A stretch of 64,000 bases of DNA from contig JANQMR010000005.1 of the NCBI GenBank assembly GCA_028279985.1, positions 62,001 through 126,000 on the forward strand, read 5' to 3'. The notes under the pieces were generated by a model. It did no database searches and was not told the origin of the DNA. It saw nothing but the letters and a program-made list of their open reading frames with translations. How positions within the stretch are numbered: the first letter of the stretch is position 1; every line of letters starts with the position of its first letter. This document shows, one piece after another, positions 1 through 64,000 of this stretch. Position numbers and translations under genes: made by a program. The DNA is from Woeseiaceae bacterium. GTDB lineage: Bacteria > Pseudomonadota > Gammaproteobacteria > Steroidobacterales > Woeseiaceae.

Positions 1-203
1 AAGCGCAAGGCTTCGCCGTTGTTTTTCTCCGTCAGGTCGATGTCGGCGTCCAGGGATTCGCCCAGCACGCGGCGTTCGTCCTCGCGCGTGAACCGCGCCC
101 GGGGCTTGGACCTGCGCGGCGTCGGATCGACCCGCTGCTCCACGTCGAGCGGACGGGCGCCGTCCACGGCACGGCGAAACAATTCGATATCGTCGTCGGT
201 CAT
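1..203 (-). CDS. Smr-domain protein, N-terminal part (partial, runs off left edge)
   Basis: Only the first 67 codons are present, starting at the ATG complementary to 201-203 and continuing past base 1. The N-terminus (MTDDDIELFRRAVDGARPL, then basic Pro/Arg-rich stretches) resembles the linker region of SmrA-type proteins, which carry the C-terminal MutS2-like Smr nuclease domain. The Smr domain itself lies outside the window, so the catalytic part cannot be checked. The gene is divergent from surE; a Smr protein next to surE-pcm-nlpD-rpoS is a common gammaproteobacterial arrangement and supports the call. The shared 84-bp intergenic stretch has a TATAGT hexamer at 244-249 that could be a surE -10 element, but no good -35 is visible. 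Confidence 0.62.
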   Translation of the reverse strand, partial: MTDDDIELFRRAVDGARPLDVEQRVDPTPRRSKPRARFTREDERRVLGESLDADIDLTEKNNGEALR

Positions 204-287
204 GACGCCACTCTGCAGGCTATGGTGCCGCCGGAACATTCAGTATAGTGATGCGGTCTCTGACCGCCTACCGCCCGTCTCACAATA

Positions 288-1040
288 ATGAAAATCCTCG
301 TAAGCAACGACGACGGTTATCTGGCAACCGGCATCAACGTCCTGACCGACGCGCTCGAAAAAGTTGCGGACGTGATCGTCGTCGCGCCGGACCGGAATCG
401 TTCGGCCGCGAGCAGCTCGCTGACCGTTCATTCGCCGTTGCGGGTTTCCCGATTCGGCGAGAATCGTTACAGCGTCGACGGCACGCCTTCGGATTGTGTA
501 CATCTGGCGCTGACCGGCTTTCTCGACGAGGAACCGGACCTGGTGGTATCCGGCATCAACCATGGCGCCAACCTCGGTGACGACGTGATTTACTCCGGCA
601 CCGTGGCCGCGGCCATCGAAGGCCGGTTTCTGGGCCTGCCGACCATTGCCGTGTCGCTGACGGACATGAATGGCGAGCGGCTCGAGCATTTCGACACGGC
701 GGCGCGTGTCGCCACCGGGATGGTACAGAAGCTCGAGCGAGCCGCGCTGCCGCCCGATGTCATCCTGAACGTCAACGTGCCGAACGTTCCTTACGCGTCC
801 TTGCGCGGTATCGAGTCGACCCGCCTGGGCTTCCGCCACAAGTCGGAGCCCGTGGTCAGGACCAGCGACCCGCACGGGCGTACGATTTATTGGGTTGGGC
901 CTTCAGGCAAGGGCGCCGATGCCGGCGAGGGTACCGACTTCCACGCGGTGGAGCGCGGCGCCGCCGCGGTCACGCCGCTCAAGGTGGATCTGACCCGCCA
1001 CGAAGCGCTCGAGCAGCTCAAAGACTGGCTTGCCTCGTGA
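288..1040 (+). CDS. surE: 5'/3'-nucleotidase SurE
   Basis: Encodes a 250-residue SurE, a divalent-metal-dependent nucleoside monophosphate phosphatase linked to stationary-phase survival. The metal site is visible: NDDG at residues 7-10, Ser39 in RNRSAASSS, and the GINHGANLG loop at 89-97. Length matches the family (about 250). The ATG at 288 gives the canonical [10 protein letters not shown] start. It begins the surE-pcm-yqaA-nlpD-rpoS run; its stop (TGA 1038-1040) overlaps a GTG that can start pcm, implying translational coupling. Recognised with high certainty. Confidence 0.97.
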
Positions 1041-1702
1041 ACGGTGCGAGTGACGGAATCCGCGGTATCGGCATGACCTCGGCTCGTACCCGCGACCGGC
1101 TGGTGCAACGGCTCAGGGCCCACGGCATTCGCTCGCAGGCGGTGCTCAACCAGATTCGAAACGTGCCCCGGCATCTGTTCGTCGACGAAGCGCTCGCCAG
1201 CCGGGCGTACGAGGACACCGCCTTGCCGATCGGCCACGGTCAGACGATCAGCCAGCCTTACGTCGTTGCGAGAATGACCGAGGCCTTGCTGGACGCATTC
1301 ACCGGAGAGAAAGTGCTGGAAATCGGCACCGGTTGCGGCTACCAGACGGCAATACTCGCACCGCTGGTCAAACGGGTGTATTCGGTCGAGCGCATACCCG
1401 AGCTGCTGAAAAGGGCACGCCAGCGACTGCGCGACCTGGACATCTACAACGTGCAGTTTCGACCGGGTGACGGCTGGGACGGCTGGCATAAGTATGCGCC
1501 CTACGACGGAATTATCGTCGCCGCGGCAGCGCCGGAAATGCCGGCCAGGCTTCTCGAACAACTGGCACCCGGCGGCCGGCTGATCATTCCGGTTGGGCCG
1601 GCGGGCCGGCAGGAGCTGACGCTGGTCACGCGCAGGGACGATCACTTCGAACGGTGTTCGCTCGACCCGGTGAGTTTTGTGCCACTGGTCCCCGGCAAGT
1701 AA
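1037..1702 (+). CDS. pcm: Protein-L-isoaspartate O-methyltransferase
   Basis: Repairs isoaspartyl residues by SAM-dependent methyl transfer. The SAM-binding motif [14 protein letters not shown] and the family hallmark [15 protein letters not shown] are present, as is the C-terminal FVPLV. The GTG at 1037 overlaps the surE stop (GTGA) and gives 221 residues; an in-frame ATG at 1073 gives 209 and matches the usual Pcm N-terminus (about 208) better. Neither has a strong Shine-Dalgarno. Pcm and SurE are commonly co-transcribed in front of nlpD-rpoS. Function is certain; the start is not. Confidence 0.95.
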
Positions 1703-1791
1703 ACTACCGGTCCTTTCAACCACAAATCATAGCCTTATAGGCATTTACTCATGTTTATTCTTGTTTCGGCTCCGGTCGATGGAGCCGGCCG

Positions 1792-2379
1792 GTGAAACTG
1801 TTCGGGCCGCTGTACGAGCGGGTGCTCGGCTGGTCGCGCCACCGCCACGCGGAGCGTTACCTCGCGGTGTTGAGCTTCGCCGAGTCCTCGTTTTTTCCGA
1901 TCCCGCCCGACGTGATGTTGGCGCCGATGTGCCTTGCCGAGCGCGCCCGTGCCTGGCGTTTCGCCACGGTCACGACGCTGACCTCGGTCGCCGGCGGCCT
2001 CGCGGGTTACCTGATCGGCTGGGCGACCTTCGAGGCCGTCGCGCCTTGGCTGGAGCAATCCCACTACTGGGGCGCGTACGAGCTCGCGCGCGACTGGTTC
2101 GATCGTTACGGGGTCTGGATCGTGTTCATCGCCGGTTTCTCGCCGATCCCCTACAAGATCTTCACGATCGCCGCCGGGGTTGCGGCCTTGAACCTCCCGG
2201 CCTTCATCGTGGCCTCCTTGATCGGTCGCGGCGCGCGTTTCTTTCTGGTCGCAGGACTGGTCGTCGCCGGCGGCGACCGACTCGAGTCCACCCTCAGGCA
2301 GCATGTGGAACGGTTGGGCTGGGCGGCTACGCTGCTGGTCGTGGCCCTGATCGCCTATCTGATGGTCCGCGGTGGCTGA
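1792..2379 (+). CDS. YqaA/DedA-type (VTT domain) membrane protein
   Basis: 195-residue multi-pass inner-membrane protein of the YqaA branch of the SNARE-associated/DedA (VTT) superfamily. Visible signatures are the acidic/Pro segment FAESSFFPIPPDVML near residues 29-43 and the re-entrant-loop-like GFSPIPYKIFTIAAG in the middle, followed by a C-terminal hydrophobic helix. DedA relatives act in lipid scrambling or undecaprenyl-phosphate recycling, but the substrate of the YqaA branch is not settled. The start is GTG at 1792. Its place between pcm and nlpD is standard for gammaproteobacteria. The 89-bp gap before it is AT-richer than its surroundings. Confidence 0.85.
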   Translation: MKLFGPLYERVLGWSRHRHAERYLAVLSFAESSFFPIPPDVMLAPMCLAERARAWRFATVTTLTSVAGGLAGYLIGWATFEAVAPWLEQSHYWGAYELARDWFDRYGVWIVFIAGFSPIPYKIFTIAAGVAALNLPAFIVASLIGRGARFFLVAGLVVAGGDRLESTLRQHVERLGWAATLLVVALIAYLMVRGG

Positions 2380-2399
2380 TCGTGCCCGGGTTCCGGACA

Positions 2400-3071
2400 A
2401 TGCGCGTCCGACCTGTCCGAATGCTTGCCCTTTGCCTGCTGGCCGCGACGCTGACAGCCTGCGGGCCCGCGATTCGCTGGGACGGTCCGGGCGCGGACCG
2501 GCACGTCGTTCGTAAGGGCGAAACCCTGTTCTCGATTGCATTTCGTCATGGCAGGGACCCTGCCGACGTGGCGCGCTGGAACCGCCTCGGCGACGGCTCG
2601 CTGATCTACCCCGGACAGGTACTCCGCCTGTCGCCGCCGGAGACGGCAAGCCCGAATTCGCGCAAACGGCAACCATTGCCGGAAATTCCCGCCGAGCCGC
2701 CGCCGCTATGGGGCTGGCCGACCAGGGGGCGCATCAACGTGGAATTTGGCGCAAAACCGGGTACCGGCACCGGCGTCCTGATCGACGGCAGGGCCGGCCA
2801 GGCGGTGCTGGCCGTGGCTTCCGGCCGGGTCGTGTACGCCGGCGGTGGACTGATCGGCTACGGTCAGCTTATTATCGTTAAACACAACGACACCTACCTG
2901 AGTGCCTACGGGTACAACGCGTCGCTGCTGGTCGAAGAAGGCCAGGCTATAAAAAAAGGCCAGCGGATTGCGACGATGGGTGAGGGTCCGGAACGCAAGC
3001 CGCGACTGCACTTCGAGATCAGGCGAAACGGCAAGCCGGTTAACCCGCGACACTATCTGCCTGCGAGATAA
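2400..3071 (+). CDS. nlpD: NlpD-type LysM/M23 lipoprotein (amidase activator)
   Basis: 223-residue outer-membrane lipoprotein. An N-terminal signal ends in a lipobox (LTAC, Cys21), followed by a LysM domain (about 35-80, VVRKGETLFSIAFRHG) and a C-terminal M23/LytM-like domain (about 105-223). The M23 zinc ligands are mostly gone: the usual H-x3-D is replaced by a VLIDG segment, the second histidine motif reads LSAYGYN, and only one His remains in LHFEIR. That degeneracy is normal for NlpD, which activates the septal amidase AmiC rather than cutting itself. ATG at 2400; in-frame GTG at 2382 is an alternative. It lies 20 bp after yqaA and 51 bp before rpoS, as in E. coli, where a main rpoS promoter lies inside nlpD. 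Confidence 0.93.
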   Translation: MRVRPVRMLALCLLAATLTACGPAIRWDGPGADRHVVRKGETLFSIAFRHGRDPADVARWNRLGDGSLIYPGQVLRLSPPETASPNSRKRQPLPEIPAEPPPLWGWPTRGRINVEFGAKPGTGTGVLIDGRAGQAVLAVASGRVVYAGGGLIGYGQLIIVKHNDTYLSAYGYNASLLVEEGQAIKKGQRIATMGEGPERKPRLHFEIRRNGKPVNPRHYLPAR

Positions 3072-3122
3072 CCCGACCGATTTCCGATCCGGTGCAGCGC
3101 TGCCTCGACGAGAGGAACCGGC

Positions 3123-4025
3123 GTGGCCATGCGACGGGAAGGATTGCCGAACGGCGCGAGCGACACGAACGAAACGCCGGCACCCAGGGAAGCGGTGTCG
3201 CGGGATCCGACGCGCCTCTACCTGAGTGAAATCGGCGTCTCGCCCCTGTTGAGCGCCGAAGAAGAACGCAGCTACGCACGCCTTGCGCAACGCGGCGACG
3301 AGCCGGCGCGGCAGCGGATGATCGAGTGTAATTTGCGGCTGGTGGTCAAGATCGCGCGACGGTACGTCAATCGCGGACTGCCGTTTCTGGACCTGATCGA
3401 GGAAGGCAATCTCGGTCTGATCCATGCCGTCAAGAAGTTCGATCCCGAACGGGGATTCCGCTTCTCCACCTATGCTACCTGGTGGATACGACAGACGATC
3501 GAGCGGGCGATCATGAACCAGTCCGGCGCCGTGCGCCTGCCGATTCACGTCATCAAGGACATTCATGCCTGCCTTAGAGCCGCAAGAGTCATTCGGCAAC
3601 GGCAGGATCGCGCGCCTAGCGCCGCCCAGATCGCGGCACACCTGAAGCGCGACGTCGCCGACGTGACCCGGCTGCTGGCCTTGCACGAGTGCGTCACCTT
3701 GCGCTCGGCAAACGTCGACGACAACGTGGAAGGACCGGTAGAGCGCCTGCGGGCCGGCCGGGATGCCGATCCGTCATGCTGCGCGCAACGGGACCATGCC
3801 CGCGACGTCGTTGATCATTGGCTAGGCGCCCTGGACGAAAAACAGCGCGCAGTCGTCGAACGCCGCTTCGGCCTGCGCGGCCGCCGGCGGGAGACGCTGG
3901 AGCGCATCGGCGAGGATATCGGCGTGACGCGTGAGCGCGTCCGCCAGATCCAGCTCGACGCGTTGAAACAATTGCGCACCCTGCTGGAAAGTCACGGTTA
4001 CTCCGGCGATGCCATGCTGGACTGA
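3123..4025 (+). CDS. rpoS: RNA polymerase sigma factor RpoS
   Basis: 300-residue group 2 sigma-70 factor, the stationary-phase and general stress sigma. Region 1.2 ([11 protein letters not shown]), region 2 ([34 protein letters not shown] and [17 protein letters not shown]), a divergent region 3 and region 4 helix-turn-helix ([21 protein letters not shown]) are all intact. Start chosen at GTG 3123 because AGAGGA (3111-3116) sits 6 nt upstream; ATG at 3129 is possible. It is somewhat shorter than E. coli RpoS (330), mainly at the N-terminus. The 3' end lies in a 15-nt tandem repeat that includes the stop codon. Identity is supported by position after nlpD. Confidence 0.95.
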
Positions 4026-4061
4026 CCGAAGCTAGACCGACCCGGGCTAGACCGACCCAAT
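4017..4061 (+). repeat. 15-nt tandem repeat x3 across the rpoS stop codon
   Basis: Three consecutive 15-nt units (4017-4031, 4032-4046, 4047-4061). The first is the real end of rpoS, CTGGACTGACCGAAG, coding Leu-Asp-stop; the next two are CTAGACCGACCCGGG and CTAGACCGACCCAAT. The 3' terminus of the gene has thus been duplicated downstream in frame and diverged. No hairpin or T-run is associated. Confidence 0.8.
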
Positions 4062-4096
4062 CCCCCCTCGAACGGCGCTTGCGCGCGGCAGGGCTT

Positions 4097-4462
4097 CTAC
4101 AGGTACAACACCGCCGCGAGCCGGCGGCCTTCGCTGGCCAGCACGTTGAAGGTGCGCGCTGCGGCCTGGGTGTCCATGACTTCCAAGCCGATACCCCGCC
4201 GCGCAAATGCGAAAACCAGCTCACGGGGCGGGAACTCGTTGCTGGCCCCGGTGCCGAGAATGACGAGTTCCGGTTTTTTCTCGAACAGGAATTCGAAGTC
4301 GACATCACTGAGATCGGCGACGGCGCCACCCCGCCACGCGTCGAGGACGGTTTCGGTGGTCAATACGATCGGCTCGCGGTAGGTCTTTTCGCCGATGCGT
4401 ATCTGCTCCGCGGATACACTGCGGATCATGATCGCACCGGGCGTGTCCCGTGTGAATTTCAA
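4097..4462 (-). CDS. Mth938-like domain protein (DUF498/NDUFAF3-like)
   Basis: 121-residue protein of the Mth938/NDUFAF3 family. The family core is clear: LKFTRDTPG at the N-terminus, then FEFLFEKKPELVILGTGAS, FPPRELVFAFARRGIGLEVMDT and AARTFNVLASEGRRLAAVLYL. The start is set at TTG 4462-4460 because homologues begin one residue before KFT; in-frame codons further upstream do not resemble the family. Mitochondrial relatives assist complex I assembly, but the bacterial role is unknown. It is convergent with rpoS and divergent from the RpfE-like gene. The 259 bp upstream hold the palindrome at 4611-4695 and a short GGATTTC-type triple repeat around 4530-4566. Confidence 0.85.
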   Translation of the reverse strand: MKFTRDTPGAIMIRSVSAEQIRIGEKTYREPIVLTTETVLDAWRGGAVADLSDVDFEFLFEKKPELVILGTGASNEFPPRELVFAFARRGIGLEVMDTQAAARTFNVLASEGRRLAAVLYL

Positions 4463-4610
4463 AACGGCTTGTCCAGCATCGTCCTTGCGGGTCACAATGA
4501 TACAAACAGCCGTGCTCTCCGGCCAATCGCGTGGATTTCGGTATGGATTTCGGCGCGGATTTCCGTCGTACGAGCAGTGTCGCAAATGCAGCATTGGCAC
4601 GGTGTAGGCC

Positions 4611-4695
4611 GGCCTTGCCGCTGGGATGTTCTATAGTGGAATGGCTCCCTGCGGTCCGCTTTATTTCCACTATAGAACATCCCAGCGGCAAGGCC
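4611..4695. repeat. Large perfect palindrome, conserved-core family copy 1
   Basis: A perfect 31-bp inverted repeat: left arm 4611-4641, right arm 4665-4695, separated by a 23-nt loop (4642-4664). The central 31 nt (4638-4668, GGAATGGCTC ... CGCTTTATTTCC) matches the centre of the palindrome at 14577-14663 read on the other strand (25 of 31 positions, my count), while the outer arms of the two copies are unrelated. It sits between divergent genes, 26 bp upstream of the ATG at 4722. There is no T-run, so it is not a typical intrinsic terminator. Confidence 0.9.
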
Positions 4696-4721
4696 TCTTT
4701 AAAGACTCTCCATCAAGAATA

Positions 4722-5684
4722 ATGAAACGCAAGTCCGATACACCCTCGGCGGTCGTGGTTCTGCCGCCGGTTCGCGGCGGCCGGCTTACCGATCCCGGTT
4801 TGAGGCGTTGGCTTGCGCACGGCCGGGTCTCCCGCTGCGCGAAACGGGAACCGCTCATCGCGACCTTGCTCGGCGTCCTCGGCCGGCAGCCGCCCGCCAC
4901 CGGTATCGCGGCGCTTCGTATGTGGGGTCAAACCGGTGACCGTCCCACGGTCTGGATCGCCGCCGCAGACCCGGTGTACCTGGAGCCCAGACTGGATCAT
5001 CTCTGTCTGCACGCGCTCGGCGCCGGCGCCGTGCCGGCGGCCGAACTGAGCGTGCTGATGGACCATTTACAGGCGACGCTCGGCAACGACGCCGACTTCG
5101 GTTTCGCTCGCGTCGGCGCCTACGGTTACCTGCGCCCGGACCGTCCGCTGGAAACCTCCGCTTCGTCACCCGGCGTCATCGACCAGGACATGCCGAATCG
5201 GTACATGCCGTCGGCGGCGTCCGCGGCGCGGTATCGCAAGCTCGTCTCCGAGATCGAGATGGCTTTACACGATCATCCGGTGAATCTGGATCGCGGGATG
5301 CGCGGTTTGAAGCCCGTGAACTCGCTGTGGTTATGGGGCGGGGGATTCGCTCCCGAGCAGCTCACCCAGCCCTTGCTCCCCCTGTTCGCCGACGATCCCT
5401 TGCTCAGAGGCTATTGGATGAGCGTCACCGGCGTGAGCGAACCCTGGCCCGGTTCCATCGGTGCTTGTCTCGAGGCTTCGGTTGCGGGATTCGTTGCGGT
5501 TGCGCCTGAAGTGGACGACCCGGACGGTCTCGCGAGGTGGCTGGCCGAGCTTCGCTCGGCACTGTTGAGCCGGCGCCTCGAACGGCTGGATATTCTGTTC
5601 CGGGACGGCATACGCGCCGAGCTCAGGCGGTCCGACGCCGTGCGCTTCTGGCGTCGCCGGTCGCTGCTGGACGAGGGACTGTGA
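4722..5684 (+). CDS. RpfE-like / phosphoglycerate mutase-like protein
   Basis: 320-residue cytoplasmic protein matching the family encoded beside recJ in many gammaproteobacteria, annotated as RpfE-like or cofactor-independent phosphoglycerate-mutase-like. The best signature is VNSLWLWGGG in the middle, preceded by HDHPVNLDRG; the metal ligands of true alkaline-phosphatase-superfamily mutases are not evident to me, so enzymatic activity is unproven. ATG at 4722 follows the palindrome; there is no strong Shine-Dalgarno. Its stop (5682-5684) overlaps the recJ GTG start. In Xanthomonas, rpfE, recJ, prfB and lysS are neighbours in the rpf region, which matches this order, although no rpfF, rpfC or rpfG is in the window. 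Confidence 0.78.
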   Translation: MKRKSDTPSAVVVLPPVRGGRLTDPGLRRWLAHGRVSRCAKREPLIATLLGVLGRQPPATGIAALRMWGQTGDRPTVWIAAADPVYLEPRLDHLCLHALGAGAVPAAELSVLMDHLQATLGNDADFGFARVGAYGYLRPDRPLETSASSPGVIDQDMPNRYMPSAASAARYRKLVSEIEMALHDHPVNLDRGMRGLKPVNSLWLWGGGFAPEQLTQPLLPLFADDPLLRGYWMSVTGVSEPWPGSIGACLEASVAGFVAVAPEVDDPDGLARWLAELRSALLSRRLERLDILFRDGIRAELRRSDAVRFWRRRSLLDEGL

Positions 5685-7399
5685 GGCCGGATCGGCCGAT
5701 TGTCGCGCGTCCCGTGCCCGGCGCCGAGCGGCTCGCGGCCTTGTCCGGGATCGATCCGTTGTACGCGCGGCTTTTCGCGGCGCGCGGCGTAACCGGCCCC
5801 GAACAGCTCGACTATGCGCTCGGACATCTGGCCCCGGTGAGCAGGCTCGACAACATTGCCGACGCCGTCGAGCTGTTGCTCGACAAACGTGACGAACGTA
5901 TCACGATCATCGGCGACTTCGACGCCGACGGCGCCACCAGCACGGCCTTGATGTTGCGCTGCCTCGGCGGGTTCGGGTTCCGGGACGTGGGGTATCTGGT
6001 GCCGAACCGTTTCGACTTCGGGTACGGATTGTCACCCGAGATCGTGCGGGTTGCCGCCGAGGCGAAACCCGCGCTGATCGTGACGGTGGACAACGGCGTG
6101 TCCAGCATCGACGGTGTCGCCGAAGCGCGGCGTTTGGGCATACCGGTACTGGTTACGGACCACCATTTGCCCGGGCCGGAGCTTCCCGAGGCCCAGGTCA
6201 TGCTGAACCCCAACCTGCCGGGCAGTCGTTTTCCCAGCCGGAACTTAGCCGGCGTCGGCGTGGCGTTCTACCTGATGGCGGCATTGGGCCGGGCCCTGGA
6301 AGAGCGGGGTGTGGCCGGCGCCGCGCGGCTGCCGGCGCGATACCTGGACCTGGTCGCGCTGGGCACCGTCGCGGACGTCGTGCCGCTCGACCACAACAAT
6401 CGAATCCTCGTCCAGCAGGGCTTGATGCGTATCCGCGCCGGCGAGACGGTTCCGGGTATCCGGGCTTTGCTCGAACAGTCCGGCCGAGAACTCCGGCGAG
6501 CCGTCAGCGCCGATCTCGGTTTCGTCGTCGGTCCGCGCATCAACGCGGCAGGCCGCCTGGAGGACATTTCGCTGGGCATCGAATGCCTGTTGACCGACGA
6601 TGCCGGGCTTGCGCGGCATCACGCCGGAGTGCTCGACCGGATCAACGCCGAGCGCCGCGAGATCGAGGCGGCGATGCGCGAGCAGGCTTTGAGCTACGTC
6701 GAAGGGCTTGCTGCCCGACACATGCCCGCCTGCGTCTGTATTTACGACAAGTCCTGGCACCAGGGTGTCGTAGGCCTGGTCGCCGCAAGGGTCCGCGAGC
6801 GTTGCCACCGGCCGGCGATCGCCTTCGCGCGCGAGCGAAACGGATGGCTCAAGGGCTCGGCACGCTCCATCCCCGGCGTCCACGCACGCGACCTGCTCGA
6901 AGCGGTACACGCCGCGGACCCGGAAGTCATGCTCAAGTTCGGCGGTCACGCGATGGCCGCGGGCCTGACGATCGCCGAAGCCAGGTTCGACGACTTCACG
7001 AAACTGGCGAGCGAAAGTCTGTCCCGTCTTTACCCGGACGCCGATTTCAGCGGGGCGATCGTCACGGACGGGCCGCTGCCGGCCGGGGTCCTGAATCTCG
7101 ATACGGCGAGGGCGCTGCGCGAAGCGGGTCCCTGGGGAGCCGGTTTTCCGGAGCCGCTTTGGAGCGGCGAGTTCCAGGTGCTGGAGCAGCGTACCGTCGG
7201 CGAGGCGCATCTCAAGCTCAGGCTGCGGCCCGCGGCGGGCGGCGATGCGGTCGATGCGATCGCCTTCAACCAGGCGGGCCCCGCTTTCCGCGGAGTCGTG
7301 CGACTCGCTTTCCGGCTCGAGGTGAACGAGTTCCGCGGCTTGCAGAAGCCGGAGCTCGTCGTCGAACAAATCGCGCCGCTCACGGCCGCCGGAGCGTGA
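5681..7399 (+). CDS. recJ: Single-stranded-DNA-specific exonuclease RecJ
   Basis: 572-residue DHH-family 5'-3' ssDNA exonuclease acting in RecF-pathway recombination and mismatch repair. Motifs in order: IIGDFDADGATST (motif I), VTVDNGVSS (motif II), VTDHHLPG (DHH, motif III), NLAGVGVAFYL (motif IV), then GPRINAAGRL and the DHHA1 element GGHAMAAGL, with a C-terminal OB-like region. The start is GTG 5681, overlapping the previous stop as GTGA, which gives VRPDRPIVARP. Length is typical. The 39 bp between recJ and prfB hold no terminator. Confidence 0.96.
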   Translation: MRPDRPIVARPVPGAERLAALSGIDPLYARLFAARGVTGPEQLDYALGHLAPVSRLDNIADAVELLLDKRDERITIIGDFDADGATSTALMLRCLGGFGFRDVGYLVPNRFDFGYGLSPEIVRVAAEAKPALIVTVDNGVSSIDGVAEARRLGIPVLVTDHHLPGPELPEAQVMLNPNLPGSRFPSRNLAGVGVAFYLMAALGRALEERGVAGAARLPARYLDLVALGTVADVVPLDHNNRILVQQGLMRIRAGETVPGIRALLEQSGRELRRAVSADLGFVVGPRINAAGRLEDISLGIECLLTDDAGLARHHAGVLDRINAERREIEAAMREQALSYVEGLAARHMPACVCIYDKSWHQGVVGLVAARVRERCHRPAIAFARERNGWLKGSARSIPGVHARDLLEAVHAADPEVMLKFGGHAMAAGLTIAEARFDDFTKLASESLSRLYPDADFSGAIVTDGPLPAGVLNLDTARALREAGPWGAGFPEPLWSGEFQVLEQRTVGEAHLKLRLRPAAGGDAVDAIAFNQAGPAFRGVVRLAFRLEVNEFRGLQKPELVVEQIAPLTAAGA

Positions 7400-7438
7400 T
7401 ACGATCGCGCGTTTTCCGCGTCTTTACGGTATCCCGGC

Positions 7439-8534
7439 ATGGAAACCAGCCAGATCAAGCAATCCATCCTGAGCCTCGCCGAACGCAGCAATGCGTTGAG
7501 GAGGTATCTTTGACTACGAGGCCAAGGCGGAACGCCTGACCGAAGTCCGGCGCGAACTCGAGCAACCCGGTGTCTGGAACGACCCGGACCGCGCGCAGGC
7601 GCTGGGCCGGGAGCGCGCGCAGCTCGAAGAGATCGTCGTCACGCTGGACGATCTCCGAACCGGTCTCGACGATGCGGAAGAGTTGCTCGCGCTTGCCGTC
7701 GAAGAGGACGACGTCGATACGGTAGGCGAGCTCGAGGGCGACCTGTCCGACTTCGAGCAACGGGTCGCGAGACTCGAGTTCCGACGCATGTTCTCGGGCG
7801 AGATGGACACGAACAACGCCTATCTCGACATCCAGTCCGGCGCGGGCGGCACCGAGGCGCAGGATTGGGCCGAGATGCTGCTTCGGATGTATCTGCGCTG
7901 GGCCGAGGCACACGGTTTCAAGGCCGAGCTGATCGAAGCGTCGGCGGGTGAGGTCGCAGGCATCAAGAGCGCAACTGTGCATGTCGTCGGCGACTATGCC
8001 TACGGCTGGCTCAGGACCGAGACCGGCGTGCACCGGCTGGTGAGAAAATCGCCGTTCGATTCCGGCAATCGGCGCCATACCTCGTTTGCGTCGGTGTTCG
8101 TATCGCCCGAGGTCGACGACGACATCGACGTGGACGTCGATCCATCGGATCTGCGTATCGACGTCTATCGTGCCAGCGGCGCCGGCGGCCAGCACGTCAA
8201 CCGTACCGAGTCCGCGGTCCGGATCACACACTTGCCGACCAATACCGTCGTGCAGTGCCAGAATGATCGCTCGCAGCACAAGAACAAGGCGACGGCCATG
8301 AACCAGCTCAAGGCCAAGCTCTACGAACTCGAGATGCAGAAGCGTCGCGCCGAAGCCTCGGTCGTCGAGGATAGCAAGGCCGACGTCGGCTGGGGCAGCC
8401 AGATCCGCTCCTATGTCCTCGATCAGAGCCGGATCAAGGATTTGCGTACCGGTGTCGAAACCGGTAACACTCAGGCCGTGCTGGACGGCGGCCTGGACAA
8501 CTTCATCGAAGCCAGCCTGAAACAGGGATTGTGA
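7439..8534 (+). CDS. prfB: Peptide chain release factor 2 (programmed +1 frameshift)
   Basis: RF2 terminates translation at UGA and UAA. Reading from ATG 7439 gives 24 codons ending ...LRRYL, then UGA at 7511-7513. A +1 shift continues at GAC 7512 for 340 more residues ([12 protein letters not shown]...), about 364 in total. The mature sequence has the anticodon-like SPF (RKSPFDSG) and the catalytic GGQ ([12 protein letters not shown]). The UGA allows autoregulation: low RF2 favours the shift. A frame-restricted gene caller would truncate or miss the N-terminus. It lies 7 bp ahead of lysS, the same order as in E. coli. Confidence 0.96.
7499..7514 (+). promoter_or_regulatory. prfB programmed +1 frameshift site
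   Basis: AGGAGG (7499-7504), a perfect internal Shine-Dalgarno, is followed by TAT and the slippery CTT (7508-7510), then TGAC (7511-7514). This reproduces the E. coli site (AGGGGG-TAT-CTT-TGA-C) with the same 3-nt spacing but a stronger anti-SD match. The shift moves from CTT-TGA to the frame GAC-TAC. Confidence 0.95.
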
Positions 8535-8541
8535 GCGTAGC

Positions 8542-10038
8542 GTGAACGACGCCAGAGACGACAACAAGCTGATTGCCGAAAGGCGCAGAAAGCTCGATTC
8601 GATTCGGGAGCAGGGCGAGGCGTATCCCAACGACTTCCACCGCAACGCACTGGCCGACGAGTTGCATCGTACCTACGGTGGCCACGAGGGTGAGCAGCTC
8701 GTCGAAGAGCATGTACAGGCCGCGGTGGCGGGGCGCATGATGGCCAAGCGCGTGATGGGCAAGGCCAGTTTCGTCAAGCTTCAGGATCGCAGCGGGCAAA
8801 TCCAGCTCAGGCTGGAGCGCGACCGCCTGCCGGAGGGCGTCTACCAGCAGTTCAAGAAATGGGACGTGGGCGACATCCTCGGCGCGTCCGGCAGCTTGTT
8901 CAAGACGCAGACCGGCGAGCTCACGGTCATGGCGGAGGAGGTTCGCCTGCTGACCAAGTCGCTGAGACCCCTGCCGGAGAAGTTCCATGGCCTGTCGGAT
9001 CAGGAAACGCGTTATCGGCAACGTTACGTCGATCTGATCGTGAACGAGGACAGCCGCGAGATTTTCCGGCGGCGGTCCGAGATCCTGGCCTATATCCGCG
9101 CCTTCCTCGACGCACAGGACTATCTGGAGGTCGAGACGCCGATGATGCAGGTCACCCCGGGCGGCGCGATCGCGCGGCCGTTCGAGACGCATCACAATGC
9201 GCTGGACATGAGCTTGTATCTGCGTATCGCGCCGGAGCTGAATCTGAAGCGGCTGATCGTCGGAGGCTTGGAACGTGTGTACGAAATCAACCGCAATTTC
9301 AGGAACGAAGGCGTCTCGACCCAGCACAATCCCGAGTTCACGATGCTCGAGCTCTACCGGGCCTATGCCGATTACACCGACCTGATGGACATGGTCGAGG
9401 CCCTGTTACACGGCATGGCCGATGCCGTCGTCGGCACTTCGACGATTCAATACCAGGGCGAGACCTTCGATTTGTCCGCGAAATTCCCGCGGATGACGGT
9501 CGAGGCGGTCGTTCTGAAATTCAACCCCGACCTCGATGCCGCAAGACTGCGGGATCGTGACTACCTTGTGGGTGTCTGCGAGTCGCTGGCGATTCCCGTC
9601 AAGGACACACAGGGTCCGGGCAAGCTTCTGATCGAGATCTTCGAGAAGACCGGCGAGGGTAACTTACGCCAGCCGGTGTTCGTGACCCAGTACCCGACCG
9701 AAGTATCGCCGCTTTCGCGCCGTAACCGGGACGATCCCTTCGTAACCGATCGTTTCGAGTTTTTCGTGGCCGGCCGCGAGATCGCCAACGGCTTCTCCGA
9801 GCTCAACGATCCCGAGGAGCAGGCGGAGCGTTTTCGTACCCAGGCGGCGGAACGCGACGCGGGCGACGACGAGGCGATGGCATTCGATCACGACTATATT
9901 CGAGCGCTCGAGTACGGCATGCCGCCGACCGCGGGTATCGGCATCGGCATCGATCGCCTGGTGATGTTGCTGACGGACGCGCCGTCGATCCGCGATGTGT
10001 TGCTGTTCCCGCATATGCGGCCGGAAGTGCGGGATTGA
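8542..10038 (+). CDS. lysS: Lysyl-tRNA synthetase (class II)
   Basis: 498-residue class IIb LysRS. It has an N-terminal OB-fold anticodon-binding domain (about 60-150, [19 protein letters not shown]), then class II motifs: motif 2 around [18 protein letters not shown] and motif 3 [13 protein letters not shown] near the C-terminus. Full length. GTG at 8542, 7 bp after prfB, so probably co-transcribed. The gene is followed by three 14-nt repeats rather than a recognisable terminator. Confidence 0.97.
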
Positions 10039-10040
10039 CA

Positions 10041-10082
10041 CTAGGAGATCGGCCCTAGGAGATCGGCCCTAGGAGATTGTAG
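10041..10082 (+). repeat. 14-nt tandem repeat x3 just after lysS
   Basis: Units CTAGGAGATCGGCC at 10041-10054 and 10055-10068 are identical; CTAGGAGATTGTAG at 10069-10082 is diverged. The array starts 2 nt after the lysS stop. The 14-nt period puts a TAG in all three frames. The rest of the lysS-ygfZ gap (convergent genes) to 10135 has no further structure I can name. Confidence 0.85.
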
Positions 10083-10135
10083 GGTATCGACCCGCGGCGG
10101 ATGGGGCCGGATTCCGACGCTCAGGCGCGCGTGCC

Positions 10136-10843
10136 CTAATCCAGATAAGGCAAAGGCACACGCCTGATCGAACCGCCGTTGACGGACAAGGGCTCGTCGG
10201 CCAGTTGTACCGGCACAACGGCGAACAACTCGTGCCCGGATACGTTCATTACCTCGCCCACCTCGCGCTCGCCGTTCGAGACGCCGTCGCCGGCGGCCGC
10301 GGACCGTCCGCTGTCGCGCGCGCCCATGACGACTTTATCGCCCACGGCTACGGACTGTTCGGTTTCGAATCTCAGGGCCCGGCGTTTGGTCTTGCCGCGA
10401 TAGTGTGTCCGCGCGACGACCTCCTGGCCGGTATAACAGCCCTTGTCGAAATTCAGCGCGTCGAGCAGGTCCAGGTTCAGCATGTGCGGGGTGAATTTCT
10501 CGCTTTGCGCAAGGCCCACGAACGCGAGGCCGTCGATCGGAGACGGCGCCTCGGCGGGTTCGACCGCGAAACTGACCCGGGCGCGGAAGCGGAAGACGGC
10601 GAGACGCTTGGCCACGGCATCGGCCAACTCGGCCGGCAACACGAGCTCGTATCCCGTTCCGCGGCGGCACACGCGCACGATCGCGATCACCCGGCCCTTG
10701 GGGTTGCACCAGGCCGCAAGCTGCATTCCCCCCCCCGACAATTGCTCCACGTCGTTGGTGAGCTGGCCTTGCAGAAACGTCGTCGCGTCCTCGCCGCCGA
10801 CGACAATTTTTGCGTATTCTGCGTATTCCGGTCCCGCTGTCAT
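10136..10843 (-). CDS. ygfZ: YgfZ/GcvT-type folate-binding Fe-S protein (compact form)
   Basis: YgfZ (IBA57 family) helps repair or assemble certain Fe-S clusters using tetrahydrofolate. The diagnostic KGCYTGQEVVARTHYRGK is intact, with FLQGQLTNDVEQL and AAWCNPKGR in the N-terminal half. From ATG 10843 the protein is about 235 residues, roughly 90 shorter than E. coli YgfZ (326). The missing part seems to be the middle: only about 30 residues separate FRFRARVSFAVEP from KFTPHMLNLDLLDAL. An upstream ATG at 10924 would add a repetitive MPFLMPFL leader from the 12-nt repeat and is less likely. Next to sdh, a major Fe-S consumer. Confidence 0.9.
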   Translation of the reverse strand: MTAGPEYAEYAKIVVGGEDATTFLQGQLTNDVEQLSGGGMQLAAWCNPKGRVIAIVRVCRRGTGYELVLPAELADAVAKRLAVFRFRARVSFAVEPAEAPSPIDGLAFVGLAQSEKFTPHMLNLDLLDALNFDKGCYTGQEVVARTHYRGKTKRRALRFETEQSVAVGDKVVMGARDSGRSAAAGDGVSNGEREVGEVMNVSGHELFAVVPVQLADEPLSVNGGSIRRVPLPYLD

Positions 10844-10854
10844 AGGCTTCTCTG

Positions 10855-10890
10855 TCAGGAATGGCATCAGGAATGGCATCAGGAATGGTG
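10855..10890. repeat. 12-nt tandem repeat x3 upstream of ygfZ
   Basis: TCAGGAATGGCA at 10855-10866 and 10867-10878, then TCAGGAATGGTG at 10879-10890. It lies in the divergent gap between ygfZ and the SDHAF4-like gene. On the minus strand each unit holds an ATG in frame with ygfZ (Met-Pro-Phe-Leu repeats), which makes the start ambiguous. Confidence 0.8.
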
Positions 10891-10933
10891 AAGGGATGCT
10901 GCGCACCCGATACCGATCTGGCATACTTGGACT

Positions 10934-11116
10934 ATGTCTAAGTTATCACGCGACGACAAGTCCGAGACAGCCGAAACTGCGCGGCCGCCGGCGGACGACA
11001 AAACACCGGCCGCGGCGAAATCCGAGCCGGGGCCGGAGGAGATCGGCGGCCGTGACGGCCCCGATCCGACCCGATTCGGCGACTGGGAAAAAAACGGCCG
11101 CTGCATCGACTTCTGA
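10934..11116 (+). CDS. SDHAF4-like succinate dehydrogenase assembly factor (DUF1674)
   Basis: 60-residue protein ending in the DUF1674/SDHAF4 signature: EEIGGRDGPDPTRFGDWEKN then GRCIDF. The N-terminal half is polar, Ala/Pro/Lys-rich and probably disordered. In eukaryotes SDHAF4 binds flavinated SdhA and promotes its docking to SdhB; bacterial copies are expected to do the same. Placement directly upstream of sdhCDAB supports the role. ATG at 10934. Its 113-bp gap to sdhC may carry the sdh promoter, but no convincing -35/-10 pair was found. Confidence 0.88.
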   Translation: MSKLSRDDKSETAETARPPADDKTPAAAKSEPGPEEIGGRDGPDPTRFGDWEKNGRCIDF

Positions 11117-11229
11117 TTCGTCTCCCGACCGTGTTATGACTGTGCTCTGTATGAGCCGCCTTGTCGCGGCCGGCGGATTACGGATAATACGCGGTGCCCA
11201 ACACCCGTCTGCGCGAAGGCTCAATCAAC

Positions 11230-11607
11230 ATGCGTAATCCCGGTCGGCCATTGTCGCCGCACTTGTCGATCTATCGTTGGCCGATCACGATGGCATTGTC
11301 CATCCTGCATCGTGCCACCGGTCTTGCGAATGCCGTCGGACTCGTCGTCCTGACGGCCTGGCTGATACAGGCGGCCGACGGGCCGGACGCTTATCTCGCG
11401 TTCACCCGCGTGATGGGGTCCCCACTCGGCCTGTTGTTGTTGATCGGCTGGAGCCTGGCCTTTTTTTATCATTTGTCGAACGGGATCCGGCATCTGTTCT
11501 GGGATACCGGCCGCGGTTTCGAAAAGCGCCAGGCAGAGCGGTCCGCATGGGCCGTGCTGGTCGTTTCGGTGATGCTGACGGCGGCGTTCTGGCTGGTGAT
11601 GCTATGA
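11230..11607 (+). CDS. sdhC: Succinate dehydrogenase cytochrome b556 subunit
   Basis: 125-residue membrane anchor with three hydrophobic helices. It has the SdhC signature RPLSPHLSIYRW at the N-terminus, SILHRATG (Ser/Arg near the quinone site) and the heme ligand region FYHLSNGIRHLFWDTG. Start set at ATG 11230 because GAAGG lies about 11 nt upstream and homologues start just before RPLSPHL; an in-frame GTG at 11194 would extend it by 12 residues. The stop overlaps sdhD by 4 nt (ATGA). Confidence 0.95.
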   Translation: MRNPGRPLSPHLSIYRWPITMALSILHRATGLANAVGLVVLTAWLIQAADGPDAYLAFTRVMGSPLGLLLLIGWSLAFFYHLSNGIRHLFWDTGRGFEKRQAERSAWAVLVVSVMLTAAFWLVML

Positions 11608-11984
11608 GCCTCAAGTCGCCGCTCGGCCGGGTGCTGGGGCTCGGTAGCGCAAAGGACGGGACCGATCATTGGCTCGCGCAGCGGATTTCCGCCGTTGCGC
11701 TGGCGTTGCTCGGTTCGTGGTTCGTCGTGTCGCTGGCGATGCTCGGCACGGTCAAGTACGGCAACGTCATCGCGTTTCTCGGCGAGCCGCTGAACGGCGT
11801 GCTGATGGCGCTTTTGTGCGTGACGCTGGCGTATCACTCGTATCTGGGCGTGCAGGTCGTCGTCGAGGACTACGTTCACACGAAAGGCACCAAGATCGCA
11901 TTGCTGATCGTTTCGCGATTCGCGCACGTTTTCGTCGCGGTCGCGTCCGTCTACGCGATACTCCGGATCGGGATCGGCGTATGA
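11604..11984 (+). CDS. sdhD: Succinate dehydrogenase membrane anchor subunit
   Basis: 126-residue hydrophobic subunit with three membrane helices that anchors SdhAB with SdhC. It contains the conserved segment [20 protein letters not shown], with His and Asp/Tyr positions used for heme and ubiquinone in the family, and an N-terminal [13 protein letters not shown] segment. It overlaps sdhC and sdhA by ATGA on both sides, so the three are translationally coupled. The gene order CDAB and the subunit sequences look like the type shared by alpha- and many gammaproteobacteria. Confidence 0.93.
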
Positions 11985-13765
11985 GCGACTACGAATTCGT
12001 CGATCACGCCTACGATGTCGTGGTCATCGGCGCCGGGGGAGCGGGCTTGCGCGCAACCTTCGGCCTCGCCGAGGCCGGCTTCCAGACCGCTTGCCTGACC
12101 AAGGTATTCCCGACCCGCAGCCACACGGTTGCCGCGCAAGGCGGGATCAGCGCCGCGCTCGGCAACATGGGCGAGGACGACTGGCGCTGGCACATGTACG
12201 ACACGGTCAAGGGTTCGGACTGGCTCGGCGACCAGGATGCGATCGAATACATGTGCAAGGAGGCGCCGGATGCCGTCATCGAGCTCGAGCATTACGGCGT
12301 CCCGTTTTCGCGCACCGAGGACGGCCGTATCTACCAGCGGCCCTTCGGCGGCATGACCACGCGTTTCGGGGACGGGACCGCGCAGCGAACTTGCGCGGCC
12401 GCCGACCGTACCGGTCATGCGATGTTGCACACGCTGTATCAGCAGTCCCTGAAGCACGATGCCAAGTTCTTCATCGAGTACTTTGCGATCGACCTGATCA
12501 TGGAAGACGGCGCCTGCCGCGGCGTCGTCGCGATCGACCTCGCAAGCGGGCGCCTGCATCGGTTCAGGTCCCATCAGGTTATCCTCGCGACGGGGGGCTA
12601 CGGGCGCGCCTATTTCTCTTGCACGTCCGCGCACACCTGTACCGGAGACGGTAACGCGATGGTGTTACGCGCGGGTTTACCGATGCAGGACATGGAGTTC
12701 GTGCAGTTTCATCCGACCGGTATCTACGGCGCCGGCTGCCTGATTACCGAAGGCGCGCGCGGCGAGGGCGGTTACCTGACCAACTCGGACGGCGAGCGTT
12801 TCATGGAACGCTACGCGCCCAACGCAAAGGACCTGGCGTCGAGGGACGTCGTCAGCCGTTCGATGACGATCGAAATCCGGGAAGGGCGGGGTGTCGGCAA
12901 GGAGCAGGATCACATTTTTCTGCATCTCGAACACCTGGGGCCGGAAGTAATCGACGAGCGCCTGCCGGGGATCGCCGAGACGGCGAGGATCTTCTCTGGC
13001 GTGGACGTGACGCGAGCCCCGATCCCGGTGCTTCCGACGGTGCACTACAACATGGGCGGCATCCCGGCGAACTACCACGGCGAGATCGTCACCAAGCGGG
13101 ACGGAAACGCCGAAACGGTCGTGCCGGGCCTGATAGCCGTGGGCGAGGCGGCCTGCGTGTCCGTGCACGGCGCCAACCGGCTGGGCTCGAACTCGCTGCT
13201 CGATCTGGTCGTTTTCGGCCGGGCCGCGGCGAAACACGTCGAGGAGACCTTGCCCCCCGGGACCCGGCACAAACCGCTGGCCGCCGACGCCGGTCGGAAC
13301 AGCGTGGCCAGAATCGACCGGTTGCGCAACGCCGACGGCTCCCGCGGCACGGCCGAAATCCGCCTAGAGATGCAGCGCATCATGCAGAATTACGCCGCCG
13401 TGTTTCGCACCGGAGAGACCCTGGCGGAAGGCGCGGGCAAGCTCAAGCAAACGTTCGAGTCTTTCCGGGATGTCAGGGTTGCCGATCGTTCCCTGATCTG
13501 GAATACGGACCTCATCGAAACCATCGAGCTCGAGAACCTGCTCTTGAATGCGATCGCAACCATCGAATCCGCCGCGAACCGCACCGAAAGCCGAGGCGCG
13601 CATGCGCGTGAAGACTATCCCGAGCGGGACGACGGCAACTGGATGAAACACACGTTGGTATGGGTCGATGAGCACGGCGACGTGGCATTCGACTATCGGC
13701 CCGTGCACCTCAATACCCTGACCGACGACGTCGAGGTCGTACCGCCGAAAGCGCGGGTTTACTAG
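11981..13765 (+). CDS. sdhA: Succinate dehydrogenase flavoprotein subunit
   Basis: 594-residue catalytic subunit oxidising succinate to fumarate. The FAD dinucleotide fold ([20 protein letters not shown]) is followed by SHTVAAQGG, which carries the histidine for covalent FAD attachment. The active-site segment with RGEGG and the [20 protein letters not shown]-terminal FAD contact are present. Full length for the family. ATG at 11981 overlaps the sdhD stop. Flavinylation would depend on SdhE, encoded three genes downstream, and docking on the SDHAF4-like protein upstream. Confidence 0.98.
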
Positions 13766-13775
13766 GAGTCAACAA

Positions 13776-14558
13776 GTGGCAGAGTTCAGGCTACCGCCCA
13801 ATTCGAGGATCAAGAAAGGCAAGCACCACGGTAAGGTCGAAGGATCGGCCAAGGTGCGCCGGTTTGCCGTGTATCGATACGATCCGGACTCCGGGGAGAA
13901 TCCGCGCCTGGATACCTACGAAGTGGACATGGACGGCTGCGGGCCGATGGTGCTCGATGCCCTGATCAAGATCAAAAACGAGATCGATCCGACGCTGACC
14001 TTCCGCCGCTCCTGCCGCGAAGGGATCTGCGGAAGCTGCGCGATGAACGTCGACGGCAGCAACACGCTGGCCTGCACCACCGCAATCGAGGCGGTGAAGG
14101 GGGACGTTCGGGTCTACCCCCTGCCGCACATGCCGGTGGTCAAGGACCTGGTTCCGGACCTGACCAACTTCTACGCGCAATACGCGTCGATCAAACCCTG
14201 GCTGCAGACCCGAACGCCGCCGCCGCCCGATCGCGAGCGCCTGCAGTCGAAAGAGGACCAGGAAAAAATCAACGATCCGTCAGCCTGCATCCTTTGCGCC
14301 TGCTGCTCCACCAGTTGTCCGAGCTACTGGTGGAACAGCGACCGTTATCTCGGCCCCGCGGCTTTGCTGGCGGCATACCGGTGGCTCGTCGACAGTCGCG
14401 ACGAGGCCACCGGCGAGCGGCTCGACGACCTGGAAGACCCGTTCCGGCTCTACCGCTGCCATACGATCATGAATTGCACCCAGGCCTGTCCAAAGGACCT
14501 CAATCCCGCCCGAGCCATCGCCGAAACCAAAAAGATGCTGGCCGAACGCCGCCACTGA
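13776..14558 (+). CDS. sdhB: Succinate dehydrogenase iron-sulfur subunit
   Basis: 260-residue subunit carrying three Fe-S clusters that pass electrons from FAD to quinone. Cluster motifs: [2Fe-2S] CREGICGSC with a later Cys in TLAC; [4Fe-4S] [12 protein letters not shown]; [3Fe-4S] [17 protein letters not shown]. The GTG start at 13776 lies 10 bp after sdhA, preceded by an AGGAG-type Shine-Dalgarno (TAGGAGTC). The downstream 166 bp contain two palindromic elements before sdhE. Confidence 0.98.
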
Positions 14559-14576
14559 GCGAATCCCACGATGCCA

Positions 14577-14663
14577 GCGGTTCAGGGTCGGGTACCTGTT
14601 CATCGGAAGTAAAGCGCGGCGAAGTGAGCCATTCCGATGCACAGGTACCCGACCCTGAACCGC
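14577..14663. repeat. Large palindrome, conserved-core family copy 2
   Basis: Inverted repeat of 32 bp with a single mismatch. Outer arms 14577-14599 and 14641-14663 (23 bp, perfect), mismatch at 14600/14640, inner arms 14601-14608 and 14632-14639 (8 bp), loop 14609-14631 (23 nt). Arm length, loop length and the core on the minus strand (GGAATGGCTC ... CGCTTTACTTCC) match the element at 4611-4695, whereas the arms (GCGGTTCAGGGTCGGG...) do not. It lies 18 bp after the sdhB stop. Confidence 0.9.
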
Positions 14664-14686
14664 GAAACAGCACGCCTGCCCCTAGT

Positions 14687-14728
14687 TCATGGGAAATTAA
14701 AGCACAGCGCGGTGGGCCATCCCGATGA
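14687..14728. repeat. Degenerate third copy of the conserved-core element over the sdhE start
   Basis: On the minus strand this reads GGGATGGCCCACC, then GCTTTAATTTCC, matching the core of the other two copies with scattered changes and one inserted base. Only a short bulged stem remains (TCATGGGA at 14687-14694 against TCCCgATGA at 14720-14728). That stem includes the sdhE start codon, and the loop holds the GGTGGG (14711-14716) that is its only Shine-Dalgarno candidate. Confidence 0.6.
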
Positions 14729-14988
14729 GCGCCCCCCCACCCGCATCCCGCGAGCTGGCACGCCTGCGCTGGCGATGCCGCCGCGGCATGCGCGAGCTGG
14801 ATCAGTTGCTTCGTCGATATCTCGACTTGCGTTATCCGGACGCCGGCGATGCCGAAAAGGCTGCTTTCGCCGAGCTTCTGAACTTGTCCGATCCGGAGCT
14901 GGTCGGGTATCTGTTACAAAAGCAGGTACCCGAATCCCCGCAGCGTGCACGTGTCGTCGAGCAGATACTCAGCCTCCCTGTGTCCTGA
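14725..14988 (+). CDS. sdhE: FAD assembly factor SdhE
   Basis: 87-residue SdhE/YgfY (eukaryotic SDHAF2), which promotes covalent flavinylation of SdhA. The hallmark RGMRELD (RGxxE) sits near residues 20-26, followed by the helical LRRYLDLRYPDAGD and LLNLSDPELVGYLL segments typical of the five-helix fold. ATG at 14725 is inside the degenerate palindrome. The 3' end overlaps the ygfX-like gene by 44 nt. Being in the sdh operon rather than distant from it strengthens the assignment. Confidence 0.93.
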   Translation: MSAPPPASRELARLRWRCRRGMRELDQLLRRYLDLRYPDAGDAEKAAFAELLNLSDPELVGYLLQKQVPESPQRARVVEQILSLPVS

Positions 14989-15391
14989 ACCCGGACTGCG
15001 TTCCGTCGTAGTGGCGACCGGGGCGGCAGCCTGCCTGGGCGGAGCGGCCGCCATCGTCTTGCTGCCGATGGCGGCCGGCCTGCGCTGGGCGGCGGCTGCG
15101 ACATGGCTAGCGTATTCGCTGCTGGAGCTCGCGCGCCTCGTCAGGGCATACCGGATGGTGGCCTGGCTGGCCGTGGCGGCCGACCGGCGGGTCGTGCTGA
15201 CACTCCGCGACGGCGATCTGGTTGCGGCCCGCCTGATGCCCGGAAGCCTGATATTGCGGCGACTCGCCTGGCTCAGGCTCAAGCCCGACGGCGGTCGCGA
15301 GTACGGTGAGTTGCTCTGCGGAAACTCCCGAAAAAACAAGGACTGGCGTCGTCTACAGGTGATCCGGCGGCACGTTGGAGCGGCAAATTGA
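14945..15391 (+). CDS. ygfX: YgfX/CptA-like membrane protein
   Basis: 148-residue inner-membrane protein with two adjacent hydrophobic helices (about residues 20-65) and a cytoplasmic C-terminal domain. The C-terminal pattern LRDGDLVAARLMPGSLILRR, then LRLKPDGGREYGELL and DWRRLQVIRRH matches the YgfX family, encoded beside sdhE (ygfY) in E. coli and others. E. coli YgfX was described as a toxin acting on FtsZ/MreB with SdhE as its partner, but that role is debated. The GTG start at 14945 lies inside sdhE, a 44-nt overlap implying coupling. The 181 bp after it hold the rpoE promoter. Confidence 0.82.
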   Translation: MHVSSSRYSASLCPEPGLRSVVVATGAAACLGGAAAIVLLPMAAGLRWAAAATWLAYSLLELARLVRAYRMVAWLAVAADRRVVLTLRDGDLVAARLMPGSLILRRLAWLRLKPDGGREYGELLCGNSRKNKDWRRLQVIRRHVGAAN

Positions 15392-15488
15392 AGCTGCTAA
15401 CATCGGCTCGTGAGCCTTTGTCTCAGCGGCCCGGCGGGGAGGCTCGGGCGACTGTGTCACAGAATTGATGGCTAAAGCGGAATCCCGA

Positions 15489-15515
15489 GAACTTTCGCAT
15501 CCGGACCCGGTCTAC
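15489..15515 (+). promoter_or_regulatory. Sigma-E-type autoregulatory promoter upstream of rpoE
   Basis: GAACTT at 15489-15494, a 16-nt spacer, then TCTAC at 15511-15515. The sigma-E consensus is GAACTT-N16-TCTGA, so the -35 is exact, the spacing exact and the -10 nearly so. It lies about 58 bp upstream of the rpoE ATG, consistent with RpoE driving its own operon. Confidence 0.8.
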
Positions 15516-15572
15516 CGGGGTGTCGAGCGGCTGTGCCGGGGATCTGGCAGAGATCTTTGAGAGCGCAACCGC

Positions 15573-16148
15573 ATGTCGAATGAATCGACAGACACCAAAC
15601 TGGTCAAACGAGTCCAGAAGGGGGACAAAGGCGCGTTCGATGTGCTGGTACTGAAGTATCAGCAAAAGATCGTCAACCTGGTAATGCGTTATGTACGCGA
15701 TCCGGAACAGGCAATGGACATCACCCAGGAGGCCTTTATCAAGGCATACCGGGCCTTGCCGCGATTCCGGGGCGATAGCGCGTTTTACACCTGGCTTTAT
15801 CGGATCGCCGTGAATACCGCCAAGAATTATCTCGCGGCGCAGCGGCGTCGGCCGATGGACATCGAGCTCGATCTCCAGGACCCCGAGCAGTACGACCTGC
15901 ATGCCAGACTCAAGGAGACCGACACGCCCGAAGGCGTGACGATGGGCCAGGAACTCAGGACCGCGGTCGAAAAGGCGATTGCCGCGTTGCCGGAAGACCT
16001 GCGCACGGCGATTATCTTGCGCGAGCTCGACGGCATGAGTTACGAAGAAATTGCGCAAACGATGGAATGTCCGGTCGGAACGGTGCGATCGCGAATTTTC
16101 AGGGCCCGCGATGCGATCAGCAAGAGACTCGGGGTCTTGAATAGATAG
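15573..16148 (+). CDS. rpoE: RNA polymerase sigma factor RpoE (AlgU)
   Basis: 191-residue group 4 (ECF) sigma factor for envelope stress. Region 2 (GAFDVLVLKYQQKIVNLVMRY, DITQEAFIKAYRAL, FYTWLYRIAVNTAKN) and region 4 (LPEDLRTAIILRELDGMSYEEIA, PVGTVRSRIFRARDAI) match E. coli RpoE closely, and the length is identical to that family's. Controlled by the membrane anti-sigma RseA encoded next. ATG at 15573. Its last codons are duplicated in a 14-nt tandem repeat. The gap 16149-16244 to rseA is otherwise AT-rich, with no gene. Confidence 0.97.
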   Translation: MSNESTDTKLVKRVQKGDKGAFDVLVLKYQQKIVNLVMRYVRDPEQAMDITQEAFIKAYRALPRFRGDSAFYTWLYRIAVNTAKNYLAAQRRRPMDIELDLQDPEQYDLHARLKETDTPEGVTMGQELRTAVEKAIAALPEDLRTAIILRELDGMSYEEIAQTMECPVGTVRSRIFRARDAISKRLGVLNR

Positions 16149-16162
16149 ACTTGAATAGATAG
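16135..16162 (+). repeat. 14-nt tandem repeat x2 across the rpoE stop codon
   Basis: TCTTGAATAGATAG (16135-16148) contains the last codons and stop of rpoE; ACTTGAATAGATAG (16149-16162) is a copy with one change. The following AAGATAAATTAAG may be a more decayed continuation. Confidence 0.75.
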
Positions 16163-16244
16163 AAGATAAATTAAGATCGTCGATGCGGCGAAATGCGGGG
16201 GCGGGGAGCCTTTCCCTTGGGTGAACTTTCCCCCTGAGTGAACT

Positions 16245-16844
16245 ATGAACGATGCAATCAAAATGCAGGTGTCGGCCTTCGTCGATGACGAGCTGTCCGA
16301 GAATGAAACCGATCTGCTGGTGCGCAGGCTCAGTCAGGACCGGGAGCTGCGAGAACAGGTCGCCGAATACCTGGCTATAGGCCGGGTCATGCGAGGGCAG
16401 CCGCAGGTCGCGGGCAGCGAACGTTTGCGCGAGCGTATCGCCGCGGAGCTCGGCGACGGGACCCCGGAAGAACCGCCCGCGCCCGCGCCTGCGAATCCGC
16501 GTTTTCGCTGGTGGCGGCCGGTCGGTGGATTCGCCGTGGCCGCCGGCGTGGCCCTCGTTGCCATCGTCGGCTTGCGGCAGATGGCCGATACCGACGATCT
16601 AGCACCCGCCGAGACGGGGATTACCGTGACGGCGGCGGAGGACGGCGGTTATACGGTACCGACCGGGCCCGACGACCTGCTGCGGCAGTACTACCTGAGT
16701 CACGGCGAAACCTCGTCGGACTTCGGGGCCAACGGAATCAACGCCCGGTTGGTTTCCGTGCAGTTACGCGAAGACGTCATCGTCGATCGCGAAGCGGAAG
16801 ACGACGCGGACGCGGCCGAAAACCCGTCCGTAACACAGCCCTGA
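16245..16844 (+). CDS. rseA: Anti-sigma factor RseA (MucA-like)
   Basis: 199-residue single-pass inner-membrane protein that sequesters RpoE until cleaved by DegS/RseP. The N-terminal anti-sigma domain begins MQVSAFVDDELSENETDLLV and includes RRLSQDRELREQVAEYLAIG. A Pro-rich linker precedes the transmembrane helix (about 91-112, GGFAVAAGVALVAIVGL); the remainder is periplasmic, acidic and variable. Gene order rpoE-rseA-rseB-rseC supports the call strongly. There is no visible Shine-Dalgarno ahead of ATG 16245. Confidence 0.92.
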   Translation: MNDAIKMQVSAFVDDELSENETDLLVRRLSQDRELREQVAEYLAIGRVMRGQPQVAGSERLRERIAAELGDGTPEEPPAPAPANPRFRWWRPVGGFAVAAGVALVAIVGLRQMADTDDLAPAETGITVTAAEDGGYTVPTGPDDLLRQYYLSHGETSSDFGANGINARLVSVQLREDVIVDREAEDDADAAENPSVTQP

Positions 16845-16846
16845 CC

Positions 16847-17818
16847 ATGCGGCTCGGCGGGTTTCGCGCGGCAAGGACCTGCATCGCCCTGGCAGGCGCC
16901 GTGAGCGTTTCGCCCGCAGTTGCCGACGACCGCGGTCCGCACGACTGGCTGGACCGGATGTCGATCGCCGTGCAGACGATCAACTACGAGGGTACCGTCA
17001 TCCGCCTCAAGGACGGCGTGCCGGAGGCGCTCAAGGTCGTACACACGGTCAGAGACGGCGTGATCCACGAGAAGGTCATCGTGCAGGAAGGCAACGGTCT
17101 GGAGATCATCCGCAACGGCAACGAAGTGCACTGTATCCTGCCCGACCGGAAGTCCGTGCTCGTCGAGGAATGGAACGACCAGAGCACGCTGTTTTCCACA
17201 CTGCCTTCGAGCGATATTCGTTTCGGCAGCGAGTACGATGTCGCGGTCGTCAGACACGACCGGGTCGCCGGGCGCAGGGCGGTCATTCTCGCCATCCGTC
17301 CCCACGACGGCTACCGTTACGGTCATCGCATCTGGCTCGACCTGGAAACCGGCTTTCCGTTGAAAACCCAGCTCATTGGCGACGGCAGCGAGGCGATCGA
17401 GCAGGTCAAGTTCGCCGATATCGACCTCGATTCGGACATACAGATGAGTGCGCTCAAGCCGTCTTATAGCATCGACAGCTTTCAGTGGTATACCGAACCG
17501 CGGCGCGCCGTAAGACGCGGCATCGAGACGGAATGGGTCAGCGACGAGCTGCCTCGCGGCTTCGAGGCCGTGTCGATTCAGGAAGAACGGCTTCCGGACA
17601 CCGAGCAGGCCGTTACCCACATTCTGTACAGCGACGGTCTCGCCAACGTTTCGGTATTCATAGCCGCTGCCGACGGCAAGAACGTGGCCGAGCGGTCCCG
17701 TGTCGGCGGCTCCAATTCCTTCAGCCTGGTCGACGGCGAACATCGCGTGACCGCGGTCGGCGAGGTGCCGGCGGCAACCGTCGAGCAGATTGCGCGATCG
17801 ATGCGCCGCGGGCGCTAG
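16847..17818 (+). CDS. rseB: Sigma-E regulatory protein RseB (MucB)
   Basis: 323-residue periplasmic protein that binds RseA and shields it from DegS; it also senses lipid and LPS intermediates. An N-terminal signal ends near SPAVADD. The large MucB/RseB domain follows (HDWLDRMSIAVQTINYEGT, RIWLDLETGFPLKTQLI), with the C-terminal small domain (WVSDELPRGFEAV, HILYSDGLANVSVFI, VTAVGEVPAATVEQIARSM). Length and order match the family. ATG at 16847 lies 2 bp after rseA. Its TAG stop forms part of the hairpin repeat at 17815-17852. Confidence 0.94.
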   Translation: MRLGGFRAARTCIALAGAVSVSPAVADDRGPHDWLDRMSIAVQTINYEGTVIRLKDGVPEALKVVHTVRDGVIHEKVIVQEGNGLEIIRNGNEVHCILPDRKSVLVEEWNDQSTLFSTLPSSDIRFGSEYDVAVVRHDRVAGRRAVILAIRPHDGYRYGHRIWLDLETGFPLKTQLIGDGSEAIEQVKFADIDLDSDIQMSALKPSYSIDSFQWYTEPRRAVRRGIETEWVSDELPRGFEAVSIQEERLPDTEQAVTHILYSDGLANVSVFIAAADGKNVAERSRVGGSNSFSLVDGEHRVTAVGEVPAATVEQIARSMRRGR

Positions 17819-17852
17819 GGAGCCTCGCCAGACTTGTGCAGAGGTTCCCTAG
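17815..17852. repeat. Hairpin repeat family B, copy 1 (after rseB)
   Basis: CTAGGGAGCCTC (17815-17826) pairs with GAGGTTCCCTAG (17841-17852) with one mismatch around a 14-nt loop. The unit GGGAGCCTCGCC...TGCAGAGGTTCCCT recurs at 27782-27814 with only five differences, all transitions. No T-run follows. It could be a remnant of a short terminal-inverted-repeat element, or a transcript-end hairpin. Confidence 0.7.
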
Positions 17853-17909
17853 GCTCCATACCGGCCCGGCCGAAACGGACGCCGGTCCGATTCGCTAGAA
17901 TACACACCG

Positions 17910-18365
17910 ATGGAAGCAGCAAAGGCAACGGTCCTGGGTATGAGGCGGCGCGCAGGCGGGGTGGTTGCACGCGTGCGGCTCGACGAGCAGCTTGCCTGCG
18001 CACGTTGCGCCGAGGGTCGCGGCTGCGGAGCCGGACTGTTCGGCGCCGGCCGAAAACGCTCTGTGTTCGAGGTTCCCGTGGCGCCGGACCGGGCCTTGGC
18101 GGTCGGAGACCGCGTGGCCTTGGCGGCCGGTCCCGGGGTCTTGCTCAAGGCTGCCGTGCTGGCCTACGCACTGCCGCTGGCGGGCGCCGCCGGCGCCACC
18201 CTGCTGGCGGGACTGTTCGCGGTCGGTGACCGGGTCGCCGTGCTGGCTGCGCTGGCAGGCCTGGTCGCCGCGACGGTCGTCGCCCGCCGCCTGCAGTCGC
18301 GACGAAGTTGCTTGCTCGAGATTGAGGCACGGCCGGCGGCGGACCGGACGGCCGCGGGAGCCTGA
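17910..18365 (+). CDS. rseC: RseC/MucC-like membrane protein
   Basis: 151-residue protein of the RseC/MucC family, associated in E. coli with reduction of the SoxR Fe-S cluster (Rsx/Rnf partner). An N-terminal Cys motif, CARCAEGRGCGAGLFG, follows a beta-rich GGVVARVRLDEQLA segment; two membrane helices follow (about 82-103 and 108-126), with basic residues after the second. ATG at 17910. Its stop is immediately followed by the GTG of the glutaredoxin-like gene. The exact role in the sigma-E operon is unclear even in model species. Confidence 0.88.
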   Translation: MEAAKATVLGMRRRAGGVVARVRLDEQLACARCAEGRGCGAGLFGAGRKRSVFEVPVAPDRALAVGDRVALAAGPGVLLKAAVLAYALPLAGAAGATLLAGLFAVGDRVAVLAALAGLVAATVVARRLQSRRSCLLEIEARPAADRTAAGA

Positions 18366-18647
18366 GTGCAAACCCTGCATGTCTACAGCCGCCGCGGTTG
18401 CCACCTCTGCGAATGCCTCGTCGAGGAGCTCCTGCCGCTGATCCGCGGCAAATTGCGGCTGGAGGTACGGGATATCGACAGCCGTGAGGACTGGCAAAAG
18501 CGCTACGATACCCGCGTGCCGGTGGTCGAGTTCGACGGCCGGCTGGTCTGCGAATACGAGTTGGATCGGGAAGCCCTTAGGTCGGCAATGGGGTCGGCAG
18601 TGGGGTCGGCAGTGGGGCCGGCAATGAGGTCGGCAATCGAGCGGTAA
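18366..18647 (+). CDS. Glutaredoxin-family (DUF836) thiol protein
   Basis: 93-residue small thioredoxin-fold protein. The N-terminal LHVYSRRGCHLCECLVEEL carries a CxxC active site (CHLC), and the cis-Pro element is VPVVEFDG. It belongs to the glutaredoxin-like DUF836 group often found between mucC/rseC and lepA. GTG 18366 abuts the rseC TGA without a gap. The C-terminal tail is unusual: five 12-nt units add a repeat of about four residues (Met/Val-Gly-Ser-Ala) just before the stop, which seems a recent expansion rather than part of the fold. Confidence 0.85.
   Translation: MQTLHVYSRRGCHLCECLVEELLPLIRGKLRLEVRDIDSREDWQKRYDTRVPVVEFDGRLVCEYELDREALRSAMGSAVGSAVGPAMRSAIER
18579..18638 (+). repeat. 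12-nt in-frame tandem repeat x5 at the 3' end of the glutaredoxin gene
   Basis: Units at 18579, 18591, 18603, 18615 and 18627, each 12 nt: AGGTCGGCAATG, GGGTCGGCAGTG (twice), GGGCCGGCAATG, AGGTCGGCAATC. It is in frame and ends 9 nt before the end of the gene, so copy-number change alters only the tail length. Confidence 0.85.
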
Positions 18648-18770
18648 CCGCGAACAGCTTTCCGGCGGGCCGGCGCCGACCGAAACCCGGCCGGAAACCG
18701 GTATACTGCGCGGTTTGTTCGTCGTTGCGTGGCATGCCGTGCGCCTTGATCCGGTATCGACAACCCCCAG

Positions 18771-20561
18771 ATGAAGCACATTCGCAACTTTTCCATCATT
18801 GCCCACATCGACCACGGCAAGTCCACGCTCGCCGATCGACTGATCCAGTCTTGCGGCGGGCTGACGGATCGTGAGATGGCCGAGCAGGTGCTCGATTCGA
18901 TGGACCTGGAACGGGAACGCGGCATCACGATCAAGGCGCAAAGCGTCTCCCTGCAATACGAGGCGGCGGACGGCAGCGGGTATCAGCTCAATTTCATCGA
19001 CACGCCGGGTCACGTCGATTTTTCGTACGAGGTATCGCGATCGCTGGCGGCTTGCGAGGGAGCGCTGCTGGTCGTGGATGCCGCGCAGGGCGTCGAGGCG
19101 CAAAGCGTCGCCAATTGCACGACGGCCATCGATCAGGGTCTCGAGGTGTTGCCGGTGTTGAACAAGATCGATCTGCCGGCAGCGGAGCCGGATCGGGTCA
19201 TGGCCGAGATCGAAGACGTAATCGGCATCGACGCGAGCGATTCTGTCCTGGTCAGCGCCAAGACGGGCAAGGGTGTCCCGGAGCTGCTGGAAGCCATCGT
19301 GGCCAGGATCCCGCCGCCGGAGGGCGAGCCCGAGGCGCCGCTGCAGGCGCTGATTATCGACAGTTGGTTCGACAACTACGTCGGCGTCGTCTCGCTGGTT
19401 CGCGTCGTCAACGGCAAGCTGACCCGGGGCAGTAAAATCAAGGTCATGTCCACGGGCAGCGCGTACAACGCCGACCGGATCGGCAGTTTCACGCCGAAGA
19501 TGCAGGATAGGGACGTGCTCGATACCGGCGAGGTCGGTTACGTCATCGCGGGTATCAAGGACATTTTCGGGGCGCCGGTCGGCGACACGCTGACGAATGC
19601 GCGGAAGCCCTGCGAGGTTCCCCTGCCTGGATTCAAGCAAGTACAGCCCCGCGTATTCGCGGGGCTTTTCCCGATTTCTTCAGACGATTACGAGAACTTC
19701 CGCGAAGCCCTGCAGAAACTCAGGCTCAACGATGCCGCATTGCACTTCGAGCCGGAAACCTCGGCTGCGTTGGGTTTCGGCTTTCGTTGCGGTTTCCTCG
19801 GTATGCTGCACATGGAGATCGTGCAGGAGCGGCTGGAGCGCGAATACGACCTGGACCTGATCACCACGGCGCCGACGGTGGTGTTCGAGGTCGTGGACAC
19901 CGCCGGCGACACCGGCCTCGTGGACAACCCGTCCCGGCTGCCGCCGGCCAACGACATCGCGGAATTGCGCGAGCCGATCATAATCGCCAACATACTCGTG
20001 CCCGAACGTCACGTGGGCGCGGTAATCACCCTCTGTGTCGAGAAGCGGGGCGTGCAGCGTCACATCCGCTACCTGGGCAGCCAGGTGTCTTTGGAGTACG
20101 AAATGCCGCTGGCGGAAGTCGTCCTCGACTTTTTCGATCGCCTCAAGTCGGTGAGCCGGGGCTTCGCGTCTTTCGACTATCACTTCGATCGTTTCGAGCC
20201 CGCGGACCTCGTTCGGCTGGACGTGCTGATCAACAAGGAGCGGGTGGACGCCTTGTCCATCATCGTACACCGGTCCGGCGTCAAATCCCGGGGCCGGGAA
20301 CTGGTAGATAAAATGAAAGAGCTGATTCCACGTCAGATGTTCGATGTCGCGATTCAGGCGGCCATCGGCAGCCAGGTGATTGCACGAAGCACGGTCAAGG
20401 CTTTACGCAAGAACGTTACCGCCAAGTGTTACGGCGGCGACGTCACGCGCAAACGCAAGTTGCTCGAAAAACAGAAAGCCGGCAAACGCCGGATGAAGCA
20501 GGTCGGTTCCGTCGAGATCCCGCAAGAGGCTTTTCTCGCCGTGCTGAGAGTAGATAAATGA
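18771..20561 (+). CDS. lepA: Elongation factor 4 (LepA)
   Basis: 596-residue ribosome-associated GTPase that affects translation initiation and back-translocation. G1 is [14 protein letters not shown], the switch II motif [25 protein letters not shown] gives NKxD, and SAKTGKGV is G5. The EF4-specific C-terminal domain ends GKKRM-like, with [17 protein letters not shown] and a final VDK. Full length. ATG at 18771; lepB follows after 76 bp, the classical lepA-lepB pair. Its coding sequence contains a terminator-like hairpin at 19645-19669, and its last codons are tandemly duplicated downstream. Confidence 0.97.
19645..19669 (+). terminator. Intrinsic-terminator-like hairpin inside lepA
   Basis: AGCCCCGCG (19645-19653), a TATT loop, CGCGGGGCT (19658-19666), then TTT: a perfect 9-bp GC-rich stem running straight into a short U-tract, within the sense strand of lepA (codons for QPRVFAGLF). 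The geometry fits an intrinsic terminator except that the U-tract is only 4 nt. Function is unproven. Confidence 0.4.
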
Positions 20562-20609
20562 CTAGTCGACAAATGATGGGTCGACAAATGGTCAGTCGGC
20601 AAGTGATCC
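20550..20609 (+). repeat. 15-nt tandem repeat x4 copying the lepA 3' end
   Basis: Units of 15 nt at 20550 (GTAGATAAATGACTA, coding Val-Asp-Lys-stop), 20565 (GTCGACAAATGATGG), 20580 (GTCGACAAATGGTCA) and 20595 (GTCGGCAAGTGATCC). Each copy still reads approximately VDK-stop in the lepA frame. It fills most of the gap before lepB. Confidence 0.85.
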
Positions 20610-20637
20610 TCAGCCGGGAAAAAACGGGGGAACGAAG

Positions 20638-21399
20638 TTGAGTATCAATCTGGCGCTGATCCTGACCCTGCTGACAGCCGTCTCCGGTGTCGTCTATGCG
20701 CTGGATCGGTTCGTCTGGAAGGAATGGCGGAAAACCGGCGATGAGGCGGTACCCGGCCTGCGCCGCAGCGTCGTCGAGTACTCGCGCTCGTTTTTTCCAG
20801 TGCTGCTGTTCGTGCTCGTGATCCGGTCCTTCGTGTTCGAGCCGTTTCGTATCCCGTCCGGCTCGATGATGCCCACGCTGCTGCAAGGCGATTTCATTTT
20901 CGTAAAAAAATATGCCTATGGGCTGCGGCTGCCGGTCACCGAGACCAAGGTCGTCGAAACCGGCGAGCCGGACCGCGGCGACGTGATCGTGTTTCGCTTG
21001 CCGCAAGACCCCAACGTCAACTACATCAAGCGGGTCATCGGTTTGCCCGGCGACACGATCAGCTACCAGCGGCATCGGCTGGTCATCAACGGGGAACTGG
21101 TGGCGCTGGAGCGGCATCCCGAAGCGACCGTGCTCAACCCGAGGTTCGTGGAGCAACTCGGCGACAGGTACCACGACATCCTGATCAACAACCCGCAGTA
21201 TTCGATCAACGACGGCACCTACGTCGTGCCCGAGGGCACGTACTTCGTCATGGGCGACAATCGCGACAACAGCAAGGACAGCCGTTGGATCGGTTCGATT
21301 CCGGACTCTCACCTGGTCGGCGAGGCCGTGCGTATCTGGATGCACATCGACGGCTTTAGCTGGCCGCGCTGGGACCGGATCGGCACCAAGATCGAATAA
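20638..21399 (+). CDS. lepB: Signal peptidase I
   Basis: 253-residue membrane serine protease that cleaves signal peptides of Sec and Tat exports. Two N-terminal hydrophobic segments (about 3-22 and 55-70) precede the catalytic Ser in PSGSMMPTLLQGDF; the general-base Lys is in NYIKRVIGLPGD, and the box E motif is MGDNRDNSKDSR. TTG start at 20638 with a GGGGGAA Shine-Dalgarno about 6 nt upstream. Length is shorter than E. coli LepB (324) but usual for many gammaproteobacteria. Follows lepA as expected. Confidence 0.96.
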   Translation: MSINLALILTLLTAVSGVVYALDRFVWKEWRKTGDEAVPGLRRSVVEYSRSFFPVLLFVLVIRSFVFEPFRIPSGSMMPTLLQGDFIFVKKYAYGLRLPVTETKVVETGEPDRGDVIVFRLPQDPNVNYIKRVIGLPGDTISYQRHRLVINGELVALERHPEATVLNPRFVEQLGDRYHDILINNPQYSINDGTYVVPEGTYFVMGDNRDNSKDSRWIGSIPDSHLVGEAVRIWMHIDGFSWPRWDRIGTKIE

Positions 21400-21493
21400 T
21401 GGATAATGTGGCGTCAGTCACTGATTTGGCGGCCGGTATCGGGCTAGTTTTACAAAATGTCGGTATCCTGGGACAAGCTGCCGAGAGCATGAA

Positions 21494-21910
21494 ATGAACG
21501 ACTGTTATCGAATCCGCGGGAGTGCCGTATCGAGCCGGTCCGGCGCGAGGCATGGGCAGCGCGGCATTACGACGCTCGGGCTGGTGATCCTGGTTGCGTT
21601 CATCGGCCTGTTCGTATTTGCGGGTATCCGGCTCCTGCCCGTCTATCTGAACTACTTCAAGGTCGCAGGCGTCGTGAACGGCGTCTTCGACGAGTTCGAC
21701 GGCCAGAATGCGAGCCGCGCGCAGATTCGTACCTCGATCTCGCGTCGTTTCGGCGTGGAAAGCGTCAGCGTCATTACGGCGCGGGATGTCGCGGTGAACA
21801 CCGTCGACGGCGGCATCGAAGTGTCGGCGAAGTACGATCATACTTCTCCATTCATTGCCAATATCTCTTTTACCGTGCATTTCGACAAAACGGTGCTCGT
21901 ACGACGCTGA
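21494..21910 (+). CDS. DUF4845 membrane-anchored protein
   Basis: 138-residue protein with a polar, Arg/Ser-rich N-terminus, one hydrophobic helix (about 26-50, TTLGLVILVAFIGLFVFAG) and a small extracytoplasmic domain (LLPVYLNYFKVAGVVNGVF, ending ISFTVHFDKTVLVRR). It matches the DUF4845 family found between lepB and rnc in many gammaproteobacteria. Function is unknown; the pilin-like QRGITTLG start before the helix is notable but lacks a proper prepilin cleavage motif. Likely in one transcript with rnc and era. Confidence 0.85.
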   Translation: MNDCYRIRGSAVSSRSGARHGQRGITTLGLVILVAFIGLFVFAGIRLLPVYLNYFKVAGVVNGVFDEFDGQNASRAQIRTSISRRFGVESVSVITARDVAVNTVDGGIEVSAKYDHTSPFIANISFTVHFDKTVLVRR

Positions 21911-21970
21911 CAAGGCATAGAGCCCGGGACGTCCGGCGACGGACCGGGGCGACCGACCAGAGCGACAGAT

Positions 21971-22657
21971 TTGGAAAAGGCGGAAAGCTGGCTCGGCGAC
22001 ACGCTGGGTTATCGTTTCAACGATCGACTCCTGCTCAGGCAGGCATTGACCCATCGCAGCGCCGACGGGCCGAGCAACGAGCGGCTGGAGTTCCTCGGCG
22101 ACGCCGTGCTCGATTTCGTCGTGTCCGAGATTCTGTACCGGGCCCTGCCCGACTCCGACGAGGGAGACTTGAGCAGGCAGCGCGCTTCGCTGGTCAACGA
22201 TACGTCGCTCGCCGGCCTCGCCACCGAGATAGGGCTGGGCCGGCACCTGGTGCTCGGCAGCGGCGAACAAAAGAGCGGCGGCCACCGGCGTGAATCCATA
22301 CTCGCGGATGCACTGGAAGCTCTGTTCGGTGCCGTGTTCCTGGATTCGGGCATCCGTTCCGCCTCGACGATGATCGAGCGGGTATTCGGCGAGCGTTTGC
22401 AGGAGTTTCCGGATGCCAGCGAGCTCAGGGACCCAAAAACCCGGCTGCAGGAGTGGCTGCAGGGCCGCGGACTGCCGCTGCCCGAATACGAACTGGTCAA
22501 GGTGAGCGGCAAGGCGCATCGGCAGCGCTTCGAGGTGCGGTGTTCCGCCGGCGAACACGGCGACCAGTCGAGCGGTGAAGGAAGCTCCCGGCGCAATGCC
22601 GAGCAGGATGCTGCGCGCAGGATGCTGGAGCGTCTCGGCGGCTCCGGCAGGCCGTGA
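21971..22657 (+). CDS. rnc: Ribonuclease III
   Basis: 228-residue dsRNA endonuclease that processes rRNA and regulatory RNAs. The catalytic signature is NERLEFLGDAVLDFV, with the second acidic set in ADALEALFGAVFLDSG; the dsRNA-binding domain occupies about 155-225 (DPKTRLQEWLQGRGLPLPEY, NAEQDAARRMLERL). TTG start at 21971. The gene overlaps era by 4 nt (GTGA), a near-universal pairing. Confidence 0.97.
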   Translation: MEKAESWLGDTLGYRFNDRLLLRQALTHRSADGPSNERLEFLGDAVLDFVVSEILYRALPDSDEGDLSRQRASLVNDTSLAGLATEIGLGRHLVLGSGEQKSGGHRRESILADALEALFGAVFLDSGIRSASTMIERVFGERLQEFPDASELRDPKTRLQEWLQGRGLPLPEYELVKVSGKAHRQRFEVRCSAGEHGDQSSGEGSSRRNAEQDAARRMLERLGGSGRP

Positions 22658-23553
22658 GCGGTTCGCCCTATCGCGCGGGATTCGTTGCCGTCGTCGGCAG
22701 GCCGAATGTCGGCAAGTCCACGTTGATCAACGCCTTGATGGGCAGCAAGGTCAGCATCGTCACGGCTAAGCCGCAGACGACCCGGCACCGGATACTCGCG
22801 GTTCATACCACGGACGAGGCACAGATCGTCTTCGTCGATACACCCGGACTGCACCGCAAGGCCCGTCGCGCCATGAACCGGCTGATGAATCGAGCCGCGG
22901 CGAACGCCCTTACGGACGCGGACCTGGTCCTTTTCGTGACGGAGGCGACGCGCTGGACCGAAGAGGACGCGGACGTCCTCGCGAGAATCGTGTCCGCCAA
23001 GCTGCCTGCGGTCGCGTTGTTGAACAAGATCGATCTGGTACATCCCAAGGTCCGCCTGCTCGAGGCCATCGACACGATGGCGGCACGGCACCCCTTCGCC
23101 GAGATCGTGCCGGTATCGGCTCGCAAGCACGACAATCTCGACGCGCTGCTTGCGATACTGCCCACCTACCTGCCGGAGTCGCCGCCCTTGTTCCCCGCGG
23201 ACATGCACACCGATCGCGGCGCCGAATTCCACGCGGCCGAAGTGATCCGCGAAAAACTCACGATGTTGTTGCACCAGGAGCTTCCCTACGGCCTGACGGT
23301 ACAGATCGAACGTTACCTTGAAGAGGATGCCGGCATTACGATTCACGGCTTGATCTGGGTTGAACGCGAGAGCCAGAAGGGTATGGTCGTCGGCAAGGGC
23401 GGCCGGCTTTTGAAACAGGTCGGCAAGGCCGCGCGGCACGAGCTCAAGGATCGACTCGGCCGGCCCGTGCACCTGGACTTGTGGGTCAAAGTCAGGGAAA
23501 ACTGGGTCGACAGTGAGAAAGACCTGCAGGGCCTGGGCTACGAAGCGCCCTGA
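22654..23553 (+). CDS. era: GTPase Era
   Basis: 299-residue GTPase for 16S rRNA maturation and 30S assembly. G1 is GRPNVGKSTLINAL, G3 DTPGLH, G4 NKID, and the KH domain carries GKGGRLLKQVGKAARHEL, followed by DLWVKVRENWVDSEKDLQGLGY. Full length. The GTG start overlaps the rnc stop. Downstream, four 14-nt repeats occupy much of the gap before recO. Confidence 0.97.
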   Translation: MSGSPYRAGFVAVVGRPNVGKSTLINALMGSKVSIVTAKPQTTRHRILAVHTTDEAQIVFVDTPGLHRKARRAMNRLMNRAAANALTDADLVLFVTEATRWTEEDADVLARIVSAKLPAVALLNKIDLVHPKVRLLEAIDTMAARHPFAEIVPVSARKHDNLDALLAILPTYLPESPPLFPADMHTDRGAEFHAAEVIREKLTMLLHQELPYGLTVQIERYLEEDAGITIHGLIWVERESQKGMVVGKGGRLLKQVGKAARHELKDRLGRPVHLDLWVKVRENWVDSEKDLQGLGYEAP

Positions 23554-23571
23554 GCGCCGGCCCCGGAGCGA

Positions 23572-23627
23572 CATCGGGAGGGCAATATCGAGAGGGCAAC
23601 GTCGAGTGGGTGACACCGAGAGGGGGA
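23572..23627 (+). repeat. 14-nt tandem repeat x4 between era and recO
   Basis: Units of 14 nt: CATCGGGAGGGCAA (23572), TATCGAGAGGGCAA (23586), CGTCGAGTGGGTGA (23600), CACCGAGAGGGGGA (23614). Diverged but evenly spaced; no hairpin. Confidence 0.75.
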
Positions 23628-23659
23628 GAACGGTCATCGCATGCGCCAGGCAGTGAATC

Positions 23660-24409
23660 ATGCGGGCTAACCGGGTACATGATCAGCCGGCGTTCCTGTT
23701 ACATCATCGGCCGTTTCGCGACTCGAGCAGGCTGTTGGACGTGCTCAGCGCCGATCACGGCAGGATTGCCCTGGTTGCGCGGGGCAGCCGCTCGGCGAAA
23801 TCGAAGCTCGGCGGGATACTCCGGCCGTTTGCGCCGCTGCGGCTGTCCTGGGTCATACGTTCCGATCTCGGCACGCTGACCGGCGCCGAGTTGCACGGCA
23901 TGCCGCCGGCCTTGCGCGGCGATTCGCTGCTGTCGGCGTTCTATCTCAACGAACTGTTGATCAACTTTCTGCACCGGCACGATCCGCAGCCGGAGATATA
24001 CCGCGTTTACGAAATGACCTTGGTCGAACTTGCGGCAGCCCGGCAGCCGGCCGCGCCGCTCAGGCAATTCGAAATCGTCTTGCTGGGTTTACTCGGCTAC
24101 GCCTTGAGCTTCGATCACGAGGCGGGTTCGCTCGAGGCCATCGATCCCGGCCGCCACTACGAGTACCGGGTCGAGCAGGGGCCGGTGCCGGTCGATCGCA
24201 GCTCGGGCACGATGGTGTTTCGCGGTTCGGAGCTGTTGGCCATCGGCCGGCGGGACTTCGAGGACGCGGCCGCGTTGCGCGCCGCCGGCCGGCTGCTGCG
24301 CGCGGCGATTCGTCACCATCTGGGCGGACGTGAAATCAGGAGCCGCAAGGTGCTCCGCGACCTGCATCGCGTTAAACTCGGCTCCGCCCGAGAAGAGAGA
24401 CCCGAATGA
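23660..24409 (+). CDS. recO: DNA repair protein RecO
   Basis: 249-residue RecF-pathway mediator that helps load RecA on SSB-coated DNA. The N-terminal OB-fold matches the family ([33 protein letters not shown]), as do the helical [24 protein letters not shown] and the C-terminal [22 protein letters not shown]. No zinc-finger Cys cluster, as is usual in gammaproteobacterial RecO. ATG at 23660; its TGA overlaps the pdxJ ATG. Confidence 0.94.
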
Positions 24410-25146
24410 ACACTGACGGACCGTTGAAGCTGGGGGTCAACATCGACCACGTCGCGACCTTGCGCCAGGTGCGCGGCACGCCTTATCCAAGCCCGGCCGA
24501 AGCCGCGGCCATCGTCGAGCAAGCCGGCGCCGACAGCATTACCGTGCACCTGCGCGAGGACCGTCGTCACATCCAGGATCGCGATCTGGTCGAAATCGGC
24601 GAGGTGATGCGGACGCGCATGAACCTGGAAATGGCGGTCACGGACCCGATGCTCGACATCGCCGAGCAAACACGGCCCGCCGATGGTTGCCTGGTCCCGG
24701 AGAAACGCGAGGAACTGACGACCGAAGGCGGCCTGGACGTCGTCGCGGGACTCGATCGTGTGCGCCGGGCTTGTAGACGCCTGTCCGATAGCGGGATACG
24801 CGTGTCATTGTTCATCGATCCGGAGCGTGAACAGATCGATGCGGCGGTGGACTCGGGAGCTCCGGTCGTGGAGCTGCACACCGGGCGCTATGCCGACGCC
24901 GCCGGCGCCGAACGGGAGGCCGAGCTGTCGCGGATCGTCGATGCCGCGCATTACGCAAGCGACCGCGGCCTGACCGTCCATGCCGGGCACGGTCTGCACT
25001 ACGACAACGTCGCTGCCATTGCCGGCATAGAGCCGATCGTCGAGCTCAACATCGGTCACGCAATCGTTGCGCGCGCCGTTTTCGACGGCCTTAATGTCGC
25101 GGTCGGCGAAATGAAGCGCCTGATGTCGGCCGCTCGCGGTACGTGA
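24406..25146 (+). CDS. pdxJ: Pyridoxine 5'-phosphate synthase
   Basis: 246-residue TIM-barrel enzyme that condenses 1-deoxyxylulose 5-phosphate with 3-amino-2-oxopropyl phosphate in de novo vitamin B6 synthesis. The signatures [54 protein letters not shown] and [11 protein letters not shown] are all intact. ATG overlaps the recO stop (ATGA). The recO-pdxJ-acpS order is conserved across gammaproteobacteria. Confidence 0.97.
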
Positions 25147-25153
25147 GCGCGGG

Positions 25154-25558
25154 ATGATATACGGCGTGGGTACCGACGTCGTCGAGCTCTCACGGGTCCA
25201 GGCGACCTACGAACGGTTCGGCGAACACTTCGTGCGCCGCTTGTTGATGGACGAGGAGATCGAGCTGTTTCATCGGTCCAAACGGCCGGTACGATTTCTC
25301 GCGATGCGTTTCGCCGGCAAGGAGGCGACCGTCAAGGCAATGGGCACGGGTTTCGCCCACGGTGTGTGGATTCGCGACGTGGGCATCGTCAACGACGACT
25401 GGGGCCGGCCGTTACCGATCTGGTCGGAGCGCGGACGCCGTGTTTGCGACCGTCTGGGGATTGCCGCGGGTCACGTCAGCCTGACCGACGACGCCGGGCT
25501 GATCGTTGCGTTTGCCGTCGTCGAGAAAAGCGACGGCGCGCCGGAGCGCAGGTCTTAG
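25154..25558 (+). CDS. acpS: Holo-[acyl-carrier-protein] synthase
   Basis: 134-residue phosphopantetheinyl transferase that activates ACP. The Mg-binding acidic residues are visible in GTDVVELSRV (Asp8) and FAGKEATVKAMGTG (Glu near 56). The C-terminus HVSLTDDAGLIVAFAVVEK matches. ATG at 25154 is 7 bp after pdxJ. Length typical (about 126), with a short polar tail. Confidence 0.95.
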   Translation: MIYGVGTDVVELSRVQATYERFGEHFVRRLLMDEEIELFHRSKRPVRFLAMRFAGKEATVKAMGTGFAHGVWIRDVGIVNDDWGRPLPIWSERGRRVCDRLGIAAGHVSLTDDAGLIVAFAVVEKSDGAPERRS

Positions 25559-25564
25559 ACATCG

Positions 25565-26332
25565 ATGCACTGTTTTTCGTTCGACATAGAGACGGTACCG
25601 GACGTGGACTTCGGGCGGCGGTACTTCGAACTCGAGGGCCTGTCCGACGAGGACGTCGCGAAAGCGATGACCTTCAAGCAGGAACAGGCGACCGGCAGCG
25701 ACTTCCTGCCGCTGCATCAGCACCGGATCGTCGCCATTTCCGTTGCGCTCAGGACCGGCGACAGTTTCCGCGTGTGGAGCCTGGGCGACGAAGACGCGGG
25801 CGAGGCGGAGCTCGTGCGGCGTTTCTACGACGGTATCGAACGTTACACGCCGGACCTGGTCTCCTGGAACGGCGGCGGCTTCGACCTGCCGGTGCTGCAC
25901 TACCGGGCGCTCAGGCACAAGGTCCAGGCACCGCGGTACTGGGAAACCGGCGATCACGATCGCGACTTTCGATACAACAATTATCTGAGCCGTTTCCACT
26001 GGCGGCACGTGGACCTGATGGACGTCCTGGCGGGATTTCAGCCGCGCGGCCGCGCCGGCCTGGACCAGATGGCCGCGTTACTCGGTTTCCCGGGGAAGCT
26101 CGGCATGAGCGGCGGACGGGTTTGGGACCGTTATATTGCCGGCGCGCTGGGCGAGATTCGCGACTACTGTGAAACCGACGTGCTCAACACCTGGCTCGTC
26201 TACTTGAGTTTCGAGCATATGCGCGGGACGCTAGACGACAGGTCGCTCGAGCGTGAGTTCGAGCTGGTGCGGAGTACGCTGCGCGGCATGGACCGGCCGC
26301 ATCTGAACGAGTTCCTGGCTGCCTGGGCCTGA
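25565..26332 (+). CDS. PolB-exonuclease-like 3'-5' exonuclease
   Basis: 255-residue protein of the DnaQ-like fold, group PF10108 (exonuclease domain related to DNA polymerase B). ExoI reads FDIETVPD (DxE), ExoII is in VSWNGGGFDLPVL, and ExoIII is IRDYCETDVLNTW. The Asn/Gly-rich ExoII segment is characteristic. Not attached to a polymerase domain; substrate unknown. ATG at 25565 is 6 bp after acpS, and rlmD follows after 4 bp, so it is probably co-transcribed. Confidence 0.88.
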   Translation: MHCFSFDIETVPDVDFGRRYFELEGLSDEDVAKAMTFKQEQATGSDFLPLHQHRIVAISVALRTGDSFRVWSLGDEDAGEAELVRRFYDGIERYTPDLVSWNGGGFDLPVLHYRALRHKVQAPRYWETGDHDRDFRYNNYLSRFHWRHVDLMDVLAGFQPRGRAGLDQMAALLGFPGKLGMSGGRVWDRYIAGALGEIRDYCETDVLNTWLVYLSFEHMRGTLDDRSLEREFELVRSTLRGMDRPHLNEFLAAWA

Positions 26333-26336
26333 TTGC

Positions 26337-27653
26337 TTGGCGCGCCGCAAACGCGAACCTGAGATTGCGCGGATCGGGTCGGTAACCCACGACGGGCGGG
26401 GTATCGTCGCCGGTGACGGCAAGAAAGTATTCGTTGCCGGTGCGCTGGCGGGAGAGCTTGTGTCGTACCGGCGGCGCAAGTCTCGCCGCAACTTCGACGA
26501 GGCGGAACTGCTGGAGGTCATCGAGCCCGCGCCCGGCCGGGTCGAGCCCCGCTGCGCGGCTTACGGGCGCTGCGGGGGCTGTTCGCTGCAGCACGTGTCC
26601 GTCGAGGAGCAGCGAGCGATCAAGTCGCGGACCTTGCGCGACAACCTGAGCCGCATCGGGCGCGTCGAGCCCGAACGCTGGCTCGAGCCGCTCGTGGGCG
26701 ACCCGTGGAACTACCGGCGCAGGGCGCGTCTGGCCGTCAAGGACGTCGCCGGCAAGGGCCGCGTGCTGGTCGGCTTTCGCGAACGGCATGCGCCGTACAT
26801 CACCGACATGCGCCGCTGCGAAGTGCTGGAAGAGCCGTTGGATGCGATGATCGAGCCGCTGAGCGCCTTGATCGGCAGCCTGTCGATACGCGCGCGGCTG
26901 CCGCAAATCGAAGTTGCGGTGGGCGACAACTCGATCGCGCTGGTCTTTCGGGTCCTGGACCCGCCAGGCGAGGCCGATAGGGCGGCAATCGTCGCGTTTG
27001 CCAAGGCGCATGGGCTCACGGTGTATCTGCAGCCGGGTGGCCCGGACTCCGTCGAAGCTCTGTATACCGGCACCGCAGAGCTCGGCTATTCGTTGCCGGA
27101 CTTCGGTATCGAACTTGACTTCGGTCCGCTGGACTTCGTTCAGGTGAACGCCGCCGTCAATCGTCGCATGGTCGGGCTCGCCGTTGCCGAGCTCGCGCCC
27201 GAGGCCGGCGACCGGGTATTGGACCTCTATTGCGGTATCGGCAACTTTTCTCTCCCCCTGGCCAGGCGCGCCGCCGAGGTGCTAGGCATCGAGGGCGAAG
27301 GCTCGTTGGTGGCGCGGGCCGCGGCCAACGCCGCGCGCAACGGGATCGCCAATGCGCGGTTCGAATGCGCAGACCTCGCCGCGATCGACGGCAGCGAGTG
27401 GTGGTGCAAAACCGCCTGGGACCTCGTGCTACTCGATCCGGCAAGAAGCGGGGCGGCCGAACCGGTTGCGCGAATGGCGGCGCTGTCGCCGCGGCGCATC
27501 GTGTATGTATCCTGTCACCCGGGCACGCTGGCGCGAGACGCCGGCACGCTGGTCGGCACGCAGGGTTTTCGTCTCGAAGCCGCCGGTATCATCGACATGT
27601 TTCCGCACACCGCACACGTCGAATCGATTGCCGTCTTCAGCAGAGCACCCTAG
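26337..27653 (+). CDS. rlmD: 23S rRNA (uracil-1939-C5)-methyltransferase
   Basis: 438-residue RlmD (RumA). An N-terminal TRAM domain (about 12-65) is followed by the Fe-S cysteines in CAAYGRCGGCSLQH, a central domain, and the Rossmann methyltransferase domain with VLDLYCGIGNFSLPLA. The catalytic Cys is in YVSCHPGTLARD, and the C-terminus IIDMFPHTAHVESIAVF is standard. TTG start at 26337. Its TAG stop is the first of nine stop-headed repeat units. Confidence 0.96.
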   Translation: MARRKREPEIARIGSVTHDGRGIVAGDGKKVFVAGALAGELVSYRRRKSRRNFDEAELLEVIEPAPGRVEPRCAAYGRCGGCSLQHVSVEEQRAIKSRTLRDNLSRIGRVEPERWLEPLVGDPWNYRRRARLAVKDVAGKGRVLVGFRERHAPYITDMRRCEVLEEPLDAMIEPLSALIGSLSIRARLPQIEVAVGDNSIALVFRVLDPPGEADRAAIVAFAKAHGLTVYLQPGGPDSVEALYTGTAELGYSLPDFGIELDFGPLDFVQVNAAVNRRMVGLAVAELAPEAGDRVLDLYCGIGNFSLPLARRAAEVLGIEGEGSLVARAAANAARNGIANARFECADLAAIDGSEWWCKTAWDLVLLDPARSGAAEPVARMAALSPRRIVYVSCHPGTLARDAGTLVGTQGFRLEAAGIIDMFPHTAHVESIAVFSRAP

Positions 27654-27780
27654 GGAACAGCTTTCTAGGGAACAGCTTCCTAGGGAACAGTTTCCTAGGG
27701 TGCAGTTTCCTAGGGAGGCCACCTAGGGACGCCCTCTAGGAGAGTGCGCTAGAGGAGAGTGCGCTAAGGGCAGCTTGCTA
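27651..27780 (+). repeat. Nine stop-codon-headed tandem units after rlmD
   Basis: Beginning with the rlmD TAG itself, unit starts read TAGGGAACAGCTTTC, TAGGGAACAGCTTCC, TAGGGAACAGTTTCC, TAGGGTGCAGTTTCC, TAGGGAGGCCACC, TAGGGACGCCCTC, TAGGAGAGTGCGC, TAGAGGAGAGTGCGC and TAAGGGCAGCTTGC. Lengths are 15, 15, 15, 15, 13, 13, 13, 15 and 14. The first units are nearly identical, later ones progressively diverged. Leads directly into hairpin repeat family B. The 251-bp rlmD-nagZ gap contains nothing else. Confidence 0.88.
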
Positions 27781-27781
27781 T

Positions 27782-27814
27782 GGGAGTCTCGCCGGACTCA
27801 TGCAGAGGCTCCCT
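27782..27814. repeat. Hairpin repeat family B, copy 2 (before nagZ)
   Basis: GGGAGTCTC (27782-27790) and GAGGCTCCC form an imperfect inverted repeat around GCCGGACTCATGCA. The 33-nt unit equals that at 17819-17851 except for five transitions. Both copies follow a stop codon or stop-repeat array and lie 58-90 bp ahead of the next gene. Confidence 0.7.
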
Positions 27815-27904
27815 GGCATCGTATCCGCTCCCGCAAACGGCTCGCATACGCGATGACCCGCCGTGTGCTCTATACTGTGCAACCGGACGGGGAGGGGGAA
27901 AGCC

Positions 27905-28951
27905 ATGTCGCTCGGGCCGGTGATGCTCGACATCGGCGACGCCGGTCTCAGTCCGGCGGACCGGCGCCTGTTGCGCGAGCCTGCCGTCGGCGGTGTCATT
28001 CTGTTCAGCCGCAACTACCGCTCGCCCAGCCAGCTTTCCGACCTGGTCGGCGAAATCCGCGCGCTCAGAAGCCCGCCTTTGCTCGTCGCCGTCGATCACG
28101 AGGGCGGCCGGGTGCAACGTTTTCGCGACGGTTTTTCGGCGATTCCGCCGATGCGCGAGATCGGTCACGCCTACGATCGTGACGCCGATACCGGCCTGGC
28201 CCTGGCCCGGCAGGCCGGCTGGCTGATCGCCTCGGAGCTGCGCGCCGCCGGGATCGACCTGTGTTTTGCGCCCTGTGTCGATCTCGACTGGGGTGTGAGC
28301 GACGTCATCGGCAACCGGGCGTTCCACCGCCGGCCCGCCGTCGTCGGCGATCTGGCGGTCTCGTTCTGCCGGGGGCTGCGCAGCGCCGGAATGGCCGCCG
28401 TCGCCAAACACTTCCCCGGCCACGGTGCCGTCGTCGTCGACTCGCACGAGGCATTGCCGGTCGACCGGCGAGACTACGGCGAACTGCTCGACGATATTGC
28501 GCCCTACGATCGCCTGATCGAATCGGGCGCGTTGGCCGGCGTGATGACCGCGCACGTCGAGTATCGCGAGATCGACAGCCTGCCCGCGAGCTTTTCCCCG
28601 GCCTGGGTCCGGCGCGAGCTTCGAGACCGGCTCGGTTTCGGTGGCGCGGTGTTCTGCGACGACCTGAGCATGAAAGCAACCCGGGCATACGGCTCGATGC
28701 CGGAGCGGGCGAAACGCGCGCTGGATGCAGGCTGCGACATGGTCTTGGTCTGCAACGATCGCGATGCGGCGATACGCGTCGTCGAGGCGCTGGCCGGACA
28801 TTCGAATCCGCCCTCGCTGGTGCGCTTGGCGCGCTTGCACGGCATCGGCCGTCCGCTACGCGAGTCCCTGCTAGCGAGCGACGAATGGCGCGCGGCCAGC
28901 GCGGCGGTTTCGCAGTGGAGCGACCCGCCGCCGCTCGAGCTCGATTCCTAG
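27905..28951 (+). CDS. nagZ: Beta-N-acetylhexosaminidase NagZ
   Basis: 348-residue cytoplasmic GH3 enzyme that removes GlcNAc from anhydromuropeptides during peptidoglycan recycling. Family signatures: GVILFSRNYRSPSQLSDLV, VAVDHEGGRVQRFR, the loop with catalytic His/Asp in VAKHFPGHGAVVVDSHEALP, and the nucleophile Asp in VFCDDLSMKA. ATG 27905 has a strong GGAGGGGGAA Shine-Dalgarno. Products of this enzyme can also act as AmpR inducers in species with AmpC; none is in this window. Confidence 0.95.
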   Translation: MSLGPVMLDIGDAGLSPADRRLLREPAVGGVILFSRNYRSPSQLSDLVGEIRALRSPPLLVAVDHEGGRVQRFRDGFSAIPPMREIGHAYDRDADTGLALARQAGWLIASELRAAGIDLCFAPCVDLDWGVSDVIGNRAFHRRPAVVGDLAVSFCRGLRSAGMAAVAKHFPGHGAVVVDSHEALPVDRRDYGELLDDIAPYDRLIESGALAGVMTAHVEYREIDSLPASFSPAWVRRELRDRLGFGGAVFCDDLSMKATRAYGSMPERAKRALDAGCDMVLVCNDRDAAIRVVEALAGHSNPPSLVRLARLHGIGRPLRESLLASDEWRAASAAVSQWSDPPPLELDS

Positions 28952-28957
28952 GGCCTT

Positions 28958-28999
28958 TTAACAGGCCCTGGTTAACAGGTTCTGGTTAACAAGCCCTAA
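28958..28999 (+). repeat. 14-nt tandem repeat x3 after nagZ
   Basis: TTAACAGGCCCTGG (28958), TTAACAGGTTCTGG (28972), TTAACAAGCCCTAA (28986). It starts 6 nt after the nagZ TAG and each unit carries a TAA. AGGGCC (28950-28955) and GGCCCT (28964-28969) can also form a small hairpin. The remainder of the convergent gap to 29079 has no recognisable feature. Confidence 0.78.
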
Positions 29000-29079
29000 A
29001 ACCCGTCCTTCGCCGATATGCCGAGGAGCGGCACCCGCCGAGGAGCGGTCGAACCGGGTTGCCCGGCGGTCTGACCCCG

Positions 29080-30633
29080 TCAATCGCGCGGCCATTGTCG
29101 GGGTCGCATACGCTCGTCGACGATACGATGCGGCGTGCCGGCCGGGAGGATTCGCAGGGTCTTCAGGAATTCGATGACGGCATCCCTTTCGTATTTGCTC
29201 GAGTCGTGCCACTCGTCGCGGCTGTAGGCCGCGTCTCCGCCGTGTGCTTCGATGGCCTCGCGCATGGTCGTGTACTTGCCGTGGTGAAAGTACGGGCCGC
29301 TGCTCGCGATGCCCCACAAGCGGCTGGTCAGAAAACGGCAATTTCCGCCGAAAAAGGCATCTGTGCCGGGCGCAAAGTGCATGTTCAGCGGCTCGCAGTT
29401 CGGATCGTCGGGGCCGTCGGTGATGTCGTGCAGACGCATGTCCGTGTATGCGGGCACCTCCACGTGCTTACCCCGCTTCTTGAGTCGGGGTTGGTCGAGT
29501 CGTTGGCTCAACAGGTTGACCGCGAGCTCCGGCGTATCGCCCGGCTGGAGATTACCGGGGGGGTTGTAGGGGTTCGGTTCGCTGAAGTACCAGGTCTTTC
29601 GCCGCAGCTTGAGGCTTGGCACGTGACAGTCGGCGCAGCCGATGTCCTCGAACGTGTCCTCGCCGGTACGCACCGCTGCCTCGATCACGGGATCTCGCGG
29701 AATGACCCGGCCCGGCACCGCCAGCGTGGCCTGATACACCGATGCTGCCGTGATGTCCGCCCGGGTCAGCTCGTTCGTGAATCCGTCGTTGTCCGGGTCG
29801 CCCGGACCGAAGCGTTCCACCGCCTGCATGCCATGGTGGTGATTGAAGGCGTTGTTCGTGAATTCGCGCAGCGACACGACCGCGCCGGCCTGGTGGAACG
29901 GCCGGATCACCAGCGACGGCGGGTCGTCCGGTCCCGTGCTCGCGAGGCTAGGCGCCGGCAGGCTGTCGATGGCGGAGGTATCCCAGCTTCCGTCCGCGTT
30001 ACGGACCAGCAGGCCGAACTCGATACGCTTGGCACGCAGCATGATGCTCTCGCCCGGTGCGAGCGAATCGCGTTGCTTCTGTAATCGCGCCGTCATTTGC
30101 CGCGCCAGCATCTCGATAAATCCGGAACCGAACATCCCGACCGTGTTGCGCTCGTTGGCAATGCGATCGAGGGTGACGGCCTCACCCCGCTCGTCGCGCC
30201 CGCCGCGGCGCGGGATGAAGTCGTCGGCATCGAAAGTCGCGAAGTCGAAGCGCTGGCCGAGGACGAAGACATTGGCAACCTGCTCTCCGGCCCCGCCGCT
30301 TCGAGGCTGGTTGTGGCAACCGGCACAGGCGTTTGCGTCGGGTCCCGAGATCCGATTGAAATTGCGTGGAAATACGAGCGGCGAGGACGGATCGGCGAGA
30401 TCGCCGCCGGTTCCGGCGGTCTGCGGCCGGCCTCCGCCTTCCTGCACGGTCCATTGGGCGTCGAACAGGCGTTGTCCGTGCTGGACCAGCGCCTTGGTGG
30501 GTATTGCGAACTCTTCGCCGTCCGCCAGGTGTCGCTCGATCGCCACCTCCTTCCCCAGGTCCTGCGCACTCACCGACACCCCAACGGCCAGCGTTGACAG
30601 GCCCAGCAACAATCTCGTTTTTCTGTCTCGCAT
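29080..30633 (-). CDS. Di-heme oxidoreductase (DHOR / DUF1111 family)
   Basis: 517-residue exported c-type cytochrome. A signal peptide (LLLGLSTLAVGVSVSAQ) precedes a region related to di-heme peroxidases; two heme-binding CxxCH motifs are visible, CAGCHNQP in the N-terminal third and CADCHVPS in the middle. C-terminal motifs such as TSRLWGIASSGPYFHHGKYTTMREAI fit the thiol-oxidoreductase-like DHOR family (PF06537). Substrate and electron partner are unknown. ATG at 30633 with GGGAGGA upstream. Divergent from the regulator at 30791, which may control it. No other cytochrome or maturation gene is adjacent. Confidence 0.83.
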   Translation of the reverse strand: MRDRKTRLLLGLSTLAVGVSVSAQDLGKEVAIERHLADGEEFAIPTKALVQHGQRLFDAQWTVQEGGGRPQTAGTGGDLADPSSPLVFPRNFNRISGPDANACAGCHNQPRSGGAGEQVANVFVLGQRFDFATFDADDFIPRRGGRDERGEAVTLDRIANERNTVGMFGSGFIEMLARQMTARLQKQRDSLAPGESIMLRAKRIEFGLLVRNADGSWDTSAIDSLPAPSLASTGPDDPPSLVIRPFHQAGAVVSLREFTNNAFNHHHGMQAVERFGPGDPDNDGFTNELTRADITAASVYQATLAVPGRVIPRDPVIEAAVRTGEDTFEDIGCADCHVPSLKLRRKTWYFSEPNPYNPPGNLQPGDTPELAVNLLSQRLDQPRLKKRGKHVEVPAYTDMRLHDITDGPDDPNCEPLNMHFAPGTDAFFGGNCRFLTSRLWGIASSGPYFHHGKYTTMREAIEAHGGDAAYSRDEWHDSSKYERDAVIEFLKTLRILPAGTPHRIVDERMRPRQWPRD

Positions 30634-30790
30634 TTCGTCTTCCTCCCATTGGTTCGTGTTTATGGCGCGTACGGCACGGCGGTTGAAGTTACGAGAATGC
30701 GGTCTGTGAATTCCTGATCTAAACCGGTATTTTTCGGCTTCTAGCCTGCAAACTCCGGTAGCGGAACGCCGACTTTCAGGAATTCGCGAG

Positions 30791-32704
30791 GTGGATGTCG
30801 CGAGGCGGATGTATAGAGACGTGAGCCAGGACGCGAAACCAGAGCAAAGCGAGGATCGGCGCTCGGCACGTCGGGAAGGCTCGCTGACGTTCGGCGAATT
30901 CCGGATTGACCTGGCAAAGCGTACGCTGAGCGCCGGCGGCGAGCGGGTGCCGATTCAGCGCAAGCCGCTGGAGGTGCTGATTTACCTGGCCGAGCAGGCG
31001 CCGCGCCTGGTATCGCGTACGGAATTGCTGCGCCGGTTCTGGAGCGCTTCCGTCAACGAGGAATCGCTGACGCGGTGCATCAGCACGATTCGTGAGCGCC
31101 TGGGTGACGGGGACGACCCGCCACGAGTGATCGAGACTCACCGGGCTCAAGGTTACCGTTTCATTGCGGCGGTGGCGCGCGACGAGCCTGTGGCATCCGA
31201 TTCGCTGCGCCCGGCGAGGTATCGGCTACCATGGGTGAGCGCGGCGGCTGTAGTAGGGTTGCTCCTGTTCCTCGTGTTCTGGTCGGGAGTCGTCCACGAG
31301 TCTCCGGTGCCGCCGGCGGATCGCATCGATCGAATTGCGGTGCTGCCCGTCGGTGTGCGCGGCGCCGAGGCGGAATGGCTGTCGACGGCCTTGACCGACC
31401 AGATGATGCGCGCCGTGTCCGGTATCGAGGGTATCAAGGTGATCGCCGCGGGCAGCGCCGATCCCGCCGCCGCACCGCGGGCGGCGGGACGCAGGCTCGA
31501 CGTGCCGGCCGTGCTCACGAGCCGGCTGGAGCAGGTGCCGAACGGATCGCGGCTCAGCGCGAAACTGATATCGGCGCATGACGGCAGCCTGCTCTGGAGC
31601 TCGAGCGTGGATTCGCCCCAGGCGCTCTCGAGCGACGTACAGCTTGCGAGTCTCGCGCGGCAGATTGCCCAGCGCTTGCAGCCGACGCTGCAGTTGCGGG
31701 TGGCCTCGTCGCCGGTCGATCCCGCCGCCTACCGGCATTACCTGCAGGGCCGTTACTACTGGAGCCAGCGTTCTGCCGTCGGGCTCGACGCCGCGATCAG
31801 CGCCTTCGACAAAGCGCTCGAGGTCAAACCGGATTACGTCGACGCGCTGGTCGGCGCGGCGGAGTCGTGGCTGCTGTTGCCGCTGTACGGAGCCGCAGCG
31901 CCGATGAGCTCGATTCCCGGGTCGAGATCGCTGGCCGAGCGTGCGCTGGTCTTCGATGCGTCCAACGCGCGGGCGCGCGCCGTCCTCGGCGCCATCGCCA
32001 TGCAGTTTGATTGGGACTGGTCCCGCGCGGAGAAGCTGCTCAGGGAAGCCGTCGCCCTGAATCCGAACGATGCGACTGCGCAGCAGTGGTTGGGAGAGCT
32101 CTATTGCTACCGGCGCCGTTTCGACGAATGCGCCCGGCAGTTTCGAATCGCGCTCGAGCTCGACCCGCTGTCTCCGGTGCTGCGAATGCAGCAGGGTTCC
32201 GCGGCACTTTATGCCGGGAATTTCGAACTCGCATTGACCGAGTATCAGGCCGCCGCCAGGGACAACCCGGACTTCGGAATGGGACGTTACGTGATCGGGC
32301 TTGCAAGCGGCGGATTGGGCGACTGGGGGCGCGCGGTCTCCGCCTACCGCGCCGCGCTGCCGGAGCTTGGAACCGCCATCGTAGGCGGTCCGATGGTGTA
32401 TGCACTGGCCAAAAACGGCGACCGGGACCAGGCTGTGGAACTCGCGGCCGAGCTCGAGGCCCTGGCCGCCGAGCGTTATGTGCCGCCGAGCAAGCTGGCT
32501 ATCGCTTATCTTGGCCTGGGTGAGCGCGACCGCGCGGTGTCATGGTTCGAGCAGGCGTTGAAAGTACACGACGACCGCCTCGTCTACTTCGGGGTGGACG
32601 TACATACCCGGGATCTCGCCGGCGAGCCGGCTTTCGCCGAAATCGCCGCGCGGATCGGTTTCGGTGCCGACCCTGACGGTGGCCGTGGCAGCGGTCGTAA
32701 ATAG
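30791..32704 (+). CDS. CadC/ToxR-like membrane transcriptional regulator with TPR domain
   Basis: 637-residue protein. An OmpR-type winged helix occupies about 31-128 (TFGEFRIDLAKRTLSAGG, RTELLRRFWSASVNEESL, THRAQGYRFIAAV), followed by one membrane helix at about 147-168 and a periplasmic region. The latter has a TolB-like N-terminal segment (RIAVLPVGVRGAEAEWLSTAL) and TPR-like repeats from about 315 (AYRHYLQGRYYWSQRS onward). No phosphoacceptor domain, so signalling is presumably through the periplasmic part. GTG 30791; ATG 30809 is possible. The 157-bp intergenic region shared with the DHOR gene is the likely operator; no clear repeat was found in it. Confidence 0.83.
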   Translation: MDVARRMYRDVSQDAKPEQSEDRRSARREGSLTFGEFRIDLAKRTLSAGGERVPIQRKPLEVLIYLAEQAPRLVSRTELLRRFWSASVNEESLTRCISTIRERLGDGDDPPRVIETHRAQGYRFIAAVARDEPVASDSLRPARYRLPWVSAAAVVGLLLFLVFWSGVVHESPVPPADRIDRIAVLPVGVRGAEAEWLSTALTDQMMRAVSGIEGIKVIAAGSADPAAAPRAAGRRLDVPAVLTSRLEQVPNGSRLSAKLISAHDGSLLWSSSVDSPQALSSDVQLASLARQIAQRLQPTLQLRVASSPVDPAAYRHYLQGRYYWSQRSAVGLDAAISAFDKALEVKPDYVDALVGAAESWLLLPLYGAAAPMSSIPGSRSLAERALVFDASNARARAVLGAIAMQFDWDWSRAEKLLREAVALNPNDATAQQWLGELYCYRRRFDECARQFRIALELDPLSPVLRMQQGSAALYAGNFELALTEYQAAARDNPDFGMGRYVIGLASGGLGDWGRAVSAYRAALPELGTAIVGGPMVYALAKNGDRDQAVELAAELEALAAERYVPPSKLAIAYLGLGERDRAVSWFEQALKVHDDRLVYFGVDVHTRDLAGEPAFAEIAARIGFGADPDGGRGSGRK

Positions 32705-32815
32705 CGGCTGATTCGACAGCGTCGCCTCTTGCATGAAATCCCTTCCTCATGGATGCTCTCCCCGCCAATTCACGGCGGGCGGCAGCGAGCGACCTGCCAT
32801 CGAGGAGAACTGACC

Positions 32816-35800
32816 ATGCGAACCATCTCGATTCTGTTGATTCTGGCGTTGCTGTCCCCGGTAACGGCCGGCGCGGACACCCGCCTGCTCAGATTTCCCG
32901 ACGTCCACGGCGACACGATCGTGTTCACCTATGGCGGCGACCTCTGGCTTTCGCCGGCAACGGGTGGCGATGCCCGGCGGCTGACGTCGCACCCGGGACT
33001 GGAGCTGTTCGCGAAGTTCTCGCCGGACGGCAGGTACATCGCGTTTACGGGTCAGTACAGCGGCGACGAGCAGGTCTACGTCATTCCGGTCGCCGGCGGG
33101 GAGCCGCGGCAGCTCACCTTCTATCCGGCACAGGGGCCGTTACCGGATCGCTGGGGGCATGACCACCAAGTGCACGGCTGGACGCCCGACGGCGAGTCGG
33201 TATTGTTCCGGTCCCTGCGCGACGGCCATGCGCTGACCGGGTCGCGCCTGTATACGGTGCCCGTCGGCGGCGGCTTGCCGGAAGCCCTGCCCATGCCGGT
33301 CGCCGGTGCCGGCGCGCTGTCGCCGGACGGCGAACGCATCGTCTACTCGCCGCTGACGCGCGATTTTCGTACCTGGAAACGCCATGAGGGCGGTTGGGCG
33401 CAGGACTTGCACATCTTCGAGCTCGACGGCTCCGCGTCGGAGAACGTCACGCGCCACGTGCGCACGGACCGCGATCCGATGTGGGTCGGCGACACGATCT
33501 ATTTCGTATCCGACCGCGACGATTTCTTGAATCTGTACGCGTACGACCCGGCCGCCGGCACGACCCGGCAGCTCACCCGGCACGTGGACGCCGATGCGCG
33601 CTGGGCAAGCGACGACGGCGCCGGGCGCATCGTCTACGAGCTGGGCGGCGGGCTGCGCATATTCGATATCGCATCGGGCCGCGACACCGCGATTACGATC
33701 ACGGTTGCCGACGACAATACGCGCGACCGGCCGGAGGCGATCAAAATCGACGGCTTCGTCCAGGATTTCGACGCGAGCCCGAACGCAAAGCGAGTCGCGA
33801 TCGCGGCACGCGGCGAGGTGCTCACCGTGCCGGTCGAACACGGCGTGACCCGCAATCTGACTGCCTCGCCGGGCGCGCACGAGCGCGAAGTGGCATGGTC
33901 GCCGGACGGCGAGCGCGTCGCTTTCATCTCGGATGCCACCGGCGAGGAGGAACTTTATGTCCGTGACCATCTGGGCCGCGTACCGGCGGTGCAGATTTCC
34001 CGCGACTCGGCGACGCGTTATTACCGGCCGCTGTGGTCGCCGGACGGCGAACGTATCGCCTTCGGCGATGCCGAGGGCCGCATCCTGGTCGCCGAGGTCG
34101 AACGCCGGCGGGTCCGGGAAGCTGGCGACGACGGCGGCTTCCCGGCGCGCGATTACGCCTGGTCGCCCGACGGCCGTTGGCTGGCGTACTCTTCGGCGGA
34201 TCCGAACGGCTATCGCTCGCTGCATGTTTGGGACTCGCGCTCGGGGCAGTCGCGGCGGGTGACGGGCGAGCTGTTCAACGAATACGGCCCGGCTTTTTCG
34301 CCCGACGGACAGCACCTGTACTATCTTTCCGACCGCATGTTCTCGCCGCAGATCGGTGCGTTCGAGTGGAATTACGCACTCGACCGCGAGGCAGGTATCT
34401 ATGCGCTGGTGCTGGCCGCGGACGGGCCGCATCCGTTCCCGCCGCGGAACGACGAGGCGGCCGGCGATGACGAGCCGTCGAATGGGGGCGGCCATGGGAG
34501 TGGCCATGGGAGCGGCGATAGGAGCGGCGATAGGGGCGGCGATAGGGAAGGGAAGCGCAAAACCGTCGAGCTGCGTATCGATTTCGACGGTCTCGCCGAT
34601 CGAGTCGCGCGCGTGCCGATGGAAGCCGACAACCTCGCGGGTCTGCACGTCACTGCCGATCATGTTCTGTACGTTCGCACGCCGCCGTTCGTTTACGGCC
34701 GCGATGCCGCGACGAAAACGGTGCTGACGGCATACTCCAAGGAAGACCGCGAGTCGTTCGCCATCGCCGAGGATGTGGCGGGTTATTCGCCGTCGGCTGA
34801 CGGCAAACACGTCATCGTGCGGCAGGCCTCGGCCTTCAAGCGGTACGCCGTCAAAAAGGGTGAACAGAAAGCCGACACGATATCGCTCGCGGAGCTCGAG
34901 ACGCAGAGGGTCCAGTCGGCCGAATGGGCGGCGATGTTCGACGAGGCGTGGCGGCGCTTCCGCGATCACTTCTACGTCGAGAACCTGCATGGTTACGACT
35001 GGGAGGCTTTGAGAGCGCGTTATCGGCCGTTGGTCGACCACGTCGCGCACCGCGCGGACCTCAACTTCGTGCTCGGCGACATGGTCGCGGAGCTCAACGT
35101 CGGGCACGCCTACATCTGGGGCGGCGATCTCGGCCTGCCGGCGCGGCCCGGCACGGCGCTGCTGGGCGCGCGATTTGCGGCGGACGCGCGGAGCGGCCGG
35201 TACCGTATTGCCGAGATCTTCGCCGGCCACGCCGAGGAACCCAAGTACCGATCGCCGCTGGCCGAAGTCGGCACCAACGTCGGTGTCGGCGACTACGTGC
35301 TCGCGATCAACGGCCGGCCTTTGACGACCGATACCAATCCCTACGCGCTACTGGCGGGCCTGGCCGACGATGCCCTGGTCGAGTTGCTGGTTTCGGACAG
35401 GGCGGGTGGCTCCGACGCCCGTGCCGTGCTGGTCCAGCCGCTGAGCAGCGAGAACAGCCTGATCTACTTGCGCTGGGTCGAGGAGAACCGGCAACGTGTC
35501 CTGCGCGCGACCGGCGGCCGGGTCGGCTACCTGCACGTGCCGGACATGGGCGCGGACGGCCTCTACGAGTTCATCAAGTGGTACTACGGCCAGATTCGCA
35601 AGGCGGGGTTGATCGTCGATGTGCGCGGCAACGGCGGCGGTAACGTGTCACAGATGTTGATCAACCGGCTGGACCGCAAGCTGACCTTCATCACCTACAC
35701 GCGCGGCGTGGACAATCCGACGACCTATCCGTCGGCCGTGTTCACCGGGCCGATGGTTGGCCTGCTCGACGAGGATTCGGCGTCCGACGGCGACATATTC

Positions 35801-36133
35801 CCGGCCGCATTCAGGGCACGTAATCTCGGGCCGCTGATCGGCAAGCGGTCCTGGGGCGGCGTCATCGGTATCACCAACCTGGGACCGCTGCTCGACGGCG
35901 GCTCGGTGGCGGTGCCGCAGTTCGGGCTCACCAGCGCCGACGGTGAATGGATCATCGAAGGCCGCGGCGTCGAGCCGGACATCGAAGTCGACAACCCGCC
36001 CGAGGCGCTGTTACGCGGCGAGGATCCGCAACTCGACCGTGCCATCCGCGAAATCGAACGGCTGATGGCGACCGAGCCCGCGGCGTTGCCGCCGAAGCCC
36101 GAGCCGCCGGTCAAGACGCCGCGCGCGCGGTGA
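32816..36133 (+). CDS. Tricorn-protease homologue (S41 family, secreted)
   Basis: 1105-residue Tricorn-like peptidase. A signal peptide (MRTISILLILALLSPVTAGA) is followed by two beta-propellers built of repeated SPDGRYIAF/SPDGERIAF-type blades (about 25-550), then helical bundle, PDZ (about 810-880) and S41 serine-protease domains. The nucleophile Ser is in DEDSASDGDIFP; the expected His is in ELNVGHAYIWGGDLG. It degrades oligopeptides in archaeal models; here the export signal suggests a periplasmic role. ATG 32816 with GAGGAG upstream. A run of Gly/Ser/Asp/His around residues 558-580, encoded by a 12-nt repeat, is inserted between propeller and protease parts. The gap 32705-32815 holds a small CCCGCC/GGCGGG hairpin without a T-run. 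Confidence 0.9.
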   Translation: MRTISILLILALLSPVTAGADTRLLRFPDVHGDTIVFTYGGDLWLSPATGGDARRLTSHPGLELFAKFSPDGRYIAFTGQYSGDEQVYVIPVAGGEPRQLTFYPAQGPLPDRWGHDHQVHGWTPDGESVLFRSLRDGHALTGSRLYTVPVGGGLPEALPMPVAGAGALSPDGERIVYSPLTRDFRTWKRHEGGWAQDLHIFELDGSASENVTRHVRTDRDPMWVGDTIYFVSDRDDFLNLYAYDPAAGTTRQLTRHVDADARWASDDGAGRIVYELGGGLRIFDIASGRDTAITITVADDNTRDRPEAIKIDGFVQDFDASPNAKRVAIAARGEVLTVPVEHGVTRNLTASPGAHEREVAWSPDGERVAFISDATGEEELYVRDHLGRVPAVQISRDSATRYYRPLWSPDGERIAFGDAEGRILVAEVERRRVREAGDDGGFPARDYAWSPDGRWLAYSSADPNGYRSLHVWDSRSGQSRRVTGELFNEYGPAFSPDGQHLYYLSDRMFSPQIGAFEWNYALDREAGIYALVLAADGPHPFPPRNDEAAGDDEPSNGGGHGSGHGSGDRSGDRGGDREGKRKTVELRIDFDGLADRVARVPMEADNLAGLHVTADHVLYVRTPPFVYGRDAATKTVLTAYSKEDRESFAIAEDVAGYSPSADGKHVIVRQASAFKRYAVKKGEQKADTISLAELETQRVQSAEWAAMFDEAWRRFRDHFYVENLHGYDWEALRARYRPLVDHVAHRADLNFVLGDMVAELNVGHAYIWGGDLGLPARPGTALLGARFAADARSGRYRIAEIFAGHAEEPKYRSPLAEVGTNVGVGDYVLAINGRPLTTDTNPYALLAGLADDALVELLVSDRAGGSDARAVLVQPLSSENSLIYLRWVEENRQRVLRATGGRVGYLHVPDMGADGLYEFIKWYYGQIRKAGLIVDVRGNGGGNVSQMLINRLDRKLTFITYTRGVDNPTTYPSAVFTGPMVGLLDEDSASDGDIFPAAFRARNLGPLIGKRSWGGVIGITNLGPLLDGGSVAVPQFGLTSADGEWIIEGRGVEPDIEVDNPPEALLRGEDPQLDRAIREIERLMATEPAALPPKPEPPVKTPRAR
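34490..34549 (+). repeat. 12-nt in-frame tandem repeat x5 in the Tricorn gene
   Basis: GGCCATGGGAGT, GGCCATGGGAGC, GGCGATAGGAGC, GGCGATAGGGGC and GGCGATAGGGAA follow one another without gaps from 34490, each adding Gly-(His/Asp)-(Gly/Arg)-Ser-like residues. The site is an interdomain linker, where length change should be tolerated. Confidence 0.88.
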
Positions 36134-36186
36134 TGCGGCGCACGGCGCTTTTTTACCGCCTTGCTTGCTGCCTTGACTGGCTCTCG

Positions 36187-36657
36187 TTATGAACGCTCAC
36201 AGCGGCGTTCGAAGGCATCCCTGAAACGCGCCTTGCCGCGAGCGAATTTCTCGCGTTGCTCCTCAGTCAGTACCGCGTCGATCTCGGTACGCACCCGGCT
36301 GCGGAGCAGCGTCGCCTCGGTGGCGAGCCGGCCGTTTTCGGCCGCGGCTGCCTCGAGATCGACCGAGTAGCTGGCATCGGCCGGGTCGAGGGCCCTGAGC
36401 GTCTCGCGGTTGGCCTTGAAGCTTTCACGTAGCGCCTCGAATTCCGGCTTTGCCGCATCGAGGATGTTCTGCACGCTCTGGCGCTGTGTCTCGTCGAGGT
36501 CGAGGTTTCTGGTCATGCGTTCGAGCATCGCGTCCGGGAAGCCCGGGCCCGGTCCGCCGAAGCCGCGTTTCGGGCCGCCGCCGGGGTGGGCTTCGGCAAC
36601 CAGGCTGAGTGCCAACAGCGACAGCAGGGCCGCCGGTATAAACTGGTATGACTTCAT
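36187..36657 (-). CDS. CpxP/Spy-like periplasmic LTxxQ protein
   Basis: 156-residue exported protein with a signal peptide (FIPAALLSLLALSLVAEA), a Gly/Pro-rich linker and an alpha-helical domain. It holds two LTxxQ-type motifs, LDLDETQRQSV and VLTEEQREKF, which define the CpxP/Spy family. CpxP inhibits the sensor CpxA; Spy is a chaperone. ATG 36657 with AAAGGAG upstream. It is divergent from a CpxR/CpxA-like pair across a region with six GTCRA repeats, the arrangement seen for cpxP-cpxRA in enterics, so the CpxP-like role is favoured. Confidence 0.85.
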   Translation of the reverse strand: MKSYQFIPAALLSLLALSLVAEAHPGGGPKRGFGGPGPGFPDAMLERMTRNLDLDETQRQSVQNILDAAKPEFEALRESFKANRETLRALDPADASYSVDLEAAAAENGRLATEATLLRSRVRTEIDAVLTEEQREKFARGKARFRDAFERRCERS

Positions 36658-36726
36658 CTCGGTTCTCCTTTCGGTTGGTCCCACCAGCATTGGTGTTGGT
36701 GTTATTGAGAGCCTAAAACGGGTTGT

Positions 36727-36782
36727 GTCGACACAGGTCGAGCATCGGTCAAGCATTGTCAAGAACCGTCAAAAACCGTCGA
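36727..36782. promoter_or_regulatory. Array of six GTC(A/G)A direct repeats, candidate CpxR-type operator
   Basis: GTCGA 36727, GTCGA 36737, GTCAA 36748, GTCAA 36758, GTCAA 36768, GTCGA 36778: spacings of 10, 11, 10, 10 and 10 bp. The CpxR consensus is GTAAA-N5-GTAAA, i.e. the same architecture with one base changed. It lies between cpxP-like and cpxR-like genes, nearer cpxP (70 bp from its start codon). Confidence 0.75.
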
Positions 36783-36866
36783 AAATAGCCCGGTGCGATT
36801 GCGAAGCCGCCGGAATTGGCTCACGATGAAATCCAGTCGAAACGAAACCCGTGCAGGGCTTTGCGC

Positions 36867-36922
36867 CCGATGAAATCCACCCGATTAGATTCACCCAATT
36901 AGATCCACCTAATGAAACCTAC
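36867..36922 (+). repeat. 14-nt tandem repeat x4 upstream of cpxR
   Basis: CCGATGAAATCCAC (36867), CCGATTAGATTCAC (36881), CCAATTAGATCCAC (36895), CTAATGAAACCTAC (36909). A single related unit lies at 36823. It sits in the probable 5' leader of cpxR. Confidence 0.8.
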
Positions 36923-36963
36923 ATGAGCCCAAGCCCGCGCAGGGAATTCCGCGAGGAGCCGAC

Positions 36964-37650
36964 ATGAGCGCCGAGATTCTCATCATCGACGACGATCGAG
37001 AGCTCGGCGACATGCTGCGCGAGTTTCTCGCCCCGGATCATTTCCGGGTCAGCACCGCCGGCAGCGGCGAAGCGGGTCTGGAATCGCTCGAGGACGGCCG
37101 GTTCGACCTGCTGATCCTCGACATCATGTTGCCCGGCATGAGCGGCATCGACGTGTTGCAACGGGTCCGCCGGCACAGCGACATGCCGGTCATCATGCTG
37201 ACGGCGCGCGGCGACGACGTGGATCGTATCCTCGGGCTCGAGTTCGGCGCCGACGATTATATCGCCAAGCCGTTCAATCCCCGCGAGTTGCTCGCGCGCA
37301 TCAAGGCCATACTGCGGCGTGCCCGGCCTGCGGCCGGCGCGGGCCGAAGGCTTGCCGCGGGCCCGGTCGAGATGGACCTCAAGGCGCGGCAGGTTACCGC
37401 GGGAGGCAAGCCGATTCGCCTGACCGGCACCGAGTTCGAGCTTCTGCGCCGCCTGCTCGACACGCCGGGCGAGGTCGTCAGTCGCGACAAGCTGTCTCGC
37501 GAGGCGCTGGGCCGCAGGCTGTTACCCTACGACCGCAGCATCGATACCCACGTCAGCAACCTGAGGCGCAAGCTCGAAGACGCCGGTGTCGAGAGCCCGT
37601 CCATCCAAAGCCAGCGCGGTATCGGCTATCGTCTGGTCGGGGGCGATTGA
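36964..37650 (+). CDS. cpxR: CpxR-like response regulator (OmpR family)
   Basis: 228-residue two-component regulator. Receiver domain 1-118 with acidic pocket IDDDRELG, phospho-acceptor Asp53 in LLILDIMLPG, Thr in MLTARGDD and Lys in YIAKPFNP; winged-helix effector from about 132 (LTGTEFELLRRLLDTPGEVVSRD, DTHVSNLRRKLED, QRGIGYRLVGG). Sequence and context (CpxP-like gene divergent, CpxA-like kinase 20 bp downstream) support CpxR rather than another OmpR member. Probably autoregulated through the GTCRA repeats. Confidence 0.85.
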   Translation: MSAEILIIDDDRELGDMLREFLAPDHFRVSTAGSGEAGLESLEDGRFDLLILDIMLPGMSGIDVLQRVRRHSDMPVIMLTARGDDVDRILGLEFGADDYIAKPFNPRELLARIKAILRRARPAAGAGRRLAAGPVEMDLKARQVTAGGKPIRLTGTEFELLRRLLDTPGEVVSRDKLSREALGRRLLPYDRSIDTHVSNLRRKLEDAGVESPSIQSQRGIGYRLVGGD

Positions 37651-37670
37651 GCGGCGCGGAGGGGCACTGG

Positions 37671-39035
37671 ATGCGTAGCTTGCTGGTCCGGATTTTTCTG
37701 TCCTTCTGGTTGATGATCGTCGTCACGATCGTCATCGCAGCCGCCATGGGTTTTTATTACGCGGAACGGGCGCGTACGGCGATCGCGACCTTCGAGGTCA
37801 GCGACGCGATGCTGGACGCCAGCGCCTCGCTGCAGCGGGCCGGCCGTGAAGGACTGACGGACTGGCTCGAGTCGCTGCCGGGCGTCACGCAATCGCTGAT
37901 CTATGTATTGGACGAGCGCGGTCGCGATCTGCTGGGGCGGAGGTTGCCGCCGCCGGTAGCGATCGCCGTCAGGCGCTTCGGCGGCGCCCGCGGCGAGCGC
38001 CGGCCGGCGCGGCGCGACTTCGGCAACCTGCGCCCGGCACGGCCGTTCACCGAGTTGGTCGGCCCCGACGGGCGTGTCTACACACTCTTCGTATTGCCGC
38101 CCAGGGGCGTCGTGGGTCGTTGGCTGGCCGATCGCGGCCGGGCCGGCCTGATCGTGTTGGCGCTGATCGTCAGCGGCGTCGTCTCGTATCTGCTCGCCCG
38201 GGCGATTTCGACACCGATACGGCGTTTGCGGGAATCGGCAACGTCCATCGCCGGCGGCGATTTCTCGACCCGGGTCGCGGAGCGTGTCGGCAGGCGGCGC
38301 GATGAGATCGGGCTTTTGGCCAGGGACTTCGACCGCATGGCCGGCGAATTGCAGCGCGCCTCGGAGCGCCAGACCGAGTTGACGCGCAACGTGTCGCACG
38401 AGCTACGCTCACCGCTGGCGCGCCTGCGGGTTGCGCTTGAGCTCGCGCGACGCCGGGCTGGCGAGCTTCCGGAGTTCGAGACGATCGACAGGGAAACGGA
38501 ACGCCTGGACGAACTGATTGGGCAAATCCTCGAGTTCTCGCGGTTCGATGCCGAGACCCGGGCGCAACGCTCGCGGCTCGATCTCGGCGATGTCGTCGCC
38601 GCGATTGTCGAAGACGTTCGCTACGAATACGGGTCCGGCGAGCATGTCGTCGACGTCGAGTTGCAGATCGACGATGCCTGCGCGGTCGACGTCTATCCGG
38701 CGGCGCTTAACGCCTGCATCGAAAACGTTCTGCGCAATGCGGCCCGGCACGGACGGGTGTGCGGCAAGGTCGAGGTCAGGGTATTTGCCGAGGGGACCGA
38801 GGCACGGGTCTCCGTTTGCGACGACGGCGGCGGGGTGGTCGAAAGCGAGCTGCCCCGGCTGTTCGAGCCGTTTTATCGTGCTTCGAACCGCACCGGCCGG
38901 GATGCGGGCGAGGGCAGCGGCCTCGGACTCGCGATCGCCGCGCGTGCCGCCGCGTTGAACGGTGGTTCGATCTCTGCGGCAAACCGGGTCCGCGGTTTGT
39001 GTGTCACGGTCCGTGTCCCGCTTGCCGGCGCCTGA
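37671..39035 (+). CDS. cpxA: CpxA-like sensor histidine kinase
   Basis: 454-residue membrane kinase. First membrane helix about 8-27 (RIFLSFWLMIVVTIVIAA), a periplasmic domain of about 130 residues, second helix about 161-182, HAMP (RAISTPIRRLRESATSIAGG), the dimerisation H-box with His243 in NVSHELRSPLARLRVAL, and the ATP-binding domain with N-box (ACIENVLRNAARHG), DGGGGV-like G1 and GSGLGLAI G2. Start taken at ATG 37671, supported by GGAGGGG 6 nt upstream and by the CpxA-like N-terminus; a TTG at 37647 overlapping the cpxR stop is the alternative. The 180 bp after the gene hold no good gene; GGACCAT/ATGGTCC near 39142-39160 forms a small hairpin. Confidence 0.86.
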   Translation: MRSLLVRIFLSFWLMIVVTIVIAAAMGFYYAERARTAIATFEVSDAMLDASASLQRAGREGLTDWLESLPGVTQSLIYVLDERGRDLLGRRLPPPVAIAVRRFGGARGERRPARRDFGNLRPARPFTELVGPDGRVYTLFVLPPRGVVGRWLADRGRAGLIVLALIVSGVVSYLLARAISTPIRRLRESATSIAGGDFSTRVAERVGRRRDEIGLLARDFDRMAGELQRASERQTELTRNVSHELRSPLARLRVALELARRRAGELPEFETIDRETERLDELIGQILEFSRFDAETRAQRSRLDLGDVVAAIVEDVRYEYGSGEHVVDVELQIDDACAVDVYPAALNACIENVLRNAARHGRVCGKVEVRVFAEGTEARVSVCDDGGGVVESELPRLFEPFYRASNRTGRDAGEGSGLGLAIAARAAALNGGSISAANRVRGLCVTVRVPLAGA

Positions 39036-39215
39036 CACGCTGAGAGAGCTTTTTTCCGGTTTCTATGCTCGAGCTGAATGCAATGCAGGCGCAGGCCGAG
39101 GCCGCGACCACGGCACGGTGGTCAGGCCGCGTCACGGATACCGGACCATCCGGTATGGTCCAGGCTGAGCTGCTTTTCCGTGCCGTCGCAGCGGCTCTTG
39201 CACCATAATCTTCCC

Positions 39216-40229
39216 ATGACGACTTTGTCTTCACGTCCCGCGCAAGCCCGGCGAATCCTCCTGGCCGGGGCCACCGGCTACATCGGCCGCGCGGTCGCGG
39301 CGGAGCTTTTGCGCCGGGGCCATTCGGTCGTCGCTCCGGTCCGCGACGAGCGCGCCCGGCAACGCCCCGATGCGGCCATCGTCGAGGACCTGCTGGCGGG
39401 CGTGGAGCGCCGTGCCGTCGAGTTGACCGATGCCGGGCAGACCGCAAAGGTCCTGGACGGCGTCGAAGTCGATGCGGCGATTTCCTGTCTCGCCTCGCGC
39501 AGCGGTATCGCGGCGGATGCCTGGGCCGTAGACCATCAGGCGAACGTGAACCTGCTGGCTGCCGCGAAACGGGCGGGGGCGAGGCAGTTCGTGCTGTTGT
39601 CCGCGATTTGTGTCCAGCGCCCGAGACTTGCGTTCCAGCACGCCAAGCTGGCCTTCGAGACCGCGTTGATGGAGTCGGGTATCGCTTATTCGGTAGTCCG
39701 GCCGACCGCTTTTTTCAAATCGCTGTCGGGGCAGGTGGGACGTGTACGAGAGGGCAAGCCGTTCCTGCTTTTCGGCGACGGCCGGCAAACCGCGTGCAAG
39801 CCGATCGGCGAACGGGACCTGGCCCGGTTCGTGGCCGATTGCCTGGACGATCCGGCAGCCAGGAACCGGGTGCTGCCGGTAGGCGGTCCGGGCGGGGCGA
39901 TCACGCCGCGCGAGCAGGGCGAACTGTTGTTCGAGCTGACCGGGCGGAAACCGCGGTTCAGGCAGGTGCCGATCGCCGTGTTCGACGCGGCGCTCGCGCT
40001 GCTGGCCCCGTTGGCAAGACTGTCGCCACGGTTCGCCGCCAAAGCCGAGCTCGCCAGAATCGGCCGCTATTACGCCACCGAGTCGATGCTGCTGTGGGAC
40101 GAGAGCAAAGGCGAGTACGATGCGGACGCGACACCGAGTCATGGCGAGGAGACGCTGAGGGATTTCTACGTCCGTGTCCTCAAGGACGGCCTTGCCGGTC
40201 AATCGTTGGGGGATCAGGCCTTGTTCTGA
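39216..40229 (+). CDS. Divinyl (proto)chlorophyllide 8-vinyl reductase (DVR/BciA) homologue
   Basis: 337-residue NAD(P)-binding protein of the atypical SDR type: Rossmann motif GATGYIGRAVAAELLRRG, then a C-terminal half that follows plant-type DVR closely (VVRPTAFFKSLSGQV, GKPFLLFGDG, ACKPIGERDLARFVADCL, GRYYATESMLLWD, GEETLRDFYVRVLKDGLAGQ). DVR/BciA reduces the 8-vinyl group of divinyl chlorophyllides. No bacteriochlorophyll or carotenoid gene is in the window, so the actual substrate here is uncertain; a related quinone, porphyrin or lipid reductase role is possible. ATG at 39216. Convergent with the VapC gene. Confidence 0.75.
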   Translation: MTTLSSRPAQARRILLAGATGYIGRAVAAELLRRGHSVVAPVRDERARQRPDAAIVEDLLAGVERRAVELTDAGQTAKVLDGVEVDAAISCLASRSGIAADAWAVDHQANVNLLAAAKRAGARQFVLLSAICVQRPRLAFQHAKLAFETALMESGIAYSVVRPTAFFKSLSGQVGRVREGKPFLLFGDGRQTACKPIGERDLARFVADCLDDPAARNRVLPVGGPGGAITPREQGELLFELTGRKPRFRQVPIAVFDAALALLAPLARLSPRFAAKAELARIGRYYATESMLLWDESKGEYDADATPSHGEETLRDFYVRVLKDGLAGQSLGDQALF

Positions 40230-40262
40230 GCCGAGACGCGTCGTGCTCGACCGCTGGCGGTT

Positions 40263-40679
40263 CTAGTGCCAGCGTTTCACCCGCAATCCTTTGAAATCAT
40301 TGAAATCTGCCTTGTTCGCGGTAATCAGGACAAGGTCGTTGACATGTGCAACGGCGGCAATCTGTCCGTCAACGAAGGGTGGTGTTCGGCCTGCCGCAGC
40401 CAGTCGCGCCCGTTCCAGCCCATGCCAGTCCGCGGCTTGCCAGTCGTATTCGAGGATGGGGAAACTTTCCCGTACGACATCGTCTAGGTAACGTTCGATT
40501 GCCGCGCGGCGACGCGAACGCGCGAGCCGGGCACAGCCGAAGCGAAGCTCATGCCAAACGAGTGCGGGAATCGCCATCTCACCCTCGTGTTCGCGGAGTC
40601 GGCGCATGATGCCGGCCGACGGCTGCGGCCGTAGCGGCTCAGAAATCACGTTCGTATCGAGTAGAAACTTCGCCGTCAC
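40263..40679 (-). CDS. VapC-type PIN-domain toxin
   Basis: 138-residue PIN-domain ribonuclease of the VapC/FitB group. Acidic active-site residues lie in FLLDTNVISE, VWHELRFG and FVDGQIAAVA, with ITANKADFNDF near the end. Such toxins cleave tRNA or rRNA when released from the antitoxin. The start is GTG 40679, overlapping the antitoxin stop (GTGA), so synthesis is coupled. Complete, with no frameshift. Confidence 0.9.
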   Translation of the reverse strand: MTAKFLLDTNVISEPLRPQPSAGIMRRLREHEGEMAIPALVWHELRFGCARLARSRRRAAIERYLDDVVRESFPILEYDWQAADWHGLERARLAAAGRTPPFVDGQIAAVAHVNDLVLITANKADFNDFKGLRVKRWH

Positions 40680-40957
40680 AGACTGATGTCGCGCCCGCGC
40701 GTGGCATCCCGTGCGCCGGCGAATACCTCATCCGGATCGATACCGAGCCTGGTCAGGTCAACCTGCTCCTTGAATGCCTGATAGGCGTCGAAGAAGCTGC
40801 GGTGCTGCCCGGTGAGGCGCTCGAACTGATGTCGTCCGATCAGCACTGCGACCGGCTCGCCTCGCCGCGTCAGCTCCACCGCCTTGCCCCGTTCCGCCTC
40901 GCGCACGAGTCGGGGAAGCTTGCTGCGCGCTTCGGCAATGGAGTGTCTATCGGCCAT
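40676..40957 (-). CDS. Phd/YefM-type antitoxin
   Basis: 93-residue antitoxin paired with the PIN toxin. The N-terminal DNA-binding region (SIAEARSKLPRLVREAERGKAVELTRRGEPVAVLIG) is the Phd/YefM fold; the C-terminal part (from about 55) would wrap the toxin. ATG at 40957; an upstream ATG at 41068 would add 37 residues unlike the family. Two ATGTACAT palindromes immediately upstream are the likely autoregulatory operator. Confidence 0.88.
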   Translation of the reverse strand: MADRHSIAEARSKLPRLVREAERGKAVELTRRGEPVAVLIGRHQFERLTGQHRSFFDAYQAFKEQVDLTRLGIDPDEVFAGARDATRGRDISL

Positions 40958-40975
40958 GGTGTCGCCCACGTATAG

Positions 40976-40995
40976 ATGTACATCAATATGTACAT
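40976..40995. promoter_or_regulatory. Paired ATGTACAT palindromes, candidate antitoxin operator
   Basis: ATGTACAT at 40976-40983 and 40988-40995, centres 12 bp apart, on roughly the same helix face, 19 bp upstream of the antitoxin ATG. The surrounding 40970-41005 is AT-rich in an otherwise GC-rich region, as expected of a promoter/operator. Confidence 0.65.
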
Positions 40996-41078
40996 TATAT
41001 TCGTTAAAGGCCGTAGTAGCCAGCGACGCCGGCAAACGAAGCGATTTTGCATATCCATCAGCTCGCAATGCATCTGTC

Positions 41079-41336
41079 TCATGCGTGTATTGAACAGTCG
41101 GGATTGGCCTGGCAGAAGACCGGATTTCCGGCCTTTTTGCGTATTAACAGCCCGGATTCGGCGATGGTCTTCAGTTCACGATGCAGTGAACCGGCGGATA
41201 CACCGGTCATCCGCTCCAGTTCACGCACATGAAACTCTTCATCGGGATGTAAGAACAGCCTGGCCAATACCCTGTACCGGTACGGGCTGAACATGAATTC
41301 GACAGGCAGGCAATTCGCCCGTCTCGAACGCGTCAC
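41079..41336 (-). pseudogene. Winged-helix regulator fragment (nucleotidyltransferase-linked type), truncated
   Basis: Encodes a lone winged-helix domain of the kind normally fused N-terminally to a nucleotidyltransferase or longer regulator: MFSPYRYRVLARLFLHPDEE, FHVRELERMTGVSAGSLHRE, LLIRKKAGNPVFCQANPDCS. Relatives continue with PIFAEL... after QAN-x-DC, but here the frame ends three residues on, and the VapBC-type operon begins. GTG 41336 overlaps the csiV stop; the homologous start is ATG 41294 (71 residues). It could still act as a small DNA-binding protein, but truncation is the simpler reading. Confidence 0.6.
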
Positions 41337-42259
41337 TCGATGGCAGGTTGTACCGACAGCAGCGGGTCGTCGGCGAGCTCGTCCGGATCGGGCTCCTCGA
41401 CGCGCGAGACTCTGACCAGAACGCCGAACTTCGGATGATCGAAGTAACGCAGCTCACCGCTCTTGAAGATGCGGTCCTCCTGGATGCGGTAACGTACTTC
41501 AGCGGCTGCGGCGGTGTCGAACAGGTCGTAACCCATGCGGGAATCGCCGAAGCTTTGCACGGGATCCTCGATCGCAATCGGGTCGTCGAAGGCCGGCGGT
41601 TTGTCGACCGCGAGATCCACGTTCAGGTGCAGATACCGGCCGAGATACAGTGTGAAGCTGCCGTCGAGGCCGGGCGCGGGTTCCGCGAGATCGTCGATTT
41701 CGATCGGCCTGGGTTCCATTTCCGGAAACACGGTCTGCGTCCAGCCGAAGTGCATGATCGTTTCGTAAGCGTCCAGCAGCTCGAGCCTGGCGATGATGTC
41801 GCCCATCGCCAGCGCTTCCTCGGTCAGCAGCAGGTATTCGAAGACAGGCTTGCCGGATTCCGGCGGCGGTTCGGCGGCCTCGACCCCCGGGTCGGGTTCG
41901 TCTCCCGCTACCGCTGACTCGCCGGGGCCTGCCGGCACCGGCTCGCCGTCGATCGACAACGGGTCCTCGTCCGGCAAGCCGTCGCCGGTTTCGGTCGGCT
42001 CGACCACAGGCGGCGGGTCCGGTAGGAAAACCTCGTTGCCGACGGAGACGTTCTCCGCGTAACGAAAGATGACGACTTCCGCCGTATAACGCCGAATATC
42101 GAGCGGCTCTTCACCGAAATCCTGGCCGAAGTCCTGGCCGAGACCCTGCACGAGTGGGTCGATGCGGGGCGCGCCCGGCTCCTGTTGCGCGACGGCGGCA
42201 ACGAACGGCGCCAGGGCGAGCAAGGCGAGACCTCGCCGCGCAAGCGTCGGTTGTTTCAT
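41333..42259 (-). CDS. CsiV-family periplasmic protein
   Basis: 308-residue exported protein matching the CsiV family, which in gammaproteobacteria is commonly encoded next to mfd. A signal peptide ends near AVAQQEP; conserved segments include RRYTAEVVIFRYAENVSVGNEVF, YETIMHFGWTQTVFP, LYLGRYLHLNVDLAV and ELRYFDHPKFGVLVRVSRV. The middle (about 85-135) is an acidic Pro/Glu-rich insert. In Shewanella/Vibrio-type species CsiV is described as a cell-shape or peptidoglycan-related factor; details are thin. ATG 42259. A QDFGQDFG repeat near residue 42 comes from a 12-nt duplication. Confidence 0.8.
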   Translation of the reverse strand: MKQPTLARRGLALLALAPFVAAVAQQEPGAPRIDPLVQGLGQDFGQDFGEEPLDIRRYTAEVVIFRYAENVSVGNEVFLPDPPPVVEPTETGDGLPDEDPLSIDGEPVPAGPGESAVAGDEPDPGVEAAEPPPESGKPVFEYLLLTEEALAMGDIIARLELLDAYETIMHFGWTQTVFPEMEPRPIEIDDLAEPAPGLDGSFTLYLGRYLHLNVDLAVDKPPAFDDPIAIEDPVQSFGDSRMGYDLFDTAAAAEVRYRIQEDRIFKSGELRYFDHPKFGVLVRVSRVEEPDPDELADDPLLSVQPAIE

Positions 42260-42290
42260 CTCGGAATCCCGTCCCGCTGTTCGAGTGCGC

Positions 42291-45200
42291 TCATCGTGTG
42301 TTCGCGGCCGCTTCCATTGCCTGTACACCGGAACCCTCGCTGACCGCAAGCCGGTCGAGCAGCGTTTCGACAGCGTCGAAACGTTGCCCGAGGTCCGACA
42401 GATCCATCCTGAAGCTCAGCCGGTGCGAGCCCTGCAAGCGATACGTCCGGCTGTCGCCCTGCACCAATTGTACTAGCGCCAGCGGATCGATGCGGCCGTC
42501 GGCGCCGAAGACCAGGTAGCCCCCGGCATCGGCCGCGTCGATTTTTTCGATACCGAGACGCGCCGCCCGTTGTTTGACGGCCGCAACGCGCATCAGGTTC
42601 CTGGCGGCGTCCGGCAACAAGCCGAAACGGTCGATCAGCTCGACCGTGAGCTCCCGGAGCGCTTCCTCACTTGCCGCTGCCGAAATGCGCTTGTAAAGGA
42701 TCAACCTCAGGTGGACGTCCGGGACGTAGTCCTCCGGCAGCAAGGCCGGCGCGTGCAGGTTGATGTCCACGCCGGTATCGACCGGCCCTTCGAGGTCGGG
42801 TTCGCGACCGGCTTTCAGCGAGTCGACGGCGCGCGCCAGAAGCTCGGTGTACAGTGAAAAGCCGATCTCCTGGATCTGCCCGCTTTGCTCGTCGCCGAGC
42901 AGTTCGCCGGCGCCGCGGATCTCGAGGTCGTGCGTGGCGAGCGTAAAACCCGCGCCCAGGTCTTCCAGCGAGTCGATGGCTTCGAGACGTTTGACCGCAT
43001 CCGCCGTCATCGCCTTTTTCGGCGGCGCGACCAGGTAGGCATAAGCCCGGTGGTGGGAGCGTCCCACCCGGCCGCGCAACTGGTGGAGTTGGGCCAGCCC
43101 GAAACGATCGGCGCGATTGATGATGATCGTGTTGGCGGTCGGCACGTCGATGCCGCTTTCGACGATTGTCGTGCACAACAACAGGTTGAAGCGGCGATGG
43201 TAGAAGTCGAGCATGACCTGTTCGAGTTCACGCTCCGGCATTTGGCCGTGACCGATGCGGATCGACGCTTCCGGCACCAGCTTGGCGACGCGTTCCTCGA
43301 CACGGCCGATGTCCTCGACCCGGTTGTGGATGAAATACACCTGGCCGCCGCGCTTGATCTCGCGCAGGCAGGCTTCCCGGATCACGACGTCGTTCCATTC
43401 GCTGACGAAGGTCTTGACGGCCAGGCGTTCCGCCGGCGGCGTCGTGATCAGCGACATGTCGCGGATTCCGCCCAGGGCCATGTTCAAAGTCCGCGGGATC
43501 GGCGTCGCGGTCAGGGTCAAGACGTCCACCTCGCTTCTCAGCGTGCGGATGGCCTCCTTGTGGCGCACCCCGAAACGATGTTCTTCGTCGATGATCACCA
43601 GCCCGATGTCCTTGAAATCGCCGGTGTGCTGCAACAGGCGATGGGTGCCGATGACGACGTCGATGCTGCCGTTCTCGACACCCCGGACGATGTCCCGTAC
43701 CCGCCGCTGGGACTGGAATCTCGACAACACCTCGACCTGGATCGGCCAGTCCGCGAACCGGTCGCGGAAATTCTGTCCATGCTGTTGTGCCAGCAAGGTC
43801 GTCGGCACCAGGATCGCAACCTGCTTGCCGCCGTTGACCGCCGCGAACGTGGCGCGGAGTGCCACCTCGGTCTTGCCGAAACCGACGTCGCCGCAAACGA
43901 TACGATCCATCGGCCGGTCCGACGCCAGGTCCGCGAGCACGTCGTCGATCGTGCGCGCCTGGTCCTCGGTCGGCTCGAAGGGGAAGCCGGCCGCGAACGC
44001 CCGATAGTCGGCCTCGGGCCAGCGGAGCCGGTGGCCGGGCCGAGCGGCGCGGCGCGCGTAGACGTCGAGCAATTCGGCCGCGACGTCGCGGACCTTGGCG
44101 ACCGCGCGCTTGCGGGCCCTGGCCCACTGGTCGCTGCCCAGGCGATGCAGCGGCGCGTTCTCCGGCGACGCGCCGGTGTAGCGTGAAATCAGCTCCAGCG
44201 CGTGCACCGGCACGTAAAGCTTGTCGCCGCCGGCATATTCGAGCTGCAGGAATTCCTGGACGGTTCTCTGGCCGGCACCGCCGGCCCCGAGGGTGGCCAG
44301 GCCGAGGTAGCGGCCGACGCCGTATTCGGCATGAATGACCGGCGATCCGGTCTCGAGATCGTCGAGTTGCCGGATGATGGCTTCCGGGTCACGCTCGGGA
44401 CGGCGCCGCTTGCGGGGCTTTACCCGGTCGCCGAAAAGCTGTTGCTCGCTGACGACGGCGACGTTCGCGTCCGGCAGAACGACCCCGTTTTCCAGGGGCG
44501 CGACCGCGACGCCGATCCGCGTTTCGCCCGAGACGAACTCGTGCCAGCTATCCACTCGCGCCAGATCGAGGCCGCGGCCGGCAAGCAGCTCGTAAACCTG
44601 TTCCCGGCGTCCCGGAGAATCGCTGGTGAACAGAATGCGGCCGGCGAATGTATCGAGAAACCGCATCAATCCCGCCGCGGCGTCTTCGTAACGCGACTCG
44701 ATGCGCAAGGCCGGCGGCAGGCGGGTCGGCAGGTTCAGGTGCCCCGGTTCGTCGGCGAGCGTTTGGGTCGAATAACGGACCCGCCCGCGTGTGCCGAAGT
44801 CGCGGGCGACCTCGTCGACCGTGAAAAACGTCTCTTCGGCCGTCAGTATCGGCCGTTCGGGATCCAGGCCGACGAGCGCATGACGTTCGCAAACGGCCGA
44901 CCAACTGCGTTCCAGTATCGAATCGAGCCCGACCGGCGCCATCAGCAATGCATCGCTGGGGACGTAGTCGAGCAGCGACGCCGTGTCGTCGAAAAACAAA
45001 GGCAGGTAATACTCGATACCGCCGTGCGCGATACCGTCGGACACCTCACGATAGACCCGCGACCGGCCGGGCTGGCCCTCGAAACGTTCGCGGTAGCGCG
45101 CCCGGAAGTGGCGAACGGCGTCGGCATCTAGCGGCACCTCACGCGCCGGCAACATCTCGACGGTCTCCACAGCCTCACCCGAGAGTTGCGTCTCCGTCGA

Positions 45201-45803
45201 GAAATTCCTGAGCGACTCGATGTCGTCGTCGAAAAAGTCGATCCGGACCGGTTGCTCCGAGCCCATCGGATAAACGTCGATCAGGGAGCCGCGCACGGCG
45301 TACTCGCCGTGCTCGACGACCTGCGGGACACGCAGATAGCCCGCGTTGCCGAGCGACGCGATGAAAGCCTGTCGCGGCAGCGATTGCCCGGCGGCCAGCG
45401 ACAGCGAGCGTGCCGCAACGTAGCCGGTCGGCGGCAGCCGCTGCAACAAGGCCGGCGCCGAGGCAATGACGATGCCGCGATCGAGCTTCGCCAGCCGGGA
45501 CAATACGCTCAGGCGCTGGGAAATGATGTCCTGGTGCGGGGAGAAGCTGTCCCAGGGCAGGGTCTCCCATTCGACGAAGTGCAGCACCGGCAGCGAATCG
45601 TCGGCGAAAAAACGGGTCTCGGCTTCGAGCTGATCGGCGTGCTGCGGGTCGTCGGCCAGGAGCAGCACCGGTACGTCGGCGGCCGCCGCGAGCTCGCTTG
45701 CGGCCAGCGCGGCGCTGGCGCCTATCAGGCTGCCCCAGCCTGCGGAGGCGCCGGGTTTCGGCACGACGGGCGGGGTCGGAAAAAGGCGGGAGGAGACGGA
45801 CAA
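42291..45803 (-). CDS. mfd: Transcription-repair coupling factor Mfd
   Basis: 1170-residue translocase that removes stalled RNA polymerase and recruits UvrA. Domains in order: UvrB-like D1-D3 (about 1-340), RNAP-interacting domain (about 480-545, VIHAEYGVGRYLGL), SF2 motor D5-D6 with Walker A GDVGFGKTEVALRA, VIIDEEHRFGVRHKE (DEEH box) and GRVGRSHHRAYAYL (motif VI), then autoinhibitory D7. Full length. ATG at 45803. It lies upstream of csiV on the same strand with 31 bp between. Confidence 0.97.
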   Translation of the reverse strand: MSVSSRLFPTPPVVPKPGASAGWGSLIGASAALAASELAAAADVPVLLLADDPQHADQLEAETRFFADDSLPVLHFVEWETLPWDSFSPHQDIISQRLSVLSRLAKLDRGIVIASAPALLQRLPPTGYVAARSLSLAAGQSLPRQAFIASLGNAGYLRVPQVVEHGEYAVRGSLIDVYPMGSEQPVRIDFFDDDIESLRNFSTETQLSGEAVETVEMLPAREVPLDADAVRHFRARYRERFEGQPGRSRVYREVSDGIAHGGIEYYLPLFFDDTASLLDYVPSDALLMAPVGLDSILERSWSAVCERHALVGLDPERPILTAEETFFTVDEVARDFGTRGRVRYSTQTLADEPGHLNLPTRLPPALRIESRYEDAAAGLMRFLDTFAGRILFTSDSPGRREQVYELLAGRGLDLARVDSWHEFVSGETRIGVAVAPLENGVVLPDANVAVVSEQQLFGDRVKPRKRRRPERDPEAIIRQLDDLETGSPVIHAEYGVGRYLGLATLGAGGAGQRTVQEFLQLEYAGGDKLYVPVHALELISRYTGASPENAPLHRLGSDQWARARKRAVAKVRDVAAELLDVYARRAARPGHRLRWPEADYRAFAAGFPFEPTEDQARTIDDVLADLASDRPMDRIVCGDVGFGKTEVALRATFAAVNGGKQVAILVPTTLLAQQHGQNFRDRFADWPIQVEVLSRFQSQRRVRDIVRGVENGSIDVVIGTHRLLQHTGDFKDIGLVIIDEEHRFGVRHKEAIRTLRSEVDVLTLTATPIPRTLNMALGGIRDMSLITTPPAERLAVKTFVSEWNDVVIREACLREIKRGGQVYFIHNRVEDIGRVEERVAKLVPEASIRIGHGQMPERELEQVMLDFYHRRFNLLLCTTIVESGIDVPTANTIIINRADRFGLAQLHQLRGRVGRSHHRAYAYLVAPPKKAMTADAVKRLEAIDSLEDLGAGFTLATHDLEIRGAGELLGDEQSGQIQEIGFSLYTELLARAVDSLKAGREPDLEGPVDTGVDINLHAPALLPEDYVPDVHLRLILYKRISAAASEEALRELTVELIDRFGLLPDAARNLMRVAAVKQRAARLGIEKIDAADAGGYLVFGADGRIDPLALVQLVQGDSRTYRLQGSHRLSFRMDLSDLGQRFDAVETLLDRLAVSEGSGVQAMEAAANTR

Positions 45804-45951
45804 GTCGTGGCGGTCGGGATGCTCGAGGGGCCGCGATTATACACAGAGGCGCAAGCGAACATGCCCGAGAAATGGCCCGGGAAACGGCTTGGGCAATGCC
45901 TGCCGCGCCGCTGTCTTCGTGCCGGCGGGGGAACCGACGAGCGCGGCTCGT

Positions 45952-46224
45952 CTAGCGCTTGATGACGGCGTGTATGACCCGGTCGTACTCGAAGTACACG
46001 ACGAACTCCGGATACTCCCAGCGCGCGATCGGCGGTTCACCGACCGGTGCGACCTTGTCGACCGGGCTGCCGTATTTGGCTTCGACGCTGTTCTGGGTCA
46101 TGCCGCGTGTCGGCCGATCTACGTCGCTTCGGGCCTGTATCCCGTCCATGCTGAGCGTGTCCGCGTGCGCGGCCGAGAGGCCGGCCAAAAGCGCGCCCAA
46201 AATCAGAATTCTGCGCTTTGCCAT
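45952..46224 (-). CDS. Small exported protein of unknown function (mfd-linked)
   Basis: 90-residue protein with a signal peptide (LILGALLAGLSAAHA) and a conserved mature part: RGMTQNSVEAKYGSPVDKVA, VGEPPIARWEYPEFVVYFEYDRVIHAVIKR. This resembles a family of small periplasmic proteins in gammaproteobacteria with the pattern RGM-x4-V-x2-(K/R)-(Y/F)G-x-P, with no known function. ATG 46224. The 265 bp between it and lolC (divergent) carry no gene and presumably both promoters. Confidence 0.78.
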   Translation of the reverse strand: MAKRRILILGALLAGLSAAHADTLSMDGIQARSDVDRPTRGMTQNSVEAKYGSPVDKVAPVGEPPIARWEYPEFVVYFEYDRVIHAVIKR

Positions 46225-46489
46225 CTGGGGCTTACTCCATCTGCGATCCGGCGAATATACCATCGCTGGCCGTCTTTGAAAAACAGCAGCTTACGAGGTT
46301 TTTCTACACCGAAGACTACAGTGTTTCCCTGACCTGTGTCTCGATCTCGCGAGCTTCTTGGGGCCTTCGAGCCGCAGTTTCCCTCAGACCGGCGCGATTT
46401 GCATGCGTCCGGGCTCGATGCGTGACGTGGTTCACATTTTCAGGGCGCGCTCCGGCGAGGTTCGCCGGTGGCCGAATGTGTTTTAATGC

Positions 46490-47737
46490 GTGCCGATGAT
46501 CAAGCCCGTCGAACTCTTTGTCGGCCTCCGTTACCTCAAGGCCAAGCGGCGGACCCGGTTCGTGTCTTTCATTACCCTGATATCGCTGCTCGGCGTCGCG
46601 CTGGGCGTGGCGGCCCTGATCGTCATCCTGTCGGTCATGAACGGCTTCGAGGGCGAGCTCAGAAACCGCTTGTTGAGCATGTCGTCGCACGGTTACGTGA
46701 CCGGCAAGCAGGGCGTCGCGGAAAACTGGCGGCAGGTCGTGGCCGAGGTCGAGTCGCTGCCGGGCGTCGCCGCTGCCGCCCCGTTGGTGCAGATGGAAGG
46801 CATGATCCAGTCCGGCGGCGAGCTTCGGGCCGTGCTCGTGCACGGCATCGTGCCGGAGTACGAATCCGATCTCACCGGCGACCTGACGACCATCGTCGAA
46901 GGCAGCTTCGAGGCGCTTACACCCGGCAGCCGGGGTATCGTACTCGGCCGTCTGATCGCGCTGGATCTCGGCGTGGCGATCGGCGATGGCGTCGTCCTGC
47001 TGATTCCGCGGCCGGCGGGTGACGGTACGATACAAGCCGCGCTCGAGCGCTTCACGCTGGTCGGCGCTTTCGAGGCCGGTTTGCAGGACCACGATGCCAG
47101 GTTGGCGCTGGTGAATGCGGCCGATGCGGCCGGCATCCTGAGGCTCGGCGACAAGGTTACCGCAATCCGTTTTCGTGCCGATGACGTCATGCAGGCGCCG
47201 GCGATTGCACGCGCCCTTGCCGCGGAACGCGAGGATCTCAGGAGCAGCGACTGGACGATCGAGAACGCCAGTTACTTCAGGGCGATCCGGCTGGAGAAAA
47301 TGATGATGTCGCTGATCCTGTCCCTGGTCATCGGCGTCGCGGCCTTCAATATCGTCGCAAGCCTGGTCATGGTCGTTACCGACAAGACCAACGACATCGC
47401 CGTGCTGCGTACCCTCGGCATGAGCCCGGACGGCATCGTGCGGGTGTTTTTCGTGCAGGGGGCGATGATCGGCTGGGCAGGGGTGCTGATCGGGGTGATC
47501 TCGGGTGTGCTCGTGGCCGTCAACGTGCCCGGGATCGTGCCTGTCCTGGAACGCATCGCCGGCGCGCAGATCATGCCCGGCGACGTGTATTACGTGAGTC
47601 GGATTCCTTCCGAGCTCGATTGGATACATGTGCTGGTCATCGGCGCGGCGGCGTTCCTGTTGACCTCGCTTGCGACCCTGTACCCGGCCCGGCGCGCCGC
47701 GCATGTCGACCCGGCCGTCGCGCTGCGTTACGAATGA
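46490..47737 (+). CDS. lolC: Lipoprotein-releasing ABC transporter permease LolC
   Basis: 415-residue inner-membrane permease of the LolCDE complex that extracts outer-membrane lipoproteins and hands them to LolA. N-terminal FVGLRYLKAKRRTRFVSFIT and first helix, a large periplasmic domain (about 48-270), then three helices with the family motifs NIVASLVMVVTDKTNDIAVLRTLGMSP and [22 protein letters not shown] 46490; ATG 46496 is equally good. The stop overlaps the lolE ATG, and a 51-bp duplication spans this junction. Confidence 0.93.
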   Translation: MPMIKPVELFVGLRYLKAKRRTRFVSFITLISLLGVALGVAALIVILSVMNGFEGELRNRLLSMSSHGYVTGKQGVAENWRQVVAEVESLPGVAAAAPLVQMEGMIQSGGELRAVLVHGIVPEYESDLTGDLTTIVEGSFEALTPGSRGIVLGRLIALDLGVAIGDGVVLLIPRPAGDGTIQAALERFTLVGAFEAGLQDHDARLALVNAADAAGILRLGDKVTAIRFRADDVMQAPAIARALAAEREDLRSSDWTIENASYFRAIRLEKMMMSLILSLVIGVAAFNIVASLVMVVTDKTNDIAVLRTLGMSPDGIVRVFFVQGAMIGWAGVLIGVISGVLVAVNVPGIVPVLERIAGAQIMPGDVYYVSRIPSELDWIHVLVIGAAAFLLTSLATLYPARRAAHVDPAVALRYE

Positions 47738-47826
47738 GCCGATTCGGGAGCCGCGCCGTGCTACGAGGTTTCGAAGCGTTACGAATGAGCCTACCCCGGA
47801 GCCGCGCCGTGCAAGGAGGTTTCGAG
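47725..47826 (+). repeat. 51-bp tandem duplication across the lolC-lolE junction
   Basis: Copy 1 at 47725-47775, copy 2 at 47776-47826. Both begin GCGTTACGAATGAGCC, i.e. the end of lolC (Arg-Tyr-Glu-stop) with the overlapping ATG, and share GAGCCGCGCCGTGC and GAGGTTTCGA. At 17 codons it keeps frame, so LolE gains a duplicated N-terminus ([17 protein letters not shown] / [15 protein letters not shown]). Copy 2 also holds an AAGGAGGT. Confidence 0.9.
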
Positions 47827-49056
47827 TTCTGGATCGGCAAGCGTTACGTGCGTTCGAGAAGCGGCAACCGTTTCGTATCGCTGATCTCCGGGATCTCGAT
47901 GCTCGGCATTGCGATCGCGGTTGCCGTTCTGATCGTCGTCCTGTCGGTGGTGAATGGATTCGAGCGCGAGCTCAAGGAACGGCTGTTGGCGATGACCGCA
48001 CACGCGAGCATCGAGGCCGCCGGCGGTGCGCTCGGCGATTGGCGCGGCCTGGCCGCGCTCGCGATCGAAGACCCGCGCGTCGTCGGCGCGGCGCCGTATG
48101 TCAGCGGTCAGGCGCTGGTGGTCCACGGCGAGCGGCTGAGCGGCGCCGAGCTCAGGGGTATCGACCCCGGCGTCGAAAACCGGGTCTCGGGGGTGCATAC
48201 GGTCATGACCAGCGGCAGCCTCGACAGCCTGAGCGCCGGGGACTTCAATGTCGTGCTGGGGATCGAGCTCGCGCGGCAACTGGCGGTCGATGTCGGTGAC
48301 CGGCTCACCGTGACCCTGGCCGAGGGTATCGTCACGCCGGTCGGGGTCGTGCCGCGCAGCAAGCGTTTTACCGTCAGCGGCATCTATCGTGTCGGCATGT
48401 ACGAGTTCGATCGCCGGCTGGCCTTCGTCAACCTGAGCGACGCACAAAGACTGTACCGCCTCGGTGACGCGGTGAGCGGCGTCAGGCTTGCGGTCGACGA
48501 CGTTTTTGCCGCCCCGGGCATCGTGCGGGACCTTGCGATCGCCCACGCCGCGCCGGTTCTGATCAGCGACTGGACACGCCGTCACGTGAATTTTTTTCGA
48601 TCGATCCAGATCACCAAGTCGATCCTGTTCGTGATCCTGCTGCTGGTCGTTGCGGTGGCGGCCTTCAACATCGTGTCCACCCTGGTCATGGTCGTCAAGG
48701 ACAAGCAGGCGGACATCGCGATACTGCGAACGGCCGGCGCCACACCGTCTAGCATACTCGGTGTGTTCGTTACGCAGGGCAGCATCATCGGTATTGTCGG
48801 TACGATCTCGGGGGTCGCGATCGGCGTGCTGCTGGCCGTGAATCTCGAGACGGTGGTTGCATTTCTCGAGTCTGCGTTCGGCATCAAGTTCCTGGCCGCG
48901 GACGTCTACTTCATCAGCGACTTGCCGTCGGAGTTGCGCTGGGGCGATGTTTTGCGGATTGCATCCATCGCCTTGCTGTTGGCCTTGGTGTCTACGATTT
49001 ATCCGGCGTGGATGGCGGCGCGCACCGCGCCAGCCGAGGCCCTGCGTTATGACTGA
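47734..49056 (+). CDS. lolE: Lipoprotein-releasing ABC transporter permease LolE
   Basis: Second permease, 440 residues from ATG 47734 (overlapping the lolC stop), or 423 from ATG 47785 in the second copy of the 51-bp duplication. The family region begins [23 protein letters not shown], followed by [16 protein letters not shown], a periplasmic domain, [27 protein letters not shown] and the C-terminal [19 protein letters not shown]. The extra N-terminal residues are repeat-derived and probably dispensable. LolC versus LolE is assigned by order; both subunits are clearly present. Confidence 0.9.
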
Positions 49057-49732
49057 AACGCCCGTGCTCGAATGCCGCGAGGTGCTCAGGCATTTTTCCG
49101 AAGGGGACTCGCTCCTCGAAGTCTTGCGCGGCGTCGACTTGACGGTTGCGCCCGCGGAACGTGTCGCGATCATCGGGGCTTCCGGTTCCGGCAAGTCCAC
49201 CCTGCTGCAGATACTCGGCGGCCTCGACGAACCGACCGGCGGCGAGGTCCTGGTGCAGGGCCGGCCGATGCACGCGGCCGGCGAGGCCGAAAAAGGCAGC
49301 CTGCGTAATCGTTACATCGGTTTCGTTTATCAGTTCCATCACCTGTTGGCCGAGTTCACGGCCGAGGAGAACGTTGCGATGCCGCTGATGATCCGGCGCG
49401 AACCCCGGGCCGTTGCCGTCGAGAAGGCGAGGGTGTTACTGGGCCGGGTCGGACTTGGCGAGCGCCTCCGGCACAAGCCCGGTGAGCTGTCCGGCGGCGA
49501 GCGTCAGCGCGCGGCGGTTGCGCGGGCGCTGATCACGCGTCCGGAACTGGTACTCGCCGACGAACCGACGGGTAATCTCGACGCGGGCAACGGCGAACAC
49601 GTGATCAGCCTGATGCTGGAGCTCAACCGGGAGCTCGACACCAGCCTCGTCGTCGTTACTCACGATCGCTCGATTGCCGAGCGCATGGATCGGATCCTGG
49701 TGTTGGAAAACGGCGTCCTGAACCCGGCGTAG
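49049..49732 (+). CDS. lolD: Lipoprotein-releasing ABC transporter ATPase LolD
   Basis: 227-residue ATPase that powers LolCE. Walker [20 protein letters not shown]-loop region [18 protein letters not shown] (characteristic of LolD), signature [15 protein letters not shown], Walker [13 protein letters not shown] and switch His in [11 protein letters not shown] 49049 overlaps the end of lolE by 8 nt. The 197-bp gap to DUF2062 (convergent) has CCTTCA/TGAAGG (about 49749-49774) as a possible terminator stem, followed by G-rich sequence rather than T. Confidence 0.96.
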
Positions 49733-49929
49733 CCCTCGGTCGCCGGGCCTTCACTCTACTGAAGACTGAAGGGGGCCCCACCACTATTCCCTGCGCCGCA
49801 ACGACACGCGCTGCCTGAATCTCGATTGCCAAACATCTCCTGTACGTTTGTATCTTGAGCAACGGGTGGTCACACTTGTACATTCAGACCCTTTGCAGAG
49901 CCGGAGCGCGGTGTCGGCCGAGGGCAGAG

Positions 49930-50466
49930 TTACTCTGCGTTGTTGAGCCGCTCGTGCCGGAGGCGGCGCTTGCGCTGCTTGTAGCGGCCGACCGATTCGC
50001 GCCACAACACATCCAGCACGATGTAGGCCATCAGTGCGGCGACCGCCCCCAGCAACACGCAGCCCAGCAGCAGCGGTTGCCAGACGTTGACGAAGGTCGT
50101 CGTCACCCACTCGAACGAAAACTCCATGCGAAACGGCTCGGGCTCGAGTCTCAGCAGATGGGCGCCGACCCGGTACGCCAGAAAATACAAGGGCCCCATC
50201 GTGAACGGGTTGCTGGTGAAAGTCACCAGTACCGCCACCGGTATGTTGATGCGCATCGACAGCGAGCCCACGACCGCAAACAACGGCTGTCCGGGAAAGG
50301 GCATGCAGGCCAGGAACGTACCCCAGGCAAAGGCCGGTACGACGTTCTTGCGGCGGATGCCCCACAGGCGATGATCGTGAATCACGCGCCGGAACGGCGC
50401 CATGAACCACTTCTCGGAGAGTTCGTGGCGTTTCAGTGAAAACTTGCGGAAAAATCGCCTGGGCAT
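49930..50466 (-). CDS. DUF2062 membrane protein
   Basis: 178-residue inner-membrane protein with an N-terminal basic segment, then the DUF2062 core: LWGIRRKNVVPAFAWGTFLACMPFPGQ, INIPVAVLVTFTSNPFTMGP, YFLAYRVGAHLL and a C-terminal hydrophobic helix (LLLGCVLLGAVAALMAYIVL) with a very basic tail. Function unknown; often encoded next to comEC in gammaproteobacteria. ATG 50466, divergent from comEC over 53 bp. Confidence 0.88.
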   Translation of the reverse strand: MPRRFFRKFSLKRHELSEKWFMAPFRRVIHDHRLWGIRRKNVVPAFAWGTFLACMPFPGQPLFAVVGSLSMRINIPVAVLVTFTSNPFTMGPLYFLAYRVGAHLLRLEPEPFRMEFSFEWVTTTFVNVWQPLLLGCVLLGAVAALMAYIVLDVLWRESVGRYKQRKRRLRHERLNNAE

Positions 50467-50519
50467 GGAGTCGTTTCAGGGTTTCGATTGTAAGGCCGAA
50501 GTAAGCTTGACCTGATCCA

Positions 50520-52817
50520 GTGGTGATTCGAGCCTGCCTGTGTCTGCTGGCCGGTGCGTACGCGCTTCAGCTTAGCAGTTTCGCCAGTGATTCCGACCGC
50601 GTCGCCGTCACATTGTTTGCAGTTAGTGTGATATTCGCGTTACGCCGGCCGTTTGCCGCTGCGGCCCTGTTGTTGGGTTTAGTCCTGTTCCAGTCGTCCG
50701 CGAAATCGGTGATCGACGGGCGGCTGGACCGCAAGTTCGCCGGCGACAGCCTGCTGACCGAGCTCCGGATCGTCGATTTTCCACGCGATCGCGGCCGATC
50801 CCTGGTGTTTGTCGCAGAACCGGTGAACGATCCGCGCATTCCGTCGCGGGTCCGCTTGAGCTGGTTCGGCCCCGAGGTGATTCCACGCATCGGCGAAGTC
50901 TGGCAATTCGAGACCCGCTTGCGCCGGCCGCGGGGAAATGCGAATCCGGGTGGGTTCGACTACGAAACCTGGTTGTTCCGCGAGCGTATCGGCGCTACCG
51001 GCTACGTCGTCGGCGGTAAGCGCAACCGGCTCGTCCGCCCGTCGGAGGAGGTTCTGCCCCGTCTGCGCGAAAACCTGGTGGCGCGCATCGAGCGCGCCGT
51101 CGGTCCGACCCCGGAAGCCGCGGTGTTGGCCGCAATCTCGGTCGGCGCCCGACACCGGGTCTCCCAAGGCCAATGGGAGCGTTACGCCCGCTCCGGCCTC
51201 AGTCACCTGATGGCGATATCGGGCCTGCACATAGGCCTCGCGGCCGCTGCCGCTTTCCTGCTGTTACGCGTGCTCCTGGGTCTCGCCCGCGTCCCCGGTA
51301 ACGTCCGCCATCTCGCGCTCGCCGGGTCCCTGGTGCTTGCGGCGTCGTACGCGATGCTGGCGGGTTTCGCCGTGCCCGCGCAACGCGCCACACTGATGCT
51401 GTTTCTCGCCGCCGCGGCGATGCTGGCGCGGCGTGAGGTCCGGCCGCCGGTCGTGTTGGCCGCGGCGGCATCGGTGGCGACCGTTGCCGACCCGCTGGTA
51501 ACGATGCTACCGGGTTTTCAGTTTTCCTTCGCGGCCGTGTTGCTGTTGTTATGGGTCGGGTGCCGGCTCAGGCGCGGCAACGACCGGTCTCCGTTGGCCC
51601 GGCCGGTATCGGGCCTGGGGGTACTCGGCGAAATGCAGTTTGCCCTGCTGTTCGGCCTCTTGCCGCTCAGCGTCGCGACCTTCGACCGCGTTGCCTTGTA
51701 TGCGCCGCTGATCAACATGCTCGCGGTACCGCTGTTCAGCTTCGTCACGGTACCGGCGACCTTGCTGGGCCTCGTTCTGGGCGGCCCGCTCGAAGTCGCC
51801 GGCGACGGGCTCTTGAGGCTCGCGGCCGCCAGCGTCGCCTGGCTGGAAGCCGCCATCGACCCGCTGATGCGGCTGCCCGGCTCCGATACCCGTATCGCGG
51901 AACTCGGTGTGCATGCCTGGCTGACCCTGGTCCCGTTGCTGTGCTGGGCGATCGCGCCGCCCGGGTGGCCCGGCCGCGGGCTCGCCTGGCTGGTTCTGGC
52001 CTGCCTGGTCGCCTGGCGTCCCGCGGCCCCGCCGTCCGGCTGCGTGGACGCGACTTTCCTCGATGTCGGCCAGGGTCAGGCCGTGGTCCTGCGCACCCGG
52101 GGGCATGTCGCCGTTTACGATACCGGTCCGGCATCACCCGGCGGCGTGAGCCAGGCCGAACGCGCCGTGCTCCCCTACCTCGACAGCCGCGGCGTCTCGC
52201 GGGTCGATCGGCTGATCGTGTCCCATGGCGACGCCGATCACGCGGGCGGTCTCGGCGCGATGATCGAGGGTATCGACATCGCCGCGATCGTCGCCGGCGA
52301 ACCGCGGCGGCACGACGAAACCCATACCGTGTCGCAATGTCAGGCTGGCGATGGCTGGTATTGGGACGGGATAAGGTTCGAGTTCCTGCATCCGCCCCGG
52401 CAGGGAGAGCTGTCGGGTAACGATGCGTCCTGCGTATTGCTCGTCAGTGCCGGCGAGCGGCGGCTGCTCTTGACCGGGGACATCGAAGCGTCCGCGGAAG
52501 GCCTGCTCTTGGAACAGGGCGGACCGGTCGCCGCCGACGTCGTATCGGTGCCGCATCACGGCAGCCGCAGCTCGTCGACGCCTGCCTTCGTCGCCAAAGT
52601 GGCGGCAAGCGTCGCCGTCGTATCCGCCGGTTACGACAATCGTTGGGGCATGCCCGACGAGCGGATCAGCGAGCGCTGGCGCGCCACGGGCGCCAGATTG
52701 TTGAACACGGCCGTATCCGGCGCGATCGGCGTGCGTCTGTGCGCGAACGCGAAGGTGCTCTCCGTAGACGAGTTCAGACGCCGCCGCAGCGCGCTCTGGC
52801 ACCCGCCCGTCGAATGA
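50520..52817 (+). CDS. comEC: DNA internalization competence protein ComEC/Rec2
   Basis: 765-residue polytopic channel thought to pass ssDNA across the inner membrane during transformation. N-terminal DUF4131-like region (about 20-175), competence domain with SGLSHLMAISGLHIGLAAA and many helices (about 200-500), and a C-terminal metallo-beta-lactamase-like domain (about 500-760) with FLDVGQGQAVVLRT, VSHGDADHAGGL, LLTGDIEASAEGLL and VPHHGSRSSSTPAFV. The HxDxDH metal motif is intact, so a nuclease-active form is possible. GTG 50520 or 50523. Upstream of exbB, as usual. Confidence 0.95.
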   Translation: MVIRACLCLLAGAYALQLSSFASDSDRVAVTLFAVSVIFALRRPFAAAALLLGLVLFQSSAKSVIDGRLDRKFAGDSLLTELRIVDFPRDRGRSLVFVAEPVNDPRIPSRVRLSWFGPEVIPRIGEVWQFETRLRRPRGNANPGGFDYETWLFRERIGATGYVVGGKRNRLVRPSEEVLPRLRENLVARIERAVGPTPEAAVLAAISVGARHRVSQGQWERYARSGLSHLMAISGLHIGLAAAAAFLLLRVLLGLARVPGNVRHLALAGSLVLAASYAMLAGFAVPAQRATLMLFLAAAAMLARREVRPPVVLAAAASVATVADPLVTMLPGFQFSFAAVLLLLWVGCRLRRGNDRSPLARPVSGLGVLGEMQFALLFGLLPLSVATFDRVALYAPLINMLAVPLFSFVTVPATLLGLVLGGPLEVAGDGLLRLAAASVAWLEAAIDPLMRLPGSDTRIAELGVHAWLTLVPLLCWAIAPPGWPGRGLAWLVLACLVAWRPAAPPSGCVDATFLDVGQGQAVVLRTRGHVAVYDTGPASPGGVSQAERAVLPYLDSRGVSRVDRLIVSHGDADHAGGLGAMIEGIDIAAIVAGEPRRHDETHTVSQCQAGDGWYWDGIRFEFLHPPRQGELSGNDASCVLLVSAGERRLLLTGDIEASAEGLLLEQGGPVAADVVSVPHHGSRSSSTPAFVAKVAASVAVVSAGYDNRWGMPDERISERWRATGARLLNTAVSGAIGVRLCANAKVLSVDEFRRRRSALWHPPVE

Positions 52818-52881
52818 GGTCGCGGCCGAGAATTTTCCCGGCCGGCGCTGTATATTTCCGTTTTCCGGCGAGTCCGCTCAT

Positions 52882-53502
52882 ATGGTTGAGATAGTCAAGT
52901 CCGGCGGTTGGCTGATGGTGCCGATCATCCTCTGCGCGATCATCGCGATGGGCATCATCCTCGAGCGATTCTGGACGCTGCGGCAAAAGCGCGTCATACC
53001 CGATGATCTGACCGGCAAGGTCTGGGGCTGGGTCAAGAAAAACCAACTCGATCAGAAACAGATACAGAGCCTGCACCAGGGGTCCCCCCTTGGACAAATA
53101 CTCGCCGCCGGTCTGATCAACCGCGACCGCGAACGTTCCGTCATGAAAGACAGTATCGAGGACACCGGCCGGCACGTGGTCCACGAACTCGAGCGTTACC
53201 TGGAGACCCTGGGCACGGTGGCGGCGATATCGCCGTTGCTGGGACTGTTGGGTACCGTGATCGGCATGGTCAAGGTATTCACGGCCATTACGACCTACGG
53301 TGTCGGCGACCCGACTCAACTGGCCGGCGGTATCGCCGAAGCGCTGATCACGACCGCCGCAGGCCTGACGGTGGCGATTCCGGCGTTGATCGGCTACCGC
53401 TATTACCGCAATCGCGTCGATACACTGGTCGTGGATATGGAAAAGGAGGCCATCAAACTCGTCGAGGCGCTGCACCGGCGCCGGGAAAAAGACGCGCCAT
53501 GA
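52882..53502 (+). CDS. exbB: ExbB/TolQ-type proton channel protein
   Basis: 206-residue MotA/TolQ/ExbB protein with three membrane helices: VPIILCAIIAMGIILERFW near the N-terminus, and the paired C-terminal helices VAAISPLLGLLGTVIGMVKVF and AGGIAEALITTAAGLTVAIPAL. Forms the proton-driven motor with ExbD. No TonB or TolA is adjacent; in this comEC-exbBD-msbA-lpxK context the motor's partner is not known. ATG 52882; stop overlaps the exbD ATG. Confidence 0.92.
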   Translation: MVEIVKSGGWLMVPIILCAIIAMGIILERFWTLRQKRVIPDDLTGKVWGWVKKNQLDQKQIQSLHQGSPLGQILAAGLINRDRERSVMKDSIEDTGRHVVHELERYLETLGTVAAISPLLGLLGTVIGMVKVFTAITTYGVGDPTQLAGGIAEALITTAAGLTVAIPALIGYRYYRNRVDTLVVDMEKEAIKLVEALHRRREKDAP

Positions 53503-53942
53503 AACTCAGCGTGCGCCCGCGAACCCAGCCCGAGGTGAACCTGACGTCGCTGATCGACGTCGTGTTACTGTTGCTGATCTTTTTCATGGTGTCCACGAGC
53601 TTCGTCAAACAGTCGCAAATCCAGATCCGCCTGCCCGAGTCCGATAGTACGGCGATCGTCGAGGACCTGCCGAAAGTCATCGACGTCCTGATTACCGAGA
53701 GCGGCAAGTACTTCGTCAACGGCCGCGAGTTGGTGAACAGCCGGCCGGAGACGATCCGCAATGCGCTGACGGCGGTCTCCGATGGCGACACCACGCTGCC
53801 GATGACGATCAGCGCCGACGCCAATGCCAGACACCAGTACGTCGTCACCGCAATGGATGTCGCGGGCCGGCTCGGGTTCGCGAAGATCAACATCGCAACG
53901 GTCAACGATCCGGGCGGCCTGGGCGACTTTGGCGACGAGTGA
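53499..53942 (+). CDS. exbD: ExbD/TolR-type protein
   Basis: 147-residue partner of the ExbB-like protein. One N-terminal helix with the critical acidic residue (NLTSLIDVVLLLLIFFMVSTSF, Asp about 22), then a periplasmic domain with QIQIRLPESDS and the family ending DANARHQYVVTAMDVAGRLGFAKINIAT. ATG overlaps the exbB stop. Confidence 0.93.
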   Translation: MKLSVRPRTQPEVNLTSLIDVVLLLLIFFMVSTSFVKQSQIQIRLPESDSTAIVEDLPKVIDVLITESGKYFVNGRELVNSRPETIRNALTAVSDGDTTLPMTISADANARHQYVVTAMDVAGRLGFAKINIATVNDPGGLGDFGDE

Positions 53943-53979
53943 CGAACGTCCGGGCATCGATGCTTAGCGGACCCGAGCA

Positions 53980-55743
53980 GTGAATACGCCAGTCGACGCC
54001 AAGACGGCCGTGATTTACCGGCGCCTGTGGCGTTACGTCACACCGTACAAGCTGGTGGGCATGATCGCCGTCATCGGCATGGCCGCGACGGCGGTGATCG
54101 AGGCCAGCCTCGTGTACCTGCTCGAGCCGTTGATGGACGAGACCCTGGTGGCGAGGAACCTCGAGTCCGCGCGCTGGATGCCGCTGGCTTTCGTCGGCAT
54201 CTTCATCCTGCGGGGCGTGTCGGGATTCGCCACCGAGGCGTCGTTGGGCTGGATCGGCCGGAATGTCATCAGTGCCTTGCGGCGCGGCGTCTTCGGCAAG
54301 TTTCTGACCTTGCCGGCGCGTTTTTTCGACCGGCAGAGCACGGGGCCCTTGTTGTCCCGCATGACCTACAACGTCGAGATGGTCGCCGAGTCGGTCACCA
54401 CCGTCGTGACGGTTGCCGTGCGTGATGTATTGACGGTGATCGCCGCGTTCGTCGTGATGCTGTTGCAAAGTCCCCGCCTGACGGTATTCGTCCTGATCCT
54501 GTTTCCGGTCATCGCCTTGCTCGTGCGCGTGCTGGCCATGGCCTTTCGCCGTTACAGCCAGCGGATACAGGATTCCGTCGGCGAGGTGGGCCAGGTGACC
54601 GAGGAAATCGTCCGCGGCAATTTCGTGGTCAAGGCTTTCGGCGGCTACGATTTCGAGACGCGGCGCCTGCGGGAGGCGGACGATCAGAATCGGCGCCAGA
54701 ACCTGAAACTGATCCAGGTACGTTCGCTGGGCGTCGCCGTGACCCAGACCGTGTTCGGCGTTGCAATCGGCCTGGTGATTTTCATGGCGGCCCGCGAGTC
54801 GGTGAATCAGAACCTGAGCGCCGGCCAGTTCATCTCGTTTTTCAGCGCGATGATGCTGATGCTGCAGCCGGTACGGCGGATCATGAATCTGAATGCAAGC
54901 TTGCAGCGCGGCGTCGCGGCTGCCGACAGTCTGTTCACGATCATGGATGAAGAGGACGAGATCGACACAGGCCGGCTCAGCAAGGAGCGGGTCCGGGGCG
55001 ACGTCGAGTTCGCCGGTGTCCATTTTGCCTACGACGGCGACAAGGGGCCGATCCTGAACGGGCTTTCGGCAAGCATCGAAGCCGGCAAGACACTTGCGAT
55101 CGTCGGCCATTCCGGCAGCGGCAAGTCCACGCTGGTCAGCCTGTTGCCCCGATTCTACGAGGTGGATCGCGGCGAGATCCGGCTGGACGGTGTGCCGATC
55201 ACCGATTACACGCTCGAGAGCCTGCGCAACAACATCAGCCTGGTCAGCCAGGACGTCGTGCTGTTCAACGACACGATTGCGAATAATCTTGCATACGGTC
55301 AGTTGCGCACGCATTCGAGAGACCGGATCGAAAGCGCCGCCGAGGCTGCGCGGGTATTGGATTTCGCCCGGGACATGCCGGACGGGCTCGACACGGTCGT
55401 CGGCGATCGCGGCGTCCTGCTGTCGGGCGGGCAGCGGCAACGCATCGCAATCGGCCGGGCCTTGTTGAAGGACGCCCCCGTGCTGATCCTGGACGAGGCG
55501 ACATCGGCGTTGGACACCCAGTCCGAGCGCCGTATCCAGGATGCCCTGAACGCACTCAAGAAAGACCGTACGACCCTGGTGATCGCCCACCGCTTGTCGA
55601 CGGTCGAGTCGGCGGACCGGATCGTCGTGCTGGACGCCGGCCGGGTCGTCGAATCGGGAACGCACGCGGAATTGCTGGCGGCCGGGGGGCATTACGCCGG
55701 CTTGTACCGCATGCAGTTCAGTAACGATTCCGGCCGGCCGTGA
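53980..55743 (+). CDS. msbA: Lipid A export ATP-binding/permease protein MsbA
   Basis: 587-residue half-transporter that flips lipid A core across the inner membrane. Six membrane helices (about 20-325) precede the nucleotide-binding domain: Walker [20 protein letters not shown], signature LSGGQRQRIAIGRALL, Walker B VLILDEATSALD, and switch His in VIAHRLSTVE. GTG start at 53980. The stop overlaps lpxK by 4 nt; msbA-lpxK coupling is conserved. Confidence 0.96.
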   Translation: MNTPVDAKTAVIYRRLWRYVTPYKLVGMIAVIGMAATAVIEASLVYLLEPLMDETLVARNLESARWMPLAFVGIFILRGVSGFATEASLGWIGRNVISALRRGVFGKFLTLPARFFDRQSTGPLLSRMTYNVEMVAESVTTVVTVAVRDVLTVIAAFVVMLLQSPRLTVFVLILFPVIALLVRVLAMAFRRYSQRIQDSVGEVGQVTEEIVRGNFVVKAFGGYDFETRRLREADDQNRRQNLKLIQVRSLGVAVTQTVFGVAIGLVIFMAARESVNQNLSAGQFISFFSAMMLMLQPVRRIMNLNASLQRGVAAADSLFTIMDEEDEIDTGRLSKERVRGDVEFAGVHFAYDGDKGPILNGLSASIEAGKTLAIVGHSGSGKSTLVSLLPRFYEVDRGEIRLDGVPITDYTLESLRNNISLVSQDVVLFNDTIANNLAYGQLRTHSRDRIESAAEAARVLDFARDMPDGLDTVVGDRGVLLSGGQRQRIAIGRALLKDAPVLILDEATSALDTQSERRIQDALNALKKDRTTLVIAHRLSTVESADRIVVLDAGRVVESGTHAELLAAGGHYAGLYRMQFSNDSGRP

Positions 55744-56831
55744 GCGGCGGCTGGTACAACGGGATTCAGCGTGTCTGGTACGGCCGGCACTGGAGCCGGC
55801 GGCTGCTATTGCCCTTGAGCGGGCTGTACCGTGCGATTGTCGAGTTGCGACGCGGCCTTTATCGAAAAGGCGTCCTGTCCACCCGAAAGGCGCCGGCTCC
55901 GGTCCTGGTCGTCGGCAACCTGACGGCGGGAGGCACCGGCAAGACGCCGCTGACCGTTTGGCTTGCAACGCGATTGCGCGCGCGTGGTCATGCCCCGGGC
56001 ATCGCAAGCCGGGGTTACGGCGGCAGCGGGGCCGGAACTTCGATGCGTGTCGACACGGAAAGCGACCCCGCCGTCGTCGGTGACGAGCCGGTGCTGATTG
56101 CCAGGCGTACCGGCTGCCCGGTCGTCGTCGATCCGGACCGGGTTCGGGCCGCCGCGATGCTGTGCGCCGACGGCGCCGACCTGTTGATCGCCGACGATGG
56201 CTTGCAACACTATCGTCTGGCACGCGACTATGAGATTTGTGTCATCGACGGTTCCCGCGGCCTGGGCAACGGGAACCTGCTCCCGGCCGGGCCCTTGCGC
56301 GAACCTTTGCGCCGTCTCGCCGAGGTCGATCGGGTGCTGGTCAACGGCGCCGTGACCAACGGCAGCATGACCAACGGCAGCATGACCGACGACAACGGGG
56401 TCGACGACAATAGGGTCGACGGGTGGCAAGCGTCTGCCGGCCTCGGCCAGGAGCCGATCCGATTCGACCTGACGGCGACGGAAGCGATTCGCATGGACGG
56501 CGCCGAGACCCTGCCGATAGGGCATTTCGCCGGTACGACGGTGCATGCCGTTGCCGCGATCGGCAATCCGGCGAGGTTCTTCGACCTGTTGCGCCGCCAC
56601 GGGATCGAGGTGATCGAGCACGCGTTTGCGGATCATGCGGCGATCGACCCGAAAGCGCTGCGTTTCGACGACGACCGTCCGGTGCTGATGACTGAAAAAG
56701 ATGCGGTCAAACAGCGCCGTCCGGTTTCGGAGCGCTTGTGGTACGTCCCGGTGGACGTCGAAATGGATCCGGCAGTATCGGAACCCTGGCTCGAACAGAT
56801 CGAAACGCGCTTACGCGAACGGCGGGGGTAG
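55740..56831 (+). CDS. lpxK: Tetraacyldisaccharide 4'-kinase LpxK
   Basis: 363-residue membrane-associated kinase that adds the 4'-phosphate of lipid A. P-loop VGNLTAGGTGKTPLTVWLA, GIASRGYGGSG, DEPVLIARRTGCPVVV, IADDGLQHYRLARD (catalytic Asp) and TEKDAVKQ are present. An insert of about 23 residues near 205-228 (NGAVTNGSMTNGSM, DDNGVDDNRVDGW) is encoded by 15-nt repeats, in a surface-loop position after VDRVLV. GTG start overlapping msbA. Confidence 0.95.
   Translation: MSGGWYNGIQRVWYGRHWSRRLLLPLSGLYRAIVELRRGLYRKGVLSTRKAPAPVLVVGNLTAGGTGKTPLTVWLATRLRARGHAPGIASRGYGGSGAGTSMRVDTESDPAVVGDEPVLIARRTGCPVVVDPDRVRAAAMLCADGADLLIADDGLQHYRLARDYEICVIDGSRGLGNGNLLPAGPLREPLRRLAEVDRVLVNGAVTNGSMTNGSMTDDNGVDDNRVDGWQASAGLGQEPIRFDLTATEAIRMDGAETLPIGHFAGTTVHAVAAIGNPARFFDLLRRHGIEVIEHAFADHAAIDPKALRFDDDRPVLMTEKDAVKQRRPVSERLWYVPVDVEMDPAVSEPWLEQIETRLRERRG
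56355..56423 (+). repeat. 15-nt in-frame tandem repeats inside lpxK
   Basis: ACCAACGGCAGCATG at 56355-56369 and 56370-56384, then GACGACAACGGGGTC at 56388-56402 and GACGACAATAGGGTC at 56403-56417, followed by a partial unit. Two adjacent repeats of the same period, both in frame. Confidence 0.85.
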
Positions 56832-56835
56832 AAGG

Positions 56836-57579
56836 ATGGATTTCGCAGTCGTCATTCCGAGTCGTTACGCATCGACGCGCCTGCCGGGCAAGGCGCTAAG
56901 GCCGATCAACGGCAAGCCGATGCTGGAGCACGTCCATCGGCGGGCTTGCGAGAGCCGGGCCACCGAGGTCGTCATCGCCACCGACGACGAACGCATCGCC
57001 GAGGCGGCGGAGGCTTTCGGCGCCCTGGTCTGTACGACCGGCGACCAGCATCGGTCCGGCACCGAGCGGATTGCCGAAGCGATCGATCTGCTCGACTGGC
57101 CGGACGAGCGGATCGTCGTCAACCTGCAGGGCGACGAGCCGGCGATGCCGGCTGCGTTGATCGATCAGTGCGCGGCGCTCCTCGCGGACTCCGACGCGGC
57201 GCTCGCAACGCTGGCCTCACCCCTGCGCTCGGAAGCGGACTTTCGCGATCCCAACGTCGTCAAGGTGCTGTGCGACGGCGCGGGTTGCGCCATCTATTTT
57301 TCACGCGCCTCCATTCCCCATCCGCGTGAGCCGGCCGGGCTGCAGTTGGCCATGGAATCGGCGTTACATCATCACGGCATCTACGCCTATCGTTGCGGCG
57401 TATTGCGACGCCTGGTGACGGCCGAGCCGTCGGCGCCGGAGATCGCCGAACGACTCGAGCAACTGCGGGCATTGGATCTGGGTATGAAGATCCGTGTCGG
57501 CGTGCCCGACGTAAGGCCCGGCCCCGGCGTCGATACCGAGCGGGACCTCGTTGCCGTGGCGCAAGCCTTGTCCCGGTGA
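56836..57579 (+). CDS. kdsB: CMP-KDO synthetase (3-deoxy-manno-octulosonate cytidylyltransferase)
   Basis: 247-residue enzyme activating KDO for lipid A core assembly. Nucleotide-binding start VVIPSRYASTRLPGKALRPINGKPMLEHV, then VVIATDDERI, HRSGTERIAEA, VVNLQGDEP, and FSRASIPHPREP with HHGIYAYR. ATG 56836 with GAAGG upstream, 4 bp after lpxK. Usual length. Its stop overlaps the HupE/UreJ GTG. Confidence 0.96.
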   Translation: MDFAVVIPSRYASTRLPGKALRPINGKPMLEHVHRRACESRATEVVIATDDERIAEAAEAFGALVCTTGDQHRSGTERIAEAIDLLDWPDERIVVNLQGDEPAMPAALIDQCAALLADSDAALATLASPLRSEADFRDPNVVKVLCDGAGCAIYFSRASIPHPREPAGLQLAMESALHHHGIYAYRCGVLRRLVTAEPSAPEIAERLEQLRALDLGMKIRVGVPDVRPGPGVDTERDLVAVAQALSR

Positions 57580-58382
57580 TTACAAAACGCCTGCGCCATT
57601 CGGGCTTCGCGTCCGCTCTTTGCGTGCTGGGCTTGTTGTTGTCGGGCTCGCCGGCACAGGCGCATCCGGAAGACGAGTTCTGTGCGCAGGGCGCGGGAGG
57701 TCTCGACCCGGCGCTGTGCGAAGCGCTGGCCGCGCTGGATGCCGACGAGGGCGGCGGCCGCGATCTCCAACCGCTGCTGGATGCGTCCGGTCAGGTCAGG
57801 GGCTTCGGCTCGACGCTCGGTCTTTACATCGGCATCGGGGTGGGGCATATCCTGCCTGCCGGCCTGGATCATATCCTGTTCGTGCTGGCGCTGTTCTTGT
57901 CATCGACCAGCATGCGCGCGCTGATCATCCAGATCTCGACATTCACCGTCGCGCACACCGCGACCCTCGGACTCGCCGCAGCCGGGGTGATCGCGCCCGA
58001 AGCCGCGATCGTCGAGCCGCTGATTGCCGCGACAATCGCCTTTGTCGCTTTCGAGAACCTGTGGTTCAGGGACATGCCGCGCTGGCGGCCGCTGGTCGTC
58101 TTCGGTTTCGGCCTGGTCCACGGCCTGGGGTTTGCCGGCTTCTTCGGCGAGCTCGGCCTGCCGCCCGGACAGTTCTGGAGCGCGTTGATCGGCTTCAACA
58201 TCGGCGTCGAGATCGGCCAGCTCAGTATCGTCTTACTCGCGGTCGTAATGAGTCTGTTGCTCCGTCGCCGGCTGCCGGCGGACAAGAGCGCGGCTGTCTA
58301 CCGGAGATTCGTCGTCGTACCGGCTTCGCTTGCGATCGGACTGGCCGGCCTTTGGTGGGCGATTACGCGAACACTGGGTTGA
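57576..58382 (+). CDS. HupE/UreJ-family membrane protein
   Basis: 268-residue exported membrane protein. Signal peptide (ALCVLGLLLSGSPAQA), a short Asp/Cys-containing periplasmic stretch, then about six helices with the family's His/Asp motifs GVGHILPAGLDHILFVLALF, FTVAHTATLGLA and GLVHGLGFAGFFGELG. HupE/UreJ proteins move nickel or related metals in hydrogenase/urease loci; no such enzyme is in the window, so the substrate is unknown. GTG 57576 overlaps the kdsB stop, an unexpected partner. Confidence 0.85.
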   Translation: MITKRLRHSGFASALCVLGLLLSGSPAQAHPEDEFCAQGAGGLDPALCEALAALDADEGGGRDLQPLLDASGQVRGFGSTLGLYIGIGVGHILPAGLDHILFVLALFLSSTSMRALIIQISTFTVAHTATLGLAAAGVIAPEAAIVEPLIAATIAFVAFENLWFRDMPRWRPLVVFGFGLVHGLGFAGFFGELGLPPGQFWSALIGFNIGVEIGQLSIVLLAVVMSLLLRRRLPADKSAAVYRRFVVVPASLAIGLAGLWWAITRTLG

Positions 58383-58430
58383 AATGAGCCCGGCCGGTTC
58401 GGCGGCCGGGCCCGATGCGCCGTGTCGCGC

Positions 58431-60617
58431 CTATTCGTTGCTCGAGGCCTCGCCGGCTGCGGATACGTCGAAGCCACGGCCGCGCAACAACGGTTCGATG
58501 CTCGGGTCGGCGCCGCGGAAATTGCGGTACAACTCGTCGGCTTCGCGCAGACCGCCGGCTTGATAGATCCACTTCTTGAGTCTCGCCGCGGTGGCCGGGT
58601 CGAAGATGTCCTCGGCTTCCTTGAAAGCGTTGAAGCCGTCGCTGTCGAGGATTTCAGACCACAGGTAGGCGTAATAGCCGGCTGAATACCCCCCGGCGAA
58701 GGTGTGGCTGAAATAAGGCGAACGATAACGCGGCTCGATCTCGTCGATGAGGCCGTACTCGGCGAGGATTGCCTTCTCGAAGACGCGCGCATCGGTGATC
58801 TCGGCCGCTTCCGCCGAGCTCAGGGTATGCCAGCGCAGGTCGAGCAGGGAGGCGGCGACATATTCGGTGGTCTCGAAACCCTGGTTGAAGTTGGCGGCGG
58901 CCAGCATCCGCTCGACCAGCGATTCGGGGATCACCTCGCCGGTCACATAGTGTGTTGCATACAAGGCCAGCATCTCCGGTTCCGCCGTCCAGTGTTCGAG
59001 GATCTGCGCCGGGAACTCGGTGTAGTCGCGCGGGCCGTCGACGCCTGAGAACGTCGGGTAGTCGATCCGGGTCATGATGCCGTGCAGGCCGTGGCCGAAC
59101 TCGTGAAACAGGGTCTCGACTTCGCTGAAGCGCATCAGCGTGGGCTCACCCTCGGGCGGCGTCGTCAGGTTCATGTTGTTGGTCACGATCGGCCGGATGT
59201 TCTCGCCGTCGATATTGGAAGCGGGACGGTAGGCGTTCATCCAGGCGCCGCCGCGCTTGGAGTCGCGCGCATGCATGTCGAACAGGAAAATGCCGAGGTG
59301 GGAGTCGTCGTCGTCGCGAACTTCGTAGGCGGTGACGACCTCGTTCCAGGTCGGAACCTCGACGGGTTCGAAGCTTAGGCCGAACAAGCGATTCGCCATC
59401 TCGAACGCGCCCTCGCGCACCGCATCGAGCTCGAAATAGGGTTTGAGGGCATTCTCGTCGAGATCGTAACGCGCCTTGCGGACTTTCTCGGCATAGTGCC
59501 ACCAGTCGTGCGCGGCAAACGTGAACGCATCGCCGATCATCGCCTGCATGTCGGCACGCTCCTCTTTGGCGCGTGCGAGGCCGGGTCCCCAAACCCGTAA
59601 CAGGAAGCCCTCGGCATTCTCAGGCGTTTTGGCCATGCGGGTTTCGAGCTGATAGTGCGCATGCGACTCGTAACCCATCAGTTCGGCGCGCTGGGCACGG
59701 AGCTGGGCGATCCGGATCGCGAGCGGCCCGTTGTCGTATTCGCCCTCGGAAGCGCGCAGCCGATAAGCGTCGAAAAGCCGTTCTCTGAGTGCGCGGTTTT
59801 CCGACTGGGTCATGAAGGTCTCGAACGCGGATCGGTTCAGGCCGACGATCCAGGCCTGTTCGTCCTCGTCCCAGATGCTCGCCTTGAAACCCTGCGACAG
59901 TCCCGCGACATCCTCCTCGCTGGTGAGCTCCAGTTCGAAGGCCTTGGTTTCGGCCAGCAGGTTTTGCGCGAACTTCGTGGTCAGCTCGGACAGCTCGGCG
60001 TTGATCTCGGTGACTTCGGCCTTGGCATCGGCGTCGAGCGCCGCGCCGGCGCGGACGAACTCGCGATGCGTGAGCTCTAGCAGGCGTGCGTCCTGTTCGT
60101 CGAGACCCAGAGCGTCCCGGGATTCGTAGACGGTGAGGACCCGCTTAAACAGCGCCTCGTTCAGCGTGATCGCATCGGACTCGCGCGAGAAGATCGGCCA
60201 GATTCGCGTTTGCAGATCGCGCAGTGCGTCGTTGAGCTCGGTGCCGGTCAGCGGCGAGAAGGTGAAAAGCACCCTGGTCATCAGCGCGCCGGTTTTTTCC
60301 AGCGCGAGAATCGTGTTGTCGAAGCTCGGCGGTTCGGGGTTGCCGGTAATGGCCGCGATCTCGGCGCGCAGTTCCAACACGCTTTTCTTGAAAGCCGGCA
60401 TGAAATGTTCGTCTTCGATCCGGTCGAAGGGCGGTACGCCGTAGGGGGTGTCCCATTCCTCGAGGAACGGGTTGCCGGCGAGTTCGGCTTCGCTGACCGT
60501 GATTTCGTCCACCGTGTCGTCAACGGCACCCGCCGCGCTGTCGCCGGCATCGCGGCCGCCACAGGCGGCGAGTATGACGCCGGACAGGCAGGCGATCAAT
60601 AAGTGATTGATTTTCAT
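58431..60617 (-). CDS. M3-family metallopeptidase lipoprotein (Dcp/OpdA-like)
   Basis: 728-residue zinc oligopeptidase. The N-terminus is a lipoprotein signal with lipobox LAAC (Cys19), then an acidic linker. The M3 body has the HEFGH zinc motif in VETLFHEFGHGLHGI, the third-ligand Glu region, and GVDGPRDYTEFPAQILEHW plus SHTFAGGYSAGYYAYLWSEIL that are standard in Dcp/oligopeptidase A. Being lipid-anchored, it presumably degrades peptides in the periplasm rather than cytoplasm. ATG 60617. selO lies upstream on the same strand with 138 bp between. Confidence 0.92.
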   Translation of the reverse strand: MKINHLLIACLSGVILAACGGRDAGDSAAGAVDDTVDEITVSEAELAGNPFLEEWDTPYGVPPFDRIEDEHFMPAFKKSVLELRAEIAAITGNPEPPSFDNTILALEKTGALMTRVLFTFSPLTGTELNDALRDLQTRIWPIFSRESDAITLNEALFKRVLTVYESRDALGLDEQDARLLELTHREFVRAGAALDADAKAEVTEINAELSELTTKFAQNLLAETKAFELELTSEEDVAGLSQGFKASIWDEDEQAWIVGLNRSAFETFMTQSENRALRERLFDAYRLRASEGEYDNGPLAIRIAQLRAQRAELMGYESHAHYQLETRMAKTPENAEGFLLRVWGPGLARAKEERADMQAMIGDAFTFAAHDWWHYAEKVRKARYDLDENALKPYFELDAVREGAFEMANRLFGLSFEPVEVPTWNEVVTAYEVRDDDDSHLGIFLFDMHARDSKRGGAWMNAYRPASNIDGENIRPIVTNNMNLTTPPEGEPTLMRFSEVETLFHEFGHGLHGIMTRIDYPTFSGVDGPRDYTEFPAQILEHWTAEPEMLALYATHYVTGEVIPESLVERMLAAANFNQGFETTEYVAASLLDLRWHTLSSAEAAEITDARVFEKAILAEYGLIDEIEPRYRSPYFSHTFAGGYSAGYYAYLWSEILDSDGFNAFKEAEDIFDPATAARLKKWIYQAGGLREADELYRNFRGADPSIEPLLRGRGFDVSAAGEASSNE

Positions 60618-60755
60618 GATTTTTCCTGGAGAATCTAAGGTTTCGCGCGCTGCAGGTGCCGCGCTACGAAAAATCCGATGTTTTACGCGGAATCCGGCTC
60701 GGCCGCAATCTGCGGACGTATCGCGCCATAGTGCCAGGAGACCCTTACTGCGCCG

Positions 60756-62171
60756 TCAGGTTCCACAAAAGGTCTGCGTAACCCTTTCCCCGGGCAGCGG
60801 CGGCTTCGCGTATTCGGCCTTGTGTGCTTGGGTTTCGAACGGGCGCGAGAGCACCTCGCGTAGTTCGTGAAAGATGCGGAGGTCGCCGTCTATGGCGCCC
60901 TGAATCGCGCGTTCGATCTGGTGATTCCTGGGAATGAACAGGGGGTTGACCGAGTTCATTCGCGTTCGGGTCTGATCGGCGCTTTCGTCCTGAGTCGCGA
61001 TCCTTCGTTTCCACTCCGTTTCGAAGGCGCCAAAACGCGCTGCGTCGCCTGCATCGATACGGTCGGCCAGCTCGCGGAAACTCAGCGTGTAGTCGAGTTC
61101 GTGTTTTTGCAGATGGCGCAACCAGTCGCGGACCATCGCCGAATCGCCGCGCCCCTCGGTCGTGAATCCGAGTTTGCGGCGCATGCGGGCGAGGTACAGG
61201 GCTTCGTATCGTCCGCTCAGTTCAACGAGCTCGGTTTCGAAGCGTCGCTGGTCGTTGTCGAGCAGCAGCAGGCATTCGGCGAGCCTTGCCAGGTTCCATT
61301 GCAGTATCCGCGGCTGATTGGCATACGCATAACGGCCGCCGTGGTCGATGGAGCTGAAAACCTTGTTGGCGTGGAACTCGTCCATGAACGCGCAGGGCCC
61401 ATAATCCAGCGTCTCTCCGGAGATCGCGGTGTTGTCGGTATTCATCACGCCGTGGATGAAGCCGATATCCATCCAGTGCGCGACCAGCCGCGCCTGCGCC
61501 GCAAGGACCGCGGAAAAAAAGGCGGCATACGGCCGGTCGTCGTCCGCGAGCTCCGGGTAGTGCCGCGCGATCGCATAGTCGGCGAGGGTTTTGAGGCCCG
61601 CGACGTCGCCGCGCGCAGCAAAATATTCGAAAGTCCCGATACGAATATGGCTCGCGGCCACGCGCGTCAACACACCGCCCGGCAGCGCCTCGTCCCGGTA
61701 GACCTTCTGGCCCGTGCACACGGCCGCCAGCGCCCGGGTCGTCGGCACGCCCAAGGCATGCATGGCTTCGCTCAGCAGGTACTCGCGGACGACCGGCCCG
61801 ATCGAGGACCGGCCGTCGCCGCCGCGGGAGAAGGGAGTGCGGCCGGAACCCTTGAGTTGTACGTCGTGTCGCGTGTTGCCGGTGTCGACCACTTCTCCCA
61901 GCAGCACGGCTCGCCCGTCGCCGAGTTGTGGTACGAACTGGCCGAACTGATGACCGGCGTAGGCCAGTGCGATCGGCTCCGCGCCGGCCGGTACCCGGTT
62001 GCCGCCGAAGACGGCGGCCAGCGCGTCGTCGTCTTTGGCCAGTTCACCGATACCCAGTGTTCCGGCGAGATCGTCGTTGAAGGCGAGCAACACCGGGGCC
62101 GGAACGGATGCGGGTTCGACCCGGGCGTAGAAGTGCTTCGGAAGTCTCGCGTAGCTGTTGTCGAAAGTCAT
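60756..62171 (-). CDS. selO: SelO/YdiU protein adenylyltransferase
   Basis: 471-residue pseudokinase-fold enzyme that AMPylates proteins on Ser/Thr/Tyr. Conserved blocks: NSYARLPKHFYARVEP, ALAYAGHQFGQFVPQLGDGRA, DVQLKGSGRTPFSRGGDGRS, MHALGVPTTRALA, GFIHGVMNTDNTAISGETLDYGPCAFMDE and the C-terminal TQTFCGT. The eukaryotic selenocysteine position is the Cys of TFCGT. Linked to redox stress in E. coli. ATG 62171; three 10-nt repeats lie just upstream. Confidence 0.95.
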   Translation of the reverse strand: MTFDNSYARLPKHFYARVEPASVPAPVLLAFNDDLAGTLGIGELAKDDDALAAVFGGNRVPAGAEPIALAYAGHQFGQFVPQLGDGRAVLLGEVVDTGNTRHDVQLKGSGRTPFSRGGDGRSSIGPVVREYLLSEAMHALGVPTTRALAAVCTGQKVYRDEALPGGVLTRVAASHIRIGTFEYFAARGDVAGLKTLADYAIARHYPELADDDRPYAAFFSAVLAAQARLVAHWMDIGFIHGVMNTDNTAISGETLDYGPCAFMDEFHANKVFSSIDHGGRYAYANQPRILQWNLARLAECLLLLDNDQRRFETELVELSGRYEALYLARMRRKLGFTTEGRGDSAMVRDWLRHLQKHELDYTLSFRELADRIDAGDAARFGAFETEWKRRIATQDESADQTRTRMNSVNPLFIPRNHQIERAIQGAIDGDLRIFHELREVLSRPFETQAHKAEYAKPPLPGERVTQTFCGT

Positions 62172-62177
62172 CGCGCC

Positions 62178-62207
62178 GGGTCGTCTCGGGTCGTCTCGGG
62201 TCGTCTA
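62178..62207. repeat. 10-nt tandem repeat x3 upstream of selO
   Basis: GGGTCGTCTC at 62178-62187 and 62188-62197, then GGGTCGTCTA. It lies 7 nt outside the selO start codon. The rest of this 197-bp divergent gap has an AT-richer middle (62210-62270), and GGCTCG/CGAGCC near 62279-62304 could form a small hairpin. Confidence 0.75.
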
Positions 62208-62368
62208 CTGGGTCTTATTGTCTGGAGCGTATGTATTATGGGGTCCTGGGACCGCAATATTCTAGACTCATTCTCGAGGGCTCGCACTTCGCTTATGCCG
62301 AGCCTGGGTCGTGTGTCGGGCCATCGATTTCACCAACTGTCACGGCGGGGCGTTATGATCGCGCTACC

Positions 62369-63406
62369 ATGACTACCCTGGGCTCAAAACCGACAACGGC
62401 GGCATCCGCCGTGTTCATCCGCTTCGCGACCGTGCTGTTGACGCTGGTTGCGGCACCCTCTGCGGCCGAGGTTCTCGGCGATCGCGAAAGCGGCCCGTTG
62501 TCGGGTCTGTTCGGCCTGCCGGATAGCACCGAGGGGGCGACTTTGCCGGCTTCGGGTCAAAACGTGTTGGAAGTATCGCTGCGTACGTCCAGCCATTCCA
62601 ACGTGGACATGGCCGACGACGAAAGCCTGGTATTCGATGGAGAGACTACGCGACTGCGGCTGCGGTATCGTCGGGGGATCGGCGAGAGGCTCGAGCTTGG
62701 CGTAGAAGCGGGGTATGTCTGGCACCAGTCCGGCACTCTGGACTCGCTCATCGAGGGCTGGCATGGCATTTTCGGTCTTCCCGACGGCGATCGGCGTGAC
62801 CGGCCCGAAGATGCGCTGGAGATTCTGTACGCGGATTCGCGGGGCACGCGGCTTGCGCTTCGCGACAACACGCATGGCATCGGCGACCTCCGGCTGATCG
62901 CAGGTTGGCGGCTTGCGTCGGGTGCGGATCGGGATACCGCGCTTCGGCTCGGCCTCAAGCTGCCGACGGGCGAGGGTGACGAGCTTCTGGGTAGCGGCGG
63001 TGTCGATTTCAGTATCGGGCTGGCCGGCGACTACAGGCGGGTGGCCGGCAGCGATCGACTCACCGGATTCTACCGGCTGGATGCCGTTTATCTCGGCGAG
63101 CCGGATTTTCTCGCCGACCGGCACGAATCTTTCGTTGGTCAGATTGCAGGCGGCTTAGGCTACCGGATGACGGCAGCGATCGAGCTTCTGGCGCAGGGAA
63201 AATGGCGCTCGGCGATCTACGACTCGGCCGTCGATTCCGTCGGCGATGCGGCGCTGACACTCACTTTCGGCGGTAATCTCCGGTTGTCCGAGCGCTGGCT
63301 GATGAGCCTTGCGGTCACCGAGGACCTACGGGTGCAGTCCGCCCCGGACGTCAGTTTCGAGTTGGCGCTGCGTTATCGCCCGGCGCATCGTGCCGGGCGT
63401 CGGTGA
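62369..63406 (+). CDS. DUF3187 outer-membrane protein
   Basis: 345-residue exported protein with a signal peptide (FIRFATVLLTLVAAPSAA) and a mature part made of alternating beta-strands consistent with a barrel. DUF3187-like features are GPLSGLFGLPDS at the start, VLEVSLRTSSHSN, GIGDLRLIAGWRL, RLGLKLPTGEGDELLGSGG and a terminal aromatic-poor LALRYRP strand. Function unknown. ATG at 62369. No obvious terminator; the GH3 fragment is convergent, 76 bp away. Confidence 0.8.
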   Translation: MTTLGSKPTTAASAVFIRFATVLLTLVAAPSAAEVLGDRESGPLSGLFGLPDSTEGATLPASGQNVLEVSLRTSSHSNVDMADDESLVFDGETTRLRLRYRRGIGERLELGVEAGYVWHQSGTLDSLIEGWHGIFGLPDGDRRDRPEDALEILYADSRGTRLALRDNTHGIGDLRLIAGWRLASGADRDTALRLGLKLPTGEGDELLGSGGVDFSIGLAGDYRRVAGSDRLTGFYRLDAVYLGEPDFLADRHESFVGQIAGGLGYRMTAAIELLAQGKWRSAIYDSAVDSVGDAALTLTFGGNLRLSERWLMSLAVTEDLRVQSAPDVSFELALRYRPAHRAGRR

Positions 63407-63482
63407 ACCGGAGCCGCTCCTGGCTGGCAGGGCAGCGGCTTTCATCCGGGTAACCGCGCGTCGGACTTTCGACCGGCTCGAT

Positions 63483-64000
63483 CTAATCGCAAGCATCCGG
63501 TCGATCGATTCGGATCGCGCTGATCGACAGGCGGCTCTTTTCAGTCGATCTCAACAGCAGCGGATGCCGGATGTTGCCGAGATCCAGGCCGAGGTCGGCA
63601 AACTCCCGCAAACCGATACGGACCGAACGCCAGATGCCGGGTGCGACGTCCCCGATACGGTCCCCGAGCGAAAAGCCGAGCGGCCGGTCGTCCGCGCCGA
63701 TCATCTCGATCCGGATGTCGCCGGCGGGCGTATCCATTCTGAGGTCGAAACAAAGCGCGGCATCGGCGGCGAGAAACGCGTCGAGATTGAGCGGGTCGCC
63801 CGCACTCAGCAGAAACCGCGCTTCGCCTGCGCCGCTCCATGTGATCAGCCACGTATCTTCCTGAATGTTCCGGTCGCGGGCATCCACGCGAATCTCGCCG
63901 ACCCGGCCGGTAGACTTGGTGCCTGAGCTCGGCAGCACCGCGCGCGTTTCCTCACCGCTTTGTAGCAGGATCTTCCACGGCTCTACGAAACCGCGGGTGA
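63483..64000 (-). CDS. GH3 beta-glucosidase, C-terminal part (partial, runs off right edge)
   Basis: The last 172 codons of a gene entering from the right edge. The sequence EPWKILLQSGEETRAVLP, then VDARDRNIQEDTWLITWSG and PGIWRSVRIGLREFADLGLDL fits the galactose-binding-like C-terminal domain (ExoP type, PF18559) that follows the catalytic GH3 domains in exo-1,3/1,4-beta-glucanases. Open in frame to base 64000, so the catalytic part lies outside. The stop is at 63483-63485, and the enzyme is probably exported. Confidence 0.72.
   Translation of the reverse strand, partial: TRGFVEPWKILLQSGEETRAVLPSSGTKSTGRVGEIRVDARDRNIQEDTWLITWSGAGEARFLLSAGDPLNLDAFLAADAALCFDLRMDTPAGDIRIEMIGADDRPLGFSLGDRIGDVAPGIWRSVRIGLREFADLGLDLGNIRHPLLLRSTEKSRLSISAIRIDRPDACD

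Follow-up and report, generated by a model that had tools for sequence, protein, structure and literature searches.

The two long hairpins in the window (the whole 64-kb stretch of DNA that we analysed) are copies of a previously unnamed, dispersed intergenic repeat family of the Woeseiaceae, and this family resembles the REP repeats in kind but has longer stems. Its copies share a conserved 23-nt tip on a covarying stem of about 30 bp, lie between genes, mainly convergent ones, are dispersed, and are present in some relatives and absent from others. We think it probable that these are non-autonomous, REP/BIME-like repeats in which the folded tip of the bottom strand is what is read, and in which the arms are kept perfect by template switching combined with selection.

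An exhaustive inverted-repeat scan of the whole window (+1/-3 scoring) bore out the geometry described in a first-pass annotation of this DNA, that is, arms of 31 and 32 bp around 23-nt loops. Hairpin 1 is paired at 31/31 positions and scores 31, hairpin 2 is paired at 31/32 positions and scores 28, and the next best inverted repeat in the window scores 13, so that the 64 kb contain no other structure of this type. The 25/31 identity claimed for the two 31-nt centres, in opposite orientation, was reproduced as well, and the core pattern matched the window twice compared with 0 matches in 100 shuffles. The features are as follows.

4611 to 4641, plus strand (core in top-strand orientation): left arm of hairpin 1, 31/31 complementary to 4665-4695
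4641 to 4663, plus strand: conserved 23-nt core of hairpin 1, ATGGCTCCCTGCGGTCCGCTTTA (pattern match G000:C8:66641-66663, 0 mismatches)
4665 to 4695, plus strand: right arm of hairpin 1, from the inverted-repeat scan
14559 to 14724, no strand: sdhB-sdhE intergenic segment, enlarged by insertion, with flanking genes identified by Pfam
14577 to 14608, minus strand: low-coordinate arm of hairpin 2, 31/32 complementary to 14632-14663
14610 to 14632, minus strand: conserved 23-nt core of hairpin 2, whose minus-strand sequence is ATGGCTCACTTCGCCGCGCTTTA (G000:C8:76610-76632, 1 mismatch)
14632 to 14663, minus strand: other arm of hairpin 2, from the inverted-repeat scan
14688 to 14727, minus strand: decayed third copy, with a core relic at 14698-14720 (3 mismatches to the core)

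An ORF that has no Pfam match starts at 4722, 26 nt downstream of hairpin 1, and on the opposite side of this hairpin is a divergent DUF498 gene. Hairpin 2 sits between sdhB and sdhE, a gap that in the relatives inspected measures about 0-100 nt and carries no hairpin core. The decayed third core adjoins hairpin 2; no long arms were found around it, and what can be read from the sequence is a short remaining inner stem, CATGGGA/TCCCGATG. This relic overlaps the sdhE start codon (14725), and its inner stem, which reaches into that codon, could influence sdhE translation.

Comparison of 297 distinct copies reduces the conserved part to 23 nt, ATGGCTC-X-CT-N-CG-X'-T-X-CGCTTTA. The earlier description of a conserved 31-nt centre was therefore right that a core exists but too generous in its extent: GGAA/TTCC covaries across relatives (GGGA/TCCC, GAAA/TTTC, GCAA/TTGC, CGAA/TTCG) and thus belongs to the arm. 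Within the core, X/X'/X is C/G/C in 149/297 copies and G/C/G in 136/297, the pair 8-14 swapping between C.G and G.C, while N is free and its neighbours make a bottom-strand GNA in 288/297 copies. Given this covariation and the nearly constant GNA, the bottom strand is predicted to be able to form a GC-GNA-GC or CC-GNA-GG mini-hairpin (CC-GCA-GG in hairpin 1). GNA-type DNA mini-hairpins, d(GCGNAGC), are unusually stable (PMC4686876); they are known in vitro and in designed aptamers (PMC4686876), whereas the tip described here, which fits one or the other form in nearly all copies, is deduced from covariation alone. The conserved G and A on both sides of the mini-hairpin may pair as sheared G.A, with a single bulged base between them. 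A point against a folded tip is that the isolated core has little stability under a standard DNA folding model. At three pairs of orthologous sites (L140/L144, L101/L116 and L021/L134) the tip alternates between GCT.CGCTG and CCT.CGGTC, three coordinated changes with nearly unchanged arms, which suggests a base triple or conversion. The proposal in the first-pass annotation that the core is the recognised part of the element is likely to be correct.

The arms start outside the core at a constant 2-nt offset and are paired as far as about position 30 and no further, with a modal stem length of 30 bp. In 138 arm families, picked without any pairing filter, 22.0 of 29 positions are paired compared with 10.6 +/- 0.25 when partners are shuffled, and stem positions 4-29 make use of all four Watson-Crick pairs, some of them rarely. 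Variable, perfect arms on a common core had already been noticed in the window, but calling them unrelated was an overstatement: aligned outward from the core, arms have a mean pairwise identity of 0.36 against 0.27 expected from composition, and the arms of hairpin 1 and of another copy in the same genome (L001 vs L005) agree at 24/29 positions, with all five differences compensated. On this comparison the arms are fast-changing, covarying relatives with a weak common bias, not unrelated in origin. All genomes used here are draft assemblies, mostly MAGs, and foldback artefacts exist in metagenomics; nevertheless, the copies come from independent projects, occur at orthologous sites across species, share the 23-nt core and pair far above shuffles, so that chance palindromes or assembly artefacts have a negligible probability.

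The first-pass annotation had named an absence of further copies as evidence against its reading, and a core search of the genome and its relatives showed that such copies exist. The own genome holds 10 cores at no more than 3 mismatches over the 19 specified positions, and the 31-nt pattern is present in 31/60 relatives, with up to 64 copies in one genome, while a reversed control pattern gave essentially no matches across the same 60 relatives. In an even, class-wide sample of 369 genomes, which is shallow outside the own genus, matches were confined to that genus plus one single weak match. Named records with the core are mostly Woeseiaceae MAGs, with a few labelled Coxiellaceae, Rhodospirillales or Myxococcota, although the taxon labels of such MAGs may be wrong. 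The family is almost confined to Woeseiaceae. The core found in MAGs labelled Coxiellaceae (L040, L085, L099; arms paired in the two inspected, L040 and L099) may reflect either horizontal spread or misbinning. Phages were rejected as a vehicle, with 1 match in 2.9 million viral contigs, its arms unpaired. One orthologous intergenic site carries this hairpin in about ten species (L007, L015, L018, L020, L021, L044, L048, L056, L134, L327); it typically lies about 500-600 nt from a contig end, which implies that a nearby sequence, with no Rfam match, breaks assemblies.

Placement was assessed with a simple home-made codon-usage gene finder, by which 185/186 copies are intergenic. The junctions of these intergenic copies are convergent in 83 cases, codirectional in 60 and divergent in 7, with 35 at a contig edge, as against 65 convergent, 133 codirectional and 62 divergent among background junctions longer than 120 nt. 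Pairs of opposite orientation are in the +- order in 57/62 cases and mostly 108-173 nt apart, and many copies are single (as in G027). Units of 230-300 nt occur as paralogues with unlike flanks; together with empty sites in relatives, such paralogous units show mobility. One unit (L136) terminates in canonical REPs (GTAGGAGCG) and, to judge from its empty site, ...CCTC|CTAC, lies beside CTAC as expected for RAYT-type single-strand transposition; since only 13/297 cores are near a canonical REP, this case is a lead and not the rule.

The genomic behaviour of the family is that of the REP/BIME/REPIN class associated with TnpA_REP (RAYT) (PMC3116915, PMC3733652, PMC8266576): short palindromes in tens of intergenic copies, a preference for convergent and codirectional gene ends (83 and 60 compared with 7 divergent here), inverted doublets about 70-150 nt apart, presumed non-autonomy, tolerance of G.T in stems and strand-specific hairpin features. 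It could be, then, that these are REPs or REPINs of the ordinary kind, mobilised by a RAYT, and that their tag has escaped notice, as the inverted pairs, intergenic placement, REPIN-like copy number and REP-ended L136 unit would suggest; moreover, the canonical REP sequence GTAGGAGC occurs within 150 nt of 13/297 cores and of 0/182 random points. We consider this somewhat unlikely. The classic REP was rejected as a universal partner, being absent from the vicinity of all the other cores. REP and REPIN stems measure 5-13 bp (PMC3733652) rather than 30 bp, and their sequence is family-specific, whereas the Woeseiaceae stems are almost free in sequence and carry a 23-nt structured tip. REPs also have a GTAG or CGTC tetranucleotide, or a close variant, at the foot of the palindrome, but no conserved foot was found beyond stem position 30 in the Woeseiaceae hairpins, where columns 31-40 carry near zero information. 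TnpA_REP recognises and cleaves a specific single strand, a trait for which the counterpart here, the strand-asymmetric mismatches described below, would be indirect evidence only. Finally, Y1_Tnp (PF01797) occurs in 32/60 relatives, but the own genome and two element-bearing ones, G035 and G025, lack it, and in the neighbourhood of the 22 Y1 loci examined the best core match has at least 5 mismatches of 19; neither co-occurrence nor adjacency links this transposase to the family, and it was rejected as a partner. We do not file the family as REP, since a motif at the foot, a stem of REP length and an associated transposase gene were each looked for and not found. Earlier doubt that any named family has this layout was in that sense justified, as none with exactly this layout was found in the literature searched, although the family behaves in genomes as the REP/BIME class does.

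Canonical GTAGGAGCGGTTCTCGAACCGCGA REP repeats are present in Woeseiaceae (L136, L054, L369, L393, L397), where they sometimes end the same unit as the new hairpins or share an orthologous intergenic site with them. Some Y1_Tnp genes (L410, L412, L403, L165) are flanked by hairpins of another type, based on GGGGACATTC or GGGGACTGTCC; these are a distinct repeat family, which may belong to the transposases concerned. With regard to the IS200/IS605 elements, single-strand transposition of their kind would explain both a strand asymmetry and the one insertion beside CTAC/GTAG, but their ends are direct-strand subterminal hairpins, whereas the Woeseiaceae pairs are inverted and contain no ORF.

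The way in which the stems change argues that both sides are altered at once. In 42 independent nearest pairs, 124 stem changes are compensated and 49 one-sided, and among pairs that differ at exactly one stem position the change is compensated in 8/10; counts within families are not independent and are given as evidence rather than as formal tests. Transversion-type changes make up 60/124 of the compensated ones, which therefore did not pass through G.U. In one MAG (OFTM62, G426), eight recent hairpins of the alpha type show 29 compensated and 0 one-sided pairwise differences, and changes in arm length are mirrored in both arms as symmetric indels. Furthermore, one orthologous hairpin has been inverted in place between G440 and G447 (L127 vs L385). 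Polymerase template switching is documented to homogenise arms and to invert spacers (PMC8604942), and a role in both the origin and the upkeep of perfect stems has been proposed for it (PMC8794818); the likeness to this quasipalindrome-correction mutagenesis extends to multi-base compensated changes and symmetric indels (PMC8604942, PMC8794818, PMC7202029). Template switching is a mutation process, whereas the hairpins are an element family; in the present case its substrate would be hundreds of long natural hairpins with a common tip. We infer that the compensated changes, symmetric indels and in-place inversion are probable marks of template-switch homogenisation. The suggestions in the first-pass annotation that the arms are made or corrected as a unit, and that template switching may do this, are both strengthened by these data; unpaired, neutral substitutions in orthologous arms, which would have spoken against them, are not what we see, since changes are mostly paired in orthologues and paralogues alike.

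Template switching is unlikely to be the whole explanation. The alpha arms in G426 have diverged at 6.7% of pairs and the unit centre at 21% per site, about three times faster, which is contrary to pure neutral homogenisation and means that selection must contribute. Nor does template switching account for the way in which core positions 8, 14 and 16 covary as a set of three. Perfect stems would be kept mainly by template switching and partly by selection.

A second source of evidence is the asymmetry between strands of the mismatches that remain. In the stems of 111 representatives, read on the top strand, A.C mismatches outnumber G.T by 130 to 27, C.T outnumber A.G by 76 to 12 and C.C outnumber G.G by 46 to 8, and no like skew was seen in the flanks. 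On the bottom strand the common mismatches read as G.T, G.A and G.G, which are the better tolerated mismatches in DNA. Residual mismatches, then, are strongly skewed towards those that keep the bottom-strand hairpin stable. The strand of the core is random relative to flanking genes (30:30), so the asymmetry belongs to the element itself. Alternatively, the element might have a mutational skew of its own, as could arise if its bottom strand were often single-stranded.

The single strand could as well be read at the level of RNA: the bottom strand would be transcribed, an RNA hairpin (a 3'-UTR stabiliser, attenuator or small RNA) would be selected, and ordinary mutation and selection would compensate its stem. 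The strong covariation, the bottom-strand G.U tolerance and the placement at gene 3' ends agree with this, and the same features have been taken as RNA function in GTAG repeats (PMC3733652). However, an RNA element is hard to reconcile with the random orientation of the core relative to genes, with half of the compensated changes being transversions that lack a wobble intermediate, or with one-step pairs being mostly double changes. Intrinsic terminators were rejected, as no T-run lies directly 3' of the stem: the 10 nt after the stems contain on average 2.16/2.22 T against a background of 2.09, with at least 6 T in 0 and 2 of 297. Nor does any Rfam family match; the window gave 0 matches at gathering score and nothing real on the hairpin or the orthologous loci, the sub-threshold matches to the hairpin being mostly to microRNA precursor models. 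We therefore regard an RNA-level element as unlikely.

The sites without a hairpin bear on how the arms arise. If insertion generated the arms from an inverted copy of the neighbouring DNA, as the first-pass annotation had also envisaged, or if the core entered pre-existing palindromes, arms would be locus-specific and one of them might pre-exist at an empty site. Five hairpin-less orthologous sites were compared with occupied ones (L136 vs L376, L089 vs L373, L154 vs L382, L286 vs L394, L057 vs L369), with insertion boundaries that are approximate because the relatives are 80-93% identical. Neither arm is present at the four sites in G447 (L373, L376, L382, L394); the fifth, L369, has an 18/25 match to the left arm and is ambiguous, as this could equally be a deletion scar. 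Inverted copying of flanks is thus unsupported as the usual origin. In G426, paired units have further inverted repeats beyond their terminal repeats (L312, L313/L305, L322), which are 31-45 bp long, perfect or nearly so, and differ from locus to locus, as flank copying would lead one to expect, but these outer repeats are essentially a feature of G426 only and are absent from the other families tested, and recent paralogs with different flanks have the same arms. Flank copying is, in our judgement, very unlikely.

Based on this analysis we can outline how a REP/BIME-like repeat with these properties might work. The unit would be one hairpin, or two inverted hairpins within a mobile unit of roughly 230-300 nt. 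Something would read the folded bottom strand as a GNA-capped tip, of which sheared G.A pairs are a probable part, on a long stem of almost any sequence; the likeliest reader would be a protein specific for single strands, for instance a Y1/HUH transposase that works on ssDNA in trans. A mutation in one arm would be copied into, or erased from, the other by template switching within the hairpin during replication, the same process would invert whole hairpins in place, and hairpins that fold badly would be removed by selection. With time the stem sequence would turn over completely while its pairing is kept, which would leave seemingly unrelated perfect arms on a common core. A bolder possibility, which we put forward tentatively, is that these mobile hairpins form a new class, recognised through their shape and a structured ssDNA tip and not through the sequence of the stem, which template switching could then rewrite repeatedly; the cognate enzyme would possibly not be a RAYT.

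Compensated stem changes are commonly held to prove that selection acts on RNA structure, and the Woeseiaceae hairpins are a warning that covariation alone can mislead. With 297 copies in about 138 arm families, and with changes that affect both sides of the stem, they allow the choice between selection and a mutation mechanism to be measured directly in bacteria, and they offer a natural setting well suited to testing how stems are kept perfect when DNA is copied. Should the tip be what a mobile-element enzyme recognises, the stem would serve in that recognition as a handle free of sequence.
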